From Chloroflexaceae bacterium (GTDB lineage: Bacteria; Chloroflexota; Chloroflexia; Chloroflexales; Chloroflexaceae), in NCBI GenBank assembly GCA_025057155.1, contig JANWYD010000003.1:124001-188000 (forward strand): DNA of 64,000 nt. Reading direction: 5' to 3'. The notes below the pieces were generated by a model, which was given only the letters and a program-made list of their open reading frames with translations, had not been told where the DNA came from and ran no database searches. Each line of letters begins with the position of its first letter. Positions within the stretch are counted from its first letter, which is position 1. Made by a program: the position numbers and the translations under genes. Shown piece by piece: positions 1 through 64,000 of this stretch.

Positions 1-2
1 GC

Positions 3-401
3 GCCTACGGCGAGCTGATCTGCGAGTGCGAACTGGTAACCCGGGCGCGGCTTCTGGCGGCGATTGACAGCGGTGCGAAGAACCTGGACGATCTGCGCCG
101 CGACGTGCGCCTGGGCATGGGGCCGTGCCAGGGAGGCTGGTGCGTGTACCGCGCCGCGGCCCTGCTCTACGAGCGGCGCCACCCCGCCGGGCTTGGCCAT
201 GCCCACGCCAACCAGGCCGTGTTGCACATGCTTCAGGCTCGCTGGAAGGGTATGCTGCCGGTGCTCTGGGGCGATCAGTTGCGCCAGGCGCGCCTCGATG
301 AGTTGATCTACCGCGGGGTGCTCGGCGTGCAGCACCTCGAGCCATTCGCCGAACCCGGCGGCGGTCTGGTCACCGAGCATCCTGCGGTAGTGACCGAGTG
401 A
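3..401 (+). CDS. glpA: Anaerobic glycerol-3-phosphate dehydrogenase subunit A, C-terminal part (cut by window edge)
   Basis: The frame is open from the left edge and ends in TGA, giving the last 132 residues. What is visible is a BFD-type [2Fe-2S] domain: a C-x-C pair at 21-29 and a second pair in CQGGWC at 126-143. That arrangement is typical of the C-terminus of GlpA, the FAD-containing catalytic subunit that oxidises sn-glycerol-3-phosphate to dihydroxyacetone phosphate and passes electrons to the GlpB/GlpC membrane-linked subunits. The identity is strongly supported by glpB and glpC downstream on the same strand. The FAD domain lies outside the window, so completeness cannot be judged. 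A gap of about 300 bp with repeats separates it from glpB. Confidence 0.85.
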   Translation, partial: AYGELICECELVTRARLLAAIDSGAKNLDDLRRDVRLGMGPCQGGWCVYRAAALLYERRHPAGLGHAHANQAVLHMLQARWKGMLPVLWGDQLRQARLDELIYRGVLGVQHLEPFAEPGGGLVTEHPAVVTE

Positions 402-442
402 GGCGTGGGGAAACGCTAGTATTTATATCTTCTAACACGATA

Positions 443-583
443 TAGTCTGCGAACCAGGGTTCATTGCATTTCCGCCCCCCTCCCAGCCTCCCCCCGTTGG
501 GGGGAGGAGCCAGACTCCCTCCCCCGGCGGGGGAGGGTTGGGGAGGGGTCGGGAGTGAAGCGAAAAACTTCGTTCATAGACTA
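443..583 (+). mobile_element. GC-rich palindromic dispersed element, family 2 copy a (MITE-like)
   Basis: This is a non-coding stretch of 141 bp whose ends are imperfect inverted repeats (left TAGTCTGCGAAC, right reads TAGTCTATGAAC on the other strand, 10 of 12 identical). The interior is two G/C-run palindromes (CCTCCCCCC..GGGGGGAGG and CCCTCCCCC..GGGGGAGGG). Related sequences occur at 23624-23745 (same orientation) and 59985-60075 (opposite). No convincing target duplication was found at this copy. Together with the inverted repeat at 652-688 it fills most of the gap between glpA and glpB. Confidence 0.6.
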
Positions 584-651
584 ATGAACCTGCCGCAGAG
601 GGTTTCAACAGGCCCCTCCTCCGTGTACTCTGCGGTAAGCATCCAGAGAAA

Positions 652-688
652 CCAGGCTCCCTCTTGACCGCGCTGGCGTGGAGCCTGG
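652..688. repeat. 9-bp inverted repeat in the glpB leader
   Basis: CCAGGCTCC at 652-660 and GGAGCCTGG at 680-688 are perfect inverted copies with a 19-nt spacer, ending 21 nt before the glpB start codon. It could be an RNA hairpin or an operator. No Shine-Dalgarno sequence is obvious in front of glpB, so the structure may matter for its translation; this is inference only. Confidence 0.4.
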
Positions 689-709
689 CGTGGCCATATA
701 GCGAATAAT

Positions 710-1951
710 ATGCCCTACGATACCATCGTCATAGGCGCCGGCCTGGCCGGGCTGATGGCCGCCCTCGGGCGCGCCGGGCAGGGCGAACGTGTGCTGGTGC
801 TGGCAAAGGGACACGGGGCGACCCACTGGGCCTCGGGCCAGATTGATGTTCTGGCCGGCGATGCCAATCCCCTGGCCGCGGTGGAGCGCCTGAGGGTCGA
901 GCGCCCCGAGCATCCCTACACCCTCGTGGGAATGCCGGCGCTGGAAGCGGGCATCGCGCATCTTCGAGCGCTCTGCGCCGACGCTGCTTATCCCCTGGCG
1001 GGCAACCTCCACCAGCGCCTGCTGCTCCCCACGGCCCTCGGCGCCCTGCGGCCCACCGCCCTGGCCCCGGCCACTATGGTCGCCGGCGAATCGCGGCAAC
1101 TCGCCGATGGCCGCCCGACGCTAATCGCCGGCTTCCCTGAACTGCGCGACTTCTTCCCGCCCCTGGCGGCGGCCAACCTGCGCGCCCAGGGCTTCCCCGC
1201 CGATGGCTGCTACCTCGCCCTGCCGCCGAGCGGCCGCCGGCAGAGCTTCGACCCGGTGGTCCTGGCGCGGCTGTTTGAGACGGCGGAGTTCCGGGCGGAG
1301 GTGGGCCGGCAACTGGCCGAGGAGGTGCGCCGTGGCGGCTATGCGCGGGTGGGGCTGCCCGCCGTCCTGGGCCTGCGCCACGCAACCGAGGTGGTTCGCG
1401 ACCTCCAGGCTCATGCCGGCGCCCTGATCTTTGAAATCCCTACCTTGCCTCCCTCCGTGCCGGGTATGCGTCTCTACCACGTCTTGGAAGAGGCTCTGCT
1501 GCGCCTGGGCGGGCGCATCCAGTTGGGCGCCTTTGTCCGCCGGGGCGAAGGGCGCGACATAGTGCTGGAGGCGGTGTACTCCGAGGCGGCGGCCCGCGAG
1601 CAGCGTCACGTCGCGCGGCGCTGGGTGCTGGCGACGGGGGGCCTGGCCGGTGGCGGTCTACGCGCCACCCCGGACGGGGAACTGCGCGAGACGGCCCTGG
1701 GCCTGCCGGTGCGCGCTCCCAACAGGCGCGCCGACTGGTTCGCCCGGCGCTTCCTCGACCCGGCAGGCCACCCCGTCTTCAGCGCCGGCATTGCCGTTGA
1801 TGAGGCGCTGCGGCCCCTCGACGCCGCCGGGCGCGTGGTCTACGCCAACGTCGCCGTGGCGGGCAGCGCCATCGCCGGATTCGACCCCATCCGTGAGGGC
1901 TGTCTCGAGGGCGTGGCGATTGCTACCGGCTATGCCGCTGGCGCGACGTGA
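710..1951 (+). CDS. glpB: Anaerobic glycerol-3-phosphate dehydrogenase subunit B
   Basis: A 413-residue flavoprotein subunit of the anaerobic glycerol-3-phosphate dehydrogenase complex. The N-terminus shows the dinucleotide-binding GxGxxG motif (IGAGLAG, residues 8-14) and the GlpB-type ASGQID segment; the C-terminus has the usual FAD-contacting GSAIAGFDP..EGCLEG region. In the family, GlpB links the GlpA flavin subunit to the iron-sulfur subunit GlpC and the quinone pool. ATG at 710 is chosen because the FAD motif begins within ten residues, although no strong ribosome-binding site precedes it. The glpA-glpB-glpC order matches characterised operons. Length is close to the E. coli protein. 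Confidence 0.9.
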   Translation: MPYDTIVIGAGLAGLMAALGRAGQGERVLVLAKGHGATHWASGQIDVLAGDANPLAAVERLRVERPEHPYTLVGMPALEAGIAHLRALCADAAYPLAGNLHQRLLLPTALGALRPTALAPATMVAGESRQLADGRPTLIAGFPELRDFFPPLAAANLRAQGFPADGCYLALPPSGRRQSFDPVVLARLFETAEFRAEVGRQLAEEVRRGGYARVGLPAVLGLRHATEVVRDLQAHAGALIFEIPTLPPSVPGMRLYHVLEEALLRLGGRIQLGAFVRRGEGRDIVLEAVYSEAAAREQRHVARRWVLATGGLAGGGLRATPDGELRETALGLPVRAPNRRADWFARRFLDPAGHPVFSAGIAVDEALRPLDAAGRVVYANVAVAGSAIAGFDPIREGCLEGVAIATGYAAGAT

Positions 1952-1975
1952 GACCGCTTGCCCCGGCGGGCAAGG

Positions 1976-2195
1976 GCGTGGGGCAACCAGGTCGCCCCGC
2001 TTTCCCAACCGGCGTTGGGGCGCCTTCCACCCGTCCGGCGGGCAGAGGCATCGGGCAACCGGGTTTTCCCGGCGGGTGGGGGCGTGGGGCAACCGGGTTT
2101 CCCTGCTCGCCCGATGCGCAGGGGCGTGGGGCAACCGGGTTGCCCCGCTCGCCCGATGCGCAGGGGCGTGGGGCAACCGGGTTGTCCCATATGTA
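1976..2195 (+). repeat. 42-bp tandem hairpin repeat between glpB and glpC
   Basis: The unit beginning GGCGTGGGGCAACCGGGTT recurs at 2081, 2123 and 2165, an exact 42-bp period, with more diverged relatives from 1976 onward. Each unit contains a near-perfect palindrome (GGGGCAAC-CGG-GTTGCCCC). The array fills the glpB-glpC intergenic space inside the operon. Frames are open through it because 42 is a multiple of three, but codon use and composition do not look like protein. It ends about 25 nt before the glpC start. Confidence 0.8.
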
Positions 2196-2219
2196 ACCAA
2201 TTCACCTGGAAAATCATAT

Positions 2220-3461
2220 ATGGATCATATCGAACTCTCCCTCGAACAATCCCTCGATCACTGCATCAAATGCAACATCTGCACAGCAGCCTGCCCGGTG
2301 GCCGCGGTCACCGATCGCTTCCCCGGGCCGAAGTACGTCGGCCCCCAGGCGCAACGGTTTCGCCACGAGCGGCAGCCGGTCCCCGACGCCTCGGTAGACT
2401 ACTGCTCGGGGTGCCGGGTGTGCAACGAGGTGTGCCCGACGGGGGTGCGCATCGCCGAGTTGAACGCGCGGGCGCGGGCGCGCATCGTGGCCGAGCGGGG
2501 CCTGCCCTTCCGCAACTGGCTGATCGCCCGTTCGGAACTGGTGGGCCGTCTGAGTTGCGGCCCCCACGCGCCGCTGGTGAACGCCGGGCTGCGGTTCGGC
2601 CCCGCCCGCTGGCTGGCAGAGCGCGCGCTCGGCATCCACCGTGCCGCGCCCCTGCCCGCAGCCAGCGCCTACAGCTTCCGCGCCTGGTTCAAGCGGCGGC
2701 GACGGCGCGGGTCCGGCCCGCAGGCGAACGGGAAGCGGCGGGTGGTCTACTTCCACGGCTGCGCGACCAACTACTACGAGCCGCGGGTGGGCCAGGCAGC
2801 GGTAGCGGTGCTGGAGCGCAACGGCTTCGAGGTCATCCTGGCGCCGCAGAACTGCTGTGGCCTGCCACTGATCTCCAATGGCGACTTCGCCGCCGCGCGC
2901 AAGGCCCACGCGGCCAATGTGCGCAAGCTGCTGCCCTATGTGCGCCAGGGAATCCCCGTGGTCGGCGCCAGCACCAGTTGCACCCTCACGCTGAAAGAGG
3001 AGGCCCCCGAAATCCTCGGCATGCACGACGCCGAGGTGCGCGCCGTCGCCGAGGGGACCTACGACATCTTCGAGTTCCTGCGCAACCTGGCCGAGCGCGG
3101 CGAACTCGACACCGCCTTCAAGCCCATCGAGCGCGCGCTGCCCTACCATCCCCCGTGCCAGTACCGCGCCCACCGCCTTGGCCTGCCGCCGCTGGACGTG
3201 CTCAGCCTCGTTCCGGGCCTGACCCTCGTTCTCAGCCGCGCCAGTTGCTGCGGCATCGCCGGCACCTACGGCCTCAAGCGCGAGAAGTACCAGATCGCCA
3301 TGGACGTGGGCGCGCCGCTCTTCGCCTTCGTGCGCGGCTTCGGCGCCGACCTGGCCCTGTGCGACAGCGAGACCTGCCGCTGGCAGATCACCCACGCCAC
3401 CGGGGTGGCGAGCAAGCACCCGATCGAGATCCTGGCAGAGGCGTATGGAGAAGCGCGATGA
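2220..3461 (+). CDS. glpC: Anaerobic glycerol-3-phosphate dehydrogenase subunit C
   Basis: A 413-residue iron-sulfur subunit. Two ferredoxin-type 4Fe-4S motifs are visible: C15-x2-C18-x2-C21-x3-CP and C62-x2-C65-x2-C68-x3-CP. They are followed by two CCG domains (NCCGLPL near residue 211 and SCCGIAG near residue 343), the heterodisulfide-reductase-like modules that in GlpC pass electrons from GlpAB to membrane quinone. ATG at 2220 places the first cluster where the family has it; the longer open frame upstream only reads through the tandem repeat. The stop codon overlaps the start of the next gene (ATGA), implying co-translation with it. Confidence 0.93.
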   Translation: MDHIELSLEQSLDHCIKCNICTAACPVAAVTDRFPGPKYVGPQAQRFRHERQPVPDASVDYCSGCRVCNEVCPTGVRIAELNARARARIVAERGLPFRNWLIARSELVGRLSCGPHAPLVNAGLRFGPARWLAERALGIHRAAPLPAASAYSFRAWFKRRRRRGSGPQANGKRRVVYFHGCATNYYEPRVGQAAVAVLERNGFEVILAPQNCCGLPLISNGDFAAARKAHAANVRKLLPYVRQGIPVVGASTSCTLTLKEEAPEILGMHDAEVRAVAEGTYDIFEFLRNLAERGELDTAFKPIERALPYHPPCQYRAHRLGLPPLDVLSLVPGLTLVLSRASCCGIAGTYGLKREKYQIAMDVGAPLFAFVRGFGADLALCDSETCRWQITHATGVASKHPIEILAEAYGEAR

Positions 3462-6049
3462 AAACCCTCCCGCTCGTCCTGGTCGCGGCTGTCATTGGAG
3501 GCATGCTGAGCTGCGCATCCCCGCCAGGGACGGCAAGCGCCCTGGACTGCGCGCCGGTCTTCTCCGCCGGAGGCTGGCTCATCGAACGCTGCGCGAATGA
3601 CCCTAACGTCCCCGCATCAATGCTGGTGCGTCTGAACGGCGCCGAGCAGGGCCAGGCGTCGTTTGTGCGCATCGCCCATCGGGCCGAGACGGGAACGGGC
3701 ATGCCTCAGGTGGCCGTCATCTACGCTTCGGGCTACGTGCGCCTCAAGCAGAACGCCGACGCCAGCCCTCCTATCCCCTTCGGCAGCTCCTTCGTGCTCG
3801 GCCCGGCATACTGGAATGATGCGGGCGTGTACTATCATAACCCGCAACTCCAGCACCTGGACTTTGACACCTCGTGGCTGCCTGACGGCCCCCTGCGAAT
3901 GCGCGCTGCTGGCGCGAACGGCGATTTCGCCATAACCTACACGATGGAGTTGCCGCCGCCGCGCGACCGGCAGACGCGTCTGCATGTGACCCAGAGCGTC
4001 ACCGCCACGAGATCCATCACCATCGCAGCGAACCGCCGGGCCGAGCGCCAGGGCTTCAAGCTGGTGCAGGTCTCTTCGATGTACGTCTTGCCGCGCACGC
4101 CTTGCAACGGCAGCCGCGTGGAGTGCCACGACAGCGACGCGCTGCGCTTCATCGCCGCCGATGGCGCGCGGCGACAGGTGGCCTATGATAGCGTAACCCT
4201 GCCAGGCTTTATCATCTCCCCGCCGGTTCCGCTGGGGAGCAACTGGCTGGATGTGCTGCATACCGACGATGTGAGCTGGCAGGGGAATACCCCCAACGTC
4301 CGCATTGTCCTCGACGAGCTTCCTGCGGACCGAACGCTCACCGCGCAGGGCTGGATCGCTGCCACGACCAACCCTGACGACGACAACGTCGGCGTCTGGA
4401 TCCACGACGATGGGCCGGCTTCAGTGTCGTGGCGGGCGGGTCAGGAGGCGCGGATCGGCTACTGGCTGCTGGCCCAGGACGACCCGCCCGATCCCTGGGC
4501 CGAGCTGGGCCTGCGGCCCGGCGTCACCTTTCTGGATTTCGAGGCCGGCGCCTCCTGCGTGCCCGTTACCCCCGGCCCGCCCGTGACAGCGGGGGTTGCG
4601 GTCATCGCCGGGTATAGCGACCGCGCGCTGCAATTGAGCTATGATCTGGGCGCCGCCGACGGAAGCTGGGCGCAGATACGCTGTAACTTCGATCCTCCGC
4701 TCGATCTCTCCGCCTATGACCACCTGCGCATCGAGTGGCGCGGCTCAGCCTCGGGCGGCAACTCGCTTCAGATCGGCCTGATTAACCCGGCAGCCGGAGG
4801 CGAACGCATCTTTGCGCGCGGGTATCACCACGTCACCCTGCATAGCTGGTGGGGGCAGTTGATCGTGCCTTTCGCCTTTCTGAAGCCCTGGACTGCCGGT
4901 GCGGCGTTTGATCCGCGCCGTGTGAGCGCCCTTTTTGTATCGGTCGTGAAAGATCCGCAGGATGACGCTGGCGGAGCCGGTACGCTGGCGATTGACAACC
5001 TCGGCGCCTTTAACGTCGCGTCGCGTAGCATGCCGGCCGCATTCCGGGCCGTGCCCCGTCAACCGCGGGCCGCCGCGGCGGCAGCGGCGTGGCTCGCCGG
5101 CCAGCAACGCCCCAACGGTCTGCTGAAGTCGTGGGAGGGTGAGAGCGCATGCCTGGCCTACACCTACGATCAGGCCCTCGCGCTGATCGTCTTCAGCGCC
5201 GAACGGATGTGGGCGCAGGCTGATCGCCTGGCCGATGCGCTGACGGCGACGCAAAATGCGGATGGCTCCTGGTATCAGAGCCGCGATTGTGAGACCCTGG
5301 CGCCGGCTGGCGCGCCGCCTCAGAAGTGGGAAGGTGACATTGCCTGGGCGACCTATGCCCTTAGCCGCTACCTCGCCCGACGGGGGCCGCGCCCATCCAT
5401 CGTGAGCGCCCGCGACCGCGCGGCTGACTGGCTGGAACATCGCCTGAGCCAGACGGACGGCTGCCTGCAGATCGATCATACTGAGGCGACGATTGATGCA
5501 TGGTGGGCCTTGCACGCGGCTGGTCGCGCCAGCGCAGCGGAGCGACTGAAGACCTGCCTGCTGACGGCTTACTGGGACGAGGGGATGGGCCGCTTCAAAG
5601 GCGGCAAGGGCTGGTGGCAGCCCTATCTCGACAACCAGACCTGGGGGGCCGCTTTTCTGGCCGCCAGCGGCGAACGAGAGCGCGCTCGGCGCGCCCTGAG
5701 CTACGCGCGCGAGGTTCTGCGCGTGCCGGCCCAGGGCGGTCATGCCTTCGGCTTCGATGGCCAGGGCGGCCCCTGGTCAGTGTGGAACGAAGGGACGGCC
5801 CAGTATATCGCCCTGGGTGGCGCCGGCTCGTTAGAGCACCTGCGCGAGCTGCTTGCCCAGCAGCGCTCCGACGGGGCCATGCCCGGATCGCCCGATGCGT
5901 TCAGCGGCGGCGGCGTCTGGACCACCCGCTGGGCGGGCGTAGCGCCAACCGCCTGGCTCTACAATGCCGTCACCCGCGAACCGTTCGCGCCCGCTCCCAG
6001 GGCGGATTGCCAATCGGTCCTTCTGCCGCTGGTGCGCGCTGGCAGGTGA
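3458..6049 (+). CDS. Large lipoprotein with carbohydrate-binding-like and alpha/alpha-toroid domains
   Basis: An 863-residue exported protein. The N-terminus is a short hydrophobic signal ending in a lipobox-like MLSC, so it is probably a lipoprotein. Residues about 30-350 form a beta-rich region I do not recognise. Residues about 360-525 resemble a CBM11/CIA30-like jelly roll (ending AIDNLGAF). Residues about 530-860 have the regular helix pairs and Trp/Gly-rich turns of an alpha/alpha toroid (NGLLKSWEG, NADGSWYQS, WWALHAAG), as in glycoside-processing or terpenoid-cyclase-like folds. A carbohydrate-active extracytoplasmic role is inferred; the substrate is unknown. It overlaps glpC by 4 nt (ATGA), an odd partner for a dehydrogenase operon. 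Confidence 0.7.
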   Translation: MKTLPLVLVAAVIGGMLSCASPPGTASALDCAPVFSAGGWLIERCANDPNVPASMLVRLNGAEQGQASFVRIAHRAETGTGMPQVAVIYASGYVRLKQNADASPPIPFGSSFVLGPAYWNDAGVYYHNPQLQHLDFDTSWLPDGPLRMRAAGANGDFAITYTMELPPPRDRQTRLHVTQSVTATRSITIAANRRAERQGFKLVQVSSMYVLPRTPCNGSRVECHDSDALRFIAADGARRQVAYDSVTLPGFIISPPVPLGSNWLDVLHTDDVSWQGNTPNVRIVLDELPADRTLTAQGWIAATTNPDDDNVGVWIHDDGPASVSWRAGQEARIGYWLLAQDDPPDPWAELGLRPGVTFLDFEAGASCVPVTPGPPVTAGVAVIAGYSDRALQLSYDLGAADGSWAQIRCNFDPPLDLSAYDHLRIEWRGSASGGNSLQIGLINPAAGGERIFARGYHHVTLHSWWGQLIVPFAFLKPWTAGAAFDPRRVSALFVSVVKDPQDDAGGAGTLAIDNLGAFNVASRSMPAAFRAVPRQPRAAAAAAAWLAGQQRPNGLLKSWEGESACLAYTYDQALALIVFSAERMWAQADRLADALTATQNADGSWYQSRDCETLAPAGAPPQKWEGDIAWATYALSRYLARRGPRPSIVSARDRAADWLEHRLSQTDGCLQIDHTEATIDAWWALHAAGRASAAERLKTCLLTAYWDEGMGRFKGGKGWWQPYLDNQTWGAAFLAASGERERARRALSYAREVLRVPAQGGHAFGFDGQGGPWSVWNEGTAQYIALGGAGSLEHLRELLAQQRSDGAMPGSPDAFSGGGVWTTRWAGVAPTAWLYNAVTREPFAPAPRADCQSVLLPLVRAGR

Positions 6050-6179
6050 GGCGCTTCATGCCAGGATTGCATCAGCCCCGTGGTGATGTGCGCCTCAGGT
6101 GTCTGTAAGGCAAGCACGGTATATAATAACGCCTTAGGGACGGAAGGGGAGAGAACGAAGCTCTCTCAACGTAACTGCG

Positions 6180-6311
6180 GCATTTCTCGCATACCTTGAA
6201 CCGAGACCTGATCAATCGTGACCGCCGGGACGCAATGGCGCAGAGGACTGGCATCACCGCTGCGAACACGTTGCGCCATTGCGTCTTTGCGTCAATCTTT
6301 CTGAGAAATGC
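6180..6311 (+). repeat. Nested inverted repeats in the leader of the LCP gene
   Basis: Two inverted repeats are nested. The outer one is GCATTTCTC at 6180-6188 with GAGAAATGC at 6303-6311. The inner one is GACGCAATGGCGCA at 6229-6242 with TGCGCCATTGCGTC at 6272-6285 (14 bp, perfect). The outer arm ends just before the AAAGGA ribosome-binding site of the gene starting at 6330. An isolated -10-like TATAAT lies at 6122-6127, without a clear -35. The element could be a structured 5' leader or a small inserted repeat. Confidence 0.65.
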
Positions 6312-6329
6312 TCTAAAGGACGCAACTGC

Positions 6330-7745
6330 GTGAAGCAACCGCCTAGAACCCGCCCGCTCCGCGAAGGCAGCGAAGCCTACACCGACCAGACTGTGGCCCT
6401 TCCCCATCGCGGGTCGCCAGGACGACGCGCCGCGCCACGTCGCCGCAGCGCCTTCTGGGGGCGCGTGCGCCTTGCGCTGCTGATCGGCGTCGCGGCGCTC
6501 CTCGTCGTGGCAGGGCTGTTCTACTGGCAGGTTTACTCGCTGGCCAGGGCCATCACCGTTCGCGATGTGCGCAACAACCCGCCCATCGCCACGCCGCTCT
6601 TCGGCGCCAATGTGCTGATTATCGGCGTAGACGAGCGTGCCGGCTACCCTCAGGAAGGGGTGCGCGGCGACACGCTGTTGCTCGCCCGCCTCGATGCAGG
6701 CAGGCGCTGGGTGTCGCTGCTCTCGATCCCCCGCGATGCCCAGGTCGAGGTGGAGGGCGTTGGGGTCGCCAAGATCAATGTCGCCTATGGCCAGGGCCAC
6801 GCCCGGGCGGCGGAACGCTACGGCTCTGGCGTGACGCCGCAGGAAGGCGGTATGGCCCTGGCAGCCGCCACAGTGGAGGATTTCCTCGACCTGCGCGAGC
6901 GCGGCGGGCGCGTGGATTTCATCGCCGCGGTGAACTTCGCCGGCTTCGAGGGCATCATTGACGCCCTGGGCGGGGTCACCATTGACGTGCCGCGTTACAT
7001 TCTCGACGAGGAGTATCCAACGGACGACTTTGGCGTCATGCGGGTCGAGTTTCAACCCGGACCGCAACGCATGGACGGCAGGACGGCCCTGATCTACGCC
7101 CGCACCCGTCACGCCGATAGCGATTTTGGGCGGGCGCAGCGACAGCAGCAGGTAGTGCGGGCGGTGCTTGAAGAAGTGCGGAGCAGGGGCTGGGCAGGCC
7201 GCGTCCTGGTCCTGCCCGGCTTGCTCCGCGCCCTGAGCGGCCAGGAAGGGGCGACGCCGCCGGTGGTGACCACCCTGCCGGTGGACCGCCTCGACGTGCT
7301 CCTCAGCCTGATGATCCTGGCCGGCGGGCTGGACCCTGAGACGCTGGGGCAGTATCAGCTCGGGCCGGAGCAGATCGAGTACGAAAACGGGAGCAACCTG
7401 GTCTTTGAACCGGCGGCGGTGCAGGCGGTGCTTGACCGGTGGCAAAGCCCGCCGAGCGAGGCCGCCGAGCGCGCCGTTGTGCAGGTCTTCAACGGCACCG
7501 ATGTGCCGGGCCTGGCCCGCAGCGTCAGCCTGGATCTCGAACGGGCGGGGTTCACGGTGCTTGTGCCTGACAATGCGCCTTTTATGGTGGAGCGGACGGT
7601 GGTGTACAACCCCTCCGATAACCCGGCCACGAGCCGTCGGGTGGCGCGCACGCTGGGCGCCGAACTGGTGAACGGCCCGCCACCCGCAGGGCTGGCGAGC
7701 GAAGCCCAGGTAGTGGTCATCCTCGGCCCCGACGCGGCCAGATGA
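6330..7745 (+). CDS. LytR-CpsA-Psr (LCP) family envelope protein with LytR_C domain
   Basis: A 471-residue membrane-anchored protein. A basic N-terminus is followed by one transmembrane helix (about residues 48-67). The LCP domain follows, with the conserved DERAGY..RGDTLLLARLD and SIPRDAQV segments and the arginine-rich ARTRHADSDFGRAQRQQQ motif near residue 260. A C-terminal LytR_C domain starts at VQVFNGTDVPG near residue 383. LCP proteins transfer polyprenyl-linked glycopolymers to the cell wall outside the membrane. I choose GTG at 6330 because AAAGGA sits 9 nt upstream; an in-frame ATG at 6279 lies inside the leader repeat and has no such signal. Confidence 0.88.
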   Translation: MKQPPRTRPLREGSEAYTDQTVALPHRGSPGRRAAPRRRSAFWGRVRLALLIGVAALLVVAGLFYWQVYSLARAITVRDVRNNPPIATPLFGANVLIIGVDERAGYPQEGVRGDTLLLARLDAGRRWVSLLSIPRDAQVEVEGVGVAKINVAYGQGHARAAERYGSGVTPQEGGMALAAATVEDFLDLRERGGRVDFIAAVNFAGFEGIIDALGGVTIDVPRYILDEEYPTDDFGVMRVEFQPGPQRMDGRTALIYARTRHADSDFGRAQRQQQVVRAVLEEVRSRGWAGRVLVLPGLLRALSGQEGATPPVVTTLPVDRLDVLLSLMILAGGLDPETLGQYQLGPEQIEYENGSNLVFEPAAVQAVLDRWQSPPSEAAERAVVQVFNGTDVPGLARSVSLDLERAGFTVLVPDNAPFMVERTVVYNPSDNPATSRRVARTLGAELVNGPPPAGLASEAQVVVILGPDAAR

Positions 7746-7757
7746 GGCGCCGAAGCA

Positions 7758-8282
7758 TCAGCGCCACCAGGCGATTTCGAAGGGCCCCACGTCCTTAAGA
7801 ATCGCGCGGGCGGCCTCCTCGGTCTGCATGTCGAACACCGGCACCAGCACCTGCGGGCGCGAGATCCCCTTGCCCTCGGCGGCGGCGCGCTCGGCGGCGT
7901 CGGCAAGCAAGCGCGCAGCGATAACCCCCGCCAGCAGGCCGGCCACCAGGCCGATCACCAACCCCGCGATGGCCCAGGTCAGCGCCCAGATGATCACGCC
8001 GGGCAGGTCTTCCAGCATGGCCATATTACGGATCTCGGTGAACCCCATCGAGACGAAGCCCAGAAAGCCCAGCGCCGCCGCGCCTGTGGCCGCCCCGCCA
8101 ATCGTTGAGCCGAGGATGACGCGGTTCTTAAAACTCTCCACCGTCTCGCCAAGGCCGAGGAACGAACTGGGACCGGGAGCGCTGGCGCCGACGGTCACAC
8201 CACGAAAACCACTGGCCTGCAAGGTCGCAGCCGCCTGCGCCGCGTCGCGGGGGTCGGTAAAGGTTGCCACCAGGGTTGCCAT
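7758..8282 (-). CDS. Small membrane protein with stress-protein-like (YflT/DUF1269-like) repeat halves
   Basis: A 174-residue protein of uncertain function. Residues 1-30 (ATFTDPRDAAQAAATLQASGF) and the C-terminal 30 residues (DMQTEEAARAILKDVGPFEIAWW) look like two halves of a ferredoxin-like domain that senses or binds something. Between them lie glycine-rich hydrophobic segments (about residues 55-80 and 95-125) that should span the membrane. This split architecture is common in general-stress proteins of the YflT/DUF1269 type, but I cannot name it more precisely. AAGGA lies 8 nt upstream of the ATG. A TACAAT -10-like element is at 8324-8329 on the minus strand. It converges on the LCP gene, 12 nt apart. 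Confidence 0.65.
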   Translation of the reverse strand: MATLVATFTDPRDAAQAAATLQASGFRGVTVGASAPGPSSFLGLGETVESFKNRVILGSTIGGAATGAAALGFLGFVSMGFTEIRNMAMLEDLPGVIIWALTWAIAGLVIGLVAGLLAGVIAARLLADAAERAAAEGKGISRPQVLVPVFDMQTEEAARAILKDVGPFEIAWWR

Positions 8283-8497
8283 CGCGCAGATCCTTTCAAT
8301 CTACCACAAGGAGCGTCACTGCTATTGTACTACAACAGGTTCCAGGCGGCGTTGCCGCTACGAACGGCTTCAGCGCCGAGAGGGCGGAGCGGCGCAGAGG
8401 ATTGTGCCAGTCTCTGCGTTCTCTCGGTAAAATCAATCCCCGGCGCTGGAATCTGGAAACAGGATAAGCCTGGAGCTGCGCCGCCCACATGACGCGG

Positions 8498-8527
8498 TTC
8501 GACAGCGACCAGGGCCTGTGCTACAAT
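8498..8527 (+). promoter_or_regulatory. Candidate sigma-70 promoter for glpX
   Basis: TTCGAC at 8498-8503 and TACAAT at 8522-8527 with an 18-nt spacer, ending 39 nt before the glpX start codon. The -35 is a weak match, the -10 a good one. The rest of the 284-bp divergent gap with the minus-strand gene holds nothing else recognised. Confidence 0.45.
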
Positions 8528-8566
8528 CAAGAACCGTGGTGCCGTCAAGCGCAAATGGAGGACCCC

Positions 8567-9547
8567 ATGCGGATCGAGCATAATCTGGGCATGGACCTGG
8601 TGCGTGCCACAGAGGCCGCGGCGCTGCGTAGCGGCCGCTGGATGGGACGCGGCGACAAGAACCGCGCCGATCAGGCCGCCGTTGATGCGATGCGCTTCGC
8701 GCTCGACAGCGTACCGATGAACGGCGTGGTGGTGATCGGCGAGGGAGAAAAAGACGAAGCGCCAATGCTCTATATTGGCGAACGGGTGGGCAGCGGCGAA
8801 GGTCCCGAAATGGACGTTGCCGTAGATCCGGTTGAAGGCACGACGCTGCTGGCCGAAGGCATGCCCGGCGCCATCGCCATCGTGGCCATTGCCGAACGCG
8901 GATCGTTCTACAACTGGCAGGGCATCGCCTACATGGACAAGCTGGCCGTCGGCGAGCGCGCCAGGGGCGTGATTGACATTAACGCGCCGGTGGCCTACAA
9001 CGTGCGCGCCGTCGCCCGCACCCTCGGCAAGCAACTGGAAGATGTGACCGTGGTGGTGCTGGATCGCCCCCGCCACAAGGAGTTGATCCGCGAGATCCGC
9101 GAGACGGGAGCGCGGATAAAACTGATCCTGCACGGCGACGTCAGCGCCGGGATCATGACTGCTATCGAGAATCCGCCAGCCGACATCCTCATGGGCATCG
9201 GCGGCGCGCCCGAGGCGGTGATCACCGCGGCGGCGCTCAAATGCCTGGGGGGCGAGATCCAGTGCAAGATCTGGCCTCGCAACGACGAGGAGCGCGCCAG
9301 GGTCGCCGAACTGGGTCTTGACATCAACAAGGTCTACACGACCAATGACCTGGTCAAAGGCGAGAATGTCTATGTCGCCGCGACTGGCATTACCCCTGGC
9401 GAGTTCCTGCGGGGCACGGAGTACTTCGGCGGCGGCGCCCGCACCCACAGTGTGGTGATGCGCTCCCGCTCCGGCACGGTGCGCTACATTGACGCTACCC
9501 ATCGCTGGGATAAGCTCATGCGCATCTCGAATATGCCGTATGCCTGA
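8567..9547 (+). CDS. glpX: Class II fructose-1,6-bisphosphatase (GlpX type)
   Basis: A 326-residue cytosolic enzyme that hydrolyses fructose 1,6-bisphosphate to fructose 6-phosphate in gluconeogenesis. Family hallmarks are visible: GDKNRADQAAVDAMR near residue 30, the metal-binding GEGEKDEAPMLYIGE near residue 57, and the AVDPVEGTT signature near residue 85 that is shared by the lithium-sensitive phosphatase superfamily. Length fits GlpX. ATG at 8567 has TGGAGG 5 nt upstream; the longer open frame upstream lacks support. The next gene starts on the A of its TGA stop, so the two are likely co-transcribed, though functionally unrelated as far as I can tell. Confidence 0.93.
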   Translation: MRIEHNLGMDLVRATEAAALRSGRWMGRGDKNRADQAAVDAMRFALDSVPMNGVVVIGEGEKDEAPMLYIGERVGSGEGPEMDVAVDPVEGTTLLAEGMPGAIAIVAIAERGSFYNWQGIAYMDKLAVGERARGVIDINAPVAYNVRAVARTLGKQLEDVTVVVLDRPRHKELIREIRETGARIKLILHGDVSAGIMTAIENPPADILMGIGGAPEAVITAAALKCLGGEIQCKIWPRNDEERARVAELGLDINKVYTTNDLVKGENVYVAATGITPGEFLRGTEYFGGGARTHSVVMRSRSGTVRYIDATHRWDKLMRISNMPYA

Positions 9548-11034
9548 TGGGTGTGCGCGTTGAGACTGGCGCGCCGCGCTGGCTGAACCCGGCCCGATCA
9601 TCCGGGGTCGTCGCGGCGCTCGCGCTCGCGCTCGGCGGGATCGTGGGCGGAGCGGCCGCGTTAGGGCCGCTCTACGCCCTGGCCGGTATCGTCGCCGTGC
9701 TGGCCGGCTATGCGCTGCTCGTGTCCACCTCGGCCGGCCTGCTTGCCGTATTCGCTGTCAGCGCCATTCTGCCATTCGCCACGCTGCCCTTCAAGGCGAT
9801 TATCACCCCTAACTTTCTGACCCTGGCCCTCCTCGCCCTGCTCGGTGTGTGGGTGCTGCGCATGCTGGCCCACCCCGCCGAGTTTGAATTGCGGCTCAGC
9901 CCCCTGGGGTTGCCCATCCTGGCCTTCCTCGGCCTGACCTTCTTCTCGCTCTACCTGGGCGCCCGCGGCCTGCCCGACCCGGCGACGCTGCATAACTACG
10001 CCAAGTACGTGCTGGGCGTGCTGCTCTACTTCAGCGTGATCAACTGCGTGCGCACCCGCGCCGAGGCGCGCCTGATCCTGCGCGGCCTGATCCTCTGCGG
10101 CGGCGTCGCGGCCACGATTGGCCTGATCCTCTGGGCGCTGAACGCTGACCTGACTCTCCGCATCCTGCTCGCTCTCGGCCCGCTCGGCTATCCCACTAGC
10201 GGGCGCGTCCTGCGCTTCGTCGAGGACGACCCCGCCGGGCTGGAGCGGGCCATCGGCTTTGCGGTTGACCCGAACAGCTTCGGCGGGATGCTGGCCCTGG
10301 TGCTGGCCCTGGCCGCGGCGCAACTGGTAGCCAATCAACCGGTGATGCGCCGCTGGATGCTGGGCGCCCTCGTCGCCGTGATGCTCCTGACCCTGCTACT
10401 GACCTTCTCGCGGGCGGCGCTGCTCGGGCTGATTATCGCCGCGGCCTACCTGGCCACCCTGCGCTATCGCCGCCTGTGGTGGGTGATGGTCGTCGCCACG
10501 CTGCTGGGGGCCGCGCTGCTCTTCGGCCTGGGATACGCCGGGGCCTTCATCGAGCGGTTGATCAGCGGCTTGCAGTTCCGCGACCAGGCCCAGCAGATGC
10601 GCCTGGCCGAGTTTCGCAACGCCATCGCCATTATCCAGCGCTACCCCTTCTTCGGCATCGGCTTTGGCCAGGCCCCCGATCTGGATCTGACCGCCGGGGT
10701 CAGCAGCATCTACCTGGCGATTGCCCAGCGCATGGGCCTGGTGGGCCTGGCGGCGTTTCTCGGCATCGTCGCAGCCTGGTTCATCAGCACCATCGGCAGC
10801 CTGCCCGCCCTGGATGATGAACGGGTCAACTGGCTGCTCGGCTGCCAGGCCGCTGTAGTCGCCGCTCTGGCCGTCGGTCTGGCCGACCACTACTTCTTCA
10901 ACATCGAGTTCAGCCATATGAGCGCCCTGCTCTGGGGAACGCTGGGGTTGGGGATGGCGATTGCGGCCCTGCCGGGGCCTGAAGAGCATAGAGAAAGCCG
11001 CCACGTCTCCTTTGCCCTGCGACACCGAGAATAG
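9547..11034 (+). CDS. O-antigen ligase-like polytopic membrane protein
   Basis: A 495-residue integral membrane protein with about eleven or twelve hydrophobic helices. A large extracytoplasmic loop near residues 330-400 carries the typical FRNAIAIIQRYPFFGIGFGQ segment of the Wzy/WaaL-like O-antigen ligase superfamily (R-x-x-x-W/Y region followed by P-x-x-G-x-G). Such proteins polymerise or ligate polyprenyl-linked glycans outside the membrane. The LCP glycopolymer transferase two genes upstream makes an envelope-glycan role plausible, but this is inference. The start overlaps the glpX stop by one base. Confidence 0.78.
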   Translation: MGVRVETGAPRWLNPARSSGVVAALALALGGIVGGAAALGPLYALAGIVAVLAGYALLVSTSAGLLAVFAVSAILPFATLPFKAIITPNFLTLALLALLGVWVLRMLAHPAEFELRLSPLGLPILAFLGLTFFSLYLGARGLPDPATLHNYAKYVLGVLLYFSVINCVRTRAEARLILRGLILCGGVAATIGLILWALNADLTLRILLALGPLGYPTSGRVLRFVEDDPAGLERAIGFAVDPNSFGGMLALVLALAAAQLVANQPVMRRWMLGALVAVMLLTLLLTFSRAALLGLIIAAAYLATLRYRRLWWVMVVATLLGAALLFGLGYAGAFIERLISGLQFRDQAQQMRLAEFRNAIAIIQRYPFFGIGFGQAPDLDLTAGVSSIYLAIAQRMGLVGLAAFLGIVAAWFISTIGSLPALDDERVNWLLGCQAAVVAALAVGLADHYFFNIEFSHMSALLWGTLGLGMAIAALPGPEEHRESRHVSFALRHRE

Positions 11035-11182
11035 CGATACTCCCTTACGCGGTCCGGCGAGGCGTTGTTCATTGGCGTTGGCGGCTATGCCGCCAACATC
11101 AACGAACAAGTTGAAACTGGCCCCGAAGACGTTGGACCAGCCCGGGGCCACGCCCGTCCCCTCTCATTCGCCACTTCAGGTA

Positions 11183-11191
11183 TGCTATAAT
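11183..11191 (+). promoter_or_regulatory. Extended -10 promoter for dnaN
   Basis: TGCTATAAT, a perfect extended -10 element, lies at 11183-11191, giving a leader of roughly 110 nt before dnaN at 11308. No -35 match is obvious, which extended -10 promoters tolerate. This lies in the 273-bp gap after the ligase-like gene, where nothing else was recognised. Confidence 0.6.
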
Positions 11192-11307
11192 CCTGACGCT
11201 GTTCCACGCCCTCCCAGGAGAGGCGCGCTGCGCGCCAATGCCTCTGCGCCGGAAGAGCCTCGTTCCGCTGGCGCAGGTTTTCCTGTCGCGGCAGAGGAGT
11301 TACGCCA

Positions 11308-12441
11308 ATGAAACTGACCTGTCTGCAAGAGAACCTGAAGCGCGGCCTCGCCACCGTCGGCCATGCTGTGGCGGGCAAGAGCACGCTGCCCATCCTCGCG
11401 AACGTGCTGCTGGCCACCGATGGTGGCCGGCTCAAGCTCGCCGCGACCAACCTGGAGATTGGCATCACCCACTGGATCGGGGCCCAGGTGCAGGAGGAGG
11501 GGGCGATCACGGCGCCAGCCAGGCTCCTCGCCGATGTCGTGGGCGGCCTGCCAAACGATCGCGTGACGCTGACCCTCGACGCGCGCACCCAGACCCTGCG
11601 GGTGGAGTGCGGGCGCTTTGTCAATAACATTAAAGGCGCCGATGCCGATGATTTCCCCACCATCCCTTCGATTGCCGATCGCGAGGCGACGACCAGCCTG
11701 CCCGCCGATGTGCTGCGCCAGGCCATCGAGCAGGTGGCCTTCGCCGCTGCGACCGACGAATCGCGCCCGGTGCTGGTGGGCGTCCTGGTGCGCCTCCGCG
11801 AGCAAACGATGTTCATGGCCGCCGCCGACGGCTTCCGGCTCGCTACCCGGCAGGTTCCGCTCGCCGAGCCGGTCAGCAAGGCGGTGGAGTTTATCGTGCC
11901 AGCCCGCGCCCTGCTGGAGCTGGCGCGCATCGCCGGAGAAACCGAGGGCGATGTGGGGATGATTGTGACGCCTGGCGGCGGCCAGGCGCTCTTCCATACC
12001 CCGACGACCGAGTTCGTGTCCAGTCTGATTGACGGCAAGTTCCCGGATATTGAGCGCGTGATCCCCCAGCAGTACGCCACTCGCGTCGTGGTGGACACGG
12101 CGGAGCTGGCCAAGGCGGTCAAACTGGCCTCGTACTTCGCAACCGCCAGCCAGAATGCGATCAAGCTGACGATGGAACCGGGCGGCGAACTCGGTCCCGG
12201 GCGCCTGGTGATCAGCGCCAACGCCGCCGACGTGGGCGACAACCGGGGCGAACTCGATTGCACGGTGCAGGGCGCGGGCGGGCAGATCGCTCTGAATGTG
12301 CGTTATCTCAGTGATTTGCTGGGGGTGGTCAAAACCGCGCAACTGGCGATCGAAACGCAGTCGCCGCAAAGCCCTGGCGTGTTCAAGCCGGTGGGCCAGG
12401 AGGGGTATCTGCACATTATTATGCCCATGAGTATTCGTTGA
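11308..12441 (+). CDS. dnaN: DNA polymerase III beta subunit (sliding clamp)
   Basis: A 377-residue sliding clamp that tethers the replicative polymerase to DNA. It shows the three-domain clamp pattern: N-terminal LQENLKRGLATVGHAVAGKSTLPILANVLL, the middle ATDESRPVLVGVLV segment, and a C-terminus ending in a clamp-typical IIMPMSIR peptide. Length fits the family. GGCAGAGGAGTT supplies the ribosome-binding site 7 nt before ATG. dnaA, recF and gyrB are not adjacent, so this copy is separate from an origin cluster. I saw no cluster of DnaA boxes nearby. Confidence 0.95.
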   Translation: MKLTCLQENLKRGLATVGHAVAGKSTLPILANVLLATDGGRLKLAATNLEIGITHWIGAQVQEEGAITAPARLLADVVGGLPNDRVTLTLDARTQTLRVECGRFVNNIKGADADDFPTIPSIADREATTSLPADVLRQAIEQVAFAAATDESRPVLVGVLVRLREQTMFMAAADGFRLATRQVPLAEPVSKAVEFIVPARALLELARIAGETEGDVGMIVTPGGGQALFHTPTTEFVSSLIDGKFPDIERVIPQQYATRVVVDTAELAKAVKLASYFATASQNAIKLTMEPGGELGPGRLVISANAADVGDNRGELDCTVQGAGGQIALNVRYLSDLLGVVKTAQLAIETQSPQSPGVFKPVGQEGYLHIIMPMSIR

Positions 12442-12583
12442 GGTGCACGTTCACCGCAATGGGATGAAAACGATGCTTCCAGGAAGGCGCAGTTCTCCCG
12501 GCCCCACCGCCGGGCGGGCGATAGCGAAACCTGGTTTTCCTGCATTCGCCTTGTAGAACATGACGCGATCGGCTATAATGAGC

Positions 12584-12589
12584 AGAGCC
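12584..12589 (+). promoter_or_regulatory. -10-like element upstream of the LuxR-type regulator
   Basis: TATAAT at 12584-12589, about 95 nt before the regulator's start. TGACGC at 12561-12566 is a possible but poor -35 with a 17-nt spacer. The remainder of the 241-bp gap after dnaN shows only a small hairpin-like GAAACCTGGTTTTCC sequence near 12528. Confidence 0.4.
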
Positions 12590-12682
12590 GAAGCAGCGTA
12601 CATCCGTTTCATGTGCTTCATGTGCTGCGGCTCTCCGTGTGTCTGATCGCGCCTCGTCGGGTTGATCACAGGAACGCCGGTC

Positions 12683-13369
12683 GTGAGTGTAACCTCGATT
12701 GTCCTTGTACATTCCCACGCGCTGTTCCGCGAAGGCTTGCGGCAACACCTCCTGGCTCACCCGGAGTTTCGGATCGTGGGTGAGGCGAGCAATGGGCAGC
12801 AGGCAATCCAGATGGTTGACTACGGCGATCCTGATATTGTTCTGATGGAAGTGGATCTGCCCGGCGTCAACGGCCTGGAGGTTTCACGGGCCATTAAACG
12901 CGCGCATCCACACATCGGGATCATCCTGTTCAGCTCGGATATGGACGGCGACCACGTGGTCAAGGCCATTCGCGCGGGGGTGGCGGCCTATCTGCCGCGC
13001 AACGTTGATTGGGCCGCCCTGCTCGCCGCCTTGCAGGAGGTGCGCCGCGGCGGCTATCCAATCAACGACCTGGTGCTCTCTCTGCCTGAAGTGGCCACCG
13101 AGGTGCTGGCCGCCTTCCGGCAGATGGTCGCCGACGAGGACATTCAGAGCGTCTATTCGCCCCTCTCGCCGCGTGAACTCGAGGTGCTCGAACTGGTGGC
13201 GGCTGGCCGCACCAATAAAGAGATCGCTCAGCAACTGGATATCAGCAACCAGACGGTAAAGAACCACGTGTCGTCAATTTTGCGCAAACTGGCCGTGAAC
13301 GACCGTACCCAGGCCGTCGTCTACGCCATGCGCCGCGGCTGGATCAAAGTGGCGCTGCCCGGCGAGTGA
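12683..13369 (+). CDS. LuxR/NarL-type regulator with a degenerate receiver domain
   Basis: A 228-residue two-domain protein. The N-terminal 120 residues align with a response-regulator receiver (IVLVHSHALFREGLRQHL..VGEASNGQQAI). The acidic pair is replaced by H10-S11, the phospho-acceptor position is E56 (VLMEVDLPG), and the conserved lysine is R106 (YLPRN). Phosphorelay in the normal sense is therefore unlikely. Residues about 155-222 are a canonical LuxR helix-turn-helix (SPRELEVLELVAAGRTNKEIA, then SNQTVKNHVSSILRKL). GTG at 12683 is chosen because AGGA lies 9 nt before it; TTG at 12662 is an alternative adding seven residues. No kinase gene is adjacent. Confidence 0.85.
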   Translation: MSVTSIVLVHSHALFREGLRQHLLAHPEFRIVGEASNGQQAIQMVDYGDPDIVLMEVDLPGVNGLEVSRAIKRAHPHIGIILFSSDMDGDHVVKAIRAGVAAYLPRNVDWAALLAALQEVRRGGYPINDLVLSLPEVATEVLAAFRQMVADEDIQSVYSPLSPRELEVLELVAAGRTNKEIAQQLDISNQTVKNHVSSILRKLAVNDRTQAVVYAMRRGWIKVALPGE

Positions 13370-13466
13370 GCGCGCTTGCGGCTCTCTCTGGGCGGACGCG
13401 CGCCGCCCGATACCCCCCGCGCCCTGCCTGGATGAGGCGCCGCCAGGGGGAAAAGGCTACCGACCC

Positions 13467-15740
13467 GTGAAGCCGTTTTCGCAGAGACTCTCTCCCACCC
13501 TGCTCGTTCTCCCGCTCGTCCTGCTCCTTGTCCTCTCCGCCTGTGATCTGACCACCGTCGGCGAGACCGAGCAGATCGCCAATATTGAGACCATCCGCGC
13601 CGGTACGCCTTCGCCTACTGCTACGCCGACGCCGACCCTGACGCCTACCTCCACCGCCACGGCAACCCCGACTGTTGGCCCCACGGCAACACCCACGCCT
13701 ACGCCGCTGCCCCCCACGCCTACTCCGAACCCGGCCCTGATCGGGTTCAGCTTCTGCAACCAGCGCGTTGGCACGCTTGATGGGCGCTTCTCCGCGCGCC
13801 TGCTCGCCGCCGATGCCAGTGGTACGCCTGCCTTTGAACAGATCGTGTTGCGCTTTGAACTGGCGCCGGGATCGGCGCCTCTCGGAGCCGAGGCGCGCTG
13901 CGCTCCGGCGGGTGATCTGGACGCGACCCTTGCGGTTAACCTGGACGGCGCCTATGCCCTGCGGGTGCGTCTCCCCGGCTGGCTCCGCGATGACGCCTTC
14001 CGCTCCTCGCCCGTTTCCTCGACCCTGACCTTTAGCGGCACCCGCGTGCTTACCGGCGCGCGCCTGGTTCCTGCTGCCGACCCCGACGCTGGCGTTGAGC
14101 TGCTGATTGGCCTTGCCGAACCTCTGCCGTTTCGCCTGACCCTTGAGCGGAATCCTTCCCGCCTGACGCTGGCGGTCGCCCGCACCTCGCCGATCGTCGC
14201 CGCCAGCAACCAGTTGCGAGCGCCAACCCAGGGCGGCCCGCCCGTCCTTGATGGCCCCGCCTTCATCCTCTTCGACGGCGATATCTGGCGCGTCGAGGCG
14301 GGGCTGCGGGACGCTGGCACGGGCCTGACCCCCGTCGCCGCGGGGGCGACCAATCTGACCGCTTCGCCGGAAACCGAGACTGCCCTGGCCGTCAGCCCCG
14401 ATGGCAAGCGGGTGGCTTTCTGTCGCTCCGTGCCCGGCCTCGACCCGGCCGACGTCGATCTGCCCGTTCCCGGCGCGCTCTGGATAATGAACGCCGATGG
14501 CTCCAACGCGCGTCTTCTGGCCCAGGTGGGCGTCGGTTGCGCCGACCCGGCCTTCAGCCCCGATGGCGCCCGCGTCGCCTTCGCGGTTGATGAGACCGGC
14601 GTCGCGCCGATCCAGCGCACGCTCTACGCCGTGCCGCTCGAAGGCGGACGGCCACAGCGCCTGATAGAGGGCAATGATGAGTGGAGTCGCTTCGCGCCCC
14701 AGTGGCTCGAAGGAGGGGCGCTGGTCTTCGCCGCCAGGGCGCAGGATGGGCGCAGCACCCTCTTTTTGCGCAATCCGCGCGGGGAGATCAGTGACGTGGG
14801 CGCCAGGGTGATGGTGAACGACAATGGCGATGCAATCTACCGCGCCCTGGGCCGGCCCCTCGCCGCGCCCGACGGCAGTCGCTTCGCCGTCGAGGCTCTG
14901 CGCACCGATGGCCTGGGAGCGGATCTGGTCGTGTTTGACGCCAGCGGCGGCATCCTTGAGGTGATCGGGACCGCCAGGGAGGTGCTCCCAACGCCCACTC
15001 CTACACCAACCTCATCGCCGACCCCAACAACCGCCGCTACCGGCGAACCGGCGATCACCCCAGGAGCTGCCGGCAGCCCCACCGCGCCCGCTGCCACGGG
15101 CAGTCCGGCGGCTGCCGCCACCCCTGCCGCGCGCGCCGCTGCCGGCAGCCCCACCGCGCCCGCTGCCAGGGGCAGTCCGGCGGCTGCCGCCACCCCTACC
15201 GCGCGCGCAAATGTGGCCGCCTCGCCAGCGGCTGCAGTAACGGCAACAGCCAGCGCAACTCCGACGCTTACCGCTACCGGTACGCCGACCGCCAGCCCTA
15301 CCCCCGCCCAGGGCGGCACACCCGCGGCAAGTCCATCGCCCTCGCCCACGCCGGAACCCGAGCCTCCGGCTGAACCGCGTCGTGAAGGCCCGTACTGGAC
15401 GCGCCCCCTCGCCTGGGATGGCCAGGGACGCCTGATCTACCTCGCCACTCTGTGCCCGAGCCAGGTCGTGCAGGAGTACCAGGTGTACCGCTGGGCCGGC
15501 GCGCGCCGCAGCGAGCTGATCCTGACCGGAAGCAGTCCGGGCGGCATCGGCGCGGCAACGATGGACGGCCAGCAACTGCTCTACGTCCTCAGTGACACGG
15601 CGCCTCCTGGTCCCCGTGGACCGCAGGCGCAACACCCGCGCGGCTCGTCCAGTCTCTGGGCGTGGGACATTGCCGGCGGCCGGCGCGGCGAACTGCTGCG
15701 CGGCGAGCGCGGCATTACCGCGCTAAACAGTTCCCCCTGA
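13467..15740 (+). CDS. Lipoprotein with TolB-like beta-propeller and Thr/Pro/Ala-rich linkers
   Basis: A 757-residue predicted lipoprotein (signal helix ending LVLSAC). After the lipidated cysteine comes a (TP)n-rich wall-spanning linker of about 50 residues. A beta-sandwich-like region follows, then WD40/PD40-type propeller blades with the repeated SPDGKRVAF and SPDGARVAF motifs near residues 310 and 365. A second long low-complexity linker (residues about 510-630), built from an Ala/Ser/Pro/Thr unit repeated in tandem around 15065-15210, precedes a last propeller-like segment. This architecture is common for Chloroflexota envelope proteins; the ligand is unknown. GTG at 13467 has AAAAGG 9 nt upstream. 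Confidence 0.75.
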   Translation: MKPFSQRLSPTLLVLPLVLLLVLSACDLTTVGETEQIANIETIRAGTPSPTATPTPTLTPTSTATATPTVGPTATPTPTPLPPTPTPNPALIGFSFCNQRVGTLDGRFSARLLAADASGTPAFEQIVLRFELAPGSAPLGAEARCAPAGDLDATLAVNLDGAYALRVRLPGWLRDDAFRSSPVSSTLTFSGTRVLTGARLVPAADPDAGVELLIGLAEPLPFRLTLERNPSRLTLAVARTSPIVAASNQLRAPTQGGPPVLDGPAFILFDGDIWRVEAGLRDAGTGLTPVAAGATNLTASPETETALAVSPDGKRVAFCRSVPGLDPADVDLPVPGALWIMNADGSNARLLAQVGVGCADPAFSPDGARVAFAVDETGVAPIQRTLYAVPLEGGRPQRLIEGNDEWSRFAPQWLEGGALVFAARAQDGRSTLFLRNPRGEISDVGARVMVNDNGDAIYRALGRPLAAPDGSRFAVEALRTDGLGADLVVFDASGGILEVIGTAREVLPTPTPTPTSSPTPTTAATGEPAITPGAAGSPTAPAATGSPAAAATPAARAAAGSPTAPAARGSPAAAATPTARANVAASPAAAVTATASATPTLTATGTPTASPTPAQGGTPAASPSPSPTPEPEPPAEPRREGPYWTRPLAWDGQGRLIYLATLCPSQVVQEYQVYRWAGARRSELILTGSSPGGIGAATMDGQQLLYVLSDTAPPGPRGPQAQHPRGSSSLWAWDIAGGRRGELLRGERGITALNSSP

Positions 15741-15925
15741 CCCAACGGGCCTCAGCCTGCCGGATAGCATGACACCTGCGTTACTCCCTGGAGGGCGCGG
15801 AGAGGCCGCGTATCTCTGCAACCACCTCATATTTTCCCTCGCAGCGGGCGCGCCCCCTGGCACAGCCGCGACAGGTCCGGACAGATCGCTCAGGGCTACG
15901 CCCTCCCAGACCCGCCCCTGAAGGC

Positions 15926-16099
15926 TTCTCAGGTAGAGGGTTTTTCGAGCGAGAAGGTGTTTTCGGCATTCCAATGCGCTTACGGTCCTCACCCCCCCGC
16001 CCCCCTCTCCCTGAGCGGGAGAGGGGGGCGTTGGGCGTCCTAATGCCCCGGATGGCCCATGCGACGCGAGCAAGCGCTGGAAAACCCTACATCTGAGAA
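15926..16099 (+). mobile_element. MITE-like element, family 1 copy 1, with 11-bp target duplication
   Basis: A non-coding 174-bp element beginning TTCTCAGGTAGAGGGTTTTT; the right end reads TTCTCAGATGTAGGGTTTT on the other strand, so the ends are inverted repeats of about 20 bp. The centre is a palindrome of CCCCTCTCCC and GGGAGAGGGG. The 11 bp CCCCTGAAGGC occurs immediately before (15915-15925) and immediately after (16100-16110), as expected of a target-site duplication. Copies: 18757-18917 (inverted) and 59801-59976 (same orientation). No transposase is encoded. It sits in the 509-bp gap between two lipoprotein genes; the rest of that gap shows nothing else. Confidence 0.85.
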
Positions 16100-16249
16100 C
16101 CCCTGAAGGCCCTTGCCGGCAGGAGTGGTTCGCAAATCGCCCCTGCCTCTGCCCTCCAGATCATCCAGCACGAGGAAGAAGGAACATTTCGGCGCTCCGG
16201 AGCGTTGATCAGTCGAACGGCTGCAAGCACACACCAAAGGAGCCACGCG

Positions 16250-17176
16250 ATGCGACACCAGCGACTTCTCCTCATCCTCCTCCTGGCGGCTCTGTTTCTG
16301 GCTGGATGTGGAGCTATAGCTCGTCCCGAAGGCGCCCCGGCCGCGGGCATGGCGATGAGCGACACGACCGAGGCGCGCGCGCCGATGAGCGTGCCCACAG
16401 CGGCGCCGGCGGCCATCGAGTCGTCTTCCTACCATGAAACCGCGGGCAGCGCGCCAGGCGCGCCAGACACAGCGGTCCAACCCGGCTTCCCGCGTCTGGT
16501 GATCAAAACCGCAACCCTCAGCATTGAAGTAGAGGACGTGGCCGAAGCCGAAAGGCGCATTAGCGCCCGCGCCCAGGAACTCGGCGGCTACGTCGTCTCC
16601 TTGCAGACCAACGGCGCCGAGGCGGGACGCATGGCAGTGATCACCGTCCGCGTGCCGGCGCAGCGCTTCGACGAAGCCCTCAGCGGGGTTGAAGGGCTGG
16701 CGCGTAAGGTCCTCTCGCGAACGATCAGCGGCGATGATGTAACCGAAGAGTTTGTCGATCTCGAATCCCAATTGCGCAACCTCGAAGCCACCCGTGACCG
16801 CCTGCTCGAACTCCTGGGACGGGCCAGCGAGGTAGAGGACGCCTTGCAGGTCAACCAGGCTCTTACCGAAGTGCAGGGGCAGATCGAGCAGATCCAGGGG
16901 CGCATGAAGTACCTGCAACAGAGCGCCGCCTTTTCGACCATCACGGTTGAGGTGCGACCCGTGCCGCCCCCGCCGGCCATCATCGAGGAAGATGGCTGGA
17001 AGCCACTCCACGTGGCCCGGGAGGCTCTGCGCGGACTGATCACCTTCGGGCAGGAACTGGTGAACCTCGGCATTATCTTGCTGGTCTGGTCGCCAGTCTG
17101 GTTGCCGGTGCTGTTGCTGGCCCGCTATGGTTGGCTGCGGCTGCGTGGCGGGCGGGGCGGGCGCGCCGCCGCCTGA
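16250..17176 (+). CDS. DUF4349 domain lipoprotein
   Basis: A 308-residue exported protein. The signal peptide ends in the lipobox LAGC (residues 17-20). A low-complexity Ala/Pro stretch follows. The DUF4349 domain spans about residues 80-250 (VIKTATLSIEVEDVAEAE, then VVSLQTNG, VRVPAQRFDEAL, and a coiled coil over LESQLRNLEATRDRLLELL). One transmembrane helix near residue 270 (GIILLVWSPVWLPVLLL) ends the protein. Membrane tethering at both ends plus a coiled coil suggests an envelope scaffold, but the family has no firm function. AAAGGAG lies 7 nt before the ATG. Confidence 0.8.
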   Translation: MRHQRLLLILLLAALFLAGCGAIARPEGAPAAGMAMSDTTEARAPMSVPTAAPAAIESSSYHETAGSAPGAPDTAVQPGFPRLVIKTATLSIEVEDVAEAERRISARAQELGGYVVSLQTNGAEAGRMAVITVRVPAQRFDEALSGVEGLARKVLSRTISGDDVTEEFVDLESQLRNLEATRDRLLELLGRASEVEDALQVNQALTEVQGQIEQIQGRMKYLQQSAAFSTITVEVRPVPPPPAIIEEDGWKPLHVAREALRGLITFGQELVNLGIILLVWSPVWLPVLLLARYGWLRLRGGRGGRAAA

Positions 17177-17180
17177 GGGG

Positions 17181-17273
17181 TCGCGCCGTCCCGGCGGGGG
17201 TCGCGCCGTCCCGGCGGGGGGCGCGCCGTTCCGGCGGGGGTCGAGTAGAGCCGTCCCGCCGGGACGGCTCTAC
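17181..17273. repeat. 20-bp GC-rich tandem repeat followed by a 29-nt palindrome
   Basis: Three 20-bp units of the type TCGCGCCGTCCCGGCGGGGG run from 17181 to 17240. They are followed at 17245-17273 by a palindrome with 14-bp arms (GTAGAGCCGTCCCG and its complement around one central base). The identical 29-nt palindrome occurs at 48414-48442. The array begins 4 nt after the stop of the DUF4349 gene and may act as a transcript-end structure, although no T-run follows. Confidence 0.7.
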
Positions 17274-17304
17274 CCGGGGCCAACCTGGTTTGCCAGTGTG
17301 CCCC

Positions 17305-17420
17305 GTACCGATATTATATAGCCATGAAATTAGCAATTACATTGAAATAAATACATTTATGCAAAAAGACGCGATTTCGGAATGTTTCATACCCCCTGGA
17401 TATCAGCCGCCCAAATTATT
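17305..17420. other. AT-rich island in the leader of the FAD oxidoreductase
   Basis: Composition changes sharply here: about two thirds A+T over some 115 bp, in a window that is otherwise GC-rich (for example ATATTATATAGCC, then ATTACATTGAAATAAATACA). No open frame, RNA gene or clear promoter pair could be assigned. It lies in the 421-bp gap upstream of the gene at 17598, so a promoter or upstream activating region is possible. Confidence 0.5.
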
Positions 17421-17597
17421 GAAATCTCAATCGAATGCTGCTAAGATAGGCCCACACGGTTGTGAAAGCTTAACCAGGCTTTAAGCGATGACAAGGTGGT
17501 CACGCTTTTAGTGGAACCTCCGAGGCGCAGGGTAGAGTCTGCCCTGACGCTATACCGGGAAGTGGATAATGTGCGACTACTCGCACAGGGAGGAAGT

Positions 17598-18602
17598 ATG
17601 CGCGACCTGGTCATCATTGGCGGTGGTGCGGCGGGTCAGGCAGCGGCGATGTACGCCCTGGGCAAGGATCTGGATTTTCTGTTGATCTGTGATCACCTCG
17701 GCGGACGCATTGAGCGACCGGCGGCGGTCGAGAAAGATTATCTGGTCGGCAGCATTCTGGTCCACTATGATGGCCCCGATCCCGAGGATGAGGAGCGCGC
17801 GTTGATCGGCAGTTCGGCGGTGCATCTGTTCGAGGATCTGCTGCGTTCGCACCGGGAGTTTATGCTCGAGGACCGCGTCAGGATCGTCCGCCGGGAAGGC
17901 GATGCCTTCCTGGTTGAAACCGAGCGTTCCGGGCCGATCCCCACCGCTACCGTGATCGTCGCCACCGGTGTGACCCCGCGCCGCGATATGCGGCTGAACG
18001 GCAGCGCCGGTCTGCTTGCCGATCTGGGCCATAGTACGACGCAGCACGCCAGCGCGCTCGCGGGCAAGCGAGTGGTGGTGGTGGGCGACACGCTGCAGGC
18101 GCTCTACAGCGTGGCCGAGTTCGCTGCAACCGCGCTGCAGGTCTATCTGGTGCTGCCCACCGAGGCGGCGGCTGATCGCGCCGAGGTGCGCCTGCTGCAG
18201 CAGCGGCCCAATATCGCTGTTCTGCCGGGCTACCAGGTGATTGACGTGACGGCTGAAGGCAACATGCGGGTGCTGGTGGTCCGCCGCGGCGACGAGGTGA
18301 GCCGTCTGGTGGCGGACGTGGCCTTCGCCGATCTGGGCTACGAGCCGGCGAGCGCCCTGGTGCGCGACCTGGGAGTGGTCGGGCCTGGCGGTTTTATACA
18401 GGTGGATCGCGACGGCGCCACTGCCGTCCCCGGCCTGTTCGCCGCGGGTGATGTGACCCGTCCCGAGGGCGAGCAGGTGCTCACCGCCATCGGCGATGGC
18501 GCCCGCGCCGCCCGCTGCGCCCATTTCTACCTCCTGACCCGCACCATGCGCGGCAGCGGCCAGAGCCTGGGTATGATCTGGGGCGCCGGGCAGGATGCGT
18601 GA
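17598..18602 (+). CDS. FAD-dependent pyridine nucleotide-disulfide-family oxidoreductase lacking the CxxC
   Basis: A 334-residue two-dinucleotide-domain flavoprotein. The FAD-binding IIGGGAAGQAAA motif is at residues 6-17, the ATG motif (IVATGVTPRRD) near residue 120, a second Rossmann motif (VVVVGDTLQALYS) near 160, and the C-terminal FAD-contacting GLFAAGDVTRPEGEQVLTAIGDGARAA near 280. The layout is that of thioredoxin-reductase-like enzymes, but there is no redox CxxC between the ATG motif and the second nucleotide motif, so it cannot reduce thioredoxin in the standard way. Ferredoxin-NADP reductase-like or unknown electron transfer is possible. GGGAGGAAG precedes ATG 17598. A clear terminator follows. 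Confidence 0.82.
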   Translation: MRDLVIIGGGAAGQAAAMYALGKDLDFLLICDHLGGRIERPAAVEKDYLVGSILVHYDGPDPEDEERALIGSSAVHLFEDLLRSHREFMLEDRVRIVRREGDAFLVETERSGPIPTATVIVATGVTPRRDMRLNGSAGLLADLGHSTTQHASALAGKRVVVVGDTLQALYSVAEFAATALQVYLVLPTEAAADRAEVRLLQQRPNIAVLPGYQVIDVTAEGNMRVLVVRRGDEVSRLVADVAFADLGYEPASALVRDLGVVGPGGFIQVDRDGATAVPGLFAAGDVTRPEGEQVLTAIGDGARAARCAHFYLLTRTMRGSGQSLGMIWGAGQDA

Positions 18603-18631
18603 GCCGCTGTGCAGGCGTTTCTACCGCCGTT

Positions 18632-18667
18632 GCTCGGAGGGGGCAATGGACCCCTCCGAGCCTTTTT
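18632..18667 (+). terminator. Rho-independent terminator after the FAD oxidoreductase
   Basis: A perfect 11-bp stem, GCTCGGAGGGG (18632-18642) with CCCCTCCGAGC (18651-18661), with an 8-nt loop and followed by CTTTTT. It begins 30 nt after the stop at 18602. Confidence 0.88.
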
Positions 18668-18756
18668 GTGCAGCAGGTAGGGTGAGGGGCAAACCTGATT
18701 TGTCCCTTCCCCCCTGCTGGCTCATAGGCGGACAGAACACGCCGGGAGGGGGACAG

Positions 18757-18917
18757 TTCTCAAGTTTAGGGTTTTCCGGCCCATCCTCGCGTCGCATGCG
18801 GAGCATTGGAACGCCCCCCACCCCCCTCTCCCGCGCGCGGGAGAGGGGGGATGAGGACCGTAAGCACATTGGAACGCCGAAAATCCCTTCTCGCTCGAAA
18901 AATCCTGAACCTGAGAA
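18757..18917 (-). mobile_element. MITE-like element, family 1 copy 2 (inverted orientation)
   Basis: Read on the minus strand it begins TTCTCAGGTTCAGGATTTTT and ends with the complement of TTCTCAAGTTTAGGGTTTTC, so it has the same terminal inverted repeats as the copies at 15926 and 59801. It also has the same central CCCTCTCCCGCGCGCGGGAGAGGG palindrome region. Flanks share only AGGGGG, so a target duplication is uncertain here. It fills much of the 511-bp gap between the terminator at 18667 and the glycosyltransferase gene. Confidence 0.8.
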
Positions 18918-19113
18918 AGGGGGCGGCTTCTGACCTTCCCGCCTCTCCGGACCGGCAGCGGCGACCGGCCGGTCGCGCCTGTCGGTTTGCTCGGCGACGC
19001 CAGACGCTCGACCGGCGTCGTGACGAAACCCGCGGCGCAGCCATACGATGCCGTCCCTCATCTGCGGTATACTACCCGCGACAATCGTTGCTGCCATTCG
19101 CGTGGAGCCAGAT

Positions 19114-20571
19114 ATGACCACACGGGTTCTTGTGCTCTCGGCGAGCGTCGGCTCGGGGCATAAGGTTGCCGCCGCCGCCGTGGAACGCGCCTTTCGCGCT
19201 CGTCCCGGCATCGAAGTTCAGAACCAGGACGCGCTGAAGCTCACCTCACGCCTGTATCAGGTCGCCGCCGCCGACGCCTATTTCGCCATGGTGAAGGATA
19301 ACCCGTGGGCCGTGGGCTGGCTCTACGACCAGAACGATGCGCCGTTCAGCACCCAGGTCGAGCTGATGAACCTTCTGGCCATGCTCAATGCTCAGCCGCT
19401 GGTGCGCTTCATTCAGGACTATGATCCGGACATCACCGTGTGCACCCATTTTATGCCTGCGGCGATGGTGGCCCAGTTGCTGAGCCAGGGCCGGCTGCAT
19501 ACCACGCTGGCGATCGTCACCACCGACTACGATTTTCAGGGCATGTGGCTGAGCCGCGTCTTCAACCGTTACTTTGTCGCCCAGGACGAGGCTCGCGCCC
19601 AGTTGATCGCCCTGGGGATTGATGCGGAGCGAATCACCGTCTCAGGCATTCCGGTCGCCGCGGAGTTTAGCGCGTCGGTTGATGTGGCCGCCATCCGCGC
19701 GCGCTACCGGCTCCGTGACGACCTGCCGACGCTGCTGGTCTCGGCAGGGGCCTTTGGCGGCGGCCCCGCTCAGGAGATTGTCTCGCGGATCATGCAGATG
19801 GGGACGCCAGTGCAGACGGTGGTGGTCTGCGGGCGCAATCGCCTGCTCCGCGAGGAGGTGATGGCGCTCACCGCCGCGCAGGCCGAACGGTTCCGGGTGC
19901 TGGGGTTCACCAACGAGATGCACGCGCTGATGCGGGTGGCGACGCTGTTCATCGGCAAGCCGGGGGGTCTGACCTCGGCGGAGTGCATGGCCGCCGGGTT
20001 GCCGATGCTGATCGTCAATCCGATCCCCGGCCAGGAGGAGCGCAACAGTGACCACTTGCTGGAAAACGGCGCCGCTGCGCGGAGCAACTCGCTGCTGACG
20101 ATTGGCTACAAAATTGATCGTTTACTTGGCGAGCCGGGCCGCATTGAGGCAATGCGCGCCGCGACCGCCCGCCTCGCTCGTCCCGACGCGGCCCGGGTGA
20201 TCGTCGAGACGTTGCTGGGCGATTCGCTGGCCCCCTTGAGCTTCAGCCGGGCCGAGCAGCGGCAGATCCTGGCCGTCGCCCGGGGTGAGGCCGAACCCCA
20301 GTCCCCGCCGGCGCCGCTTGAGGAAGGGATCGCCCTGTTCAACGACGAAACCGGCGTCTATCTTGGCGAGATCACCCCGCAGCAGTTGCAGTTCCTGATT
20401 GACCACCTTGAAGAGGAGGGCGCCGACGATGTAACGTACTACATTAACGCGCCCACCCTGGATTTCCTCGCCGACCGCGGCGCCGATGCCGATCTGGTGG
20501 CGACCCTGCGCGCCGCCATGGCGCCGCATGGCCATGTGGAGCTGCGCTACGCGCGCCCCGGCAAAAGGTGA
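19114..20571 (+). CDS. MGDG synthase-like / MurG-like glycosyltransferase (GT28) with a C-terminal extra domain
   Basis: A 485-residue GT-B glycosyltransferase. The N-terminal half has the MGDG-synthase signature (VLVLSASVGSGHKVAAAAVERAF and VCTHFMPAAMVAQLL). The second Rossmann half has the sugar-nucleotide-binding region (FIGKPGGLTSAECMAAGLPMLIV, residues about 285-310). Residues about 400-485 form an extra acidic domain (LGEITPQQLQFLIDHLEEEG..YYINAPTLDFL) of unknown role. Family members make galactolipids or other glycolipids at the membrane; in a Chloroflexota background a glycolipid role is plausible. ATG 19114 is preceded by GGAG at 7 nt. The reading frame extends upstream but lacks a signal there. 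Confidence 0.8.
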   Translation: MTTRVLVLSASVGSGHKVAAAAVERAFRARPGIEVQNQDALKLTSRLYQVAAADAYFAMVKDNPWAVGWLYDQNDAPFSTQVELMNLLAMLNAQPLVRFIQDYDPDITVCTHFMPAAMVAQLLSQGRLHTTLAIVTTDYDFQGMWLSRVFNRYFVAQDEARAQLIALGIDAERITVSGIPVAAEFSASVDVAAIRARYRLRDDLPTLLVSAGAFGGGPAQEIVSRIMQMGTPVQTVVVCGRNRLLREEVMALTAAQAERFRVLGFTNEMHALMRVATLFIGKPGGLTSAECMAAGLPMLIVNPIPGQEERNSDHLLENGAAARSNSLLTIGYKIDRLLGEPGRIEAMRAATARLARPDAARVIVETLLGDSLAPLSFSRAEQRQILAVARGEAEPQSPPAPLEEGIALFNDETGVYLGEITPQQLQFLIDHLEEEGADDVTYYINAPTLDFLADRGADADLVATLRAAMAPHGHVELRYARPGKR

Positions 20572-20574
20572 CAC

Positions 20575-21839
20575 TTACAGCGTTGCCTGACCTGTCTGCT
20601 GATCAAATAGCGCAGAGCGCCTATGGGCGTGAGTTAATCCAACCGGATAGCTCCCCTGCGCTTCCTCGCAGGCTTCAATCTCGATACGGTCGCGCCCGGC
20701 CCCTTTGGCCCGGTACAGCGCCACATCGGCGCGGTGCAGGAGCGTTTCCGCGCTATCGCCGGGGCGGTAGGCGGCCACGCCGAAGCTGGCGCTGATCGGC
20801 CCCGGAAGATGGGTTATCTCTTTGAGCGCCAGGCGCGCCCGTTCAAGCGCGCCAGTGGCCTGCTCCAGTCCTGTGTGCGGCAGCAGGATGCAGTATTCCT
20901 CGCCGCCCCAGCGCCCGAAGTAATCCGTGGCGCGCAGGTTCGCCCGGACAGCCTGCCCGATGGCCCGTAGCGCATGGTCGCCGGCTAAGTGGCCGTACCG
21001 GTCATTGAAGCGCTTAAAGTGATCCACATCAAACAAGCAAACGCAAAAGTTATGGCGATGGCGCTCCGCCTCGGCAATCAGACGGCGCATGTCACCATAG
21101 ATCTGGACGCGATTGGGCAGCCCGGTGAGCGCATCGGTGCGGGCAATGGATGCCAGGAGTTCATATTCGGCGCCAAGGCGGTCCAGCCGGTTGCGGTAGC
21201 TTGCCAGGATGACCATAAAGGCGAGAAACATGCCGGCCAGAGCATAGATCTGGATGATCGTGGCTCCGCTGCCGTCATCAATCCCGTGAAGCTGCCACTG
21301 GATCACCTGCGCGGCGACAATGATGAATGCCAGGGCGTAGACCCCCAGCGCGAGCGCCACGCCGCGCCAGGAGGGATAGAAATGGATCGCCAGGGCGCAG
21401 GTGGCCAGGAGAAACCAGATATCGTCGCCGTAGGTTTCGCCCAGCACCATGCCCGGCGTTGGGCCGAAGAGCGCCGGGACAAAGCCGTTGAAGGAGACAA
21501 GGCCTGAAAGATGAAAAAGAACAGCGTGCGCTGTTCGATCTGCTCGATCGGGACGCGCTGCCGGGCCAGTTGCCAGAGGACGGCGACGGTGAAGGCAGCC
21601 AGCAGGATATGGTTCAGAGCATAGATGGCCCGAGCGATATACGGCGAAACCTCATCAACCAGAAGCGTGTATTGCGCGTAGAGAACCACCAGCAGTCCAA
21701 GGCTTCCCGCGACACGGTAGGCGCGCCGGCGCTGCGTCTCAAACCAACGGCGTTCCTGGTCAAGGAAGTCAACCATTTCTTGATGGCTGACAGGTTGTGG
21801 AGTAAACATGACAGGTGCGCGCCCTCGAAAACGCGTCAT
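20575..21839 (-). pseudogene. Membrane diguanylate cyclase (GGDEF) disrupted by a one-base frameshift
   Basis: Two overlapping minus-strand frames together give one protein. The 5' part (start 21839) carries about three helices up to LFFFIFQAL. The sense continues in another frame as FNGFVPALFG..MVLGETYGDD, more helices, and then a complete GGDEF domain. The switch lies near 21495-21503, and inserting one base there restores a continuous product. The GGDEF domain looks intact: ARTDALTGLPNR, FDVDHFKRFND, the active site GGEEY, and an inhibitory RxxD site five residues before it. Products of this family are c-di-GMP. Sequencing error cannot be excluded. It converges on the glycosyltransferase gene with a 3-nt gap. 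Confidence 0.75.
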
Positions 21840-22058
21840 AGCTGGTTGTTAAGCTGCCGGTATTGCCCGGATGTGACGAGAGGCGATGGTAGCGTAGCAC
21901 GTAGACCGTACCGGGGTATAAACAGACATCTTGCGCGTCACCCTTATCCAGCGGCTCATCAGGCTGTGAAGGGAGTTGGCCTGGCGGTCCAGCGTATAGT
22001 TCCCCCGCTCCTGGGAAGGCTGAACGGCGCGCCCTTACCCTGACCTTCCTGGCGGTCA

Positions 22059-23426
22059 TCACGCCCCCAGGCGCTCCAGCATCAACCCGTAGGCGCGCTG
22101 CGCCATACGGAAGCTCGCCAGGCGCAAGAACTCGTCGGGGGCATGCTGCCGTTCGTCAGGCAGCCCGAAGCCGAAACTGGTCGGGTACACGCCCAGGTGC
22201 TCACGGAACAATGTGCATACCGGGATCGAGCCGCCGCTGCGCACAATGTACGGTTCGCGCCCGTAGAGTTCCGTCAACAACGCGCGGGCGGCGCGGTTGC
22301 CCGGGTCGTCTTCGGGCGCCAGGTAGGGAGCGGCCATCGAGGCGAAGGGCGTTACGCTGACAGTCACTCCGGGCGGGGTGCGGCGCTCGATATGGGTCTG
22401 CAGGAGCCGCAGAATGGTTGCCGGATCCTGGTCGGGCACGAGCCGGCAGGTGATCTTGGCGTGCGCCGTGCTCGGCAGCACGGTTTTGAGCCCTTCGCCC
22501 TGAAACCCGCCCCAGATGCCGTTCACCTCCAGCGTTGGCCGGACCCAGCTGGCTTCGAGCGGGGTGTAGCCCGCCTCGCCGAAGGTGGCGGGAATACCCA
22601 GTTCGGCCTTGAGGGCTTCGACATCGTAGGGTATCGCGGCGATCCGCTGGCGTTCCTCCACGCTCAATGGGCGCACGGCATCGTAGAAACCCTCGACGGT
22701 GATCACCCCTTCGGCGCTGCGCATTGAGTTGAGGATCATCACCAGGGCATGGATGGGGTTCATCACCACGCCGCCGTACAGGCCGCTGTGCAGGTCCATC
22801 TTCGGCCCGGTGACGTCTATTTGGAGGCCGCAGAGGCCCCGCAGCCCCACCAGGAGCGCCGGTTCCGTTTCGCTGTGCTGGCCGCCGTCGGCGTTGAGCA
22901 CGATGTCACAGGCCAGAAGCTCCCTGTGCGCCGCCAGGAAGGGGCCGATCTGGGGGCTGCCAATCTCTTCCTGCCCTTCAAAGAAAACCTTGACATTGAC
23001 CGGCAAGGCGCCCGTGGCGTGCAGCAGCGCGTCAATCGCCAGCAGCGGCGCGAGCATGTTGCCTTTGTCGTCCGAAGCGCCACGGGCGTACACCCGGCCA
23101 TCGCCGATGTGCGGCTCGAATGGCGGATGGGTCCAGAGTTCGACGGGATCGACCGGCTGCACATCGAAGTGGCCGTAGATCAGCACGGTCGGTTTGCCGG
23201 GGGCGTGCAGCCAGTCGGCATAGACCACGGGATGGCCCCCTGTAGGCAGGATCTGGACGTGTTCGAGGCCGGCGCGCGCGGCGCGCGCAGCAACCCACTC
23301 GGCCGCGCGCTGCACATCGGGGGCATGGGCCGCAATGGCCGAAATGCTCGGAATGCGCAAAAACTCCGCCAGTTCATCGAGAAAGCGCGACTGATGCGTG
23401 TCGAGGTACGTCTCCCAGACAGACAT
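22059..23426 (-). CDS. M20 family metallodipeptidase
   Basis: A 455-residue zinc peptidase of the dipeptidase/CNDP-like M20 group. Metal ligands and catalytic residues are visible: H and D in YGHFDVQPV (near residue 86), D in YARGASDDKG (near 117), the glutamate pair in FEGQEEIGS (near 151), and D in LNADGGQ (near 179). The LHSGLYGG lid segment of the dimerisation domain follows near 213, and RSGGSIPV near 400. It should hydrolyse dipeptides or acyl-amino acids in the cytoplasm. No partner gene is evident; 219 bp upstream of the cyclase remnant contain nothing I recognise. Confidence 0.9.
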   Translation of the reverse strand: MSVWETYLDTHQSRFLDELAEFLRIPSISAIAAHAPDVQRAAEWVAARAARAGLEHVQILPTGGHPVVYADWLHAPGKPTVLIYGHFDVQPVDPVELWTHPPFEPHIGDGRVYARGASDDKGNMLAPLLAIDALLHATGALPVNVKVFFEGQEEIGSPQIGPFLAAHRELLACDIVLNADGGQHSETEPALLVGLRGLCGLQIDVTGPKMDLHSGLYGGVVMNPIHALVMILNSMRSAEGVITVEGFYDAVRPLSVEERQRIAAIPYDVEALKAELGIPATFGEAGYTPLEASWVRPTLEVNGIWGGFQGEGLKTVLPSTAHAKITCRLVPDQDPATILRLLQTHIERRTPPGVTVSVTPFASMAAPYLAPEDDPGNRAARALLTELYGREPYIVRSGGSIPVCTLFREHLGVYPTSFGFGLPDERQHAPDEFLRLASFRMAQRAYGLMLERLGA

Positions 23427-23623
23427 GGCGTATACTACTCCTCATACCATTTCCGATTGTGGATTTTGGATTGGCGATTGCCGGATATGGCGCCCTGATA
23501 TGATTGTATCGTCAAGACGCAAATCCCGGATAGCCTGCGCAGGCGGGCGTTGCATCGGTGGCCTGCGGCTTCAGCCGCCGGGCTACAGGGCGAATACCGG
23601 TTTATATGCTTAATCTTCATCGC

Positions 23624-23745
23624 CTTTCCGCCCCCCTCCCAGCCTCCCCCCGCAGGGGGGAGGAGGCATGCCCCCTCCCCCGGCGGGGGAGGGTTGGGGA
23701 GGGGGCGGGGGTATAGTGAAAAACGTTGTTTACAAACTCATTAGC
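23624..23745 (+). mobile_element. GC-rich palindromic dispersed element, family 2 copy b
   Basis: Shares with 443-583 the core TTTCCGCCCCCCTCCCAGCCTCC, the paired G/C-run palindromes, GGTTGGGGAGGGG and an AAAAAC..GTT..ACT right end. The left terminus differs from copy a, so boundaries are approximate. It lies in the 533-bp gap between the M20 gene and the TspO-like gene; that gap also has a short TTTTGGATT low-complexity patch near 23460 and nothing else recognisable. Confidence 0.55.
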
Positions 23746-23959
23746 CGCCAGGCTGCACGGCATGTTCACATACGACCCGGCCATATGCACGTGCAGTCTG
23801 TTTAACAGGCATTGGTATAGTATGTTCAGGCCCCAGAAGGCGCCAGCAGGGGTTGGCCCATCATAACAGATCCGCGGCCCGCCGGGGAGCGCAGAGACCC
23901 GTTTCCCTTTGACGCGACCCGTAGGGTTGCGCGCGCACCTTATTCAGGGAGTCGAACGT

Positions 23960-24736
23960 ATGACCAACGCGCTCACCCACCCCACAGCCGCCGATGTGAC
24001 GCGGCAGGCTGCCGTTGTCGCCGCTCTGACAGGGACCATTGGCGCCAATGCGCTGACCAACATCGTGCGTCTCAACGGGCAGACCATCGGCGATGTGGCC
24101 ACACGGTTCCCGCTGCCCATCATCCCCGCGCGCTACACCTTCGGCATCTGGGGGGTGATTTACTCCGGCCTGATCGGCTACGCTGTCTATCAAGCCCTGC
24201 CGCAACAGCGCGACAATGAGCGCCTGCGGCGCATCGCCTGGCCCTTTGTGGCCAGTTGCGCCGCCAATGTAACCTGGCTGGTGCTCTGGCATTATAACCG
24301 TTTCCAGTTAAACTTTGGGGCGATTGTAGGGCTGTTGCTGGCGCTGATCACGATTGATCTACGCCTCGGCCAGGCCCGTGGCCCCTGGATGGAGCGACTG
24401 CTGGTGCGCCTGCCCTTCAGCATTTACCTGGGGTGGATCACTGTGGCCACGATCATCAATGCGGCGGTAACGTTGTACGATGCAGGGTGGGAGGGCACCC
24501 CCGCGAGCCGCGAGGTGTGGACCGCCGGGTTGCTGAGCATGGGCGCGGCTCTGGGAGCGACGCTGGGGATCGTCCGGCGCGATCCAGCCGTTCCGGCGGT
24601 GGCTGCCTGGGCCTTTTCCGGAATCGCAACGAAGCAGGCCGGCGCCTCGCCGGTGGCGCCGGTGGCATGGGGAGCGGCAGCGGCATCGCTGACGGGAGCG
24701 GTCATCGCGCTGCTGCGCGCCTCCCGGCGCCGGTGA
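23960..24736 (+). CDS. TspO/MBR-related tryptophan-rich membrane protein
   Basis: A 258-residue polytopic protein with about six or seven hydrophobic helices. The segments PARYTFGIWGVIYSGLIGYAVYQ, ANVTWLVLWHYNRF and YLGWITVATIINAAVTLYD match the tryptophan-rich sensory protein relatives of TspO, which in classical members bind porphyrins or other hydrophobic ligands. The protein is longer than the five-helix TspO core, as in the broader family. AGGGA is 9 nt before ATG 23960. No neighbouring gene hints at its ligand. Confidence 0.75.
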   Translation: MTNALTHPTAADVTRQAAVVAALTGTIGANALTNIVRLNGQTIGDVATRFPLPIIPARYTFGIWGVIYSGLIGYAVYQALPQQRDNERLRRIAWPFVASCAANVTWLVLWHYNRFQLNFGAIVGLLLALITIDLRLGQARGPWMERLLVRLPFSIYLGWITVATIINAAVTLYDAGWEGTPASREVWTAGLLSMGAALGATLGIVRRDPAVPAVAAWAFSGIATKQAGASPVAPVAWGAAAASLTGAVIALLRASRRR

Positions 24737-24759
24737 GGCGCCGGGTGTCACAACTCGCC

Positions 24760-25635
24760 CTACAACGGCGCCACGGTGGCAACCCGCTCCCAGGCCGCGT
24801 AGAGAACCCGGTAGAAGCCCTCCCGGTCGCGGATGCGTTCGGGCATGACAATCTTCGCGCCTTCGCCCGGCTCGCCCAGGACCAGTTGCCCCCGTTCGAG
24901 ATCAGCGACGGTGGAACGCAGCCAGACGCGCTCATGGGAGAAGAATTCGGGGTGCGAGAGGTAGACCGCGGGCAGCAGGTCCCAGAGATAATCGGCAGGT
25001 ACGCGACCCTGCGCGGCGCCGCGGCGCACAAAATCGGCCAGGGCGGCGTAGATGCGCCGGTCGAAGGCTGCCAGTGGCGCTAATTCAGCAGCATCGAACG
25101 GAGCGTCGAGGCATACCTGCGCGTTCATAAGGGTTACCGGGCAGGGGGCATTGAGGGTCATCCAGGCGCCCTCGGGGTCAGCCGAGAGGTTCAGTTCCCG
25201 GACCGTGCTCCAGAACGGTCCGGGAAGGGGGCGCAGATAGCCGCCCATGCAGGCCACCTGGCGCAGATTGGCGTAGAACGCGGGGTCAAGGGTGGCCGCT
25301 CCGCGCAGGTTGCCGTGGGGGCCAAGCACCAGCACGCTGATCTCGCCGGGGTGGGCCGCGGCCATATCGGCCAGAAAACGGGCGGCTTCGGTCGGTGGCG
25401 CGCCTCGCCGCTCCGCACCGCGCAGCAGAGGGATATCTGTCCGGCCGACCGCGCGCAACAGGCGTTGTGTCGCTGCGTATACCTGGTCAATGCTACCGTT
25501 GCCGAACGTGGTGGTAACACCAAGCAGTTCTACATCCGGCCGTCCCAGCAGGTAGAGCAGCGTTTGCCCGTCGTCCACAGGCATGCCCGGCAGGGGCATG
25601 GTGTTGTCACAGTCACAAATGACGGCAATTGTCAC
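24760..25635 (-). CDS. Inosine-uridine-preferring type nucleoside hydrolase with a variant metal loop
   Basis: A 291-residue enzyme that should cleave the N-glycosidic bond of ribonucleosides. The calcium-binding N-terminal motif, usually DxDPGxDD, appears here in the stretched form DCDNTMPLPGMPVDDG, seen in a subgroup of the family. Other hallmarks are LLGVTTTFGNG near residue 46 and the VLGPHGNL segment near 110. GTG at 25635 is chosen because GGAG lies 7 nt upstream and the metal motif follows within ten residues. The longer open frame upstream reads through a dispersed repeat and overlaps the histidine kinase gene. Substrate preference cannot be read from sequence. Confidence 0.8.
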   Translation of the reverse strand: MTIAVICDCDNTMPLPGMPVDDGQTLLYLLGRPDVELLGVTTTFGNGSIDQVYAATQRLLRAVGRTDIPLLRGAERRGAPPTEAARFLADMAAAHPGEISVLVLGPHGNLRGAATLDPAFYANLRQVACMGGYLRPLPGPFWSTVRELNLSADPEGAWMTLNAPCPVTLMNAQVCLDAPFDAAELAPLAAFDRRIYAALADFVRRGAAQGRVPADYLWDLLPAVYLSHPEFFSHERVWLRSTVADLERGQLVLGEPGEGAKIVMPERIRDREGFYRVLYAAWERVATVAPL

Positions 25636-25655
25636 ACAGTAGCTCCGGGCTTTAG

Positions 25656-25741
25656 AGCGCTGACCAGAAGAGTTGATCCCCTGAGCGCCCTGAGCCCCGT
25701 GGCTCGCTGCGCTCGCGCTGCCATCGTTGCGGGTCAAGGTG
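25656..25741 (-). repeat. About 85-bp dispersed repeat, copy A
   Basis: Read on the minus strand this begins near GCAACGATGGCAGCGCGAGC and ends GGTCAGCGCTCTA. A second copy in plus orientation is at 32083-32166 (GCAACGATGGCGGCACGAGC ... GGTCAGCGCTCTA), with matching blocks throughout, including CTCAG..GGATCAA. Both lie between genes, just upstream (nucleoside hydrolase) or downstream (thiolase/FadN gap) of coding regions. Confidence 0.7.
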
Positions 25742-25790
25742 GCGCGTAGGGGATGCCTGGTTGTGCGTGCTTCTCCCCGCCCGGAAGCCT

Positions 25791-27296
25791 TCACCGCGAC
25801 ACGGGCAGAGCCGGCGCATCGTTCGCCTCGATCTCCAGGGCGGGCTGCTCCTGGGTCTCGGCAGGAGCGTGGCGGTGCGGGAGCGGCAGCCAGATGGCGA
25901 ACGTGCTGCCCCGGCCGGGCACGCTGGCAACCGTTGCGTAGCCGTGGTGCGCCTCGGCGACTCGCTTGACAATCGATAGACCCAGCCCGGCGCCGCCGCT
26001 GTAGCGCGAACGCGAGCGATCGGCTCGATAGAAGCGGTCGAAGATATGCGGAAGATCTTCCTCGCTGATGCCCACACCGGTGTCGGAGACGGTCAGCAGG
26101 GCGAAACCATCGCGTTGCTCAAGCCCAAGGGTAACCGTGCCGCCTGGCGGGGTGTACTGCAACCCGTTCACGCCAAGGTTGAGCAGAGCCTGTTTCAGCC
26201 GGTCGCGATCGCCCAGCACCGTCACCTGATCCTCCGCGCCGATGCGCAGGGCGACGCCGCCAGCGAGAGGACGCAATTCGCGATAGACCTCCAGGAGCAA
26301 CGTATCCAGTTCAACCGGCTCGAAGCGCACCTGCACCCGCGCGTCGCTCTGCGCCAGCAGCAGCAGGTCATTCACCATGCGAATGAGACGGCCGGTTTCG
26401 CGGCGCATATCGGCCAGGGCTTCACGGACGAGTTCAGGATCGCTCAACCCGCCGCGTTCCAGCACCTCAAGGTTGCCCTGCATGGCCGCCAGCGGAGTGC
26501 GCAACTCATGGCTAACATCGGCTACGAAGCGCCGCTGGGCGTTAAACAGCTTCTCCAGCCGCTCCAGCAGTTCGTTGATCGTCACCGCCAGGCGATGCAG
26601 TTCGTCCTGCTGCGGCGGCACCGGTACGCGCTGGGCCAGATCCTCGGCCCGGACGATGCTCTGGGCGGTGCGGGTGATCTCGTCAATCGGCGACAGGGCG
26701 CGCCGGGAGAGGAGCGCCGTCCCGGCAGCGGTCATCAGGAGGGCGATCGCCCCGCCGCCAAGCAAGATCCCGGTAAGCGTGCGCAGCGTCGTCTCCACGT
26801 CGCGCAGGGGACGCCAGACTTGCAGGTAGCCGACCACCCGGTTGTTGCTCTGCAACACCAGCGGCGTGACCAGGGACACCAGGTGGATGCCGTCAATTTC
26901 GTGCGTGGCTGTCAGCCCGGTGCTGACGCTCTCGGCGCCGAGGGACAGGGCTTCGGGAGCGAGGGGCAGGTTGTGCCCGTCAAGATTTGGCGTGCTGTTG
27001 AGCAGGCGGCCATTGCGGTCAAAGACCTGAGCGCCGAGGTTGGGGTTGTTGAAGATCTGGATGAATTCGCTGCGCAGGTAGGGATCGAGTTCGCCGGTGG
27101 GGGTGCGCACCGGTTCCAGCCCGCCAGCGTTGAAGATGGCGCGCACCTGGCGCGTGGCCGCCCAGAGATCGCGCTGCACCCCGGCCAGCAGCGCCTGGCG
27201 CACCGAAAAGTAGATCCCGCAGCCCAGCAGCAGCAGGGCCAGGGCGAAGAAACCGGTGTAGGCAAGCGTCAGGCGGGCGCGGAACGACATCGGCAT
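25791..27296 (-). CDS. Orphan HAMP-domain sensor histidine kinase
   Basis: A 501-residue membrane kinase. The first transmembrane helix is near residues 10-30, followed by an extracytoplasmic sensor region of about 130 residues. The second helix (near residues 165-190) leads into a HAMP domain (RALSPIDEITRTAQSIV). The H-box is VSHELRTPLAAMQGN (phospho-acceptor His near residue 265), followed by N-box LNLGVNGLQYTP, G1 VSDTGVGISEEDLPHIF and G2 GGAGLGLSIVKRVAEAH. All catalytic motifs are intact. No response regulator is adjacent, so its partner is elsewhere; the only regulator in the window, at 12683, cannot accept phosphate normally. Confidence 0.92.
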   Translation of the reverse strand: MPMSFRARLTLAYTGFFALALLLLGCGIYFSVRQALLAGVQRDLWAATRQVRAIFNAGGLEPVRTPTGELDPYLRSEFIQIFNNPNLGAQVFDRNGRLLNSTPNLDGHNLPLAPEALSLGAESVSTGLTATHEIDGIHLVSLVTPLVLQSNNRVVGYLQVWRPLRDVETTLRTLTGILLGGGAIALLMTAAGTALLSRRALSPIDEITRTAQSIVRAEDLAQRVPVPPQQDELHRLAVTINELLERLEKLFNAQRRFVADVSHELRTPLAAMQGNLEVLERGGLSDPELVREALADMRRETGRLIRMVNDLLLLAQSDARVQVRFEPVELDTLLLEVYRELRPLAGGVALRIGAEDQVTVLGDRDRLKQALLNLGVNGLQYTPPGGTVTLGLEQRDGFALLTVSDTGVGISEEDLPHIFDRFYRADRSRSRYSGGAGLGLSIVKRVAEAHHGYATVASVPGRGSTFAIWLPLPHRHAPAETQEQPALEIEANDAPALPVSR

Positions 27297-27351
27297 GACA
27301 ACAAGCGCATAGACCCGAATCCAGCAGAGCGCCGTCTATGGCGCCATGGTG

Positions 27352-27381
27352 AGTGTAGCGCGAATCGCCTGTCCAGCGCAA
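27352..27381 (-). promoter_or_regulatory. Candidate promoter for the histidine kinase
   Basis: On the minus strand TTGCGC (27381-27376) and TACACT (27357-27352) are separated by 18 nt, 56 nt upstream of the start at 27296. The -35 lies next to the hairpin repeat at 27386-27406. Confidence 0.45.
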
Positions 27382-27385
27382 GTAG

Positions 27386-27499
27386 CGCAACCCGGAGGGT
27401 TGCGCTATCCAGGCCGAAGATCAACGGGGCAAATAACAGGGTAGGGTGGCGCGATCCTCCGGGTTGCGCTATCCAGGCCGAAGATCAACGAGGCAAATA
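27386..27499 (+). repeat. Hairpin plus 39-bp direct repeat
   Basis: A palindrome with 9-bp arms (GCGCAACCC and GGGTTGCGC, loop GGA) at 27386-27406 overlaps the first copy of a 39-bp direct repeat: 27397-27435 and 27461-27499, one mismatch, start-to-start distance 64 bp. A related hairpin (AACCTGGAGGGTTG) recurs near 27657. The 404-bp gap between the kinase and meaB otherwise contains no gene that I can support. Confidence 0.75.
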
Positions 27500-27700
27500 T
27501 CATTAAGAATTGAACCGGTATACCACGCTGATCCTTGCGACGGTAGCGCCCGCTGCGGGCTCAGAACGTGGACGCCCCACAGGGGCTTTCAGGAGCTCAG
27601 CAAGGGCTTTAGCCCGCAGCGTTCGGCGATACCGGATTGGCAATACAGCGTGCGCAACCTGGAGGGTTGCGTGCAGGGGGGTGACGGGATCGCGCCATCC

Positions 27701-28654
27701 TTACCCGGAGCGGATCGAGTTAAACAACTCCTCGGCGCCGCCATAGGGGTCGCGCTCGCGGCTGGCGATGCGGGCCACCAGGTCGTGCCAGGCCGGACCG
27801 CCCAGCCGTTCGAGGGCCAGTTCCTGCACTGCCGCGGCCAGTTCGCGTTCGGCGGCGTGGCGTGCGCGCGCATCGGCCAGCCCCGTCTCGCGCAGGTATG
27901 CCAGGTGACGGGTGGCCGCGTCCACAATCGCCGCGCTGCCGGTGGAGGCGGTGGCGACGGCGGTGAGCACCGGCGGCTCCCATTCGCCGGGTTGCCGGTC
28001 GGCCAGATGCAACATGGCGCGCAACTGGCGCACGGTCTTCTCGGCCCCTTCGCGATCAGCCTTGTTAACCACGAACACGTCGGCGATCTCGAGCACGCCG
28101 GCCTTGATGCTCTGCACGTCATCGCCCATGCCGGGCACCTCGACCACCAGGGTGGTATGGGCGGCGCGGGCGATATCCACCTCGCCCTGGCCGGCGCCGA
28201 CCGTCTCGACGAGCACCACCTGGAAGCCGGCCGCATCGAGCAGGGCCACAGCATCGGCGGTGGCGCGCGCCAGGCCGCCGAGGCGCCCGCGGCTGGCCAT
28301 AGAGCGGATGAACACGCCGGAATCGCCGCTCAGGGCCTGCATCCGGATGCGATCTCCCAGCACTGCTCCGCCGGTGAACGGCGAGGTAGGGTCCACAGCC
28401 ACGATGCCAACGCTGACCCCCCGGCTGCGCCACTCCAGCGCCAGGGCGGTCACCAGCGTGCTCTTCCCCGCGCCGGGCGGCCCGGTGATCCCGACTACGT
28501 GAGCGTTGCCGGTATAAGGATAGGCTGCGGCCAGCAATTCGCGGGCCGGCGGGCCGCCTGTCTCCACTATGGTGATCGCCCGGGCCAGAGCGCGCCGGTC
28601 GCCCGCGCGCAGTCGTGCGACAAGCTCCTGACTATTCACACCACTCCTGCGCAA
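27701..28654 (-). CDS. meaB: Methylmalonyl-CoA mutase-associated GTPase (MeaB/ArgK family)
   Basis: A 317-residue G3E-family GTPase. It has the P-loop GITGPPGAGKST (near residue 58), the Mg-binding VAVDPTSPFTGGA and LGDRIRM region, the D/E-x-x-G element in VETVGAGQGE, and the NKAD guanine-specificity motif near 200. MeaB chaperones adenosylcobalamin loading and protects methylmalonyl-CoA mutase from inactivation. It lies 7 nt downstream of the gene for the B12-binding mutase domain, which agrees with that role. GTG at 28639 is a possible alternative start with five fewer residues. Confidence 0.92.
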   Translation of the reverse strand: MRRSGVNSQELVARLRAGDRRALARAITIVETGGPPARELLAAAYPYTGNAHVVGITGPPGAGKSTLVTALALEWRSRGVSVGIVAVDPTSPFTGGAVLGDRIRMQALSGDSGVFIRSMASRGRLGGLARATADAVALLDAAGFQVVLVETVGAGQGEVDIARAAHTTLVVEVPGMGDDVQSIKAGVLEIADVFVVNKADREGAEKTVRQLRAMLHLADRQPGEWEPPVLTAVATASTGSAAIVDAATRHLAYLRETGLADARARHAAERELAAAVQELALERLGGPAWHDLVARIASRERDPYGGAEELFNSIRSG

Positions 28655-28661
28655 CGCCGTC

Positions 28662-29069
28662 TCATTTTCGGGAGACGCTTACATGATCCTGGATAAACTT
28701 GATAATGTCCTGGGTCGAAGCGCCCGGCCCGAAGACCTCGGCAATGCCATGCTGCGCCTTGAGGATAGCCGCGTCCGCGTCGGAGATGATGCCTCCGGCC
28801 ACGACGAGCACGTCATCCATCTGCTGCTCTTTGAGCAACTGGGTCACCTTTGGCAGGAGGGTCATATGGGCGCCGGACAGGATAGACAACCCGATGACGT
28901 CAACGTCTTCCTGCAAGGCGGCCTCGACGATCATCTGAGGGGTCTGTTGCAATCCGGTGTAGATCACCTCCATCCCCGCATCACGCAGGGCGCGCGCGAT
29001 CACCTTGGCCCCGCGGTCGTGACCATCGAGGCCGGGTTTGGCGACAAGCACGCGGATCTTTCGCTCCAT
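28662..29069 (-). CDS. Stand-alone B12-binding subunit of methylmalonyl-CoA mutase
   Basis: A 135-residue cobalamin-binding domain with the base-off D15-x-H17-x-x-G20 motif ([10 protein letters not shown]), the [10 protein letters not shown] segment near residue 60 and the [11 protein letters not shown] segment near 89. This is the small or C-terminal domain of (R)-methylmalonyl-CoA or a related acyl-CoA mutase, encoded separately here. The catalytic TIM-barrel subunit is not in the window. The meaB gene follows after 7 nt. In phototrophic Chloroflexota such mutases serve propionyl-CoA turnover and the 3-hydroxypropionate cycle; which mutase it serves cannot be decided from this window. Confidence 0.9.
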
Positions 29070-29146
29070 CGGGGTGACCTCCTGGCAGTGCGGCGCGGGC
29101 CGCGGCCCGCCCGGCGCAGTGTTGAACGCTTCTCACAATGGGCTGA

Positions 29147-29155
29147 ATTATAACA
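29147..29155 (-). promoter_or_regulatory. Extended -10 promoter for the B12 domain-meaB operon
   Basis: On the minus strand TGTTATAAT (29155-29147) is an extended -10 element, 78 nt before the start codon at 29069. No consensus -35 is seen. Confidence 0.5.
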
Positions 29156-29242
29156 CGCCCGGCGATGAGCGGCGTGTGGCGCGCTATCCCTTCCGCCTCC
29201 AGCAGCGGGCTCCGGGACGGCATACCCGCCCGGCAAGGCATG

Positions 29243-29284
29243 GTTCGGTGGTTTTTGGGGGCACGCCGCCCAAAACCACCGAAC
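29243..29284. repeat. Long hairpin in the divergent intergenic region
   Basis: GTTCGGTGGTTTTTGGG (29243-29259) pairs with CCCAAAACCACCGAAC (29269-29284) with a single bulged T and a short GC loop. It lies between the two divergent promoter regions at 29147 and about 29406. It could insulate transcription or be a relict repeat; no gene ends nearby. Confidence 0.6.
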
Positions 29285-29405
29285 GATCCAGGGTGTAGGA
29301 GTTCGCAGGAGGCGCCGCTCGCCGCGCCTCCTTCAAACGAGAATGCAGCAGTAATTTTACACCGAATCTATGTCAGACCCTCTATGATTCTTCGTTCTTA
29401 TGAGA

Positions 29406-29460
29406 TATAATGGGCAAAATATCCCGAGGCGATGGTTACAACTGTAAAGTGTAACATCGC
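29406..29460 (+). promoter_or_regulatory. -10 element and inverted repeat upstream of the L,D-transpeptidase
   Basis: TATAAT at 29406-29411 is a good -10 without a clear -35. It is followed at about 29430-29459 by an inverted repeat: GCGATGGTTACA and TGTAACATCGC, identical apart from one extra G, around ACTGTAAAG. The repeat lies just downstream of the expected transcription start and 20 nt before the start codon, suiting an operator or a leader hairpin. Confidence 0.5.
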
Positions 29461-29479
29461 TCAAATGTGCGAGGATCGT

Positions 29480-30703
29480 ATGCTGAGCCGCCGCTTGCTA
29501 CCGGCGCTTGTCCTGACACTCGTCGCCCTGGCGCTGGGCGCGGGAATGGGCTGGGCGCGCGCTGTCGCCGCCCGCCATCCCGCCGCCGATTTTCCGGCCC
29601 CGCTGAGCTACGCCGAGGCCCGCCGCGCCGTCGAAACCGCCCGTGCGCGCGAGATGGCGCTCCGGGAGGCGGCCCGGCAGCAGGTATCCACGGTTGACCC
29701 GGCGCAGTTGCCGTTGTTGCAGACCATCTACTTTCCCGCCACCGGCCACCATCTGAGCAATCGTAGCGGCTTTCTCGACTTCTGGCGCGCCAACGGTCAA
29801 CTGCATGTCTTCGGCTATCCAATCACCGAGGAGTTTGTTGAGCAGGGCCGCATCGTGCAGTACTTCGAGCGCGCCCGTTTTGAGTACAGCCCGGAGCATG
29901 CCGGCACGCCCTATCAGGTCCAGCTCGGGCTGCTGGGCCGCGAAATCCTCGAGGTGCAGGGCTTCCCCGGAGGCATTGACGACCCCCAGAATGGCGCCCG
30001 CTATTTCCCCGAAACGCGCCACACCCTCTGGGGCGAGTTTCGCCGCGTGTGGGAGCGTCGCGGCGATCTACGCATCTTCGGTTATCCGCTCAGCGAGGTG
30101 GTGGACGAAGGAGGGCGCAGCGTACAGTACTTCGAGCGGGCAAAGTTCGTCTACTTCCCCGAGGATCTCCCTCCCTTCTTTCAGAGCATGCAGGCCGCCA
30201 ATGGCTTCGATCTCAGCAGCCTGTTCGAGGTGCGGTTCAGCGACCTGGGGCGCCAGCTGGCCCAGATCCGCGGCCTCAACCTCGCGCCCGTACCCCAACT
30301 CGAAGGCGCGCTGATCTGGGACCCGGCGATCTGGGAGCGGCGGATCGAGGTCAATCTGAGCGAGCAGTGGCTCAGCGCCTACGAAGGCGATCTGCTGGTC
30401 TTTCGCGCGCCCGTGGCGACCGGACGCGATGGCTTCAACACCCCCGTCGGCGACTACGCCATCTACGCCAAGTATGATATGCAGACCATGTTCGGCTGCA
30501 TGGGCGGCGAGTGCTGGAACGTGCCGAACATTCCCTGGGTGCAGTATGTGGTTGGCGGCGTGGCCCTGCACGGCACCTACTGGCACAACAGCCATGGCAC
30601 CGGCGCGCGCCCTTCGCACGGCTGCATCAACCTGCGCATCGAAGATGCCCAGTGGCTCTATGAATGGGCCGATGTGGGCACGCGGGTGGTGATCAGGTAT
30701 TAG
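29480..30703 (+). CDS. L,D-transpeptidase (YkuD family)
   Basis: A 407-residue secreted or membrane-anchored enzyme. A signal/anchor helix covers residues 6-28. Residues about 75-240 contain two repeats of a Phe/Tyr-rich module (FLDFWRANGQLHVFGYPITEEF and FRRVWERRGDLRIFGYPLSEVV, each followed by a QYFERA..F-Y motif), probably wall-binding. The YkuD domain covers residues about 280-407 with the catalytic signature HGTYWHNSHGT..SHGCINL, the cysteine lying near residue 382. The family cross-links peptidoglycan 3-3 or anchors proteins to it. GAGGA is 4 nt before ATG 29480, a little close. Confidence 0.88.
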   Translation: MLSRRLLPALVLTLVALALGAGMGWARAVAARHPAADFPAPLSYAEARRAVETARAREMALREAARQQVSTVDPAQLPLLQTIYFPATGHHLSNRSGFLDFWRANGQLHVFGYPITEEFVEQGRIVQYFERARFEYSPEHAGTPYQVQLGLLGREILEVQGFPGGIDDPQNGARYFPETRHTLWGEFRRVWERRGDLRIFGYPLSEVVDEGGRSVQYFERAKFVYFPEDLPPFFQSMQAANGFDLSSLFEVRFSDLGRQLAQIRGLNLAPVPQLEGALIWDPAIWERRIEVNLSEQWLSAYEGDLLVFRAPVATGRDGFNTPVGDYAIYAKYDMQTMFGCMGGECWNVPNIPWVQYVVGGVALHGTYWHNSHGTGARPSHGCINLRIEDAQWLYEWADVGTRVVIRY

Positions 30704-30705
30704 CC

Positions 30706-30743
30706 AGAAAAAGAGGTGGGAAGGCGCAGCCTTCCCACCTCTT
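30706..30743 (-). terminator. Intrinsic terminator of the thiolase gene
   Basis: A perfect 15-bp stem (AAGAGGTGGGAAGGC at 30711-30725 with GCCTTCCCACCTCTT at 30729-30743) and a 3-nt loop. On the minus strand it is followed by TTTTT (30710-30706), so it ends minus-strand transcription. The hairpin may also serve the converging L,D-transpeptidase transcript, though no T-run follows on that side. Confidence 0.85.
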
Positions 30744-30784
30744 CCCATTCAGCGGGGCGTGGGGAGACCGGGTTTCCCCTGAGT

Positions 30785-31966
30785 TCACGCCAGGCGCTCG
30801 AAGATGCCCGCGGCGCCCATGCCTCCGCCGATGCACATCGTAACCAGGCCGTAGCGTCCGCCGCGGCGCTCCAGTTCGTCGAGGATCTGCACCGTCAGCT
30901 TGGCGCCCGTGCAGCCCAGGGGATGGCCGAGAGCGATCGCCCCGCCATTGACATTGACTTTCTCCATATCCATGCCCAGTTCGCGGATCACCGCCAGGGC
31001 CTGGGCGGCAAAGGCCTCGTTGAGCTCGATCAGGTCAATATCGCTGAGGTTCAGCCCGGCCAGTTTCAGCGCCTTCGGCACGGCCACCACCGGACCGATG
31101 CCCATCACTTCGGGGGCCACGCCACCCACGGCGAAGCTCAGGAAGCGCGCGCGGGGCTTGAGGCCCAGGGCCTCGGCCTTCTCGCGGCTCATCACCACCA
31201 CCGCCGCGGCCCCGTCGCTGGTCTGCGAGCTATTGCCCGCCGTAACCGTGCCATTGGCGGCGAAGACCGGCTTCAGCTTCGCCAGGGCCTCCGCCGAGGT
31301 ATCGGCCCGCGGCCCCTCGTCGGTATCGAAGCTGAAGCGTTTCTCTACGCGCCGGCCCTCGGCGTCCAGTTCCACCACGTCCACTTCGACCGGCACGATC
31401 CCCGGCGCGAAGCGGCCCTCCTGCTGGGCGCGCAGGGCCTTCTGGTGCGAACTCAGGGCGAAGGCGTCCTGGTCCTCGCGGCTGACCTTGAAGTCCCGCG
31501 CAACGTTTTCGGCGGTGAGGCCCATACCCAGGTAGACCGCGGGATCGTGGACGGCCAGGTAGGGGTTGGGCGCGAACTTGTTGCCGCCCATGGGCACCAT
31601 GCTCATGCTCTCGGCGCCACCGGCGACGATGACATCGGCCTGGCCGCTCATGATCTGGTGCGCCGCGGTGGCGATCGTTTGCAGCCCCGAGGCGCAGAAG
31701 CGATTGATCGTGATGCCGCAGACCGTATCGGGCAGACCGGCCCGCTGGGCGGCGATGCGCGCCAGGTTCATGCCCTGCTCGCCCTCGGGCATCGCGCAGC
31801 CCATGATCACATCCTCGACCTCGCGCGGGTCAAGCCCCGGCGCGCGCTCGATGGCTGCCTTGACCACCACGGCCGCCAGTTCGTCGGGGCGCACGGTGCG
31901 CAGCGTCCCCCGCGGGGCCTTGCCCACCGCCGTGCGCGCCGCGCTGACAATGACTGCTTCTCGCAT
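30785..31966 (-). CDS. fadA: Acetyl-CoA C-acyltransferase (thiolase, FadA type)
   Basis: A 393-residue degradative thiolase that cleaves 3-ketoacyl-CoA in beta-oxidation. The nucleophilic cysteine is in [12 protein letters not shown] (near residue 92), the catalytic histidine in [16 protein letters not shown] (near 350), and the second cysteine in [15 protein letters not shown] near the C-terminus. It lies 197 bp downstream of the multifunctional HAD/hydratase gene on the same strand, the fadN-fadA arrangement of Gram-positive bacteria. An intrinsic terminator follows. A biosynthetic acetoacetyl-CoA thiolase is possible, but the context favours degradation. Confidence 0.9.
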
Positions 31967-32082
31967 GGGTGTATTACTCCTCAGAGAAAAGTTGCGGCTT
32001 GTCTGACACTTGAGCCACGGGCCGGTGCTGATTGTGGCTCAATCACGGCGCCCGGCGCTCTATGGCGTTCCTCGAAACGGTT

Positions 32083-32166
32083 GATCCGCAACGATGGCGG
32101 CACGAGCGCCGCGAGCCACACGGTTCAGTGTCCTCAGTGGATCAAGGCATTCCGGTCAGCGCTCTA
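32083..32166 (+). repeat. About 85-bp dispersed repeat, copy B
   Basis: Plus-strand copy of the repeat at 25656-25741: it starts near GCAACGATGGCGGCACGAGC and ends GGTCAGCGCTCTA, and the last bases run into the stop codon region of the fadN-type gene. It occupies most of the 197-bp gap between fadN and fadA. Confidence 0.7.
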
Positions 32167-34593
32167 GTTCCGCAGCGGCTTGCCGGTCTCCAGCATATGG
32201 CGGGCGCGGGCCATGGTGCGCTCGTCTTTTAGCAGAGCCAGGATCGCCTCGCGCTCCAGTTGCATGATGTAGGCTTCATCAACGAACTGGGGACTGCTCA
32301 GATCGCCGCCGCAGAGGATGTAGGCCAGTTTATCGGCGATGACGGCATCGTACTCCGTGGCGTAGCCGCCCTGGGACAGTTGAAAGATGGCGATCCGCGC
32401 GGCGGCCAGGCCATCGCGCCCCAGGGCGTAGCACGTTTTGGTGCTCGGAGGGGGCAGGTAGCCCTCGGCCGCCAGGCGCAGCACCTCCCGCTTGGCCTCG
32501 CCGAGCAGGTAGTCCTGGTTGAAGACGATGCGGTCGGTGGGGCGCAGGAAGCCCAGTTCGCGGGCCTCGTGGGCGCTGGTGGCCACCTTGGCGAACGCGA
32601 GCGTCTCGAAGACGCGTTGGAAGGCTTTGAGCACATCACCGCCGCTGCTGGCCGCCTCGGCGATAATGCGCCGGTTCAGCTCCTTGCAACCGCCCCAGCC
32701 GGGGATCAACCCCACGGCGAACTCGGGCAGGCCCATATAGGTCTCGGCGGCGGCTACGGTGACGGCGCTGTGCATGGCCAGTTCGGCTCCGCCGCCCAGG
32801 GTCTGGCCAAAGGGAGCGCTCACCACTGGTTTGGGGTTATGGCGCAGCGCCTGGTAAGCCTGCTGGACCAGACCGAGCAGTTCTTCGAGATCCTCCCAGG
32901 CCCCGGCCTCGACGGCGGCGCCAAAGTCGTTCAGATCCGCCCCGGCGGAGAAACGCGCCCCCTGATTGCCGACGACCATGCCTACCCAGCGGTCGTGCTT
33001 GAGTTCCTCGACCGCCGCCAGCATGATTTCGATCACCTGGCCGCCGATGGTGTTGGCTTTGGAATGGAGTTCCAGACACAGCACGCCATCGCCCAGATCC
33101 ACCAGGCTGGCGGCGGCGTTGCCGTGCACCAGCTTGCCGGCCTCCTTGAGCGCGGCCAGGTCAATCGCCCGCGGATCGCGCTCGATGATCTCGTGGCGGC
33201 CAGTAGTGACATTGTACGCCGACTGCTTGCCATCAGCCTCCTGCTTGTAGAAGCGGGCATCCCCCTTCGCCAACTGGTCTACCCAGGCCGGCAGTTCCAG
33301 GCCCCGCGAGCGCATCAGATCGGCGGTCTCGGCCAGGCCCAGGGCGTCCCAGATCTGGAACGGCCCCATCTGATGAGCGAAGCCCCAGCGAATGGCGTTG
33401 TCCACATCGGCGATGCTGTCGGCGATCTCGGGGAGGCGGCGGGCGGCGTAGGCCATCATCGGCAGGAGGGCCTGAGCGACCAGGGCGGCGCCGCGGTCAT
33501 CGGGCCGTTCGGCGCTGCGGCGCAGCAGGAAGCGCAGGCGCTCAGGCAGGCTCTTGTACTTGTTCGCCTCCTCGATCAGCGAGTCCACGCTGGCGGCGCC
33601 CCGCGGAGGCGCGTACTCCAGCGTCGCCAGGTCGAGGGGCCAGAACTCGCGCTTCTCACCCTCGCGCACCTCTTTGTAAAAGCCCTGGCCGACCTTGCGG
33701 CCCAGCTTGCCGTCGGCGACCATGCGCGCGAGCAAGTCGTTCTCGCGGTAGACGCCGCGGCTCTCGTCGTCGGGGACGGCCTCGTAGAGGTTCGAACAGA
33801 CGTAGTGCATCACATCTACGCCAACCTGGTCGAGCAAGCGGAAGCTGGCGGTATTGGGACGCCCGATCAGCGGCCCGGTGAGCGCGTCCACCTCCTCGAC
33901 CGTATACCCGTTCGCCAGGGCGTAATTGAGCACCACCTGGCCGGCGTAGGAGAAGATGCGGTTGCCGATGAAGTTGGGGCGATCCTTGCAGATCACCACG
34001 CCCTTGCCCAGGCGATCCTCGGCGAAGCGGCGGAAGGCGGCTACGACAGCGGGATCGGCATCGTCGCCGGGGATGAGTTCGAGCAGCTTGAGGTAGCGCG
34101 GCGGGTTGAAGAAGTGCGCGCCGAAGAAGTGGCGCTTGAACTCGGGGCTGCGACCTTCGGCAATCAGAGCGATGGGGATGCCAGAGGTGTTGGTGGTGAT
34201 GATGGCCCCCGGCTTACGGATGGCGTCCAGGCGCTCCATCAGCGCCTGCTTGGGACCGAGTTGTTCGATGATCGCCTCGACGATCCAGTCGCAGTCAGCA
34301 ATCCTGGCGAAGTCGTCCTCGGTATTGCCCAGGGTGATCAACTCCGCAGTGCGCTCGCTGAAGAGATTCGACGGGCGCGCCTTACGCATGCGGTCGAAGC
34401 CGCTCTGCACAATACGATTGCGAACGGCGGGGTGCTGGAGAGTCAGCCCCTTCGCCTCCTCCTCCGGGGTCAGTTTATTGGGCGGCACGTCGAGCAGCAG
34501 TACGGGCAGGCCGGCGCCGGCGACCAGGCCGGCGATGGCGGCGCCCATCGTACCGGCGCCAATGACGGCGACACGTTTCAACTGGTCCTGCAT
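32164..34593 (-). CDS. fadN: 3-hydroxyacyl-CoA dehydrogenase / enoyl-CoA hydratase fusion (FadN type)
   Basis: An 809-residue bifunctional beta-oxidation enzyme. The N-terminus is an NAD-binding Rossmann fold (VAVIGAGTMGAAIAGL, residues 8-23) followed by the 3-hydroxyacyl-CoA dehydrogenase core (NTSGIPIALIAEG, FFGAHFFNPPRYLKLLELIPG, DRPNFIGNRI). A second dehydrogenase-like C-domain spans about residues 290-440. The crotonase domain is last (about 490-700) with oxyanion-hole segments GARFSAGADL and GQTLGGGAELAMHS. Dehydrogenase-first order is that of B. subtilis FadN, the reverse of E. coli FadB. The fadA gene lies downstream. Confidence 0.92.
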   Translation of the reverse strand: MQDQLKRVAVIGAGTMGAAIAGLVAGAGLPVLLLDVPPNKLTPEEEAKGLTLQHPAVRNRIVQSGFDRMRKARPSNLFSERTAELITLGNTEDDFARIADCDWIVEAIIEQLGPKQALMERLDAIRKPGAIITTNTSGIPIALIAEGRSPEFKRHFFGAHFFNPPRYLKLLELIPGDDADPAVVAAFRRFAEDRLGKGVVICKDRPNFIGNRIFSYAGQVVLNYALANGYTVEEVDALTGPLIGRPNTASFRLLDQVGVDVMHYVCSNLYEAVPDDESRGVYRENDLLARMVADGKLGRKVGQGFYKEVREGEKREFWPLDLATLEYAPPRGAASVDSLIEEANKYKSLPERLRFLLRRSAERPDDRGAALVAQALLPMMAYAARRLPEIADSIADVDNAIRWGFAHQMGPFQIWDALGLAETADLMRSRGLELPAWVDQLAKGDARFYKQEADGKQSAYNVTTGRHEIIERDPRAIDLAALKEAGKLVHGNAAASLVDLGDGVLCLELHSKANTIGGQVIEIMLAAVEELKHDRWVGMVVGNQGARFSAGADLNDFGAAVEAGAWEDLEELLGLVQQAYQALRHNPKPVVSAPFGQTLGGGAELAMHSAVTVAAAETYMGLPEFAVGLIPGWGGCKELNRRIIAEAASSGGDVLKAFQRVFETLAFAKVATSAHEARELGFLRPTDRIVFNQDYLLGEAKREVLRLAAEGYLPPPSTKTCYALGRDGLAAARIAIFQLSQGGYATEYDAVIADKLAYILCGGDLSSPQFVDEAYIMQLEREAILALLKDERTMARARHMLETGKPLRN

Positions 34594-34885
34594 CGAGTCC
34601 TCCTTGACCGGGGCGAAAAACCGAGGTTATATGCAGCGCGTCATGGACGTGGGCATGATACCACAAGTGCCGTGGATGCGAAAGTAATGCCAGCTTTCCG
34701 GGCAGGTCCCGAGGCGGGTCCGTCTTCTTCAGCGGGGCATGGAGCAGGCCCCGGAGACGTTGCCTCTGCTCTAACCACCCACGGCGCCTGCGTCACCGTA
34801 TGCCGTGTGTTTGATGAAGATTTTACTTTCCGTTAATCTTTTGCTCGCGCTCGATTAATACCGTGGTGGTACACTTCGTCAGCCG

Positions 34886-34901
34886 ATGTAGACGTTTACA
34901 T
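34886..34901 (+). promoter_or_regulatory. Candidate LacI-family operator
   Basis: ATGTAGACGTTTACAT is a 16-bp palindrome with one mismatched pair and a central CG step, the hallmark of LacI-family operators. It lies 20 bp before the start of the LacI-type gene, suggesting autoregulation. The 328-bp divergent gap with fadN shows no other feature I can support. Confidence 0.6.
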
Positions 34902-34921
34902 TAGGAAGGCAGGCACGGTCA

Positions 34922-35935
34922 TTGGGAAGCACAATGGAGCGTGTTGCTGAGCTTGCAAACGTTTCCATTGCTACGGTCTCGCGGGTGTTGAACAACCCGG
35001 AGCGGGTAGCCCCGGCCACACGGGATCGGGTGTACGCAGCGATGCGCCAGCTCGGCTACAGCTACAATGCCATCGCCAGCGGGCTGTCGCGCCGGCGCAC
35101 GATGACCCTGGGTCTGATCGTGCCTGCGCTTACCAACCCGATCTTCGCCGAGTCAACCCGCGGCGTTCAGCAGACCGCCGCGCTCCATGGCTACGCGCTC
35201 CTGATCGGCGCTACCGATTACGATGCCAATGAGGAGACTCACCTGGTGCAGACCTTTCGGCAGCACCGGGTTGACGGCCTGATCGTCACCTCATCCCACC
35301 CCGAAAGCCCGGCGCTGATCGCCGCCCAGGAAAACGGCACGCCCGTGGTGCTCACCTACTCGTCGCGTCTCCGCACATCGTTGCCCTGTGTGGGGGTGGA
35401 TAATTTCGCCGCCGCGGCAGGCGCCGTCGGTCACCTGTTGCAACTTGGCCACCGGCGCATCGCCATGCTCGCCGGCACGTTCAGCCAATCCGACCGCAGC
35501 TATGCACGTTATCAGGGCTACTGCGCCGCCCTGGCCGCCTATGGCCTCCCTGCGGATCCGGATCTGCTTGTGGAAGTTCCGTACACCGTCGAAGGCGGCG
35601 TTGCCGGCGCCCGAGCGCTGCTGGGCCGCACTGAGCCCCCGACGGCGATCTTCTGCTCCAACGATATCCTCGCCTTCGGGGCCATCCGCGCCGCGCTCGA
35701 CCATGGCCTGCGCGTGCCGCAGGAACTTTCGATCGTCGGTTTCGATGACAGCCCGATGGCCGTCATCACCAATCCACGCCTCACCACCGTGTCGCAGCCG
35801 GCCCTGATGATGGGTGTCAAGGCGTGTGAGTTGCTCTGCTCCTTGATCAAAGGAGAAACGCCCGCGACGACGACGATTATTCTGCCGACCGAACTCCAGA
35901 TCCGTGAGACCACCGCTCCGCCGCCCGCGCGGTGA
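34922..35935 (+). CDS. LacI-family transcriptional regulator
   Basis: A 337-residue repressor-type regulator. Residues 5-25 form the LacI helix-turn-helix with hinge (MERVAELANVSIATVSRVLNN and YNAIASGLSRRRT), followed by a periplasmic-binding-protein-like effector domain (LGLIVPALTNPIFAE, GVDNFAAAAGAVGHLLQLGHRRIAML, FCSNDILAFGAIRAALDHGL, SIVGFDDSP). The family consensus suggests starting a few residues before the first helix, so TTG at 34922 is used; ATG at 34934 would shorten the protein by four residues. The ABC importer that follows on the same strand is its most likely target, but the inducer is unknown. Confidence 0.9.
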   Translation: MGSTMERVAELANVSIATVSRVLNNPERVAPATRDRVYAAMRQLGYSYNAIASGLSRRRTMTLGLIVPALTNPIFAESTRGVQQTAALHGYALLIGATDYDANEETHLVQTFRQHRVDGLIVTSSHPESPALIAAQENGTPVVLTYSSRLRTSLPCVGVDNFAAAAGAVGHLLQLGHRRIAMLAGTFSQSDRSYARYQGYCAALAAYGLPADPDLLVEVPYTVEGGVAGARALLGRTEPPTAIFCSNDILAFGAIRAALDHGLRVPQELSIVGFDDSPMAVITNPRLTTVSQPALMMGVKACELLCSLIKGETPATTTIILPTELQIRETTAPPPAR

Positions 35936-36045
35936 GCGACCCTCGCCGTCCCCCTGATTGTTCGCGCCTGATCCTGTCTGGCGCGCTGGATCTCGGCGTG
36001 CCGCGCGCAGGGCCAGAAGGCGCCGCAAACGAAGGAGAACCGCAT

Positions 36046-37143
36046 ATGCTGAAGGCCGCCCTGTTTCGCGTCGGACTTATTGCTCTCTTTGGATTGGCGC
36101 TTGGCGCCTGCGCCTCCGCGGTACCGCAGCCGGCGCCGACTCAGAGCGCCGCTACGGCGCCTGCTCAGACCGCCGCTGCTCAACCCACTACTGGCGCGGC
36201 GAAACTCGTCGTCTCATACAACACCCCCGAACAATGGGCCAACTGGGGCGCTGTCCTGCGGGCTTTTACACAGCAGACCGGCATCCAGGCCCCGTCTGAC
36301 CCGAAGAATTCCGGGCAGACCCTGGCCGCCCTTGAAGCCGAGGCCGCAGCGCCGCAGGCCGACGTTGCCTACTTCGGGATCGTCTTCGGAATCGAGGCCG
36401 CGGAGAAAGGACTGGTCGCGCCCTACCAACCCCCTGGCTTCGCCGATATCCCTGCCGGTTTGAAGGACCCCGAGGGCCGCTGGATGACTGTGCATCAAGG
36501 GGCCATCGCCTTCCTGGTCAACACCGACGCCCTTGACGGTGCGCCGGCGCCACAGTGCTGGGCCGACCTGCTCAAGGCCGAGTACGCTGGCAAGGTCGGC
36601 TTTCTCGACCCGACCCAGGCTGCAGTGGGCTACTCGGTGATCACGGCGGCGAATCTGGCACAGGGGGGCACGTTGGAGAACTTCGATCCCGGCGTCGCCT
36701 ACCTGAAGCAACTCGTCGCCAACGGGCTGAGTCTCCCCGCTCAGACGGCCACCGCCCTCGTGCAGCAAGGCGAGATCCCTATCCTCATCGACGCCGACTT
36801 CAACGGCTACAAGCTGCGCAACATCGATAAAGCGCCGGTCGAGGTGGTAGTGCCGTGTGAGGGCAGCATCAGCATCCCCTACGTAATGTCGCTCGTGGCC
36901 GGCGCGCCGCGTCCTGATGCGGGCAAGGCGCTGATTGACTTCGCTCTTTCTGATACCGGCCAGCGGCTGTTCGCCGAGAGCTATTTGCGCCCGGTGCGCA
37001 GCGTTGAAGTGGCGCCGGAGATCAAGGCGGGGATGCTGCCTGCCAGCGAGTATGAGCGCGTCAAAACGCCCGACTACGCCCGGATGCGCGCGGTGCAGAA
37101 GCAGGTCGTTCAGCGCTGGCGCGACGAGGTGGCCAGGTCGTAA
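36046..37143 (+). CDS. ABC importer substrate-binding lipoprotein (iron/thiamine/phosphonate-type SBP)
   Basis: A 365-residue extracellular solute-binding protein with lipobox LGAC (lipid-modified C22) and a Pro/Ala/Thr linker. The mature part (VVSYNTPEQWANWGAVLRAFTQQTGI, DVAYFGIVFGIEAAEKGLV, CWADLLKAEYAGKVGF, LIDFALSDTGQRLFAE) fits the cluster D SBP_bac_6/AfuA-like group that serves Fe(III), thiamine, polyamines or 2-aminoethylphosphonate. Iron-ligating tyrosines cannot be assigned confidently, so the substrate stays open. GAAGGAGA lies 7 nt before ATG 36046. It is followed by two permeases and an ATPase, which makes a complete importer. Confidence 0.85.
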   Translation: MLKAALFRVGLIALFGLALGACASAVPQPAPTQSAATAPAQTAAAQPTTGAAKLVVSYNTPEQWANWGAVLRAFTQQTGIQAPSDPKNSGQTLAALEAEAAAPQADVAYFGIVFGIEAAEKGLVAPYQPPGFADIPAGLKDPEGRWMTVHQGAIAFLVNTDALDGAPAPQCWADLLKAEYAGKVGFLDPTQAAVGYSVITAANLAQGGTLENFDPGVAYLKQLVANGLSLPAQTATALVQQGEIPILIDADFNGYKLRNIDKAPVEVVVPCEGSISIPYVMSLVAGAPRPDAGKALIDFALSDTGQRLFAESYLRPVRSVEVAPEIKAGMLPASEYERVKTPDYARMRAVQKQVVQRWRDEVARS

Positions 37144-37189
37144 TCGCCTGGCCGGGTCGTTGTTCCGGCTTGATTACCGCAGGCGTGCT

Positions 37190-38089
37190 ATGCGCGGTCT
37201 TGCAGCCGGCATTAACAGGGGCGCCGCTTCCGCGGCCAGCATGGGCGGCGGGCAGTGGCGGGCTGGAGCGGGAGCGGCGCTTCTCGCCGCCCCTCTCCTC
37301 CTCACCCTGTTCGCCCTGCTCATCTGGCCGCTCGTGGTGCTTGCCCTGCGCAGCCTGGGCGCGCCGGAAGGGGTGGGGGTCTCTGTAACAACGTATCTGG
37401 CGGTTCTGCGTGAACCACGCTACTGGCGCGTCCTCGGCAATACGGCCCTGCTGGCTCTGGTCTCGACCATTGGCGCCCTGGCGCTCTGCACCCCGGCGGC
37501 GATCTACCTGGAATGGCAGCGTGGCAGGTTGAGTCGCGCGCTGGCCGTGCTGCTGACGATCCCGCTGAGCCTGCCGGGAATTGTCATCGGCTTCTTCGTT
37601 ATCCTGTTATTCGGCCGCACGGGCGTGGTTGTCAGCCTCGCCGGAGCGCTGCTCGGCGAGCGGCCCCCTCCGCTTGCCTACAACTTCTGGGGGTTGCTCG
37701 TCGGCTATATTTACTTTCAGATCCCCCGGGTCGTGCTCGTGCTGCGCGGCGCCGTCGCCACTATCGAGCCTGACACGCTCGACGCGGCCCGCACCCTGGG
37801 CGCGCCGCCCTGGCGGGTCTACACCGCCGTCATTCTGCCCGTCCTGCGCCCGGCGCTCCTCGGCGCTGCCAGCCTGAGCATGGCAACGGCCTTCGGGGCC
37901 TTCGGCACCGCAGCCACCCTCAGCCGTGGCTACCGCGTGGTGCCGCTGGAGATCGCCGCCGCCTTCACAGAACGCTTCGAGCCGCAACTGGCGGCGACCC
38001 TTAGCCTCTTGCTGGCGCTCTTCACCACCGTTTTGCTCTGGACCATGGGGCGGCTGGGCGCGCCTCGTCGTACCGAGCAGCGCCGGTGA
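37190..38089 (+). CDS. ABC importer permease (first subunit)
   Basis: A 299-residue membrane protein with six predicted helices. The cytoplasmic EAA-type coupling loop is visible as DTLDAARTLGAPPWRVYTAVILPVLRPAL (near residues 195-225), as in the BPD_transp_1 family. The short leader before the first helix is basic. ATG 37190 is the first start after the SBP gene (47 nt). It pairs with the permease at 38156 as a heterodimeric pore. Confidence 0.85.
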   Translation: MRGLAAGINRGAASAASMGGGQWRAGAGAALLAAPLLLTLFALLIWPLVVLALRSLGAPEGVGVSVTTYLAVLREPRYWRVLGNTALLALVSTIGALALCTPAAIYLEWQRGRLSRALAVLLTIPLSLPGIVIGFFVILLFGRTGVVVSLAGALLGERPPPLAYNFWGLLVGYIYFQIPRVVLVLRGAVATIEPDTLDAARTLGAPPWRVYTAVILPVLRPALLGAASLSMATAFGAFGTAATLSRGYRVVPLEIAAAFTERFEPQLAATLSLLLALFTTVLLWTMGRLGAPRRTEQRR

Positions 38090-38155
38090 CGCCCGCTATG
38101 CGCAGGCGCACGCAGGAGGGTCCTGGCCTTTTGAATGTAGAAGGTGCCAGCGGCT

Positions 38156-38956
38156 ATGTCTAGAAGACCACATCTACCAGCCGACCCGGTGGTGCGCATT
38201 GGCGGCGCCTTTGCGCTGAGCGCCGCGGCCATCTGCTTGCTGCCCATCCCGGTGCTGCTCGCCGTAGCAACGACACCCGCCTGGCAGCAGGGACCCTGGG
38301 CCGGCGGCTTCACCCTGCGCTGGCTGGCCGAGAGCTGGTCAAGCGTCGGTCCTTACGCCAGTTACAGCCTGCGCCTGGCGCTGCTGACCCTCGTCCTTGA
38401 CACCCTGCTCGGCCTGCCGGCGGCCTGGGTCATCGCGCGCACGGCCTTTCCGGGCCGGGGAGCGCTCCTGGCCCTGATTAACCTGCCCCTGGCCGTTCCC
38501 GGCATTGCTCTCGCCCTTGCCCTGATTCTGGCCTATCCCACATGGCGCGCCGGGGGCTGGCTGCTGGTTGCCGGGCATGTGCTCTACACCCTTCCCTTCT
38601 TCATCGGGACCCTCGCGCCCGCGCTGGCTCAGCCTGAGTTGCAGGAGCGTGAGGCGGTCGCCGCCACCCTGGGGGCCAATCGCCTGCAACAGTTCGCCCG
38701 GGTGACCTTGCCCGCGGTGCGCCCGGCCGTGCTGGCCGCGGTGATCATCGTCGTCACCCTGTCGCTTGGCGAATTCAATGTGTCGTTTTTTCTCTTCACA
38801 CCAACCGCTAAAACGCTGCCAATTGACCTTTACGCCGCCTATATCACCGGACGGCTAGAGATCGCGGCCGCGGCCACGGTCTGGTTTCTGGCGCTGGTCA
38901 TGCCGGCAACGATTGCCATCGAGCGGTTGGGACGCGCACGGGTGGGACAGGTATGA
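38156..38956 (+). CDS. ABC importer permease (second subunit)
   Basis: A 266-residue membrane protein with six helices and an EAA-type loop, REAVAATLGANRLQQFARVTLPAVRPAV, near residues 160-190. AAGGTG lies 9 nt before ATG 38156. Its stop overlaps the ATG of the downstream ATPase gene (ATGA), so the two are translationally coupled. This separate-permease layout (SBP, permease, permease, ATPase) resembles PhnSTUV or polyamine transporters more than the fused FbpB type. Confidence 0.85.
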   Translation: MSRRPHLPADPVVRIGGAFALSAAAICLLPIPVLLAVATTPAWQQGPWAGGFTLRWLAESWSSVGPYASYSLRLALLTLVLDTLLGLPAAWVIARTAFPGRGALLALINLPLAVPGIALALALILAYPTWRAGGWLLVAGHVLYTLPFFIGTLAPALAQPELQEREAVAATLGANRLQQFARVTLPAVRPAVLAAVIIVVTLSLGEFNVSFFLFTPTAKTLPIDLYAAYITGRLEIAAAATVWFLALVMPATIAIERLGRARVGQV

Positions 38957-40002
38957 GCGTACAGACCAAGCCCGCTCCGCTGGTGCTGGAAGGGCTGTCT
39001 TTCGCCTACGGCAAAGCGCCGACGATCCGGGATGTCTCGCTGGCGGTGGAACCTGGAGAACTGGTGGTACTGGTAGGTCCCTCAGGCTGCGGCAAGTCAA
39101 CCTTGCTCCGTCTGGTGGCGGGGCTGTTGCGTCCCGCTAGCGGTCGCATCCGGCTTGACGATGTTGATGTTGCGGGCGTGCCCCCCGAGCGTCGCCAGGT
39201 GGGCTGGGTGCCGCAGAGCTATGCCCTTTTCGAGCACCTGAGCGTGGCTGAGAACATTGCCTTCGGCCCGCGGATGCAGGGTTGTAGCCGCGCCGAGCAG
39301 CGCGAGCGGGTGGCGGCGTTGCTCGCCTTCTGCCAGCTCTCCGAACTGGCTGAGCGACCGGTGCGCTCGCTGTCGGGCGGCCAGCGTCAGCGCGTGGCCA
39401 TTGCTCGCGCGCTGGCGGTGCGCCCGCGCGTCCTCCTTCTCGACGAGCCGCTCGCCGCACTCGACCTGCAACTCCGCCATGAACTGCGCGGTCGCCTCGT
39501 CGAATTGATCCGGGCGAGCGGAGTCACAACCCTCTTCGTGACGCATGATCAGAGCGAGGCCCTGGCCGTGGCAGACCGTATCGCCGTGCTGCATGCCGGG
39601 GAGCTTATGCAGTTCGGAACGCCGCGTGAGCTATGGGAACGCCCCCGTAGCGCCTTTGTCGCCCGCTTCCTTGGCGCAGCCACGGTCGTCGAAGCCCGGC
39701 GCGTTGGAGCTGCGCGTCTGGAGATCGCGCCGGGACTTCAGGTGGAGGCGCCGGAGCAGCGCCTTGATGGACACGAAACGCAGGTTGCCATTGCCCTGCG
39801 CCCGGCTGACCTGCAATGGGGCCGGCCAGGCGCCCGCGCAACCGTGGCCGGAGTCGAGTATGTTGGGGGCGGCTATCTCTTGCTGGTTGACCTGCCAGGA
39901 GGGCTACGGCTGCGCTGCGTAGCCGATCAGCCCGCGCCTATCGGGTCGGTCGGCACTGTGGGCGTGAGCCCGGCAATGCGGGCGACGATTGTTGGCACAT
40001 GA
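38953..40002 (+). CDS. ABC importer ATP-binding subunit with TOBE domain
   Basis: A 349-residue ATPase. Walker A is GPSGCGKST (near residue 43), Q-loop VPQSYALFEHL, signature LSGGQRQR (near 139), Walker B VLLLDEPLAALD, and the switch histidine is in FVTHDQSEA. Residues about 240-349 form a TOBE_2 regulatory domain (VAIALRPADLQWG, VEYVGGGYLLLVDLPGG), typical of the spermidine/iron/phosphonate importers. It overlaps the preceding permease and the following MBL-fold gene by 4 nt each, so all are one operon. Confidence 0.92.
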   Translation: MSVQTKPAPLVLEGLSFAYGKAPTIRDVSLAVEPGELVVLVGPSGCGKSTLLRLVAGLLRPASGRIRLDDVDVAGVPPERRQVGWVPQSYALFEHLSVAENIAFGPRMQGCSRAEQRERVAALLAFCQLSELAERPVRSLSGGQRQRVAIARALAVRPRVLLLDEPLAALDLQLRHELRGRLVELIRASGVTTLFVTHDQSEALAVADRIAVLHAGELMQFGTPRELWERPRSAFVARFLGAATVVEARRVGAARLEIAPGLQVEAPEQRLDGHETQVAIALRPADLQWGRPGARATVAGVEYVGGGYLLLVDLPGGLRLRCVADQPAPIGSVGTVGVSPAMRATIVGT

Positions 40003-40775
40003 GCGCAACCCTCACCATCCTGGGCTGCCGCGCCGGCGCTCCGGCAAACGGCGCGGCAGCGTCGGGCTATCTCATTCAGAGCAACCACGCGACCATTCTG
40101 GTAGACTGTGGCCCTGGCGTGGCCCTGACCCTGGCCAGCCTGGACCCTCCTCCCATCCTCGACGCAGTGATCGTGAGCCATCGCCATGCCGACCACTGCG
40201 GCGATCTACTGGCCCTCGCCTACCAGCGTTGCTTCCCTGAACCGCACTCTGCGCTGCCGCTGTTTGGCCCGCCCGACCTTGCTGCGATCCTCGATGGCCT
40301 TGATCGCCTGTTTGGAATACCAAGCCTGCCGGCGCTCACCCGCCCCCTGCGTCATAGCTTTGCGTTCTATCCGGTCACGCCGGGTGACACCTTTGTCGCC
40401 GCGGGAGTGCTGGTCGAGACCTGCGCGGCCTGCCATCCCGTGCCTACCCTCGCCATGCGCTTCCCTGAGCTGGGTCTGGCCTATACCGCTGACACGGCCC
40501 TGACGGAGACGCTGATCGAGCATATGGACCGGGCCGCCGTTCTGCTCGCCGAGGCGACGTACCCCACCGACGCCGGGCGCGACCTGGAGCGCCACGGGCA
40601 TATGACCGCGGCCCAGGCCGGAGAACTCGCCCAACGCGCCGCCGCTGGACGCTTGCTGCTCACCCATCTGGCCGCCCCGGCGGATGCGGACGAGACGTAT
40701 CAGGCCGCCGCACGGCGCTATGCCGGGGCGATTACGGTCGTTACGCCGGGATTGCGGGCGCCATTGGAAGTATAA
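39999..40775 (+). CDS. MBL-fold metal-dependent hydrolase
   Basis: A 258-residue metallo-beta-lactamase-fold protein. The zinc motif is SHRHADHCGDLLAL (HxHxDH type, near residues 54-64), with further ligands in ACHPVPTLAMRF (near 145), YTADTALT (near 163) and GHMTAAQAGELA / LLTHL near 200-220. The ensemble resembles RNase Z/PhnP-like phosphodiesterases. Because it is coupled to the ABC ATPase (ATGA), it may act on the imported substrate, for instance a phosphodiester or phosphonate-derived ester; this is inference. A TATAAT at 40771-40776 overlaps its stop codon and may drive the next small gene. Confidence 0.82.
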   Translation: MSATLTILGCRAGAPANGAAASGYLIQSNHATILVDCGPGVALTLASLDPPPILDAVIVSHRHADHCGDLLALAYQRCFPEPHSALPLFGPPDLAAILDGLDRLFGIPSLPALTRPLRHSFAFYPVTPGDTFVAAGVLVETCAACHPVPTLAMRFPELGLAYTADTALTETLIEHMDRAAVLLAEATYPTDAGRDLERHGHMTAAQAGELAQRAAAGRLLLTHLAAPADADETYQAAARRYAGAITVVTPGLRAPLEV

Positions 40776-40820
40776 TGGTAGCATAGTAGCGTTATGTTCT
40801 ATCAGGAAGGAGCGCCTCCT

Positions 40821-41036
40821 ATGCTTCCCCCCACCGTGCGGCCCGCCGACCTGGACGAGAACAGCCTCGAACGTCTGCGGAACCTGGAGCAGGAGCTTGG
40901 CAGCGTGATTGTGGCCTACAAGACTGACAGCCCCTTCGCCCACCTGAGCGAAGATCAGCTTCAGCGGCTCAAAGCGCTGGAGCAGGAGCTTGGCGTCGTG
41001 TTGCTGGCCTTCAAAACTCCTGTACCAGCGTCGTGA
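40821..41036 (+). CDS. 71-residue protein made of two copies of one unit
   Basis: I do not recognise a family. The product has two near-identical halves: LERLRNLEQELGSVIVAYKT (about residues 16-35) and LQRLKALEQELGVVLLAFKT (about 47-66), each a short charged helix followed by a hydrophobic strand. The first is preceded by DENS and the second by SEDQ. The layout suggests a small dimer-like or swapped fold. A good ribosome-binding site (AAGGAG, 8 nt upstream), an upstream TATAAT at 40771-40776 and strong internal similarity argue that it is a real gene. It is soluble, with no signal peptide, cysteines or metal motifs. Confidence 0.7.
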   Translation: MLPPTVRPADLDENSLERLRNLEQELGSVIVAYKTDSPFAHLSEDQLQRLKALEQELGVVLLAFKTPVPAS

Positions 41037-41162
41037 GCGCGGCGCTGCGCTCGGAAGCGTAAATTACGGGTTTCTGGCATTCACCGCAGAAGATACGATT
41101 GGCCGCGGAGTCTGTCCGGGGTCGTGCGCCTACAGATGCAGCGCGCCCCTCAGTGCGCCGGC

Positions 41163-42200
41163 TCACCTCGCGGGGAGCGCGTAGACGCCCTCCGGCGCCA
41201 GCCGCAAGGCCACCGGCGCGCCCGGCACGCCCGGCGGCGCTTGCAGTTCAAATGTCAACCGCGGCCCTGCGGCGCAGTGCAGTTCGACCCGGTAGAACCG
41301 GCCCCGGAACTGCGTCTCGCCAACGGTCCCCGTGATCCAATCGCCCTTACCATCGCCGCTTGCCCGCGCAGCGTCGGGGTAGATGACCACAGCCACGGTC
41401 TGGCCTGCACGCAGGCCCGCTGCCGCGCGGCATGCCAGCGGCCCAAGAGGCGTCTCCACCCGCCCGTCGGCGCCTAAGGTTCCTCTGAGGATGTTGCTCA
41501 AGCCGAGGAACTGGGCGGCCCACACGCTTGCTGGTTGCCGGTATATTACCTCTGGCGCGCCGAACTGCTCAACCCGCCCGGCGTTGAGCAGCGCTACCGC
41601 GTCGGCCAGGGCAAAAGCCTCCTCCTGGTCGTGAGTGACATACAGGGTTGTCACCCCCACCGCGCGGAGGATGTGCCATAGATCGTCCTGCAGGCGCTCG
41701 CGCAGGGTGCGGTCGAGGGCTGCCAGGGGTTCGTCGAGCATCAGCAGACGCGGGCGCGGGGCCAGGGCGCGCGCCAGGGCCACACGCTGCCGTTCTCCGC
41801 CCGACAGCTCGTAGACCCGCCGCGCGCCGTAGCCCCGCAGGCCCACCAGGTCGAGCAGGTCGGCCACGCGGCGCTCGCGTTCCGCCCGCCCCAGGTCGCG
41901 CAGCCCGAAGGCCACGTTGCCGGCCACATCGAGGTGCGGGAAGAGGGCATAATCCTGGAACATCAGCCCGAAACCCCGCCGGTGCGGCGGCACGCCGTCA
42001 ACCGGCTCGCCCGCCACGCGCACTGTTCCGCTATCCGCCGGTTCCAGCCCCGCCACGATGCGCAGCAGGGTCGTCTTGCCACCCCCCGAGGGGCCAAGCA
42101 GCGCCACAATCGCGCCCGCCGGCGCCTCAAGGCTTACATCGCGCAGCACCGGCGCGTCACCGTAGGTTTTGCAAATCCGCTCGAGGGCGAGAAAGGTCAA
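41163..42200 (-). CDS. ABC transporter ATP-binding protein with TOBE-like C-domain
   Basis: A 345-residue importer-type ATPase of the Fe(III)/spermidine/sulfate group. Walker A is GPSGGGKTT (near residue 36), Q-loop FQDYALFPHL, signature LSGGERQR, Walker B LLMLDEPLAALD, H-loop YVTHDQEEA. A C-terminal TOBE-like segment follows (VAVVIYPDAA, VGETQFRGRFYRVEL). TTG at 42200 is chosen because it overlaps the Nudix stop as TTGA, implying coupling; an ATG at 42251 would add 17 unconserved residues. No permease or binding protein is adjacent, so its transporter partners lie elsewhere. Confidence 0.82.
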   Translation of the reverse strand: MTFLALERICKTYGDAPVLRDVSLEAPAGAIVALLGPSGGGKTTLLRIVAGLEPADSGTVRVAGEPVDGVPPHRRGFGLMFQDYALFPHLDVAGNVAFGLRDLGRAERERRVADLLDLVGLRGYGARRVYELSGGERQRVALARALAPRPRLLMLDEPLAALDRTLRERLQDDLWHILRAVGVTTLYVTHDQEEAFALADAVALLNAGRVEQFGAPEVIYRQPASVWAAQFLGLSNILRGTLGADGRVETPLGPLACRAAAGLRAGQTVAVVIYPDAARASGDGKGDWITGTVGETQFRGRFYRVELHCAAGPRLTFELQAPPGVPGAPVALRLAPEGVYALPAR

Positions 42201-42736
42201 CGCTCCCGACTCGCGCGGAGCGCGTTGATGGCGGCCTGCTGGCTGGTCCATTTGAGCGGCGGCAGTTCGTCGAAGGGCACCACGCGGGTATGGCGTCCTT
42301 CGTGACTGCCGGTTAACGCGCCGCCGACAGAATCGGCAGCGAAGCTGAAGACGATGTAGAACATGCGCGGATCGCCATACGAGGGGCCGTGGGTGTAGGT
42401 GAGAAAGCGCAGCGCGCCGAGACGCAGGCCGGTCTCCTCTTCGCCTTCGCGAATGGCCGCGTCGGCGGGATCTTCACCGTACTCAACGTGGCCGATCGGC
42501 AGGTGCCAGATCCCCCGGTCAGGCTCGATGTCGCGCTGCACCAGCACCACCCCGCCCTGGTGAAAAATAACTACTGTCGAGGCGATATTCGGCAGCGGGT
42601 AGTGCGTCCAGCCGCACGCCGGGCAGCGCTGCCGGCGCATCTCGAATAGCTGCGCCACCTCCAGGGGGGTAGCGCAGCGCGGACAGAAGCGGAAGCGGTA
42701 GCGTTCGGGATAGTCTTCGATCGTTGGGAGAGGCAT
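42197..42736 (-). CDS. Nudix hydrolase with N-terminal zinc ribbon
   Basis: A 179-residue protein. A C18-x2-C21 and a second CPAC pair near residue 41 form a zinc ribbon like that of NudC-type pyrophosphatases. The Nudix box GHVEYGEDPADAAIREGEEET is complete (near residues 85-107). The family hydrolyses nucleoside diphosphate derivatives; the zinc ribbon alone does not fix the substrate. ATG 42736 is taken because the longer open frame upstream reads through the low-complexity TTTTGGATT repeat. The stop overlaps the start of the ABC ATPase gene. Confidence 0.85.
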   Translation of the reverse strand: MPLPTIEDYPERYRFRFCPRCATPLEVAQLFEMRRQRCPACGWTHYPLPNIASTVVIFHQGGVVLVQRDIEPDRGIWHLPIGHVEYGEDPADAAIREGEEETGLRLGALRFLTYTHGPSYGDPRMFYIVFSFAADSVGGALTGSHEGRHTRVVPFDELPPLKWTSQQAAINALRASRER

Positions 42737-42739
42737 TGG

Positions 42740-42819
42740 TTTGGATTTTGGATTTTGGATTTTAGATTTTGGATTATAGCAAATCGAAAATCCCAAATCC
42801 CAAATCCCAAATCCAAAAT
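42740..42819. repeat. TTTTGGATT low-complexity inverted repeat
   Basis: A run of GGATTTT-type heptads on one side (42740-42775) and AATCCCA/AATCCAAA heptads on the other (about 42783-42819) form a long imperfect inverted repeat between the HAD and Nudix genes. Similar one-sided patches occur near 23460, 43480, 53510-53540, 55480 and 57595-57620, always between genes. Confidence 0.75.
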
Positions 42820-43476
42820 CTATAATCCCAACAGCGTGCGCAACTCACCGACACTATGGGCCAGCGCGTCGGGTTCGGCGGCTTCAAGCGCCTCGCGGGC
42901 GCCGTAGCCATAGGTCACGGCAATGCAGGCGATGCCATTGGCCCGCGCGCCGGCCACATCATACACCGTATCGCCCACCATCACGCAGGCGTCACGCTCC
43001 TCGGGCCGCATGCGGTCGAGCGCCGCGGCGATAATGTCGGCCTTGGCGCTGAGAGTGGCGTCGGGCGAGGCCCCGAAAGAGGCGTCGAAATAGCTCGTCA
43101 GGCCGAAGTGGTCGAGGATCGCCTCGGCCATGCTGTGCAGCTTGGAGGTGGCCAGAAAGAGGCGGCGCCCCTCCGCCCGCAGGTCGCGCAGGAGTTCGGG
43201 AATGCCGGGGTAGACCCGGTTCTCGTACATCCCGATCGCGCCGTAGCGTTCGCGATACGCATGCACGCCGCGCATGGCCAGTTCTTCGTCGCCAAGGTAG
43301 GCGCGAAAGCTCTCGTGCAGCGGCGGCCCGATCCATGAGCGCAGGGTCGCATCATCGGGCGGGTTGACGCCCAGGCGCTCCAGCGCATACACAAAGGTGC
43401 GCGTGATGCCCTCGTAGGGGTCGGTCAACGTGCCGTCCAGATCGAACAGGACAGCGCGGTAGCGGGAAAAGGTCAT
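42820..43476 (-). CDS. HAD-family phosphatase (phosphoglycolate phosphatase-like)
   Basis: A 218-residue class I HAD hydrolase. Motif I is DLDGTLTD (residues 11-18), the helical cap carries IGPPLHESF, motif II is LATSKL (near 110), motif III lysine is in LSAKADI, and motif IV is VMVGDTVYDVAGARANG (near 167). The cap and length fit the Gph/PpaX group, acting on phosphoglycolate, pyrophosphate or a sugar phosphate. No neighbour fixes the substrate. Confidence 0.85.
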   Translation of the reverse strand: MTFSRYRAVLFDLDGTLTDPYEGITRTFVYALERLGVNPPDDATLRSWIGPPLHESFRAYLGDEELAMRGVHAYRERYGAIGMYENRVYPGIPELLRDLRAEGRRLFLATSKLHSMAEAILDHFGLTSYFDASFGASPDATLSAKADIIAAALDRMRPEERDACVMVGDTVYDVAGARANGIACIAVTYGYGAREALEAAEPDALAHSVGELRTLLGL

Positions 43477-43662
43477 GGTGTGGATTCTGGGTGTTGGATT
43501 GCCGCTGTTCGATATAGGCTGCGGGCTGCCGATGCAAAGCCCGCCTTTGCGGGCTATACCAGATGTATCTCTTCGTAAGGGGTCGCCGGGCGCGACGCGC
43601 GCCGTGTCTCACTATACCACTCGATTTTCCGGGTCACAATCCCGGCGCGGCAGGCGGCATCA

Positions 43663-43671
43663 TGGTATACT
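43663..43671 (+). promoter_or_regulatory. Extended -10 promoter for moxR
   Basis: TGGTATACT, an extended -10 match, about 160 nt before the moxR-type start at 43831. No -35 consensus is visible. It lies in the 354-bp divergent gap with the HAD gene; the rest of that gap shows no recognisable feature. Confidence 0.5.
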
Positions 43672-43830
43672 GAAATATATATCTCCCTGTTATCTGCGTC
43701 AGATGCTTACGCGGCTGCGCCGCAAAACACCGGCGTGCAACAGCGTGGTCCTGAGAGCGTAACCCCTCCCCCATCCTCCCGCGCTCGCATCAGGCGCCGG
43801 CGCCACTTCGACAGAAAGGCATCCAACGGC

Positions 43831-44802
43831 ATGCTCTCTTCCATCAGCGACGTGCGCGACCTGCTGGCCACTCAGCAGTATATTGCCTCCGACGAGATCG
43901 CCACCGCCATGTTCCTGGCCGACAAACTCGGCAAACCGCTGCTCGCCGAAGGGCCGGCCGGGGTTGGCAAGACCGAACTGGCCAAGAGTTGGGCCGGCGC
44001 GACCGGCCGCGAGTTGATCCGCCTGCAATGCTACGAGGGCCTTGATGAGACCAAGGCGCTCTACGAGTGGGAGTATGCCAAGCAGTTGCTCTATACCCAG
44101 TTGCTCCGGGAGAAGTTGAGCGATCTGCTCGGCGACGCCAGGACGCTGCGCGAAGCCGCCGACCGGCTGGCCGGCGAGGAGGATGTCTTCTTCTCCGAAC
44201 GCTTTCTGCTGCCGCGCCCCCTGCTCCGGGCGCTGACCAGCGAGCGCCCGGTGGTCCTGCTGATTGATGAGATTGACCGGGCCGATGCCGAGTTTGAGGC
44301 CTTTCTGCTGGAGGTGCTCAGCGATTTCCAGGTCTCCGTGCCCGAACTGGGCACCATCAAGGCCCGGCATATGCCCACGGTGCTGCTGACCTCTAACAAC
44401 ACCCGCGAATTGAGCGAGGCCCTCAAGCGCCGCTGCCTCTATATCCATATTGATTACCCCGACCTGGAAAGCGAACTCCGCGTCGTGCAGCTCAAGGTGC
44501 CCGGCCTGGCGCCGCGCCTGGCGCGGCAGGCGGTGGAGCTGGTGCAGCGGCTCCGCGAGATGGATCTGAAGAAGCACCCCAGCGTCAGTGAAACGCTCGA
44601 CTGGGCCAGGGCGCTGGTGGAACTGAACAGCCACCAGCTCGACAAGGCCACCCTCGACACGACCCTCAACGTGCTGCTGAAGTACGAGAGCGATATTCGC
44701 CGCGCCCGCCGCGCCCTCCAGGGCGGCCCCGACCGGCCCGAGCGCCCCGACCGGCCTGACCGGCCCCGGGGCGGCTATCGGGGCGGCGAGTGGACGAATT
44801 GA
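43831..44802 (+). CDS. MoxR-family AAA+ ATPase
   Basis: A 323-residue AAA+ chaperone-type ATPase. Walker A is GPAGVGKTE (near residue 45), Walker B VLLIDEIDRAD (near 145), sensor 1 LLTSNNTRELSEALKRRC (near 185) with the arginine finger, then the lid domain. The C-terminus is a short repeat of PDRPxRPD type. MoxR ATPases work with VWA-domain partners to mature metalloenzymes or complexes; the next gene encodes exactly such a partner. GAAAGG lies 11 nt before ATG 43831. Confidence 0.9.
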   Translation: MLSSISDVRDLLATQQYIASDEIATAMFLADKLGKPLLAEGPAGVGKTELAKSWAGATGRELIRLQCYEGLDETKALYEWEYAKQLLYTQLLREKLSDLLGDARTLREAADRLAGEEDVFFSERFLLPRPLLRALTSERPVVLLIDEIDRADAEFEAFLLEVLSDFQVSVPELGTIKARHMPTVLLTSNNTRELSEALKRRCLYIHIDYPDLESELRVVQLKVPGLAPRLARQAVELVQRLREMDLKKHPSVSETLDWARALVELNSHQLDKATLDTTLNVLLKYESDIRRARRALQGGPDRPERPDRPDRPRGGYRGGEWTN

Positions 44803-44823
44803 TATCGCCCGATCGGAGTGAGC

Positions 44824-46248
44824 ATGGATCGTCGCATCACTGAGTTTATCGCCGCCCTGCGCGCTGCCGGGGTGCGGATCAGCCTGGCCGAGTCCGCCGA
44901 CGCGATGCGCGCCGTCGAGCAGGCGGGCATTACCAACCGCGACCATTTTCGCCTGGCCCTCCAGACCAGTCTGATCAAGGACGCGAAGGACTTTGGCACG
45001 TATCAGGAGTTGTTCCCCCTCTACTTTGGCAGAGAAGCTCCGCCTCCGCTGCAACCGGCCGGCGGGGGCCAGCTCTCCGATGAGCAGCGTGAGCAGTTGC
45101 TGCGCCAGCTCCAGCAGATGCTCGCCCAGCTCAGCCCTCAACATCTTGCCAGTCTGTTCCGCTCGATGCTCACGGGCGAGCCGGTGTCCGGGCAGGAGCT
45201 GCGGGCCATGCTCGGCCAGGCAGGGCCGCCGATGATGAGCAACCAGCGCTACCGCGAGTGGATGACCCGCCAGGCCCTGCGCGAGTTGCAGTTCAACCGG
45301 CTCGAACAGGCCCTGCGCGACCTGCTTGAGCGGTTGCGACAGGAGGGCATGGCCGAGGAGACCCTGCGGGCCATCGAGCAGGCCGCTCGCGAGAACCAGC
45401 AGGCCCTCGCCGAGCAGATCGGCCAGGAGGTGGCCCGTGAAATGGCCGACATGGCCCGCGGCGAGGGGCGCGTTCGCCCCCGCCAGCGCTCCGAGGCCGA
45501 ATTGCTCGACCGTCCCTTTGAGCGCCTCGACGAGTGCGATCTAGCCGATATGCGCAAGATCGTCAATCGCCTGGCCGCCCGTCTGCGCACCCGTCTCGCC
45601 CTGCGCCAGCGGCGCGGCAAGATGGGCACCCTCGATGCCAAAAACACCATCCGCACTAACCAGCGCTTCGGCGGCGTGCCCATGATCGTCAGGCATCGCA
45701 AACGTCATCTGAAGCCAAAGCTGGTGGTTTTCTGCGACCGGAGCGTCTCCACGCAGCATGTGATGACCTTCATGCTGCTGATGATCTACTCGTTGCACGA
45801 CCAGCTCAGCCGCACCCGCTCGTTCGCCTTTATTGACCGGCTCTATGATATGACCATGTACTTCGCCGAGTCCCGGCCTGAGGAGGCCATCGAGCGGGTG
45901 ATGCGCGAGATCCGCCCCACCCGCAGCTACAGCACCGACCTGGGCAACGCCCTCGGCCAGTTTGTACGCGACCATCTAAGCGCGGTTGATCATCGCACCA
46001 CGGTGATCGTCCTGGGAGACGCGCGCAATAATGAGAACGACCCGAACCTGGAGGCTTTCGAGCAGATCAGCCGCCGGGCGCGGCGGGTGGTCTGGTTCGC
46101 GACCGAGGAGCGCTGGAAGTGGGGGGTCTATGACCCCGGCTCGCTGAGCAGCGACATCTATCGCTATGCGCCGATGTGCGACGCGCTGCACGAGGTCACC
46201 AATCTGCGCCAGTTGGCCGATGCCATTGACCGCCTCTTCGTGCGTTGA
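44824..46248 (+). CDS. VWA (CoxE-like) protein, partner of the MoxR ATPase
   Basis: A 474-residue protein. The N-terminal two thirds are helical and Gln/Glu-rich (QREQLLRQLQQMLAQLSPQ). The VWA domain begins near residue 300 with the MIDAS motif DRSVS, followed by the conserved threonine in YSTDLGNALGQF and aspartate in VLGDARNNEN. CoxE-like proteins assist insertion of the metal cofactor into CO dehydrogenase-type or other enzymes with their MoxR/CoxD ATPase. No client enzyme is adjacent. ATG 44824, 7 nt after GGAG, is preferred over GTG 44818. The gap to moxR is 21 nt. Confidence 0.88.
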   Translation: MDRRITEFIAALRAAGVRISLAESADAMRAVEQAGITNRDHFRLALQTSLIKDAKDFGTYQELFPLYFGREAPPPLQPAGGGQLSDEQREQLLRQLQQMLAQLSPQHLASLFRSMLTGEPVSGQELRAMLGQAGPPMMSNQRYREWMTRQALRELQFNRLEQALRDLLERLRQEGMAEETLRAIEQAARENQQALAEQIGQEVAREMADMARGEGRVRPRQRSEAELLDRPFERLDECDLADMRKIVNRLAARLRTRLALRQRRGKMGTLDAKNTIRTNQRFGGVPMIVRHRKRHLKPKLVVFCDRSVSTQHVMTFMLLMIYSLHDQLSRTRSFAFIDRLYDMTMYFAESRPEEAIERVMREIRPTRSYSTDLGNALGQFVRDHLSAVDHRTTVIVLGDARNNENDPNLEAFEQISRRARRVVWFATEERWKWGVYDPGSLSSDIYRYAPMCDALHEVTNLRQLADAIDRLFVR

Positions 46249-46491
46249 GGCCGCTCTGGCCGCCAGGGATCGGCTGCGCCAGCGCTTCGGCCTTCCCAGG
46301 GCCGCCGCAGAGTCTCTGTGGCTTGCCCCGGACTCCTGACCGAATCAGGCGACTACGCCGCGCCAGATCCTCTCCTGGAGGCGGATTGACAGCGGCTCCG
46401 TCGGCCTTCCTGGCGCCCATTGACACTCCGACGCCAGAATGGTACCATAACAGAAGCATTCTTAAGCAATTTGCTCTACTATGGTTGCACT

Positions 46492-46932
46492 ATGCGCATC
46501 TCCAGCAAGGGCGATTACGGTCTGCGCGCTCTGTTCGACCTTGCCCAACGCTACGGCAAGGGGCCGGTGCAGAGTGAAGACATCGCCAGACGCCAGGGTA
46601 TTCCAATCAATTATCTTAATCAATTACTGATCACTATGCGCCGCGCGGGGCTGATCGAAAGCCTGCGCGGCCCGCAGGGCGGCCATATGCTCGCCCGCGC
46701 TCCTGAGCTGATCACGCTGCGCGATGTGCTCATCGCCCTGGAAGGGCCGTTGCTCCCCGGCGACGGCACGCGCGAGGATCTGGTCCCCGGCGTCCCCGAG
46801 GATCACGACCTGATTGACGAGGTCTGGAGCGAACTCCGGGCGGAGATCGAGGCCCTCCTGAGCCGCACCACTCTCGATGACCTCTGCCAGCGGAAACGGC
46901 AACGGGCCGGTTCGGTGATGTATTACATCTGA
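46492..46932 (+). CDS. Rrf2-family transcriptional regulator without cluster cysteines
   Basis: A 146-residue winged-helix regulator (MRISSKGDYGLRALFDLAQR, then SEDIARRQGIPINYLNQLL and the wing GLIESLRGPQGGHML). Only one cysteine is present (LDDLCQRK), so it cannot hold the three-Cys Fe-S cluster of IscR/NsrR and is closer to CymR-like members. ATG 46492 begins at the conserved family N-terminus; no strong ribosome-binding site is seen, so translation may rely on a short or absent leader. The 243-bp gap to the VWA gene contains nothing else recognised. Confidence 0.85.
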   Translation: MRISSKGDYGLRALFDLAQRYGKGPVQSEDIARRQGIPINYLNQLLITMRRAGLIESLRGPQGGHMLARAPELITLRDVLIALEGPLLPGDGTREDLVPGVPEDHDLIDEVWSELRAEIEALLSRTTLDDLCQRKRQRAGSVMYYI

Positions 46933-46988
46933 GGTGGAAGCAGACTATGCCTGGGGTGCAATCCTCCGGGTTGCACCCGGCTATTGCA

Positions 46989-47837
46989 TCACAACCCCAG
47001 CCCCAACCCCTCCAGCCAGAAGCGCAGCCACGACATGCTCCCCAGCATGAGCAGCGTGGGAACAATCGCTACCACCCCCGGACGGGCGAGCTGCCGCAGG
47101 TCAGTTACCGAGCCTTCATAGCCCATTACCAGACTGGTCAATAACAGGGCCATCAGGTAGAGCACGCCGGTGATGCCGAAGAAGGCCAGGAAGGCCAGCG
47201 GCCAGAACATCACCTGCAGATTGCCGTAGATGGCCGCCAGGGCCAGCAGATTGACGGCGATGATGCCCCCCAGTTCCCACCAGTTCCGCAGCACTGGCTG
47301 CTGGTCATCCACGTCCCTGCGCAGGGTCTTTACCAGGATGATGTGCAGCAGCACGGCGATGAAGATGCCCATGCCCATCCCGGTCAGCGTGCGCAGAAAA
47401 TTGTCCGGCGGGTAGAGGTGCGGCCGTCCCAGGTCCACAAACAGCGAATTGAAGCCGTCCACAGCCATAATCGCCACGAAGAGCAGCAGGGTCGCCACAA
47501 TGGACCAGGGCGGCAGGCCCCCGGCGCGTCCGCGGCCTATGGAGTAGATATAAAGCATGGTGAGCATAAAACTCAGGTAGATGCCGCTGTTGCGGGCGCA
47601 GAGGGGAAACTGTAGATCGCCGAGGAAGATATTGTGTTGCTGAGCGCAGACGCCGTGAACTACAGCATACATCTTCCATTCCAGGGGCGCGCCGGGCCAG
47701 AAGAACAGCGCCGCCAGGAGCACGGCGACGAGCGCGCCGAGGAACCAGCGCCAGGGCCGTTCGCTACGCGCCTCGATGCGCGCATCGGCGCTATGACGCT
47801 CGCCGATGCGCTGCCAATCGGAAGAAGGAGACGTCAT
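46989..47837 (-). CDS. DUF2085 membrane protein
   Basis: A 282-residue polytopic protein. The family motif of two cysteines and a histidine is present (VVHGVCAQQHN and FPLCARNSGIYLSFM, near residues 60-85), followed by further helices to the C-terminus. The DUF2085 family is uncharacterised; the Cys/His arrangement suggests metal or heme binding in the membrane. Its ATG overlaps the stop of the tlpA-like gene (ATGA), so a link to extracytoplasmic thiol chemistry is likely. Confidence 0.82.
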   Translation of the reverse strand: MTSPSSDWQRIGERHSADARIEARSERPWRWFLGALVAVLLAALFFWPGAPLEWKMYAVVHGVCAQQHNIFLGDLQFPLCARNSGIYLSFMLTMLYIYSIGRGRAGGLPPWSIVATLLLFVAIMAVDGFNSLFVDLGRPHLYPPDNFLRTLTGMGMGIFIAVLLHIILVKTLRRDVDDQQPVLRNWWELGGIIAVNLLALAAIYGNLQVMFWPLAFLAFFGITGVLYLMALLLTSLVMGYEGSVTDLRQLARPGVVAIVPTLLMLGSMSWLRFWLEGLGLGL

Positions 47838-48394
47838 TGGATGGCCTTGATCTGTTCCGCAAGCGCGCGCTCGTTCAGCGCCCCGATGTGCCGGGCGCTG
47901 ATCGTGCCGTCGCGATGGATAAAATATGTGATCGGCAGGCTGGTGACCGCGTAGCGGTCGCCGATGTCACCACCGATGTTCGCGATGAGCGGAAAGGTGA
48001 CAGGCGTCGTTGCTGTAAAACGGGCAATGGCCGCCGGCAATTCATTGCGGTTTACCGCCAGCACCGCCAGGTCCCCTTCAGCGGCTTCGTAGGCTGCCTG
48101 CAGGATAGGCATCTCTTCCACGCAGGGCAGGCACCAGGTGGCCCAGAAGTTGAGTACGACCGGCGTGCCGCGAAGGTCGCTGAGGCGCACCGTCGCTCCA
48201 TCGGGGAGCGTGTAGCTGAAATCGGGCGCCGGGTCCCCGCTCGCGGGAGCGCCGTGGCCCCGGTCAAGCAACCGGCTCTCGGTGGCGATCACCACGCCGC
48301 CCGGCGGTGGCACGGCCGGCGCGGTGGCGGCGGGTTGCCGGCCACAGGCCGCCAGGGTCGCGGCGATAAGCACGATGACGATTAAACGGTTCAT
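47834..48394 (-). CDS. TlpA/ResA-like thiol-disulfide lipoprotein
   Basis: A 186-residue thioredoxin-fold protein. Signal peptide with lipobox LAAC (C17), a Pro/Ala linker, then the AhpC-TSA/redoxin core: DFSYTLPDGATVRLSDLRG, active site FWATWCLPCVEE (C88-x-x-C91) and the cis-proline region SLPITYFIHRDG. Such lipoproteins reduce disulfides outside the membrane, often in cytochrome c maturation. It is the first gene of a two-gene unit with the DUF2085 protein. Confidence 0.9.
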   Translation of the reverse strand: MNRLIVIVLIAATLAACGRQPAATAPAVPPPGGVVIATESRLLDRGHGAPASGDPAPDFSYTLPDGATVRLSDLRGTPVVLNFWATWCLPCVEEMPILQAAYEAAEGDLAVLAVNRNELPAAIARFTATTPVTFPLIANIGGDIGDRYAVTSLPITYFIHRDGTISARHIGALNERALAEQIKAIQ

Positions 48395-48413
48395 GCCTTT
48401 ATTATAACCCGGC

Positions 48414-48442
48414 GTAGAGCCGTCCCGCCGGGACGGCTCTAC
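48414..48442. repeat. 29-nt palindrome, second copy
   Basis: Identical to 17245-17273: 14-bp arms GTAGAGCCGTCCCG with their complement around one central base. A partial third arm (CCGCCCGGGACGGCTC-like, with changes) follows to 48470. It separates the tlpA operon start from the upstream zinc-ribbon gene. Confidence 0.75.
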
Positions 48443-48469
48443 CTGACGACGGCCGCCCGCCGGGACGGC

Positions 48470-49567
48470 TCAATCCACAATCCGCGCCAACTGGCCGCGG
48501 CGGAAGACGATCACCACCTGCGACACGTGGTACCGTTTATGGGCTCCGGTAAACACGACCCCATCATATCCGTGACGGTCCAGCCACCATTCGGCAGCCT
48601 GCGCCGGGTCGAGGTCAAGGCCCAGACCGCGCGCCTCGGCGCGAATGGCTTCCAGGCGCAGGGGCCACTCTTCCAGGTCACAGATGAAGGGGCGTTCCAG
48701 GCGCACGCGGAAGCGTTGGGGCGCGACACCAGGCAGCAAGCGATGCCACCACGGTCGTCCGCCTTCGCGCCCCTCGCGCAACGGCGCCAGGGTGATCCCC
48801 CGTCCGACGGGGGTATGCTCCTGCATCAGCGTGTCGCGGTAGAGACGATAGGCGCCACGCGCCTGCGACCCGGCGGCCCATTCGGCCGCCGAGCGCGCAT
48901 CGAGCTCCAGGGGCGTGTCGTCAAGGTCGGACACGCGGGGAATCCGCGGCGGGGCCATGATCTGGATCTGCGGCAACGGCTGCTCGGGCAGGGGGACGCC
49001 GTGGGCGTCGAACCAGGCGGCATAGGCTACGCGCATCGGCCCATCACGGCGCAGCCCGAAGCGAAAGCCGCGCCGCTGGCGCCCGTACATCGCGCTTGAG
49101 TCGGCGACCACCTCCACCAGCAGGGTGTAACCGCCGCCGCGCCCCGGCGCGGGAAACCAGCGCACCGGCGCGCGGAAGTGATAGGTTACGTCGTTGCCCG
49201 TGCCAGTGCGACCGACGGCCTCCCAGCCTCGCCCGACCAGCCCGCTCCAGCCGCCGCGCACGGCCCGCAGCGGCGGGTAGATGGCCACCACATCGGCGGG
49301 GCCAGGCGGCTCGTCGCGCTCCCACAGCCCGGGCGGCGTCGCTCCTGAGACCGGCAGCCGCACCGTGCCGCCGATCACTTCCTGCGGCACACCGGCATTG
49401 GCCAGCTTTACCGTGGCGCCGGTGGTGGCCGGCAGGAGAGGCGCCAGCGGATCAGGATCGGGGGCGTGGGGGAGCAGTTGCGCGCCACAGTGAATACAGA
49501 AGCGCGGCGCGCCCGGCGGAAGGTCCTCGCCGCATTGAGGGCAGGTGGTCGCGTGCGCCGGGGGCAT
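48470..49567 (-). CDS. Zinc-ribbon protein of unknown function
   Basis: A 365-residue cytosolic protein. The N-terminus carries a zinc ribbon (CPQCGEDLPPGAPRFCIHCG, residues 9-28), then a Pro-rich linker. The remainder is beta-rich with no family I recognise; WFDAHGVPLPEQPLPQ and the C-terminal WWLDRHGYDGVVFTGAHKRYHVSQVVIVF segment stand out. ATG 49567 follows AGGTGA, 6 nt away; the upstream extension would read through a low-complexity stretch. No catalytic motif could be identified. Confidence 0.65.
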   Translation of the reverse strand: MPPAHATTCPQCGEDLPPGAPRFCIHCGAQLLPHAPDPDPLAPLLPATTGATVKLANAGVPQEVIGGTVRLPVSGATPPGLWERDEPPGPADVVAIYPPLRAVRGGWSGLVGRGWEAVGRTGTGNDVTYHFRAPVRWFPAPGRGGGYTLLVEVVADSSAMYGRQRRGFRFGLRRDGPMRVAYAAWFDAHGVPLPEQPLPQIQIMAPPRIPRVSDLDDTPLELDARSAAEWAAGSQARGAYRLYRDTLMQEHTPVGRGITLAPLREGREGGRPWWHRLLPGVAPQRFRVRLERPFICDLEEWPLRLEAIRAEARGLGLDLDPAQAAEWWLDRHGYDGVVFTGAHKRYHVSQVVIVFRRGQLARIVD

Positions 49568-49662
49568 ACGGCTCACCTCTTGTGGAGATGTGGAGGTGTG
49601 GAGATGTTCTCGGATCATTTTACAGCTTTACACCTCCACACCTCCACGCCTCCACGGACCGG

Positions 49663-50685
49663 TCACGAGGACGCGGCCGAACCCGGCTCCCCCGCCGCGC
49701 CCTCGTCGCGCACCACCGGGCTCGTCACGCGCCGGCCCCGGCCCGTCCAGCTCAAGATGGGATTGCTGCCAGTCTGTAGATGGTCAATCACGCTCAGCAG
49801 CACAAAGCCCGCCAGGGCAATCGCCAGGGCCAGCCAGAACTCCGGCGTTGCGACATCGGGGAGCACGTTGCGCTCACGCAGCGGGATTACCTCGCCATGG
49901 CGGTCGAGGGTGGTTTCCAGCACTTCTTTCCAGGGCCAGATCTTGCGCAGCGAGCCGACCATGAAGCCCATCAGCACCGCCACGGTGACATTATGGTAAT
50001 CCCGAAGCAGCCAGCTCAGCAGCCGCACGAAGCCCAGCAGCCCCACCACGGCGCCCAGGGCCACCGGGATGATCGCCAGCAGGTTCAGATCGGAGACCGC
50101 GTCGAGCACGTAGGCGTACTGGCCCAGGATCAGCAGGATAAACGAACCGGAGATCCCGGGCAGAATCATCGCCATAATCGCCACAGCGCCGCTGAAGAAG
50201 AGCGTGATCGGGTCGTGGGGCATAGTCAGTGGCACCAGGCCCACGAGGAAATAGGCCCCCACCGAGCCGATCAGCAGCGCCGCTGCCGACGAGGGGCGCC
50301 AGCGCACCGTTGCGCCCACGGCGATGATCGAGGCCAGAATCAGGCCGAAGAAGAATGAAAAAAGGTACACCGGCTGGTTCTCGAGCAGGTAGCGCATAAG
50401 ACGCGCCATCGAGAGCACCGCTACGCCGATCCCCAGCCCCAGGGGGATAAGAAAGCCCCAGGGAATCTGGGCCAGCGCCTCGCGCCAGCGGAACTGCCCG
50501 ATCAGCCGCAGCAGCTTCAGGTTGAACGCCTTGATTGCCGCCAGCAGGCGCTCATAAATGCCCAGGATAAACGCCATTGTGCCGCCCGACACGCCGGGGA
50601 TCAGGTCGGCGATGCCCATCGCGAAACCAGTAAAAAATAGGCGCAGCGGCGAAAAGGATCGCGATTCGGTCTCCGGTGCTGCCAT
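49663..50685 (-). CDS. DUF368 membrane protein (PopT-like undecaprenyl-phosphate translocase)
   Basis: A 340-residue polytopic protein with the DUF368 signature near the N-terminus (GFAMGIADLIPGVSGGTMAFILGIYERLL) and its internal relative ILPGISGSFILLILGQYAYVLDAV. DUF368 proteins have been identified as flippases returning undecaprenyl phosphate across the membrane (PopT), alongside DedA proteins. That would serve the glycan-assembly genes seen elsewhere in the window. The C-terminal 30 residues are polar and poorly conserved. Confidence 0.85.
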   Translation of the reverse strand: MAAPETESRSFSPLRLFFTGFAMGIADLIPGVSGGTMAFILGIYERLLAAIKAFNLKLLRLIGQFRWREALAQIPWGFLIPLGLGIGVAVLSMARLMRYLLENQPVYLFSFFFGLILASIIAVGATVRWRPSSAAALLIGSVGAYFLVGLVPLTMPHDPITLFFSGAVAIMAMILPGISGSFILLILGQYAYVLDAVSDLNLLAIIPVALGAVVGLLGFVRLLSWLLRDYHNVTVAVLMGFMVGSLRKIWPWKEVLETTLDRHGEVIPLRERNVLPDVATPEFWLALAIALAGFVLLSVIDHLQTGSNPILSWTGRGRRVTSPVVRDEGAAGEPGSAASS

Positions 50686-51076
50686 GCGCTATGCTCCGTG
50701 TGTAGGCAAATAAACATGCGCCCCACGCCAGGACGCCACCGGCGAGTATACCCCAGCCGTATTACGGCGTCAATTGATGATGGGTGAGAAAATCGTCAGG
50801 ACGGGCCGGGCGTTGCGCTCGCAGCGCAGGCGGGCGATCAGCTCGTCCGGCCATGGCTGTCGCCGGGAAGCGCGGCGCCTGTCACCGGCGCGCTGCCGGA
50901 ATGACGTCGTTCGCGCCGGACAGATGGTGAGGGCGACGACCAGGAATGCTAACTGGTGACCCGATGCCCGTCCGGATGTTCTGGACCAGTTCCACCCGCT
51001 GCGCGAACCCGGCGGGGCTGGCCTGGAAGAGGGGGAAGGACAGCGATGCCAGTTGCGGTTCCCTGTCAGGTTTATG

Positions 51077-51235
51077 TCAGATAGTCAGGCGACATCCGCA
51101 GGCCAGGTCAATCGTGATCGGAGCGGCGAGGGTGCGACGGGGCCGGTCTGGCGCGTCGTGGTAGACCAGACCGGTGCGCGGGTCTACGACCAGCACGTCG
51201 CGTACTCCGCAGGCCAGGTAGAGCAGTATAGCACG
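51077..51235 (-). pseudogene. Possible remnant of a Uma2-type (DUF820) endonuclease, C-terminal part only
   Basis: On the minus strand the segment LLYLACGVRDVLVVDPRTG, followed by a beta-strand-rich end to a TGA at 51077, resembles the C-terminal half of Uma2 family proteins (YLAAGVxxVWVVDPR). No N-terminal half precedes it; the zinc/manganese permease gene ends 13 nt beyond the open frame. The surrounding 650-bp gap (50686-51334) has no other gene I can support, so this looks like decayed coding sequence. Confidence 0.45.
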
Positions 51236-51334
51236 AAGGCCAGGCGCTGGCGGGCTTATCGCGGGATTGATACGACGTCTGTCTGGCAGCGGGTCGGGGG
51301 CTTGCCCCGGAGATATCGGCATCGGCCCTGAGGC

Positions 51335-52438
51335 TCATCGCAGACTCGCCTCGCGCGCCATCTGGCGACCGCGCTCGGTGAGGGTAAGCGCCGGTCCCGC
51401 GCGGCGCACCAGGCCGCCGCGCTCGGCGCGGCGCACCACCTCCTCGGCGAAATCAGCGCGCCAGCGCAGGTCGCTGCTCAGATGGCGCAGGCTGCACTCC
51501 TCGCTGGCCTCGGCGGCGCCCTCATGGTTCAACAGGTGCAACGTGAGCATCTGCTGCGCGAATTCCCACCGCTGTCGTTGGCGCCGCGCTGCGCCCGCTA
51601 CCAGCCCGCGTCCGGGGGCGAACAGCAGGGCCAGCCCGAAGGCCACCCCGGTCATCGTCGCCATCGCTCCCCCTACCGAGACATCCAGCCAGTGGGCGAC
51701 CCGGTAGCCTGCGATGGCGCTCGCTGCGCCGATCAACACGCTCAGCAGCAGCATCACCGGCAGCCGGTCGGTGAGCAGGTAGGCGGCCGCGGGGGGGGCG
51801 ACCATCAAAGCGATGACCAGGATTGACCCCACGGCGTCGAACGCTCCCACTGCCGTCACCGAGACCATAGTCATCAGCCCGTAGTGGACCAGCGTGGGCG
51901 CGAAGCCCAGCGCCGCCGCCAGGCCGGGGTCAAAGCTGGTTAGCTTCAATTCCTTGTAGAACAGACCGATCAGCGCCAGGTTGATCGCCAGGGTGCTTGT
52001 CCCGATCAGCAGCGCGCGCGGTACATCCAGTCCCCACAACATCACCCGGTCGAACGGCGCGAAGATCAGTTCGCCCAGCAGAACGCTGTCCACATCGAGG
52101 TGGACGTTCCCGGCGTAGCGCGAGATAAGGATCACCGCGATGCTGAACAGGGCCGGAAAGACGATGCCGATCGCCGCGTCTTCGCGCACCAGGCCGCTGC
52201 CGCCCACCAGTTCAACCAGGGCGACGGTGATCACCCCCATCGCTGCCGCGCCAACAAACAGCAGCGGGGAGCCGAGCGTGCCGCTGATGAAGTAGGCCAG
52301 CACGATGCCCAGCAGCACCGTGTGGCTGATCGCGTCGCTCAACATCGCCATGCGCCGCAGCACCAGAAACGCCCCCGGCAGGGCGCAGGCCGTGGCCACG
52401 ATAACGGCGATGAGCTGCACTTCAAGTTCCGGAGACAT
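51335..52438 (-). CDS. Zinc/manganese ABC permease (ZnuB/TroD type) with C-terminal winged helix
   Basis: A 367-residue ABC-3 family permease, about eight helices, with MAMLSDAISHTVLLGIVLAYF near the N-terminus and the coupling region FKELKLTSFDPGLAAALGF. Residues about 295-367 are soluble and read as a DtxR-like winged helix (LHLLNHEGAAEASEECSLRHL, RAERGGLVRRAGPALTLTERG), as known for some TroD-type permeases. Fourth gene of the operon. ATG 52438 is chosen at the conserved N-terminus; the longer frame starts inside the intergenic region. Confidence 0.88.
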   Translation of the reverse strand: MSPELEVQLIAVIVATACALPGAFLVLRRMAMLSDAISHTVLLGIVLAYFISGTLGSPLLFVGAAAMGVITVALVELVGGSGLVREDAAIGIVFPALFSIAVILISRYAGNVHLDVDSVLLGELIFAPFDRVMLWGLDVPRALLIGTSTLAINLALIGLFYKELKLTSFDPGLAAALGFAPTLVHYGLMTMVSVTAVGAFDAVGSILVIALMVAPPAAAYLLTDRLPVMLLLSVLIGAASAIAGYRVAHWLDVSVGGAMATMTGVAFGLALLFAPGRGLVAGAARRQRQRWEFAQQMLTLHLLNHEGAAEASEECSLRHLSSDLRWRADFAEEVVRRAERGGLVRRAGPALTLTERGRQMAREASLR

Positions 52439-52570
52439 ACTGATGAACCAGGCTATTGATGGCCCAACCTTCGGATTGCGCCCGGCCTCTCCGGGCGTCA
52501 CGCCCCGGAGTGGTTGGAAGGCGGTGAAACCGGGTTTCTCCGCGCCCCTGACCCTCTCGGTGCGCTGCTC

Positions 52571-53461
52571 CTATTCCACCGGCGCGATCAGTTGCCGGCG
52601 CCGCCAGGCTGACCATAGCAGGCCCCGTTCCGGGGCCATGAGCAGCGAGACCAGGGTGATCGCCGTCAGGCAGAGAACCACTGCGGGGCCGGTTGAGATG
52701 CCGCGCGCAGTGGCGCTGATCACCGCTCCGACCACTCCCGCCCCGGCGCCGAAAGCCGCCGCGAGCAGCACCATCGCGCTGAGGCGATTGGTCCACTGGC
52801 GGGCCGCCGCCGCCGGCGCCACCAGCATGGCGCTCATCAGCACCACTCCCACCGCCTGCAGGCCAATGGCGATGGCCAGCACCATCAGGGTGGTCAGCAA
52901 GACGCTCAGGAAGCCGGTCGGCATCCCCAGGCTGGCGGCGTACTCCGGGTCAAAGCTGAGCAGCTTGAACTGCTTCCAGAGCAGGGCCACGCACAGCAGC
53001 GCCGGGACGCCCAGCAGGGCCATCACCCGCAGATCCTCTTCCACCAGAGCAGCCGCCTGCCCGAACAGAAAGGTCTTCAGCCCGGCCTGGGCCGCGTTGG
53101 GGTGTTTCTGCAGCGCCGACAACAGCACCAGCCCTAACCCGAAGAAGACCGCCAGGGTCATCGCCAGGGCGCTATCTTCCTTGATCCGGCTGGCCCGCGT
53201 GATGCCCAGGATCAGCAGCGCGGCCACCCAGGCGGCAACCGTCGCGCCAATAAGCAGCACCAGCGAGTCGCGCTGGCCGGTGAGCCAGAACGCCAGGGCG
53301 ATGCCGGGCAGGGCCGCGTGCGACATTGCGTCACCCAGGAGGGCCTGGCGGCGCAGCACGGCGAAGCAGCCAAGCACGCCGCTTACCACGCCCAGCAACG
53401 CCGCGCCCAGGGCGACGGTGCGCAGGGTGTAGTCGGTGAAGAGAGCCGTCAGGAGTTCCAT
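52571..53461 (-). CDS. Zinc/manganese ABC permease (TroC type)
   Basis: A 296-residue ABC-3 permease with the family segments LRRQALLGDAMSHAALPGIALAF and LWKQFKLLSFDPEYAASLGMP, and about eight or nine helices. It lacks the C-terminal winged helix of its neighbour. ATG 53461 starts at the family N-terminus; the 79-residue upstream extension reads through a TTTTGGATT repeat. It pairs with the 51335-52438 permease as a heterodimer. Confidence 0.88.
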   Translation of the reverse strand: MELLTALFTDYTLRTVALGAALLGVVSGVLGCFAVLRRQALLGDAMSHAALPGIALAFWLTGQRDSLVLLIGATVAAWVAALLILGITRASRIKEDSALAMTLAVFFGLGLVLLSALQKHPNAAQAGLKTFLFGQAAALVEEDLRVMALLGVPALLCVALLWKQFKLLSFDPEYAASLGMPTGFLSVLLTTLMVLAIAIGLQAVGVVLMSAMLVAPAAAARQWTNRLSAMVLLAAAFGAGAGVVGAVISATARGISTGPAVVLCLTAITLVSLLMAPERGLLWSAWRRRQLIAPVE

Positions 53462-53543
53462 ACCCTTGCCGAACAGGGCGGACCTTTCAGTCTCCCCAAA
53501 GAGACCGCAATCCAAAATCCAAAATCCAAAATCCAAAATGATC

Positions 53544-54329
53544 TTAATCCGTTGCCGTAGAGAGGGATTGTCCCGTGACCTCGGAGAGCCGGTTTGCGCC
53601 CACCGGCCCGGGGAAGGCGATTCGCCCGCCATAGGTGGCTCGCAGGTTGGCCTCGGTGAAAACCTCCTGCACCGGGCCGCTGGCGATGCGTCGCACATTG
53701 ATCAGCGTGACCCAGTCGAAATACTCCGGCACGGTTTGCAGATCGTGATGCACGACGATAACCGTGCGCCCGCGGGAGCGCAGGTCGCGCAGCAGGGCGA
53801 TGATGGCCCGTTCGGTCACGGCGTCAACGCCCTGGAACGGCTCGTCCATCATGTAGATCTGCGCGTCCTGCACCAGGGCGCGGGCCAGGAAGACGCGCTG
53901 CTGCTGGCCGCCGGAGAGCTGGCTGATCTGGCGGTGGGCGAACTCGGCCATGCGCACCTTGTCGAGGGCGGCGAGGGCCTGCTCGCGCTCGCGGGCGCCG
54001 GGGCGGCGGAACCAGCCCAGGCTGCCGTAGCGGCCCATCATCACCACATCGAGCACAGTGGTGGGAAAATCCCAGTCCACACTGCCGCGCTGGGGCACAT
54101 AGGCCACCAGGCGCCGCTGCTCGGCGTAGGGCCGCCCGAAGATCAACGTCTGCCCGGCGGCGGGGCGCACCAGCCCCAGGGCCGCCTTGATCAGCGTGGT
54201 TTTGCCGGCGCCGTTCGGGCCGACGATGGCCATCAGCACGCCAGCGGGCACGAGCAGATCGACATCCCAGAGCACAGGCCGATCACGATACGCGACGGTC
54301 AGATCGGTGATTTCGAGGGCAGGCGGCAT
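53544..54329 (-). CDS. Zinc/manganese ABC transporter ATP-binding protein
   Basis: A 261-residue ATPase. Walker A GPNGAGKTT (near residue 37), Q-loop VPQRGSVDWDFP (the form typical of Mn/Zn importers), signature LSGGQQQR, Walker B IYMMDEPFQGVD, H-loop VVHHDL. AAGGAG is 6 nt before ATG 54329. The start lies inside the end of the binding-protein gene (47-nt overlap in another frame). Confidence 0.92.
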   Translation of the reverse strand: MPPALEITDLTVAYRDRPVLWDVDLLVPAGVLMAIVGPNGAGKTTLIKAALGLVRPAAGQTLIFGRPYAEQRRLVAYVPQRGSVDWDFPTTVLDVVMMGRYGSLGWFRRPGAREREQALAALDKVRMAEFAHRQISQLSGGQQQRVFLARALVQDAQIYMMDEPFQGVDAVTERAIIALLRDLRSRGRTVIVVHHDLQTVPEYFDWVTLINVRRIASGPVQEVFTEANLRATYGGRIAFPGPVGANRLSEVTGQSLSTATD

Positions 54330-55395
54330 CTGGAACTCCTTGTTCTGATTGTATTTCAGCGCCGAGAAGAGCTGAGAAGCGTACAGATCTCCCGGAAAGA
54401 CCGGTTGGGGCAGGGCGCTGCGCGCCCTGCCCGCCCAGCGCGGCGACGATGGTATCAATGTTGTGGCGCATCATGCCGAGGTACGTCCCGGCGGGCGTAT
54501 CCGGGGCGCCAAGGGCGTCGGAGTAGAGTTCGCCTCCCAGGAGCACTTCGCGGCCCGCGGCGCGCACGGCTGCGCGCACGGCCTCGATAGTGCGCGGGGC
54601 AATCGTGGTTTCCACGAAGATCGCCGGCACGTTACGCTCCAGAACCAGGCTGGTCAGGGCCTGAATATCGGCAGTGCTGGCTTCGGTGGCGGTGCTGATG
54701 CCCTGGATCGCCTCAACCTCGAAGCCATAGGCCCGCCCAAAATAGCCGAAGGCATCGTGCGCGGTGACGAGGATGCGCCGCTCGGGCGGGATGCGCGCAA
54801 CCTGGCTGCGGATATAGGCGTCGAGTTCGTCGAGTTGCGCCACATATGCAGCCGCATTTGCATTGTAGCGTTCGGCATTCGCGGGGTCGGCGGCGATCAA
54901 TGCGTCGCGGATGGCCTGGACGGCATCCCGCCAGAGCTGGACGTCGTGCCAGACATGGGGATCATAAGTCTTGCCCGTTTCACCTTCCCAGGCCAGGAGC
55001 CTGTCGGCGGGGAGCGTTTCGGCAACCGCCACCACCGTGGCGGCGCCCCGCTGGCCGAGCTGGCGCAAGAACCGCTCCAGTTGCGCCTCCAGATGCAGGC
55101 CGTTGTAGAAAATCGCCTCGGCGCGCTGGAAGGCGCGGATGTCGCTCTCGGTGGCCACGTAGGTGTGCGGGTCAATGCCCGGACCGAGGAGCACGCGGAG
55201 TTCGACCGCATCGGCGGCGATGGCGCGCACGGCATCACCGATCTGCCCGGTGGTGGCGACGACGCGCAGTTTCCGCCCTCCCTCCTCGGCAACGACCCGG
55301 GCGCCGGTGCAGGCGCTGAGGATCGGCGCCACCAGCGCCAGGATGCTCAGCCACACCAGTCCTCGCAGACAGGCGCCCATGCTGTCCCCACTCAA
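54283..55395 (-). CDS. Zinc/manganese-binding lipoprotein (ZnuA/TroA family)
   Basis: A 370-residue cluster A-I solute-binding protein. Lipobox LSAC (C29). Metal ligands expected in the family are in GIDPHTYVATESD (His near 77), YDPHVWHDVQLW (His near 146), TAHDAFGYF (His near 207) and the acidic ETTIAPRTIEA segment; there is no His-rich loop, which fits Mn as well as Zn. The family fold should end near MMRHNIDTIVAALG; the last 45-50 residues are an unconserved extension running into the ATPase gene, possibly a lost stop. A DtxR-like box lies directly upstream. Confidence 0.88.
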   Translation of the reverse strand: MSGDSMGACLRGLVWLSILALVAPILSACTGARVVAEEGGRKLRVVATTGQIGDAVRAIAADAVELRVLLGPGIDPHTYVATESDIRAFQRAEAIFYNGLHLEAQLERFLRQLGQRGAATVVAVAETLPADRLLAWEGETGKTYDPHVWHDVQLWRDAVQAIRDALIAADPANAERYNANAAAYVAQLDELDAYIRSQVARIPPERRILVTAHDAFGYFGRAYGFEVEAIQGISTATEASTADIQALTSLVLERNVPAIFVETTIAPRTIEAVRAAVRAAGREVLLGGELYSDALGAPDTPAGTYLGMMRHNIDTIVAALGGQGAQRPAPTGLSGRSVRFSALLGAEIQSEQGVPDAACPRNHRSDRRVS

Positions 55396-55417
55396 AAAAG
55401 TTCTTTGGACGAGCGAC

Positions 55418-55440
55418 TTTAGATTTAGCCTTGCCTAAAA
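55418..55440 (-). promoter_or_regulatory. Candidate DtxR/MntR-family operator
   Basis: On the minus strand the sequence TTTTAGGCAAGGCTAAATCT (continuing AAA) matches the TTAGG-x4-CTAA core of DtxR/IdeR/MntR boxes. It ends 22 nt before the binding-protein start, where a repressor would block the promoter. It fits a metal-repressed uptake operon. Confidence 0.6.
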
Positions 55441-55636
55441 TAGCATGCCGCCGGTCCCTTGTCAAGAGGGCGGGGGAACTGCGATTGCAGATTGCGGATT
55501 GTGGATGTTAGATGGCGAGATATGGCCCACCGATGAGACCCGGCGATGATGCGCATGCGCAGTGTTCAACAGGGATTCGGTCAGGAACAGGTACAACCCG
55601 ATGTCTCCCGCTCCTGCCCGGTGGAGAGGAAATGCG

Positions 55637-55665
55637 CTGACCCCTGCCATATCGGCAGGGGTCAG
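55637..55665 (-). terminator. Hairpin downstream of the DUF542-like gene
   Basis: A perfect 12-bp stem, CTGACCCCTGCC (55637-55648) with GGCAGGGGTCAG (55654-55665), with a 5-nt loop. On the minus strand it lies 73 nt past the stop and is followed by CGCATTTCC, only moderately T-rich. Termination is likely but not certain. The rest of the 342-bp gap shows a short TTGTGGATG patch and nothing else. Confidence 0.5.
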
Positions 55666-55737
55666 AAGCGGAAATCGGACCGGAGTTCAGACGAGCTTCG
55701 GGAAGGCGCGGCAGACGTAGCCCGGCATTATGCGCCG

Positions 55738-55983
55738 TCAGGCGAGCGCCAGTTCGCCCTCGGCCTCCGCGACGCGGGCCGGGGCGCGGCGGGCGGCGCG
55801 GCGCAGGCGATCCTCGATCTGAGCCAGCAGTTCGTCGCTCTCCACCGAAACGGCGGCGGCTGCCTCGCGCAGCGTGAGCATGCTGGTCCTATCAATACGC
55901 GCCTCGCGCAGGAAGCTGCGAGCCTCGGGGATCTGCTGAATGACCTGCTCAACCGTGATGTTTTCGAGATTGCCGTTGCGCAT
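55738..55983 (-). CDS. Small DUF542 (ScdA_N)-like protein lacking the cysteine pair
   Basis: An 81-residue protein whose pattern ITVEQVIQQIPEARSFLREARID...LTLREAAAAVSVESDELLAQIE follows the N-terminal domain of the Fe-S repair proteins ScdA/Ric (TVxEIVxxxPxxARVFERxGID-CC-...LxEAC). Where the family has adjacent cysteines this protein has R-T-S, and it has no cysteine at all. A redox or NO-sensing role through thiols is therefore excluded; protein binding is left. A strong promoter with an overlapping inverted repeat lies upstream. The gene stands alone. Confidence 0.7.
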   Translation of the reverse strand: MRNGNLENITVEQVIQQIPEARSFLREARIDRTSMLTLREAAAAVSVESDELLAQIEDRLRRAARRAPARVAEAEGELALA

Positions 55984-56081
55984 TGTAGTTCCTCCTCAGG
56001 GTATGGCGCTTCTTCTATGACTCCCGTTGTCGGCCCCGTCGCCGATGCCGGGGGGCGGTGGTACCGCCGCTGTGCATCCCT

Positions 56082-56149
56082 AGTATAGCGGATGTTTTGT
56101 ATGAAATCAACAAGATTGAAGGCTTTTAATTTGTATATTTCGTACAAAA
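56082..56149 (-). promoter_or_regulatory. Promoter of the DUF542-like gene with an overlapping inverted repeat
   Basis: On the minus strand TTGATT (56110-56105) and TATACT (56087-56082) are spaced by 17 nt. A 13-bp inverted repeat with one mismatch, TTTTGTATGAAAT (56095-56107) and ATTTCGTACAAAA (56137-56149), covers the spacer/-35 with one arm and the upstream region with the other. That is the geometry of a repressor or activator site. The AT-rich block stands out from its surroundings. Confidence 0.65.
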
Positions 56150-56450
56150 ATCGGCGGGGCAGGGCGGAGACGCGCCGGGTTTCCGGACGCCCATCCGCTA
56201 CGCGCTCGGTGGCAGCCTGAACAGGCGCCCGCCCGTGGGCCGTAGACAGGGTTCAGCATACTGGCAGAGCTCACAGCGGATGGGCCTTTTGAAGCCGTTT
56301 GCGTCCCTTCGCGCGCGCTGCAGTGCGAACGTGTTCGGTCGAAGCGAACCCCACCGCCCGTAGCCGGATTTGCTCAGTGTGAGCCTTCAACGTAGAATGG
56401 TTAGGGCCTGTATGATACGTGCGGCCTACGATGGCGTAGAGGAGGGAACC

Positions 56451-57593
<1,143 letters not shown>

Positions 57594-57664
57594 GTTTTGG
57601 ATTTTGGATTGTGGATTGGGGGTGACTCATCTGGAAGGGGTGGAGAAAGGTGGTTTCTCCTCCC

Positions 57665-58153
57665 TCACGCCGGCGCCGGCAATAATGCGTTTAGCGCCCG
57701 CACCAGGCGCGCCTGGGCCGTGGGGACGGGATCGCTCAATTCGACGGCCCATTCCCGGTTGCCGATGCGGGTCACTATCTCATAGCCGTAGCCGTCGCGC
57801 GTGGCGCTGCGCTGGTCCCGCGGCGCGCGGGTCAGTTCGCTGCGCAGGATCAGGCGCTCCAGCCGGGCCACTTCCGCTGCTGACAGGCGTCGCGGGTTTC
57901 CCTGCGCGCCCTCCAGCGGCAGCACCCGGCCGTTGCGGTAGACGATAATGCCCCGCGAGGTGAAGCGCAGACCGCCGCTCTTGCGATAGGCGATCAGGCC
58001 GTTGCGAGGTAGCCGCAGCCGGTCGTCGGCCCCCGCCCCGGCGCCTTCGGACGTCTGCGACTCGCTCAGGCGCGTGTCATGGCCCCCTGCCAGCGCGCCG
58101 CCCAGTTTGATGCTCTCGGCAGGGACGGCTGGTTCCTCAGTCTCGTCGCTCAT
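57665..58153 (-). CDS. Emfourin-like candidate protease inhibitor
   Basis: A 162-residue protein with no signal peptide. Residues 1-45 are polar and disordered. Residues about 50-160 (LIAYRKSGGLRFTSRGIIVYRNG, AEVARLERLILRSEL, DGYGYEIVTRIGNREWAVELSD, ARLVRALNALLP) match the strand-helix pattern of emfourin, the inhibitor of the M4 protease protealysin (RSGGF..., LxxLV, YxYTLTV..., LxxLL). A secreted M4 protease is encoded 2 kb upstream on the same strand, supporting the assignment. The start overlaps the preceding gene by ATGA. The resemblance is by eye only. Confidence 0.5.
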   Translation of the reverse strand: MSDETEEPAVPAESIKLGGALAGGHDTRLSESQTSEGAGAGADDRLRLPRNGLIAYRKSGGLRFTSRGIIVYRNGRVLPLEGAQGNPRRLSAAEVARLERLILRSELTRAPRDQRSATRDGYGYEIVTRIGNREWAVELSDPVPTAQARLVRALNALLPAPA

Positions 58154-58755
58154 TGCACCACCATGCTTGCGATCACCCGCTCAAAGCGCCAGCTCTGTCG
58201 GTCGAAGACCTGATCCGGCGCGCTGAAGGTGACATAATATGACTGATCAGCAGTAACGATGATGTACTCGCGGGCGCGCACCACCACCGGCAACGAGGCG
58301 CGCCGCGGCTCGTCAATCGGCTGCACGACGTAGGCAAACTCGGTCACAATCGCCCGCGCCCCGCCGACCTCGGTCTCAGCCTCGTTGAGGAAATGGTAAC
58401 CGGTGAGCGCCTGCCGTTGCTCCACCCGCCGGTCGAGCAGGGTCTGCAAGGTGGGCGGATTGGCCGGGTCGAGGGGGCGGCTCTCGACCGTCATGGATGT
58501 TTTGACCGCCGAGGGTGTGGCCGGGTCAACCACGCGCAGCACGACGTCCTGGAGCGACTCGACGGCGATCCAGTCGGCCGGATACTCGAAGCGCAGCGGC
58601 GTCGCCTCGTCCTGGAAGGCGCGGGTGCGAGTAATGACGCTGGTCATCAGCAGCCAGCCGCCAAGGAGGAAGAGCAGCGCCGCCAGGGCCACGCCGATGT
58701 CCTTGGGCCGCATGCGCAGGGTGTAGATCGGCTCGTTGCGCGCCAGGTCGCTCAT
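58150..58755 (-). CDS. Single-helix membrane protein with a PsbP-like outer domain
   Basis: A 201-residue protein with one N-terminal transmembrane helix (GVALAALLFLLGGWLLM, near residues 21-37) and an extracytoplasmic domain. Its course (LRFEYPADWIAVES..VVLRV, MTVESRPLD, FVVQPID..PVVVRAREYIIVTADQSYYVTFSAPD) resembles the PsbP/DUF1795 fold. Function unknown. ATG 58755 has GGAG 6 nt upstream; a TTG four codons earlier is less likely. It is coupled to the emfourin-like gene by ATGA and follows the PrsW-like gene by 13 nt. Confidence 0.7.
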   Translation of the reverse strand: MSDLARNEPIYTLRMRPKDIGVALAALLFLLGGWLLMTSVITRTRAFQDEATPLRFEYPADWIAVESLQDVVLRVVDPATPSAVKTSMTVESRPLDPANPPTLQTLLDRRVEQRQALTGYHFLNEAETEVGGARAIVTEFAYVVQPIDEPRRASLPVVVRAREYIIVTADQSYYVTFSAPDQVFDRQSWRFERVIASMVVQ

Positions 58756-58768
58756 TCGCTTCTCCAAT

Positions 58769-59713
58769 CTACCGCCTGGCCCGGCGCAGGGTTGCTGCGG
58801 TGCTGCGGCGCATGAGCGCCGCCAGGGTCAGAAAGGCCCCCAGAGCGACGATCAGACCCATGAGCAGCGAGCGCCAGGGAGCCACCTGGAGGCCCGCCGC
58901 GCTGACCTCGCTGATCAACCAGCTAAACACGCCGTTGAGCGCCGTCGCCAGAACGTAGCCCAGGGGCACCCACCAGACCGGCTTGTGCTCGAACCTGGCC
59001 TCGGCCATGAACCAGCCCTGGAGACCGCCAAACGACGCTGCGGCCAGCGCTGTCGTCACTGTGGCGATCACCCCGGGGCCGAGGGCCACGCCGTCGTTGG
59101 CCAGCACGAAGGACAGGTTGCTGACCATAGCGATGCCCAGGCCGGCCATAGTGCCGTAGATGATCCCGTCCACCCGTTCGTCGAATTCGGGGGTGTCGTA
59201 AACCAGCAGGCGCACGGCGACGTAGACAATGGCCTGGTAGGTGGCGCCGATGATCAGGATCGAGGCTAGCAGCGAGGTCAGCGTGGTGCGCGGCGCCCAC
59301 TCGCTTACCCGGAACCAGTCATAGATGATGCGCCGGGCGAATACGTCGGCAAGCAGCGCCGCGAGGAGAAAGACCGCCGCAACGCGCTGTTTCGGCTCCG
59401 GCTCCAGGCGGTCCTGCTGGTAGAAAAAGACCAGCCAGAGGAGCGACGGGATGATCGCCAGCAGCACGCCGGCCACCAGCAGGGCCGGGCCGCTCAAGGG
59501 GCCGATCCGGTCGGCGAGATAAGCCACCACGGCCGCCAGCGCGGCCATCCCGCCGATCTGCAAGGCGGTCGCTCGCCAGAAGCCGAGGCGGGGCCGATTG
59601 ACCTTCTCGAAGCAACGCGCGCAGTAGGCGCGCCCGCCGAGGGTCTGGTACGGCGGGGTCAGCGGCGCGTGGCAGATGCAGCATTCAATCGGGTTGTTCT
59701 TTTTCTCTGGCAT
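58769..59713 (-). CDS. PrsW-family membrane protein with zinc ribbon and lost catalytic residues
   Basis: A 314-residue polytopic protein. Residues 9-33 are a LIM-like zinc ribbon (CCICHAPL..YCARCF). The rest follows PrsW (M82): YQQDRLEPEPKQRV, PEFDERVDGIIYGTMAGLGIA, AEARFEHKP. However the EExxK motif is replaced (IGATYQAIVYVAVR), the EN pair is SN (VSNLSFVL), and both family histidines are absent (FGGLQGWFMAEARFE, ATALNGVF). It should be a pseudoprotease that may bind rather than cleave. ATG 59713 has AGGA 6 nt upstream. First gene of a three-gene unit. Confidence 0.8.
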   Translation of the reverse strand: MPEKKNNPIECCICHAPLTPPYQTLGGRAYCARCFEKVNRPRLGFWRATALQIGGMAALAAVVAYLADRIGPLSGPALLVAGVLLAIIPSLLWLVFFYQQDRLEPEPKQRVAAVFLLAALLADVFARRIIYDWFRVSEWAPRTTLTSLLASILIIGATYQAIVYVAVRLLVYDTPEFDERVDGIIYGTMAGLGIAMVSNLSFVLANDGVALGPGVIATVTTALAAASFGGLQGWFMAEARFEHKPVWWVPLGYVLATALNGVFSWLISEVSAAGLQVAPWRSLLMGLIVALGAFLTLAALMRRSTAATLRRARR

Positions 59714-59800
59714 TGCTTTTCCTGGAGGGCTGCGCCCTCGCACACCCTCCTATGGGGCTGTGCACGAAGTTCTTCGCTAACTTCACCCTCTCCCCGACCC

Positions 59801-59976
59801 CTCTCAGGTATAGGGTTGGTCGAGCGAGCAGGGGTTTTCGGCATTCCAATGCGCTTACGATCCTCACCCCCCCAGCCCCCCTCTCCCGCGTGCGGGAGAG
59901 GGGGGAGTTGGGCGTCCCAACGCCCCGGATGGCGCAAGCGACACGAGGATGCGCCGGAAAACCCTGCGCCTGAGAA
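59801..59976 (+). mobile_element. MITE-like element, family 1 copy 3, with near-perfect 11-bp target duplication
   Basis: A 176-bp copy of the element at 15926, same orientation, with ends CTCTCAGGTATAGGGTT and (other strand) TTCTCAGGCGCAGGGTTTT and the central CCCTCTCCCGCG palindrome. The flanks are CTCCCCGACCC (59790-59800) and CTCCCCGATCC (59977-59987), 10 of 11 identical. The right flank runs directly into the family 2 element. It lies in the 413-bp gap between the PrsW-like gene and the M4 protease gene. Confidence 0.85.
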
Positions 59977-59984
59977 CTCCCCGA

Positions 59985-60075
59985 TCCTCCTCCGCCGGGG
60001 GAGGGCGCCCAACTCCTCCCCCCAACAGGGGGAGGCCGGGGGGCGGAAATGCCGGGAAACCTTGTTCACAGACTA
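59985..60075 (-). mobile_element. GC-rich palindromic dispersed element, family 2 copy c (truncated)
   Basis: On the minus strand it starts TAGTCTGTGAAC at 60075, continues through GCATTTCCGCCCCCC and the CCTCCCCC..GGGGGGAGG palindrome, and stops where the family 1 element at 59801-59976 adjoins. The far terminal repeat is missing, so this copy is probably interrupted or deleted. Confidence 0.6.
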
Positions 60076-60126
60076 CATCATGGTCAGATCAGTATATTTC
60101 TGGGAGGGCGTCGCCCTCCCGCCCCT

Positions 60127-62745
60127 CTATCTTCCCCGGCGCAGTTCCGCATCCACCCGGTAAGGGTTGGCGGCATCGGCAGGGATGGACACCTCCTGGT
60201 CGGCGATGATGGGCCGGTAGCCGGCGCCAAAGACGATGACGCTGTAGGTCTGGCCGCGGGGCACGGCCTGCTGGGTCCGGTAAACCCCTTGCCGGTCGGT
60301 AACGCCGAGGGTCAGCACTTCATTGGGCGAGATCGTGTCATCGGCGGCGGCCTGGCTGGCAGTGATCCCCGGACGCATGACGATAAACTGCACGCCTTCG
60401 ACTCCCCGGCGGGTGCTGGCATCGGTGATTTGCCCCTGGATGTAGACCAGATCGGCGTTGCTGGTCGGCGGCGCGGCCGGTCCCTCGCCGGTGGTGCAGG
60501 CGATCAGCGCCACGTCGTCAACGAAAATGCTCGAGACGTTGCCACGAGGGTTCTCCGAGGCGAAGACCAGGCGGACACTGCGACCGGCCAGACGCGAAAC
60601 GTCGAAGCTCCGTTCGCGCCAGACGTCGTCTCCGCCACGCGAGGAGATCTCCTCGACCACCAGGATCGGATCGCCCTGGAGGGTGGCGAACAGGGCGGTG
60701 AAACGGGCGTCAGGGGCGAAGGCGCCGAAGAGGCCGGTGGTTTCTTCGTGGACCAGGCGGGCATAGCGCAGTTCCACGCGGGTGGCGTTGGCGGGCATGC
60801 GTATATCCTGGTAGAGGTACTGGAGGGTCTCCTGATCCTGCCCGCCGAGCCAGGCGCTGTAGCGCCCGCTGCGCGGCAGTTGGGTGTCGATGATCGGCGC
60901 GTCGCCGCGCACGACCTCGACCCACGGATCGCGTTGTTCGAAACCGCCGGCGACCACGATATCGCTACAGCCGGCAGGCAGGGCCGGGGCGGGCCGTTCC
61001 GGGGCGGGGCCGCCCGAGGGCACATCGGTCGTGTCGGAGATCACCGGGCCGCCTGGCGTCGCCTGGTCGGTGATGCCCACCCGCGCAAAAGCCTCGCGCA
61101 CAGCCTGCACCTCGGCGCCCTGGCCGTACAGATCGGCGGCGGCGCGGGCGCTGGCGTTAACCGCGTCCACGAAATTAGCGACTGGAGTAAGGTACTGCGT
61201 TAACGCGCGATAGGCGATCTGTTCGGTCTTCTCGCGACCGATGGCCTGCGCCAGCAGGTAATGGGCATGGTTGGGTATGCCGCTGTTAATGTGCACGCCG
61301 CCATTGTCGGCGCGGCGCGTGTTGGGGAGATTGGCGTACTCGGCCATTGTAGCCGGCTGGCCGATACCCTGCAACGGATCGCGCGGGTCGTAGGCGCCCT
61401 CGGCGTTGGGGTCCTGCATGCTGCGCAGATAGCGCCGCGGATAGGGCGGCGATTTGATGACGTCTTCGCCGATCAGCCAGTCGTCGCGGTCAATCATTAC
61501 TGCGAAGACGTCAGAGTAGGACTCATTCAACGCGCCCGACTGCCCTTCGTAGATCAGGTCGGCGGTATACTGGGTGACGCCGTGGGTGAACTCGTGGGCG
61601 ATGACGTCCAGCCCGAATGGCAGCGGTTTGAAGATGCGACCGCCATCGCCATAGATCATCTGGTTGTACTCGCCCACCCAGGCGGCGTTCTCGGCATCCT
61701 GAGGATCGCTGCCGAAGTTGACGGTAGAGACGAGGGGCATGCCCCGCCCGTCAATCGAGTTGCGCTGAAAGGTCTTGAAGTAGTAGTCGTAGACGATGCC
61801 GGCGCCGTCGTGGGCCGCCTGGGCCACCGGGTCGCGCGAGCGCTCGCCTTCGTCAATGATCAGCCGACCCGGCACGCGGGTGGTATTCTGGGCGGTGAAG
61901 GTGCGCCGGCGCCTGGTGTGCATGATCGTGTCGAAGGCGTGGATGACCAGCGGCCGCCGGGCGTTGACGAAGTAGGTCCACTGGCCCAGGGGGGTCGTGG
62001 TGAGGATGGTGAGTTGCCAGGCCAGCGCGGCCCTGCCTCGTTCGTCCACGTAGACCACCAGGCGGGTTCTGGCGGGAACGGGATGGATCTCAATCTCCGC
62101 CTGTTCGTCAGGGTCGAGCTGTTTGCCGCGCAGGTCGAGCAGCGCGACGGACAGGGCCGCCTCCGGGGTGACGGCGGGGCTGGCAGCGATCGCGATCTGC
62201 GGATGGAACTGCCCGTTCACGGCGACGATACGCTGGTCGGGATCAAGATGCACGACCAGTTGGCGGCCGAAGACGGGCAACCCCTGGTACACCTGATCGA
62301 AGCGCAGATGGGTGAAGCCAAGCTGCGCATCGGGTTCGTAACGCAACAGGCGCAGTTCCTCGCTGGCGCTGCGCAGGCCGAAGAGGGCGCGATTCTGGTC
62401 GAGAAAGCCGCGCGCGATGGCCTCGGGTTTGCCAGCCTCGGCGGCGGTGGGAACATATGGCAGCCGGTCGTCGGCGCGTGCCGGCTGTACGAAGCGGGCC
62501 ACCCCGGTCAGCGGGTCGAAGGTCGCCAGGAGCGGGGCCTCGGTGCGGGCCTGGAGGGTGGCAAAGGCTTGCCGGGGTGTGATACTGTCAGATAGGGGGA
62601 GGGGCGCCGATGTGAGCTGCGTGTCGGCGAAACGGATAGCGTGCGGCGGGCGAGACCAGGTCGGCGGCAGCATGGTCAACGCATAAGCGAGAACGAGCAG
62701 CGCGAGCGGGATCTGGCGACGCCCGGCGAGAATTGGTCGCTTCAT
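60127..62745 (-). CDS. Secreted thermolysin-family (M4) metalloprotease
   Basis: An 872-residue secreted protease. Signal helix at residues 10-30; N-terminal FTP/PepSY-type propeptide (about 40-260). The M4 catalytic domain has HEFTH (near residue 380), the third zinc ligand in GALNESYSDVF about 20 residues on, and the proton-donor histidine in NSGIPNHAHYLLAQ (near 490). C-terminal additions are a beta-sandwich (about 600-760, EQRDPWVEVVRGD..STFVDDVALIAC-like region) and a carboxypeptidase-regulatory-like domain (about 775-872, IQGQITDASTRRGVEGV). All catalytic residues are present. The emfourin-like gene downstream could encode its inhibitor. Confidence 0.92.
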   Translation of the reverse strand: MKRPILAGRRQIPLALLVLAYALTMLPPTWSRPPHAIRFADTQLTSAPLPLSDSITPRQAFATLQARTEAPLLATFDPLTGVARFVQPARADDRLPYVPTAAEAGKPEAIARGFLDQNRALFGLRSASEELRLLRYEPDAQLGFTHLRFDQVYQGLPVFGRQLVVHLDPDQRIVAVNGQFHPQIAIAASPAVTPEAALSVALLDLRGKQLDPDEQAEIEIHPVPARTRLVVYVDERGRAALAWQLTILTTTPLGQWTYFVNARRPLVIHAFDTIMHTRRRRTFTAQNTTRVPGRLIIDEGERSRDPVAQAAHDGAGIVYDYYFKTFQRNSIDGRGMPLVSTVNFGSDPQDAENAAWVGEYNQMIYGDGGRIFKPLPFGLDVIAHEFTHGVTQYTADLIYEGQSGALNESYSDVFAVMIDRDDWLIGEDVIKSPPYPRRYLRSMQDPNAEGAYDPRDPLQGIGQPATMAEYANLPNTRRADNGGVHINSGIPNHAHYLLAQAIGREKTEQIAYRALTQYLTPVANFVDAVNASARAAADLYGQGAEVQAVREAFARVGITDQATPGGPVISDTTDVPSGGPAPERPAPALPAGCSDIVVAGGFEQRDPWVEVVRGDAPIIDTQLPRSGRYSAWLGGQDQETLQYLYQDIRMPANATRVELRYARLVHEETTGLFGAFAPDARFTALFATLQGDPILVVEEISSRGGDDVWRERSFDVSRLAGRSVRLVFASENPRGNVSSIFVDDVALIACTTGEGPAAPPTSNADLVYIQGQITDASTRRGVEGVQFIVMRPGITASQAAADDTISPNEVLTLGVTDRQGVYRTQQAVPRGQTYSVIVFGAGYRPIIADQEVSIPADAANPYRVDAELRRGR

Positions 62746-62964
62746 GCAGTCTCTGTCCTGAGGCAGCGAACTCGTAGCCGTGACGTGAGCGGCGTGTCGC
62801 TTTAATTTATGCCGTCACTGGAGACGAGAAGAAGCATGAGAAGGAAGGTGTCGTCCTCGCAAAACATAACCTGTTACGACCAGATTGTCAAGCCAGGCCG
62901 GGGTCGCCAGGGCCGCAGCGACGATTGCCGCCAGCGTTGCAGCGGGGGCGGCTTCGAGACAACA

Positions 62965-62994
62965 AGGTCGTTCGGAGCAAGCCCCGAACGACCT
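62965..62994 (-). terminator. Terminator of rex
   Basis: An 11-bp perfect stem, AGGTCGTTCGG (62965-62975) with CCGAACGACCT (62984-62994), 27 nt past the rex stop on the minus strand and followed by TGTTGT. The remaining 219 bp to the M4 gene contain nothing else recognised. Confidence 0.6.
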
Positions 62995-63020
62995 GGCATC
63001 AGCCCTGACCGACGCCCGCA

Positions 63021-63659
63021 TCAATCGCTCGACTCGCGAGCGAGATAGTAGGTCAGACTGTGCAGCACGGCGACCGGATCGATGTAGCGCACCCAGACAT
63101 CATCGGGGGTCTGCAGCACAATGGGGGCGTAATTCAAAATAGCGCGAACGCCGGCCTCGATGAGCAGGTCGGCGACGTGCTGGGCCTGGGCCGCCGGGAC
63201 GGCAATGATCGCCAGGCGCACATGATGTTCGCGGATGACGCGGGCAAGCTGGTCCAAAGGCAGGATGGTCAGGTCGTTGACCCGCTGGCCGATCTTGGCG
63301 GGGTCGGTGTCGAACAGGCCGACGATCTGCAACCCCTGCTTGTGAAAGCCCTCGTAGCGGGCGATGGCCTGCCCGAGGTAGCCAACGCCGACCAGGACCA
63401 GCGGCCAGCGCTGGTTCAACCCGAGGATGCGCTCGATGTGGTTCAGCAGTTTCTCGACATCATAGCCGATGCCTTGTTTCCCGAACTCGCCGAAGTACGA
63501 GAGATCCTTGCGAATCTGGGCGGCGGTGACATTGATACGCTCGCCCAGTTCCTGCGATGAAACCGAATGCACTCCTTCTTCAAGCAGGTAGCGCAGGCTA
63601 CGGGCATAGAGCGGCAACCGCCGGATGACAACATCGGGTGGCACGTCCAGGCGATCCAC
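63021..63659 (-). CDS. rex: Redox-sensing transcriptional repressor Rex
   Basis: A 212-residue repressor. The N-terminal winged helix ([19 protein letters not shown] and [36 protein letters not shown]) precedes a Rossmann domain binding NADH/NAD ([19 protein letters not shown]). The C-terminal swapped helix is present. Rex senses the NADH/NAD ratio and represses fermentation and respiratory genes when the ratio is low. A half-conserved Rex site lies upstream, suggesting autoregulation. The M4 gene that follows on the same strand is cut off by a terminator. Confidence 0.93.
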
Positions 63660-63688
63660 AGGCGCCTCCGGGGGTCAGGCTGTACGTT

Positions 63689-63706
63689 TTGTGAAGTGTA
63701 GCACGA
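63689..63706. promoter_or_regulatory. Candidate Rex operator
   Basis: TTGTGAAGTGTAGCACGA compares with the Rex consensus TTGTGAA-N4-TTCACAA: the left half is perfect, the right half keeps CAC and the last A only. A second TTGTGAC half-site lies near 63757. The position, 30 nt before the rex start, suits autoregulation. Confidence 0.45.
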
Positions 63707-63800
63707 GCTTTCGGGATATGTCAAGCGTGGAGGTAAACGGAGACGGTAGAACGTTTTGTGACGCTCATGAGGCGCCTTTGCTCTGCGGGATCGATCACGC

Positions 63801-63809
63801 TGGTATAAT
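63801..63809 (+). promoter_or_regulatory. Extended -10 promoter for the gene at 63943
   Basis: TGGTATAAT, a full extended -10 element, lies 133 nt before the start codon. No -35 consensus. Confidence 0.6.
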
Positions 63810-63942
63810 AACAGCCGGAAGGGGGCCGTGGCGCTGCCGCGGTCGCCCGGCGTGTAGAAACGATAGCTGGCGCGGGAGACGCGAGCCATAGGCTATAGGG
63901 CATTGCGTCTCCCATTCGACGCGACGGAAGGAGCCACAAGCC

Positions 63943-64000
63943 ATGGCGGAATCACTTGATGCCCAGCCAATCGGCGCGTTTCTCGACGCGCTGGCCTCGA
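63943..64000 (+). CDS. Start of a probable cyclodeaminase/cyclohydrolase (cut by window edge)
   Basis: Nineteen residues are visible (MAESLDAQPIGAFLDALAS). The pattern, a short leader then IGAFLDALAS, matches the first helix of formiminotransferase-cyclodeaminase or methenyl-THF cyclohydrolase-like proteins, which continue with a PTPGGGS motif just beyond the window. GGAAGGAG lies 8 nt upstream of ATG. The call rests on few residues. Confidence 0.5.
   Translation, partial: MAESLDAQPIGAFLDALAS

Follow-up and report, generated by a model that had tools for sequence, protein, structure and literature searches.

Three short elements with inverted ends

The window, i.e. the whole analyzed stretch of 64 kb (G000:C3:124001-188000), belongs to a genome assembly of 5.13 Mb in 189 contigs, whose DnaN shares 96-97% identity with those of two assemblies titled Chloroflexales and Chloroflexaceae. 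Three short elements of 161-176 bp, described in an initial annotation of this DNA, were recovered at the same positions by direct reading and by a scan for terminal inverted repeats (TIRs). Copy 1 (positions 15926-16099, forward strand, 174 bp) is bounded by a left TIR at 15926-15944 and a right TIR at 16081-16099. It is bracketed by two identical 11-bp target duplications on the forward strand, CCCCTGAAGGC at 15915-15925 and CCCCTGAAGGC at 16100-16110 (11/11 matching bases). Copy 2 (18757-18917, 161 bp) is inverted, lying on the reverse strand, and has no recognizable target duplication; comparison of its flanks revealed no direct repeat, with 4/11 matching bases at 11 bp. Copy 3 (59801-59976, forward strand, 176 bp), whose left and right TIRs contain three mismatches and one mismatch, respectively, is flanked on the forward strand by CTCCCCGACCC (59790-59800) and CTCCCCGATCC (59977-59987), which agree at 10/11 positions and have the consensus CTCCCCGAYCC. 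Direct reading thus bore out the 11-bp repeats that had been noticed at copies 1 and 3.

Within the window, six TIR matches (up to three mismatches) were identified, and these are the six ends of copies 1-3; 0.03 matches would be expected by chance, and six were reached in 0/100 shuffles. The ends are inverted, as initially described, but their proposed length of 20 bp required correction: the TIR comprises ~19 bp, and the consensus ends differ beyond position 19 (TCGAGCGAG versus CCGGCGCAT). A hairpin is located in the center of every copy. That of copy 1 (15998-16030) is G+C-rich and has a perfect 14-bp stem and a 5-nt loop, while those of copies 2 (18820-18849) and 3 (59875-59904) were distinguished by pattern matching. 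The suggestion of a central palindrome agrees with both the stem and the predicted folding of copy 1 (z = -3.99; equal stability in 0/200 shuffles). With respect to coding capacity, the ORF listing covered only frames of at least 100 aa, which are longer than the element could hold.

Copy number, target duplications and orthologous sites

A search of the remaining genome revealed 265 TIR matches (129 + 136, up to three mismatches; reversed control, 0), corresponding to ~130 copies, so the "three copies" of the initial annotation hold inside the window but not genome-wide. When two copies were used as queries, the best 40 of 175 and the best 40 of 165 candidates were all full-length (query included), and copy 1 shares 87-92% identity with the 39 other full-length copies scored. 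From loci L001-L077, 60 distinct copies with two recognizable ends were oriented and aligned; copies with one TIR (L057, L063, L071, L075 and L076) and repeated sequences were left out. Because its members were recruited through sequence similarity or an error-free TIR, this set is biased to well-preserved copies. Its consensus has a length of 174 bp (individual copies, 161-176 bp) and the TIR YTCTCAGGTGYAGGGTTTT, and the mean pairwise identity is 0.88 (range 0.73-0.95). A search of viral contigs with a single TIR yielded one exact match, in one contig.

To characterize the flanks of the 60 copies, the k bases preceding each element were compared with the k bases following it (k = 5-16). Mean identity is 0.715 at 11 bp and 0.33-0.44 at the other lengths. 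At exactly 11 bp, 9-11 of the bases match in 36/60 copies (9/11 in 10 copies, 10/11 in 10 and 11/11 in 16), compared with 0.7% of randomly paired or shuffled flanks; matching direct repeats are thus present at many further members of the family. The other 24 copies, copy 2 among them, score 8/11 or lower, and we assume that decay or recombination is behind the missing duplication.

The insertion sites are G+C-rich and display a weak symmetric preference, with G at position 1 in 23/37 and C at position 11 in 24/37. The targeting of extended palindromes by the element was considered and is not claimed: in a test that used 36 of the 60 sites, the score of the center was reached by 52/2000 shuffles, and several displaced centers scored higher. 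For 6/60 copies, the joined flanks match uninterrupted sequence elsewhere across the junction (33 rows, DNA examined). Since these matches are G+C-rich intergenic repeats, the element lies within other repeats at those sites.

Orthologous sites were compared in species of the same genus (congeners G024-G027), not in strains; the segment that separates copies 1 and 2 could be located in all four. Copy 1 is absent from the one readable site (0/1; G027), where 190 bp upstream contain no element. The spacer of G027 that corresponds to copy 1 contains a short tandem repeat with the 21-bp unit TGCGTGCTGCAGGAGAGCCGT (G027:C26; L231 positions 1-110). Copy 2 is absent from its orthologous place in G025, G026 and G027 (0/3), which has no TIR and comprises 9-148 bp between the aligned flanks versus ~310-450 bp in the window; G024 was not counted, as the alignment is lost ahead of the place. 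Copy 3 is absent from all four congeners (0/4). Conserved copies at orthologous sites, which would speak against mobility, were thus found in none of the readable congeners. No base-exact empty site was recovered in these genomes, because the spacers have changed too much. At individual sites there may have been loss rather than gain, but the duplications make insertion the more economical explanation of the absent elements.

These data bear on whether the elements are mobile at all. A dispersed repeat that does not move, such as a REP- or ERIC-like palindrome acting in regulation or at the mRNA level, would have a stable central hairpin like that found here, and in relatives the hairpin core occurs without TIRs on both sides in 17/19 of the loci L102-L120 (L102 and L105-L120). 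The direct repeats would then have arisen by chance, whereas 11-bp duplications exceed chance by far and the congeners have sites without the element, which makes this explanation barely credible. A secondary role of the hairpin may nevertheless exist. The initial claim of transposition, as opposed to ordinary dispersal, is accordingly upheld by the duplications and the congener sites, while copy 2 contributes no duplication evidence to it.

It is well supported that the window elements represent a genuine new family of miniature inverted-repeat transposable elements (MITEs) of a familiar, essentially ordinary kind. Like bacterial MITEs in general, they are short, TIR-bounded and present in many copies with target duplications (PMC10969869). 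The main text of that review contains none of the terms IS4, IS231, Chloroflex and Roseiflexus, and none of the open-licence papers listed in literature searches describes this family, as judged by titles and abstract openings.

Insertion sequences with the same ends and the search for a donor

Insertion sequences (ISs) of 1.36-1.38 kb, whose TIRs match the MITE consensus at 17-18 of 18 positions, were identified in two relatives, G017 and G067. The element of G067 (contig C83; 1362 bp; TIRs 18/18 and 17/18) is flanked by a perfect 11-bp duplication, CATCCCCCCTC (11/11); it is decayed and has a broken reading frame. The element of G017 (contig C117; 1375 bp; TIRs 18/18 at both ends) contains a frame of 375-390 aa and a 6/11 duplication; judging from a frame break near the start and a G at the second catalytic D, this TIR-identical element is probably dead. 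Open frames were found in G003:C450 (411 aa) and G014:C42 (397 aa), with TIRs of 14-15 of 18 at both ends and duplications of 2/11 and 6/11, respectively. The IS of G003:C450 (L198, 1059-2429) has copies of its neighbouring sequence on both sides in inverted rather than direct orientation, which resembles the outcome of recombination between two copies. A further element, in G065:C203, has internal stops, TIRs of 13-14 of 18 and a 9/11 duplication. Among the ten ISs bounded by MITE-type TIRs, two reach at least 9/11 (L215, 11/11; L209, 9/11) and the others score 1-8; the duplication length of the partner ISs rests on few cases, to which the TTGAAA-type elements of G064 and G016 can be added.

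The transposases with open frames in G040, G003 and G014 (397-411 aa) all contain the arrangement D-63-D-104-E. Spacings of 63 and 103-104 were found in L197, L198, L199 and L155, in agreement with the pattern D(60-110)D(100-150)E, and deviations of catalytic residues occur in L202 (G at the second D) and L203 (A for E). The motif Y-(2)-R-(3)-E-(6)-K is exact in L197, L198 and L202 and varied in L199 of G014 (R for K), L155 (T for K) and L203 (A for E). In profile searches, PF01609 scored 31-42 bits (cut-off 23) in the proteins of G040, G003 and G014 and was above the cut-off in 4/5 transposases and below it in L155 (15.9 bits).

The IS4 family is characterized by a DDE transposase with the Y-(2)-R-(3)-E-(6)-K motif and by duplications listed as 7-13 bp in Table 1 of PMC2266710; IS10, for example, has CT ends like the elements described here, but 9-bp duplications (PMC2266710). 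The partner ISs resemble this family in their DDE and YREK residues, single ORF, length of ~1.36-1.38 kb and, in the few cases with a recognizable duplication, its size of 11 bp, close to one turn of the helix (PMC2266710). They differ in that their ends, YTCTCAGGTGTAGGGTTTT, combined with 11-bp duplications, fit no single row for the seven subgroups in that table (PMC2266710). Another difference is that NF033591 scores 74-99 bits in the transposases of G040, G003 and G014 and 51-99 bits overall, below its curated cut-off of 152. MIC231 elements, the mobile insertion cassettes associated with the IS231 subgroup (IS4 family), are non-autonomous, are mobilized in trans and make 10-12 bp duplications. 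The Chloroflexales MITE is likewise non-autonomous and would also depend on an IS4-family transposase acting in trans; unlike MIC231, it has other ends, is small and hairpin-cored and reaches ~130 copies.

In the genome that carries the window (G000), a profile built from six transposases gave one match, an N-terminal fragment (C7:66641-67174, model positions 3-186 of 411). The idea that this fragment marks one end of an intact element was discarded, because it breaks off where an adjoining MITE copy (L072) ends and the duplication of that copy scores 1/11. Three queries of this assembly detected no complete transposase of the partner family; a donor was thus not seen alongside this MITE in one genome, and ends shared with an autonomous element are found in relatives only. 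A DDE_Tnp_1 transposase pseudogene in G000:C20 was also dismissed as a partner, since it is not bounded by such TIRs. This locus (L095, G000:C20:656-1348) appears ISAs1-like by eye, contains a stop codon and is situated near a contig start. Among the congeners, the profile search detected a C-terminal fragment of the partner transposase in G025 and no match in G024, G026 and G027. The autonomous IS4-group element suggested as a possibility by the initial annotation therefore has counterparts with the same TIR in relatives, one of which (in G067) is accompanied by an 11-bp duplication, while no complete one is present in the assembly of the host itself. An origin of the MITE by internal deletion of a partner IS is not supported by the ISs examined, as the two are dissimilar, by eye, beyond the terminal ~20 bp and the core is a hairpin repeat that is also present by itself in related genomes.

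We consider it very likely that the window elements are non-autonomous MITE copies moved in trans by an IS4-type DDE transposase; in this species the family appears to be orphaned. The transposase would bind the ~19-bp ends (YTCTCAGGTGYAGGGTTTT) and insert them at G+C-rich intergenic sites through a staggered cut of 11 bp. We infer that it was the IS4-type class that moved this MITE, presumably by the cut-and-paste mechanism of IS4. Mobilization by a transposase of a different family, with the TIR shared by coincidence, would be in keeping with the lack of a complete partner found in the host genome, with the sole DDE_Tnp_1 match there being a pseudogene without these ends, and with duplications of at least 9/11 in only 2/10 of the ISs. 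Such a coincidence is nevertheless quite improbable in view of the near-identical TIRs in two relatives, one with a perfect duplication, and of the related TIRs at both ends of the open IS4-type elements of G003 and G014.

The absence of a current donor is a separate part of this interpretation. The family looks orphaned because its own genome yields only a transposase fragment, and it looks old in view of the mean identity of 88% between copies. A donor is probably lacking now. Against the orphan part alone stands the view that the same MITE is currently active, its transposase being encoded on a plasmid or in genomic DNA missing from the assembly. This assembly consists of 189 contigs, and fragmented assemblies often lack multi-copy IS elements. 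We regard such activity as rather unlikely, since a maximum pairwise identity of 95% in the sample reveals no recent burst, three queries yielded just a transposase fragment and copy 1 had no match among 72,556 plasmid records. The orphaned, IS4-mobilized MITE remains the preferred reading.

Variable bodies and a second insertion sequence in the hairpin

A search of 82 genomes of the order, with at most 10 candidates per genome scored, revealed matches to the element in 53. Among the matches listed, most span the hairpin core alone (query ~62-103), near full-length ones (84-98% identity) were found in G000, G025 and G027, full-length ones (71-73%) in G066, G067 and G068, which represent a Roseiflexus-type genus, and partial ones in G064 and G065. 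The congeners G024, G025, G026 and G027 contain 125, 96, 13 and 27 TIR matches (up to one mismatch), respectively. Many of the TIR matches listed for G024 are located within ~130 bases of contig starts. In the stretches of G024 that were read (L248-L267), the same TIR encloses a different, shorter MITE body of 86-149 bp. Two-ended elements of G024 and other relatives have duplications of 10-11/11 in 9/11 loci, allowing a one-base shift of the end. The conserved unit is the TIR, and the body varies.

The hairpin itself serves as a target in G064, a Roseiflexus-type genome consisting of a single contig of 5,801,598 bp. An IS of 1383 bp with the ends TTGAAAGGGGGGGGATT, encoding a 418-aa transposase, is a TTGAAAGGGGGGG-type element whose target is the loop of the MITE hairpin. 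Relatives of this IS led to the elements with MITE-type TIRs described above. All eight full-length copies in G064 (L159, L165, L168, L171, L173, L175, L177 and L179) are inserted at the hairpin apex; a ninth copy, at a contig end of G065 (L160), was left out of this count. The copies are 1380-1383 bp long, except for L175 (1444 bp), and MITE arms flank the IS on both sides in 7/8, one arm being shortened in L173. Their 11-bp repeats are of the CCC(N5)GGG type and match at 11/11 positions in four copies and 10/11 in four; a TTGAAA-type element, the type to which these copies belong, has an 11/11 duplication in G016 (L220). Each copy occupies a different MITE copy. Given their dissimilar outer flanks and the presence of both MITE orientations, they look like separate insertions rather than one composite that was copied.

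On this basis we propose, with the chances evenly balanced, that in Chloroflexales a portable IS4-type TIR shell with a single 11-bp insertion rule caps several MITE families with different bodies, that these families acquired the free-standing G+C hairpin, and that its loop in turn came to serve a second IS4-type element as a dedicated landing site. Targeting of REP palindromes has been described for some ISs, ISRm22 among them (PMC1525189), and ISRm22 has been placed in the IS4Sa subgroup (PMC2266710). The eight copies of G064 are similar to them in that all use the same point within a dispersed palindrome (PMC1525189); they differ in being targeted to the hairpin loop of a MITE, the transposase of which would itself be of the same (IS4) type.

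The results name a likely transposase class for an abundant Chloroflexales repeat, with ~130 copies in one 5-Mb genome. The MITE family accounts for some of the intergenic turnover and probably also explains contig breaks, such as those near the TIR matches of G024. The arrangement in relatives, in which IS, MITE and IS are layered, is the more interesting part. If the proposal is true, the Chloroflexales harbour a layered system composed of an IS, a MITE and a MITE-targeting IS, and thus a testable case in which a MITE offers a sequence-specific insertion site to an IS from its own family.
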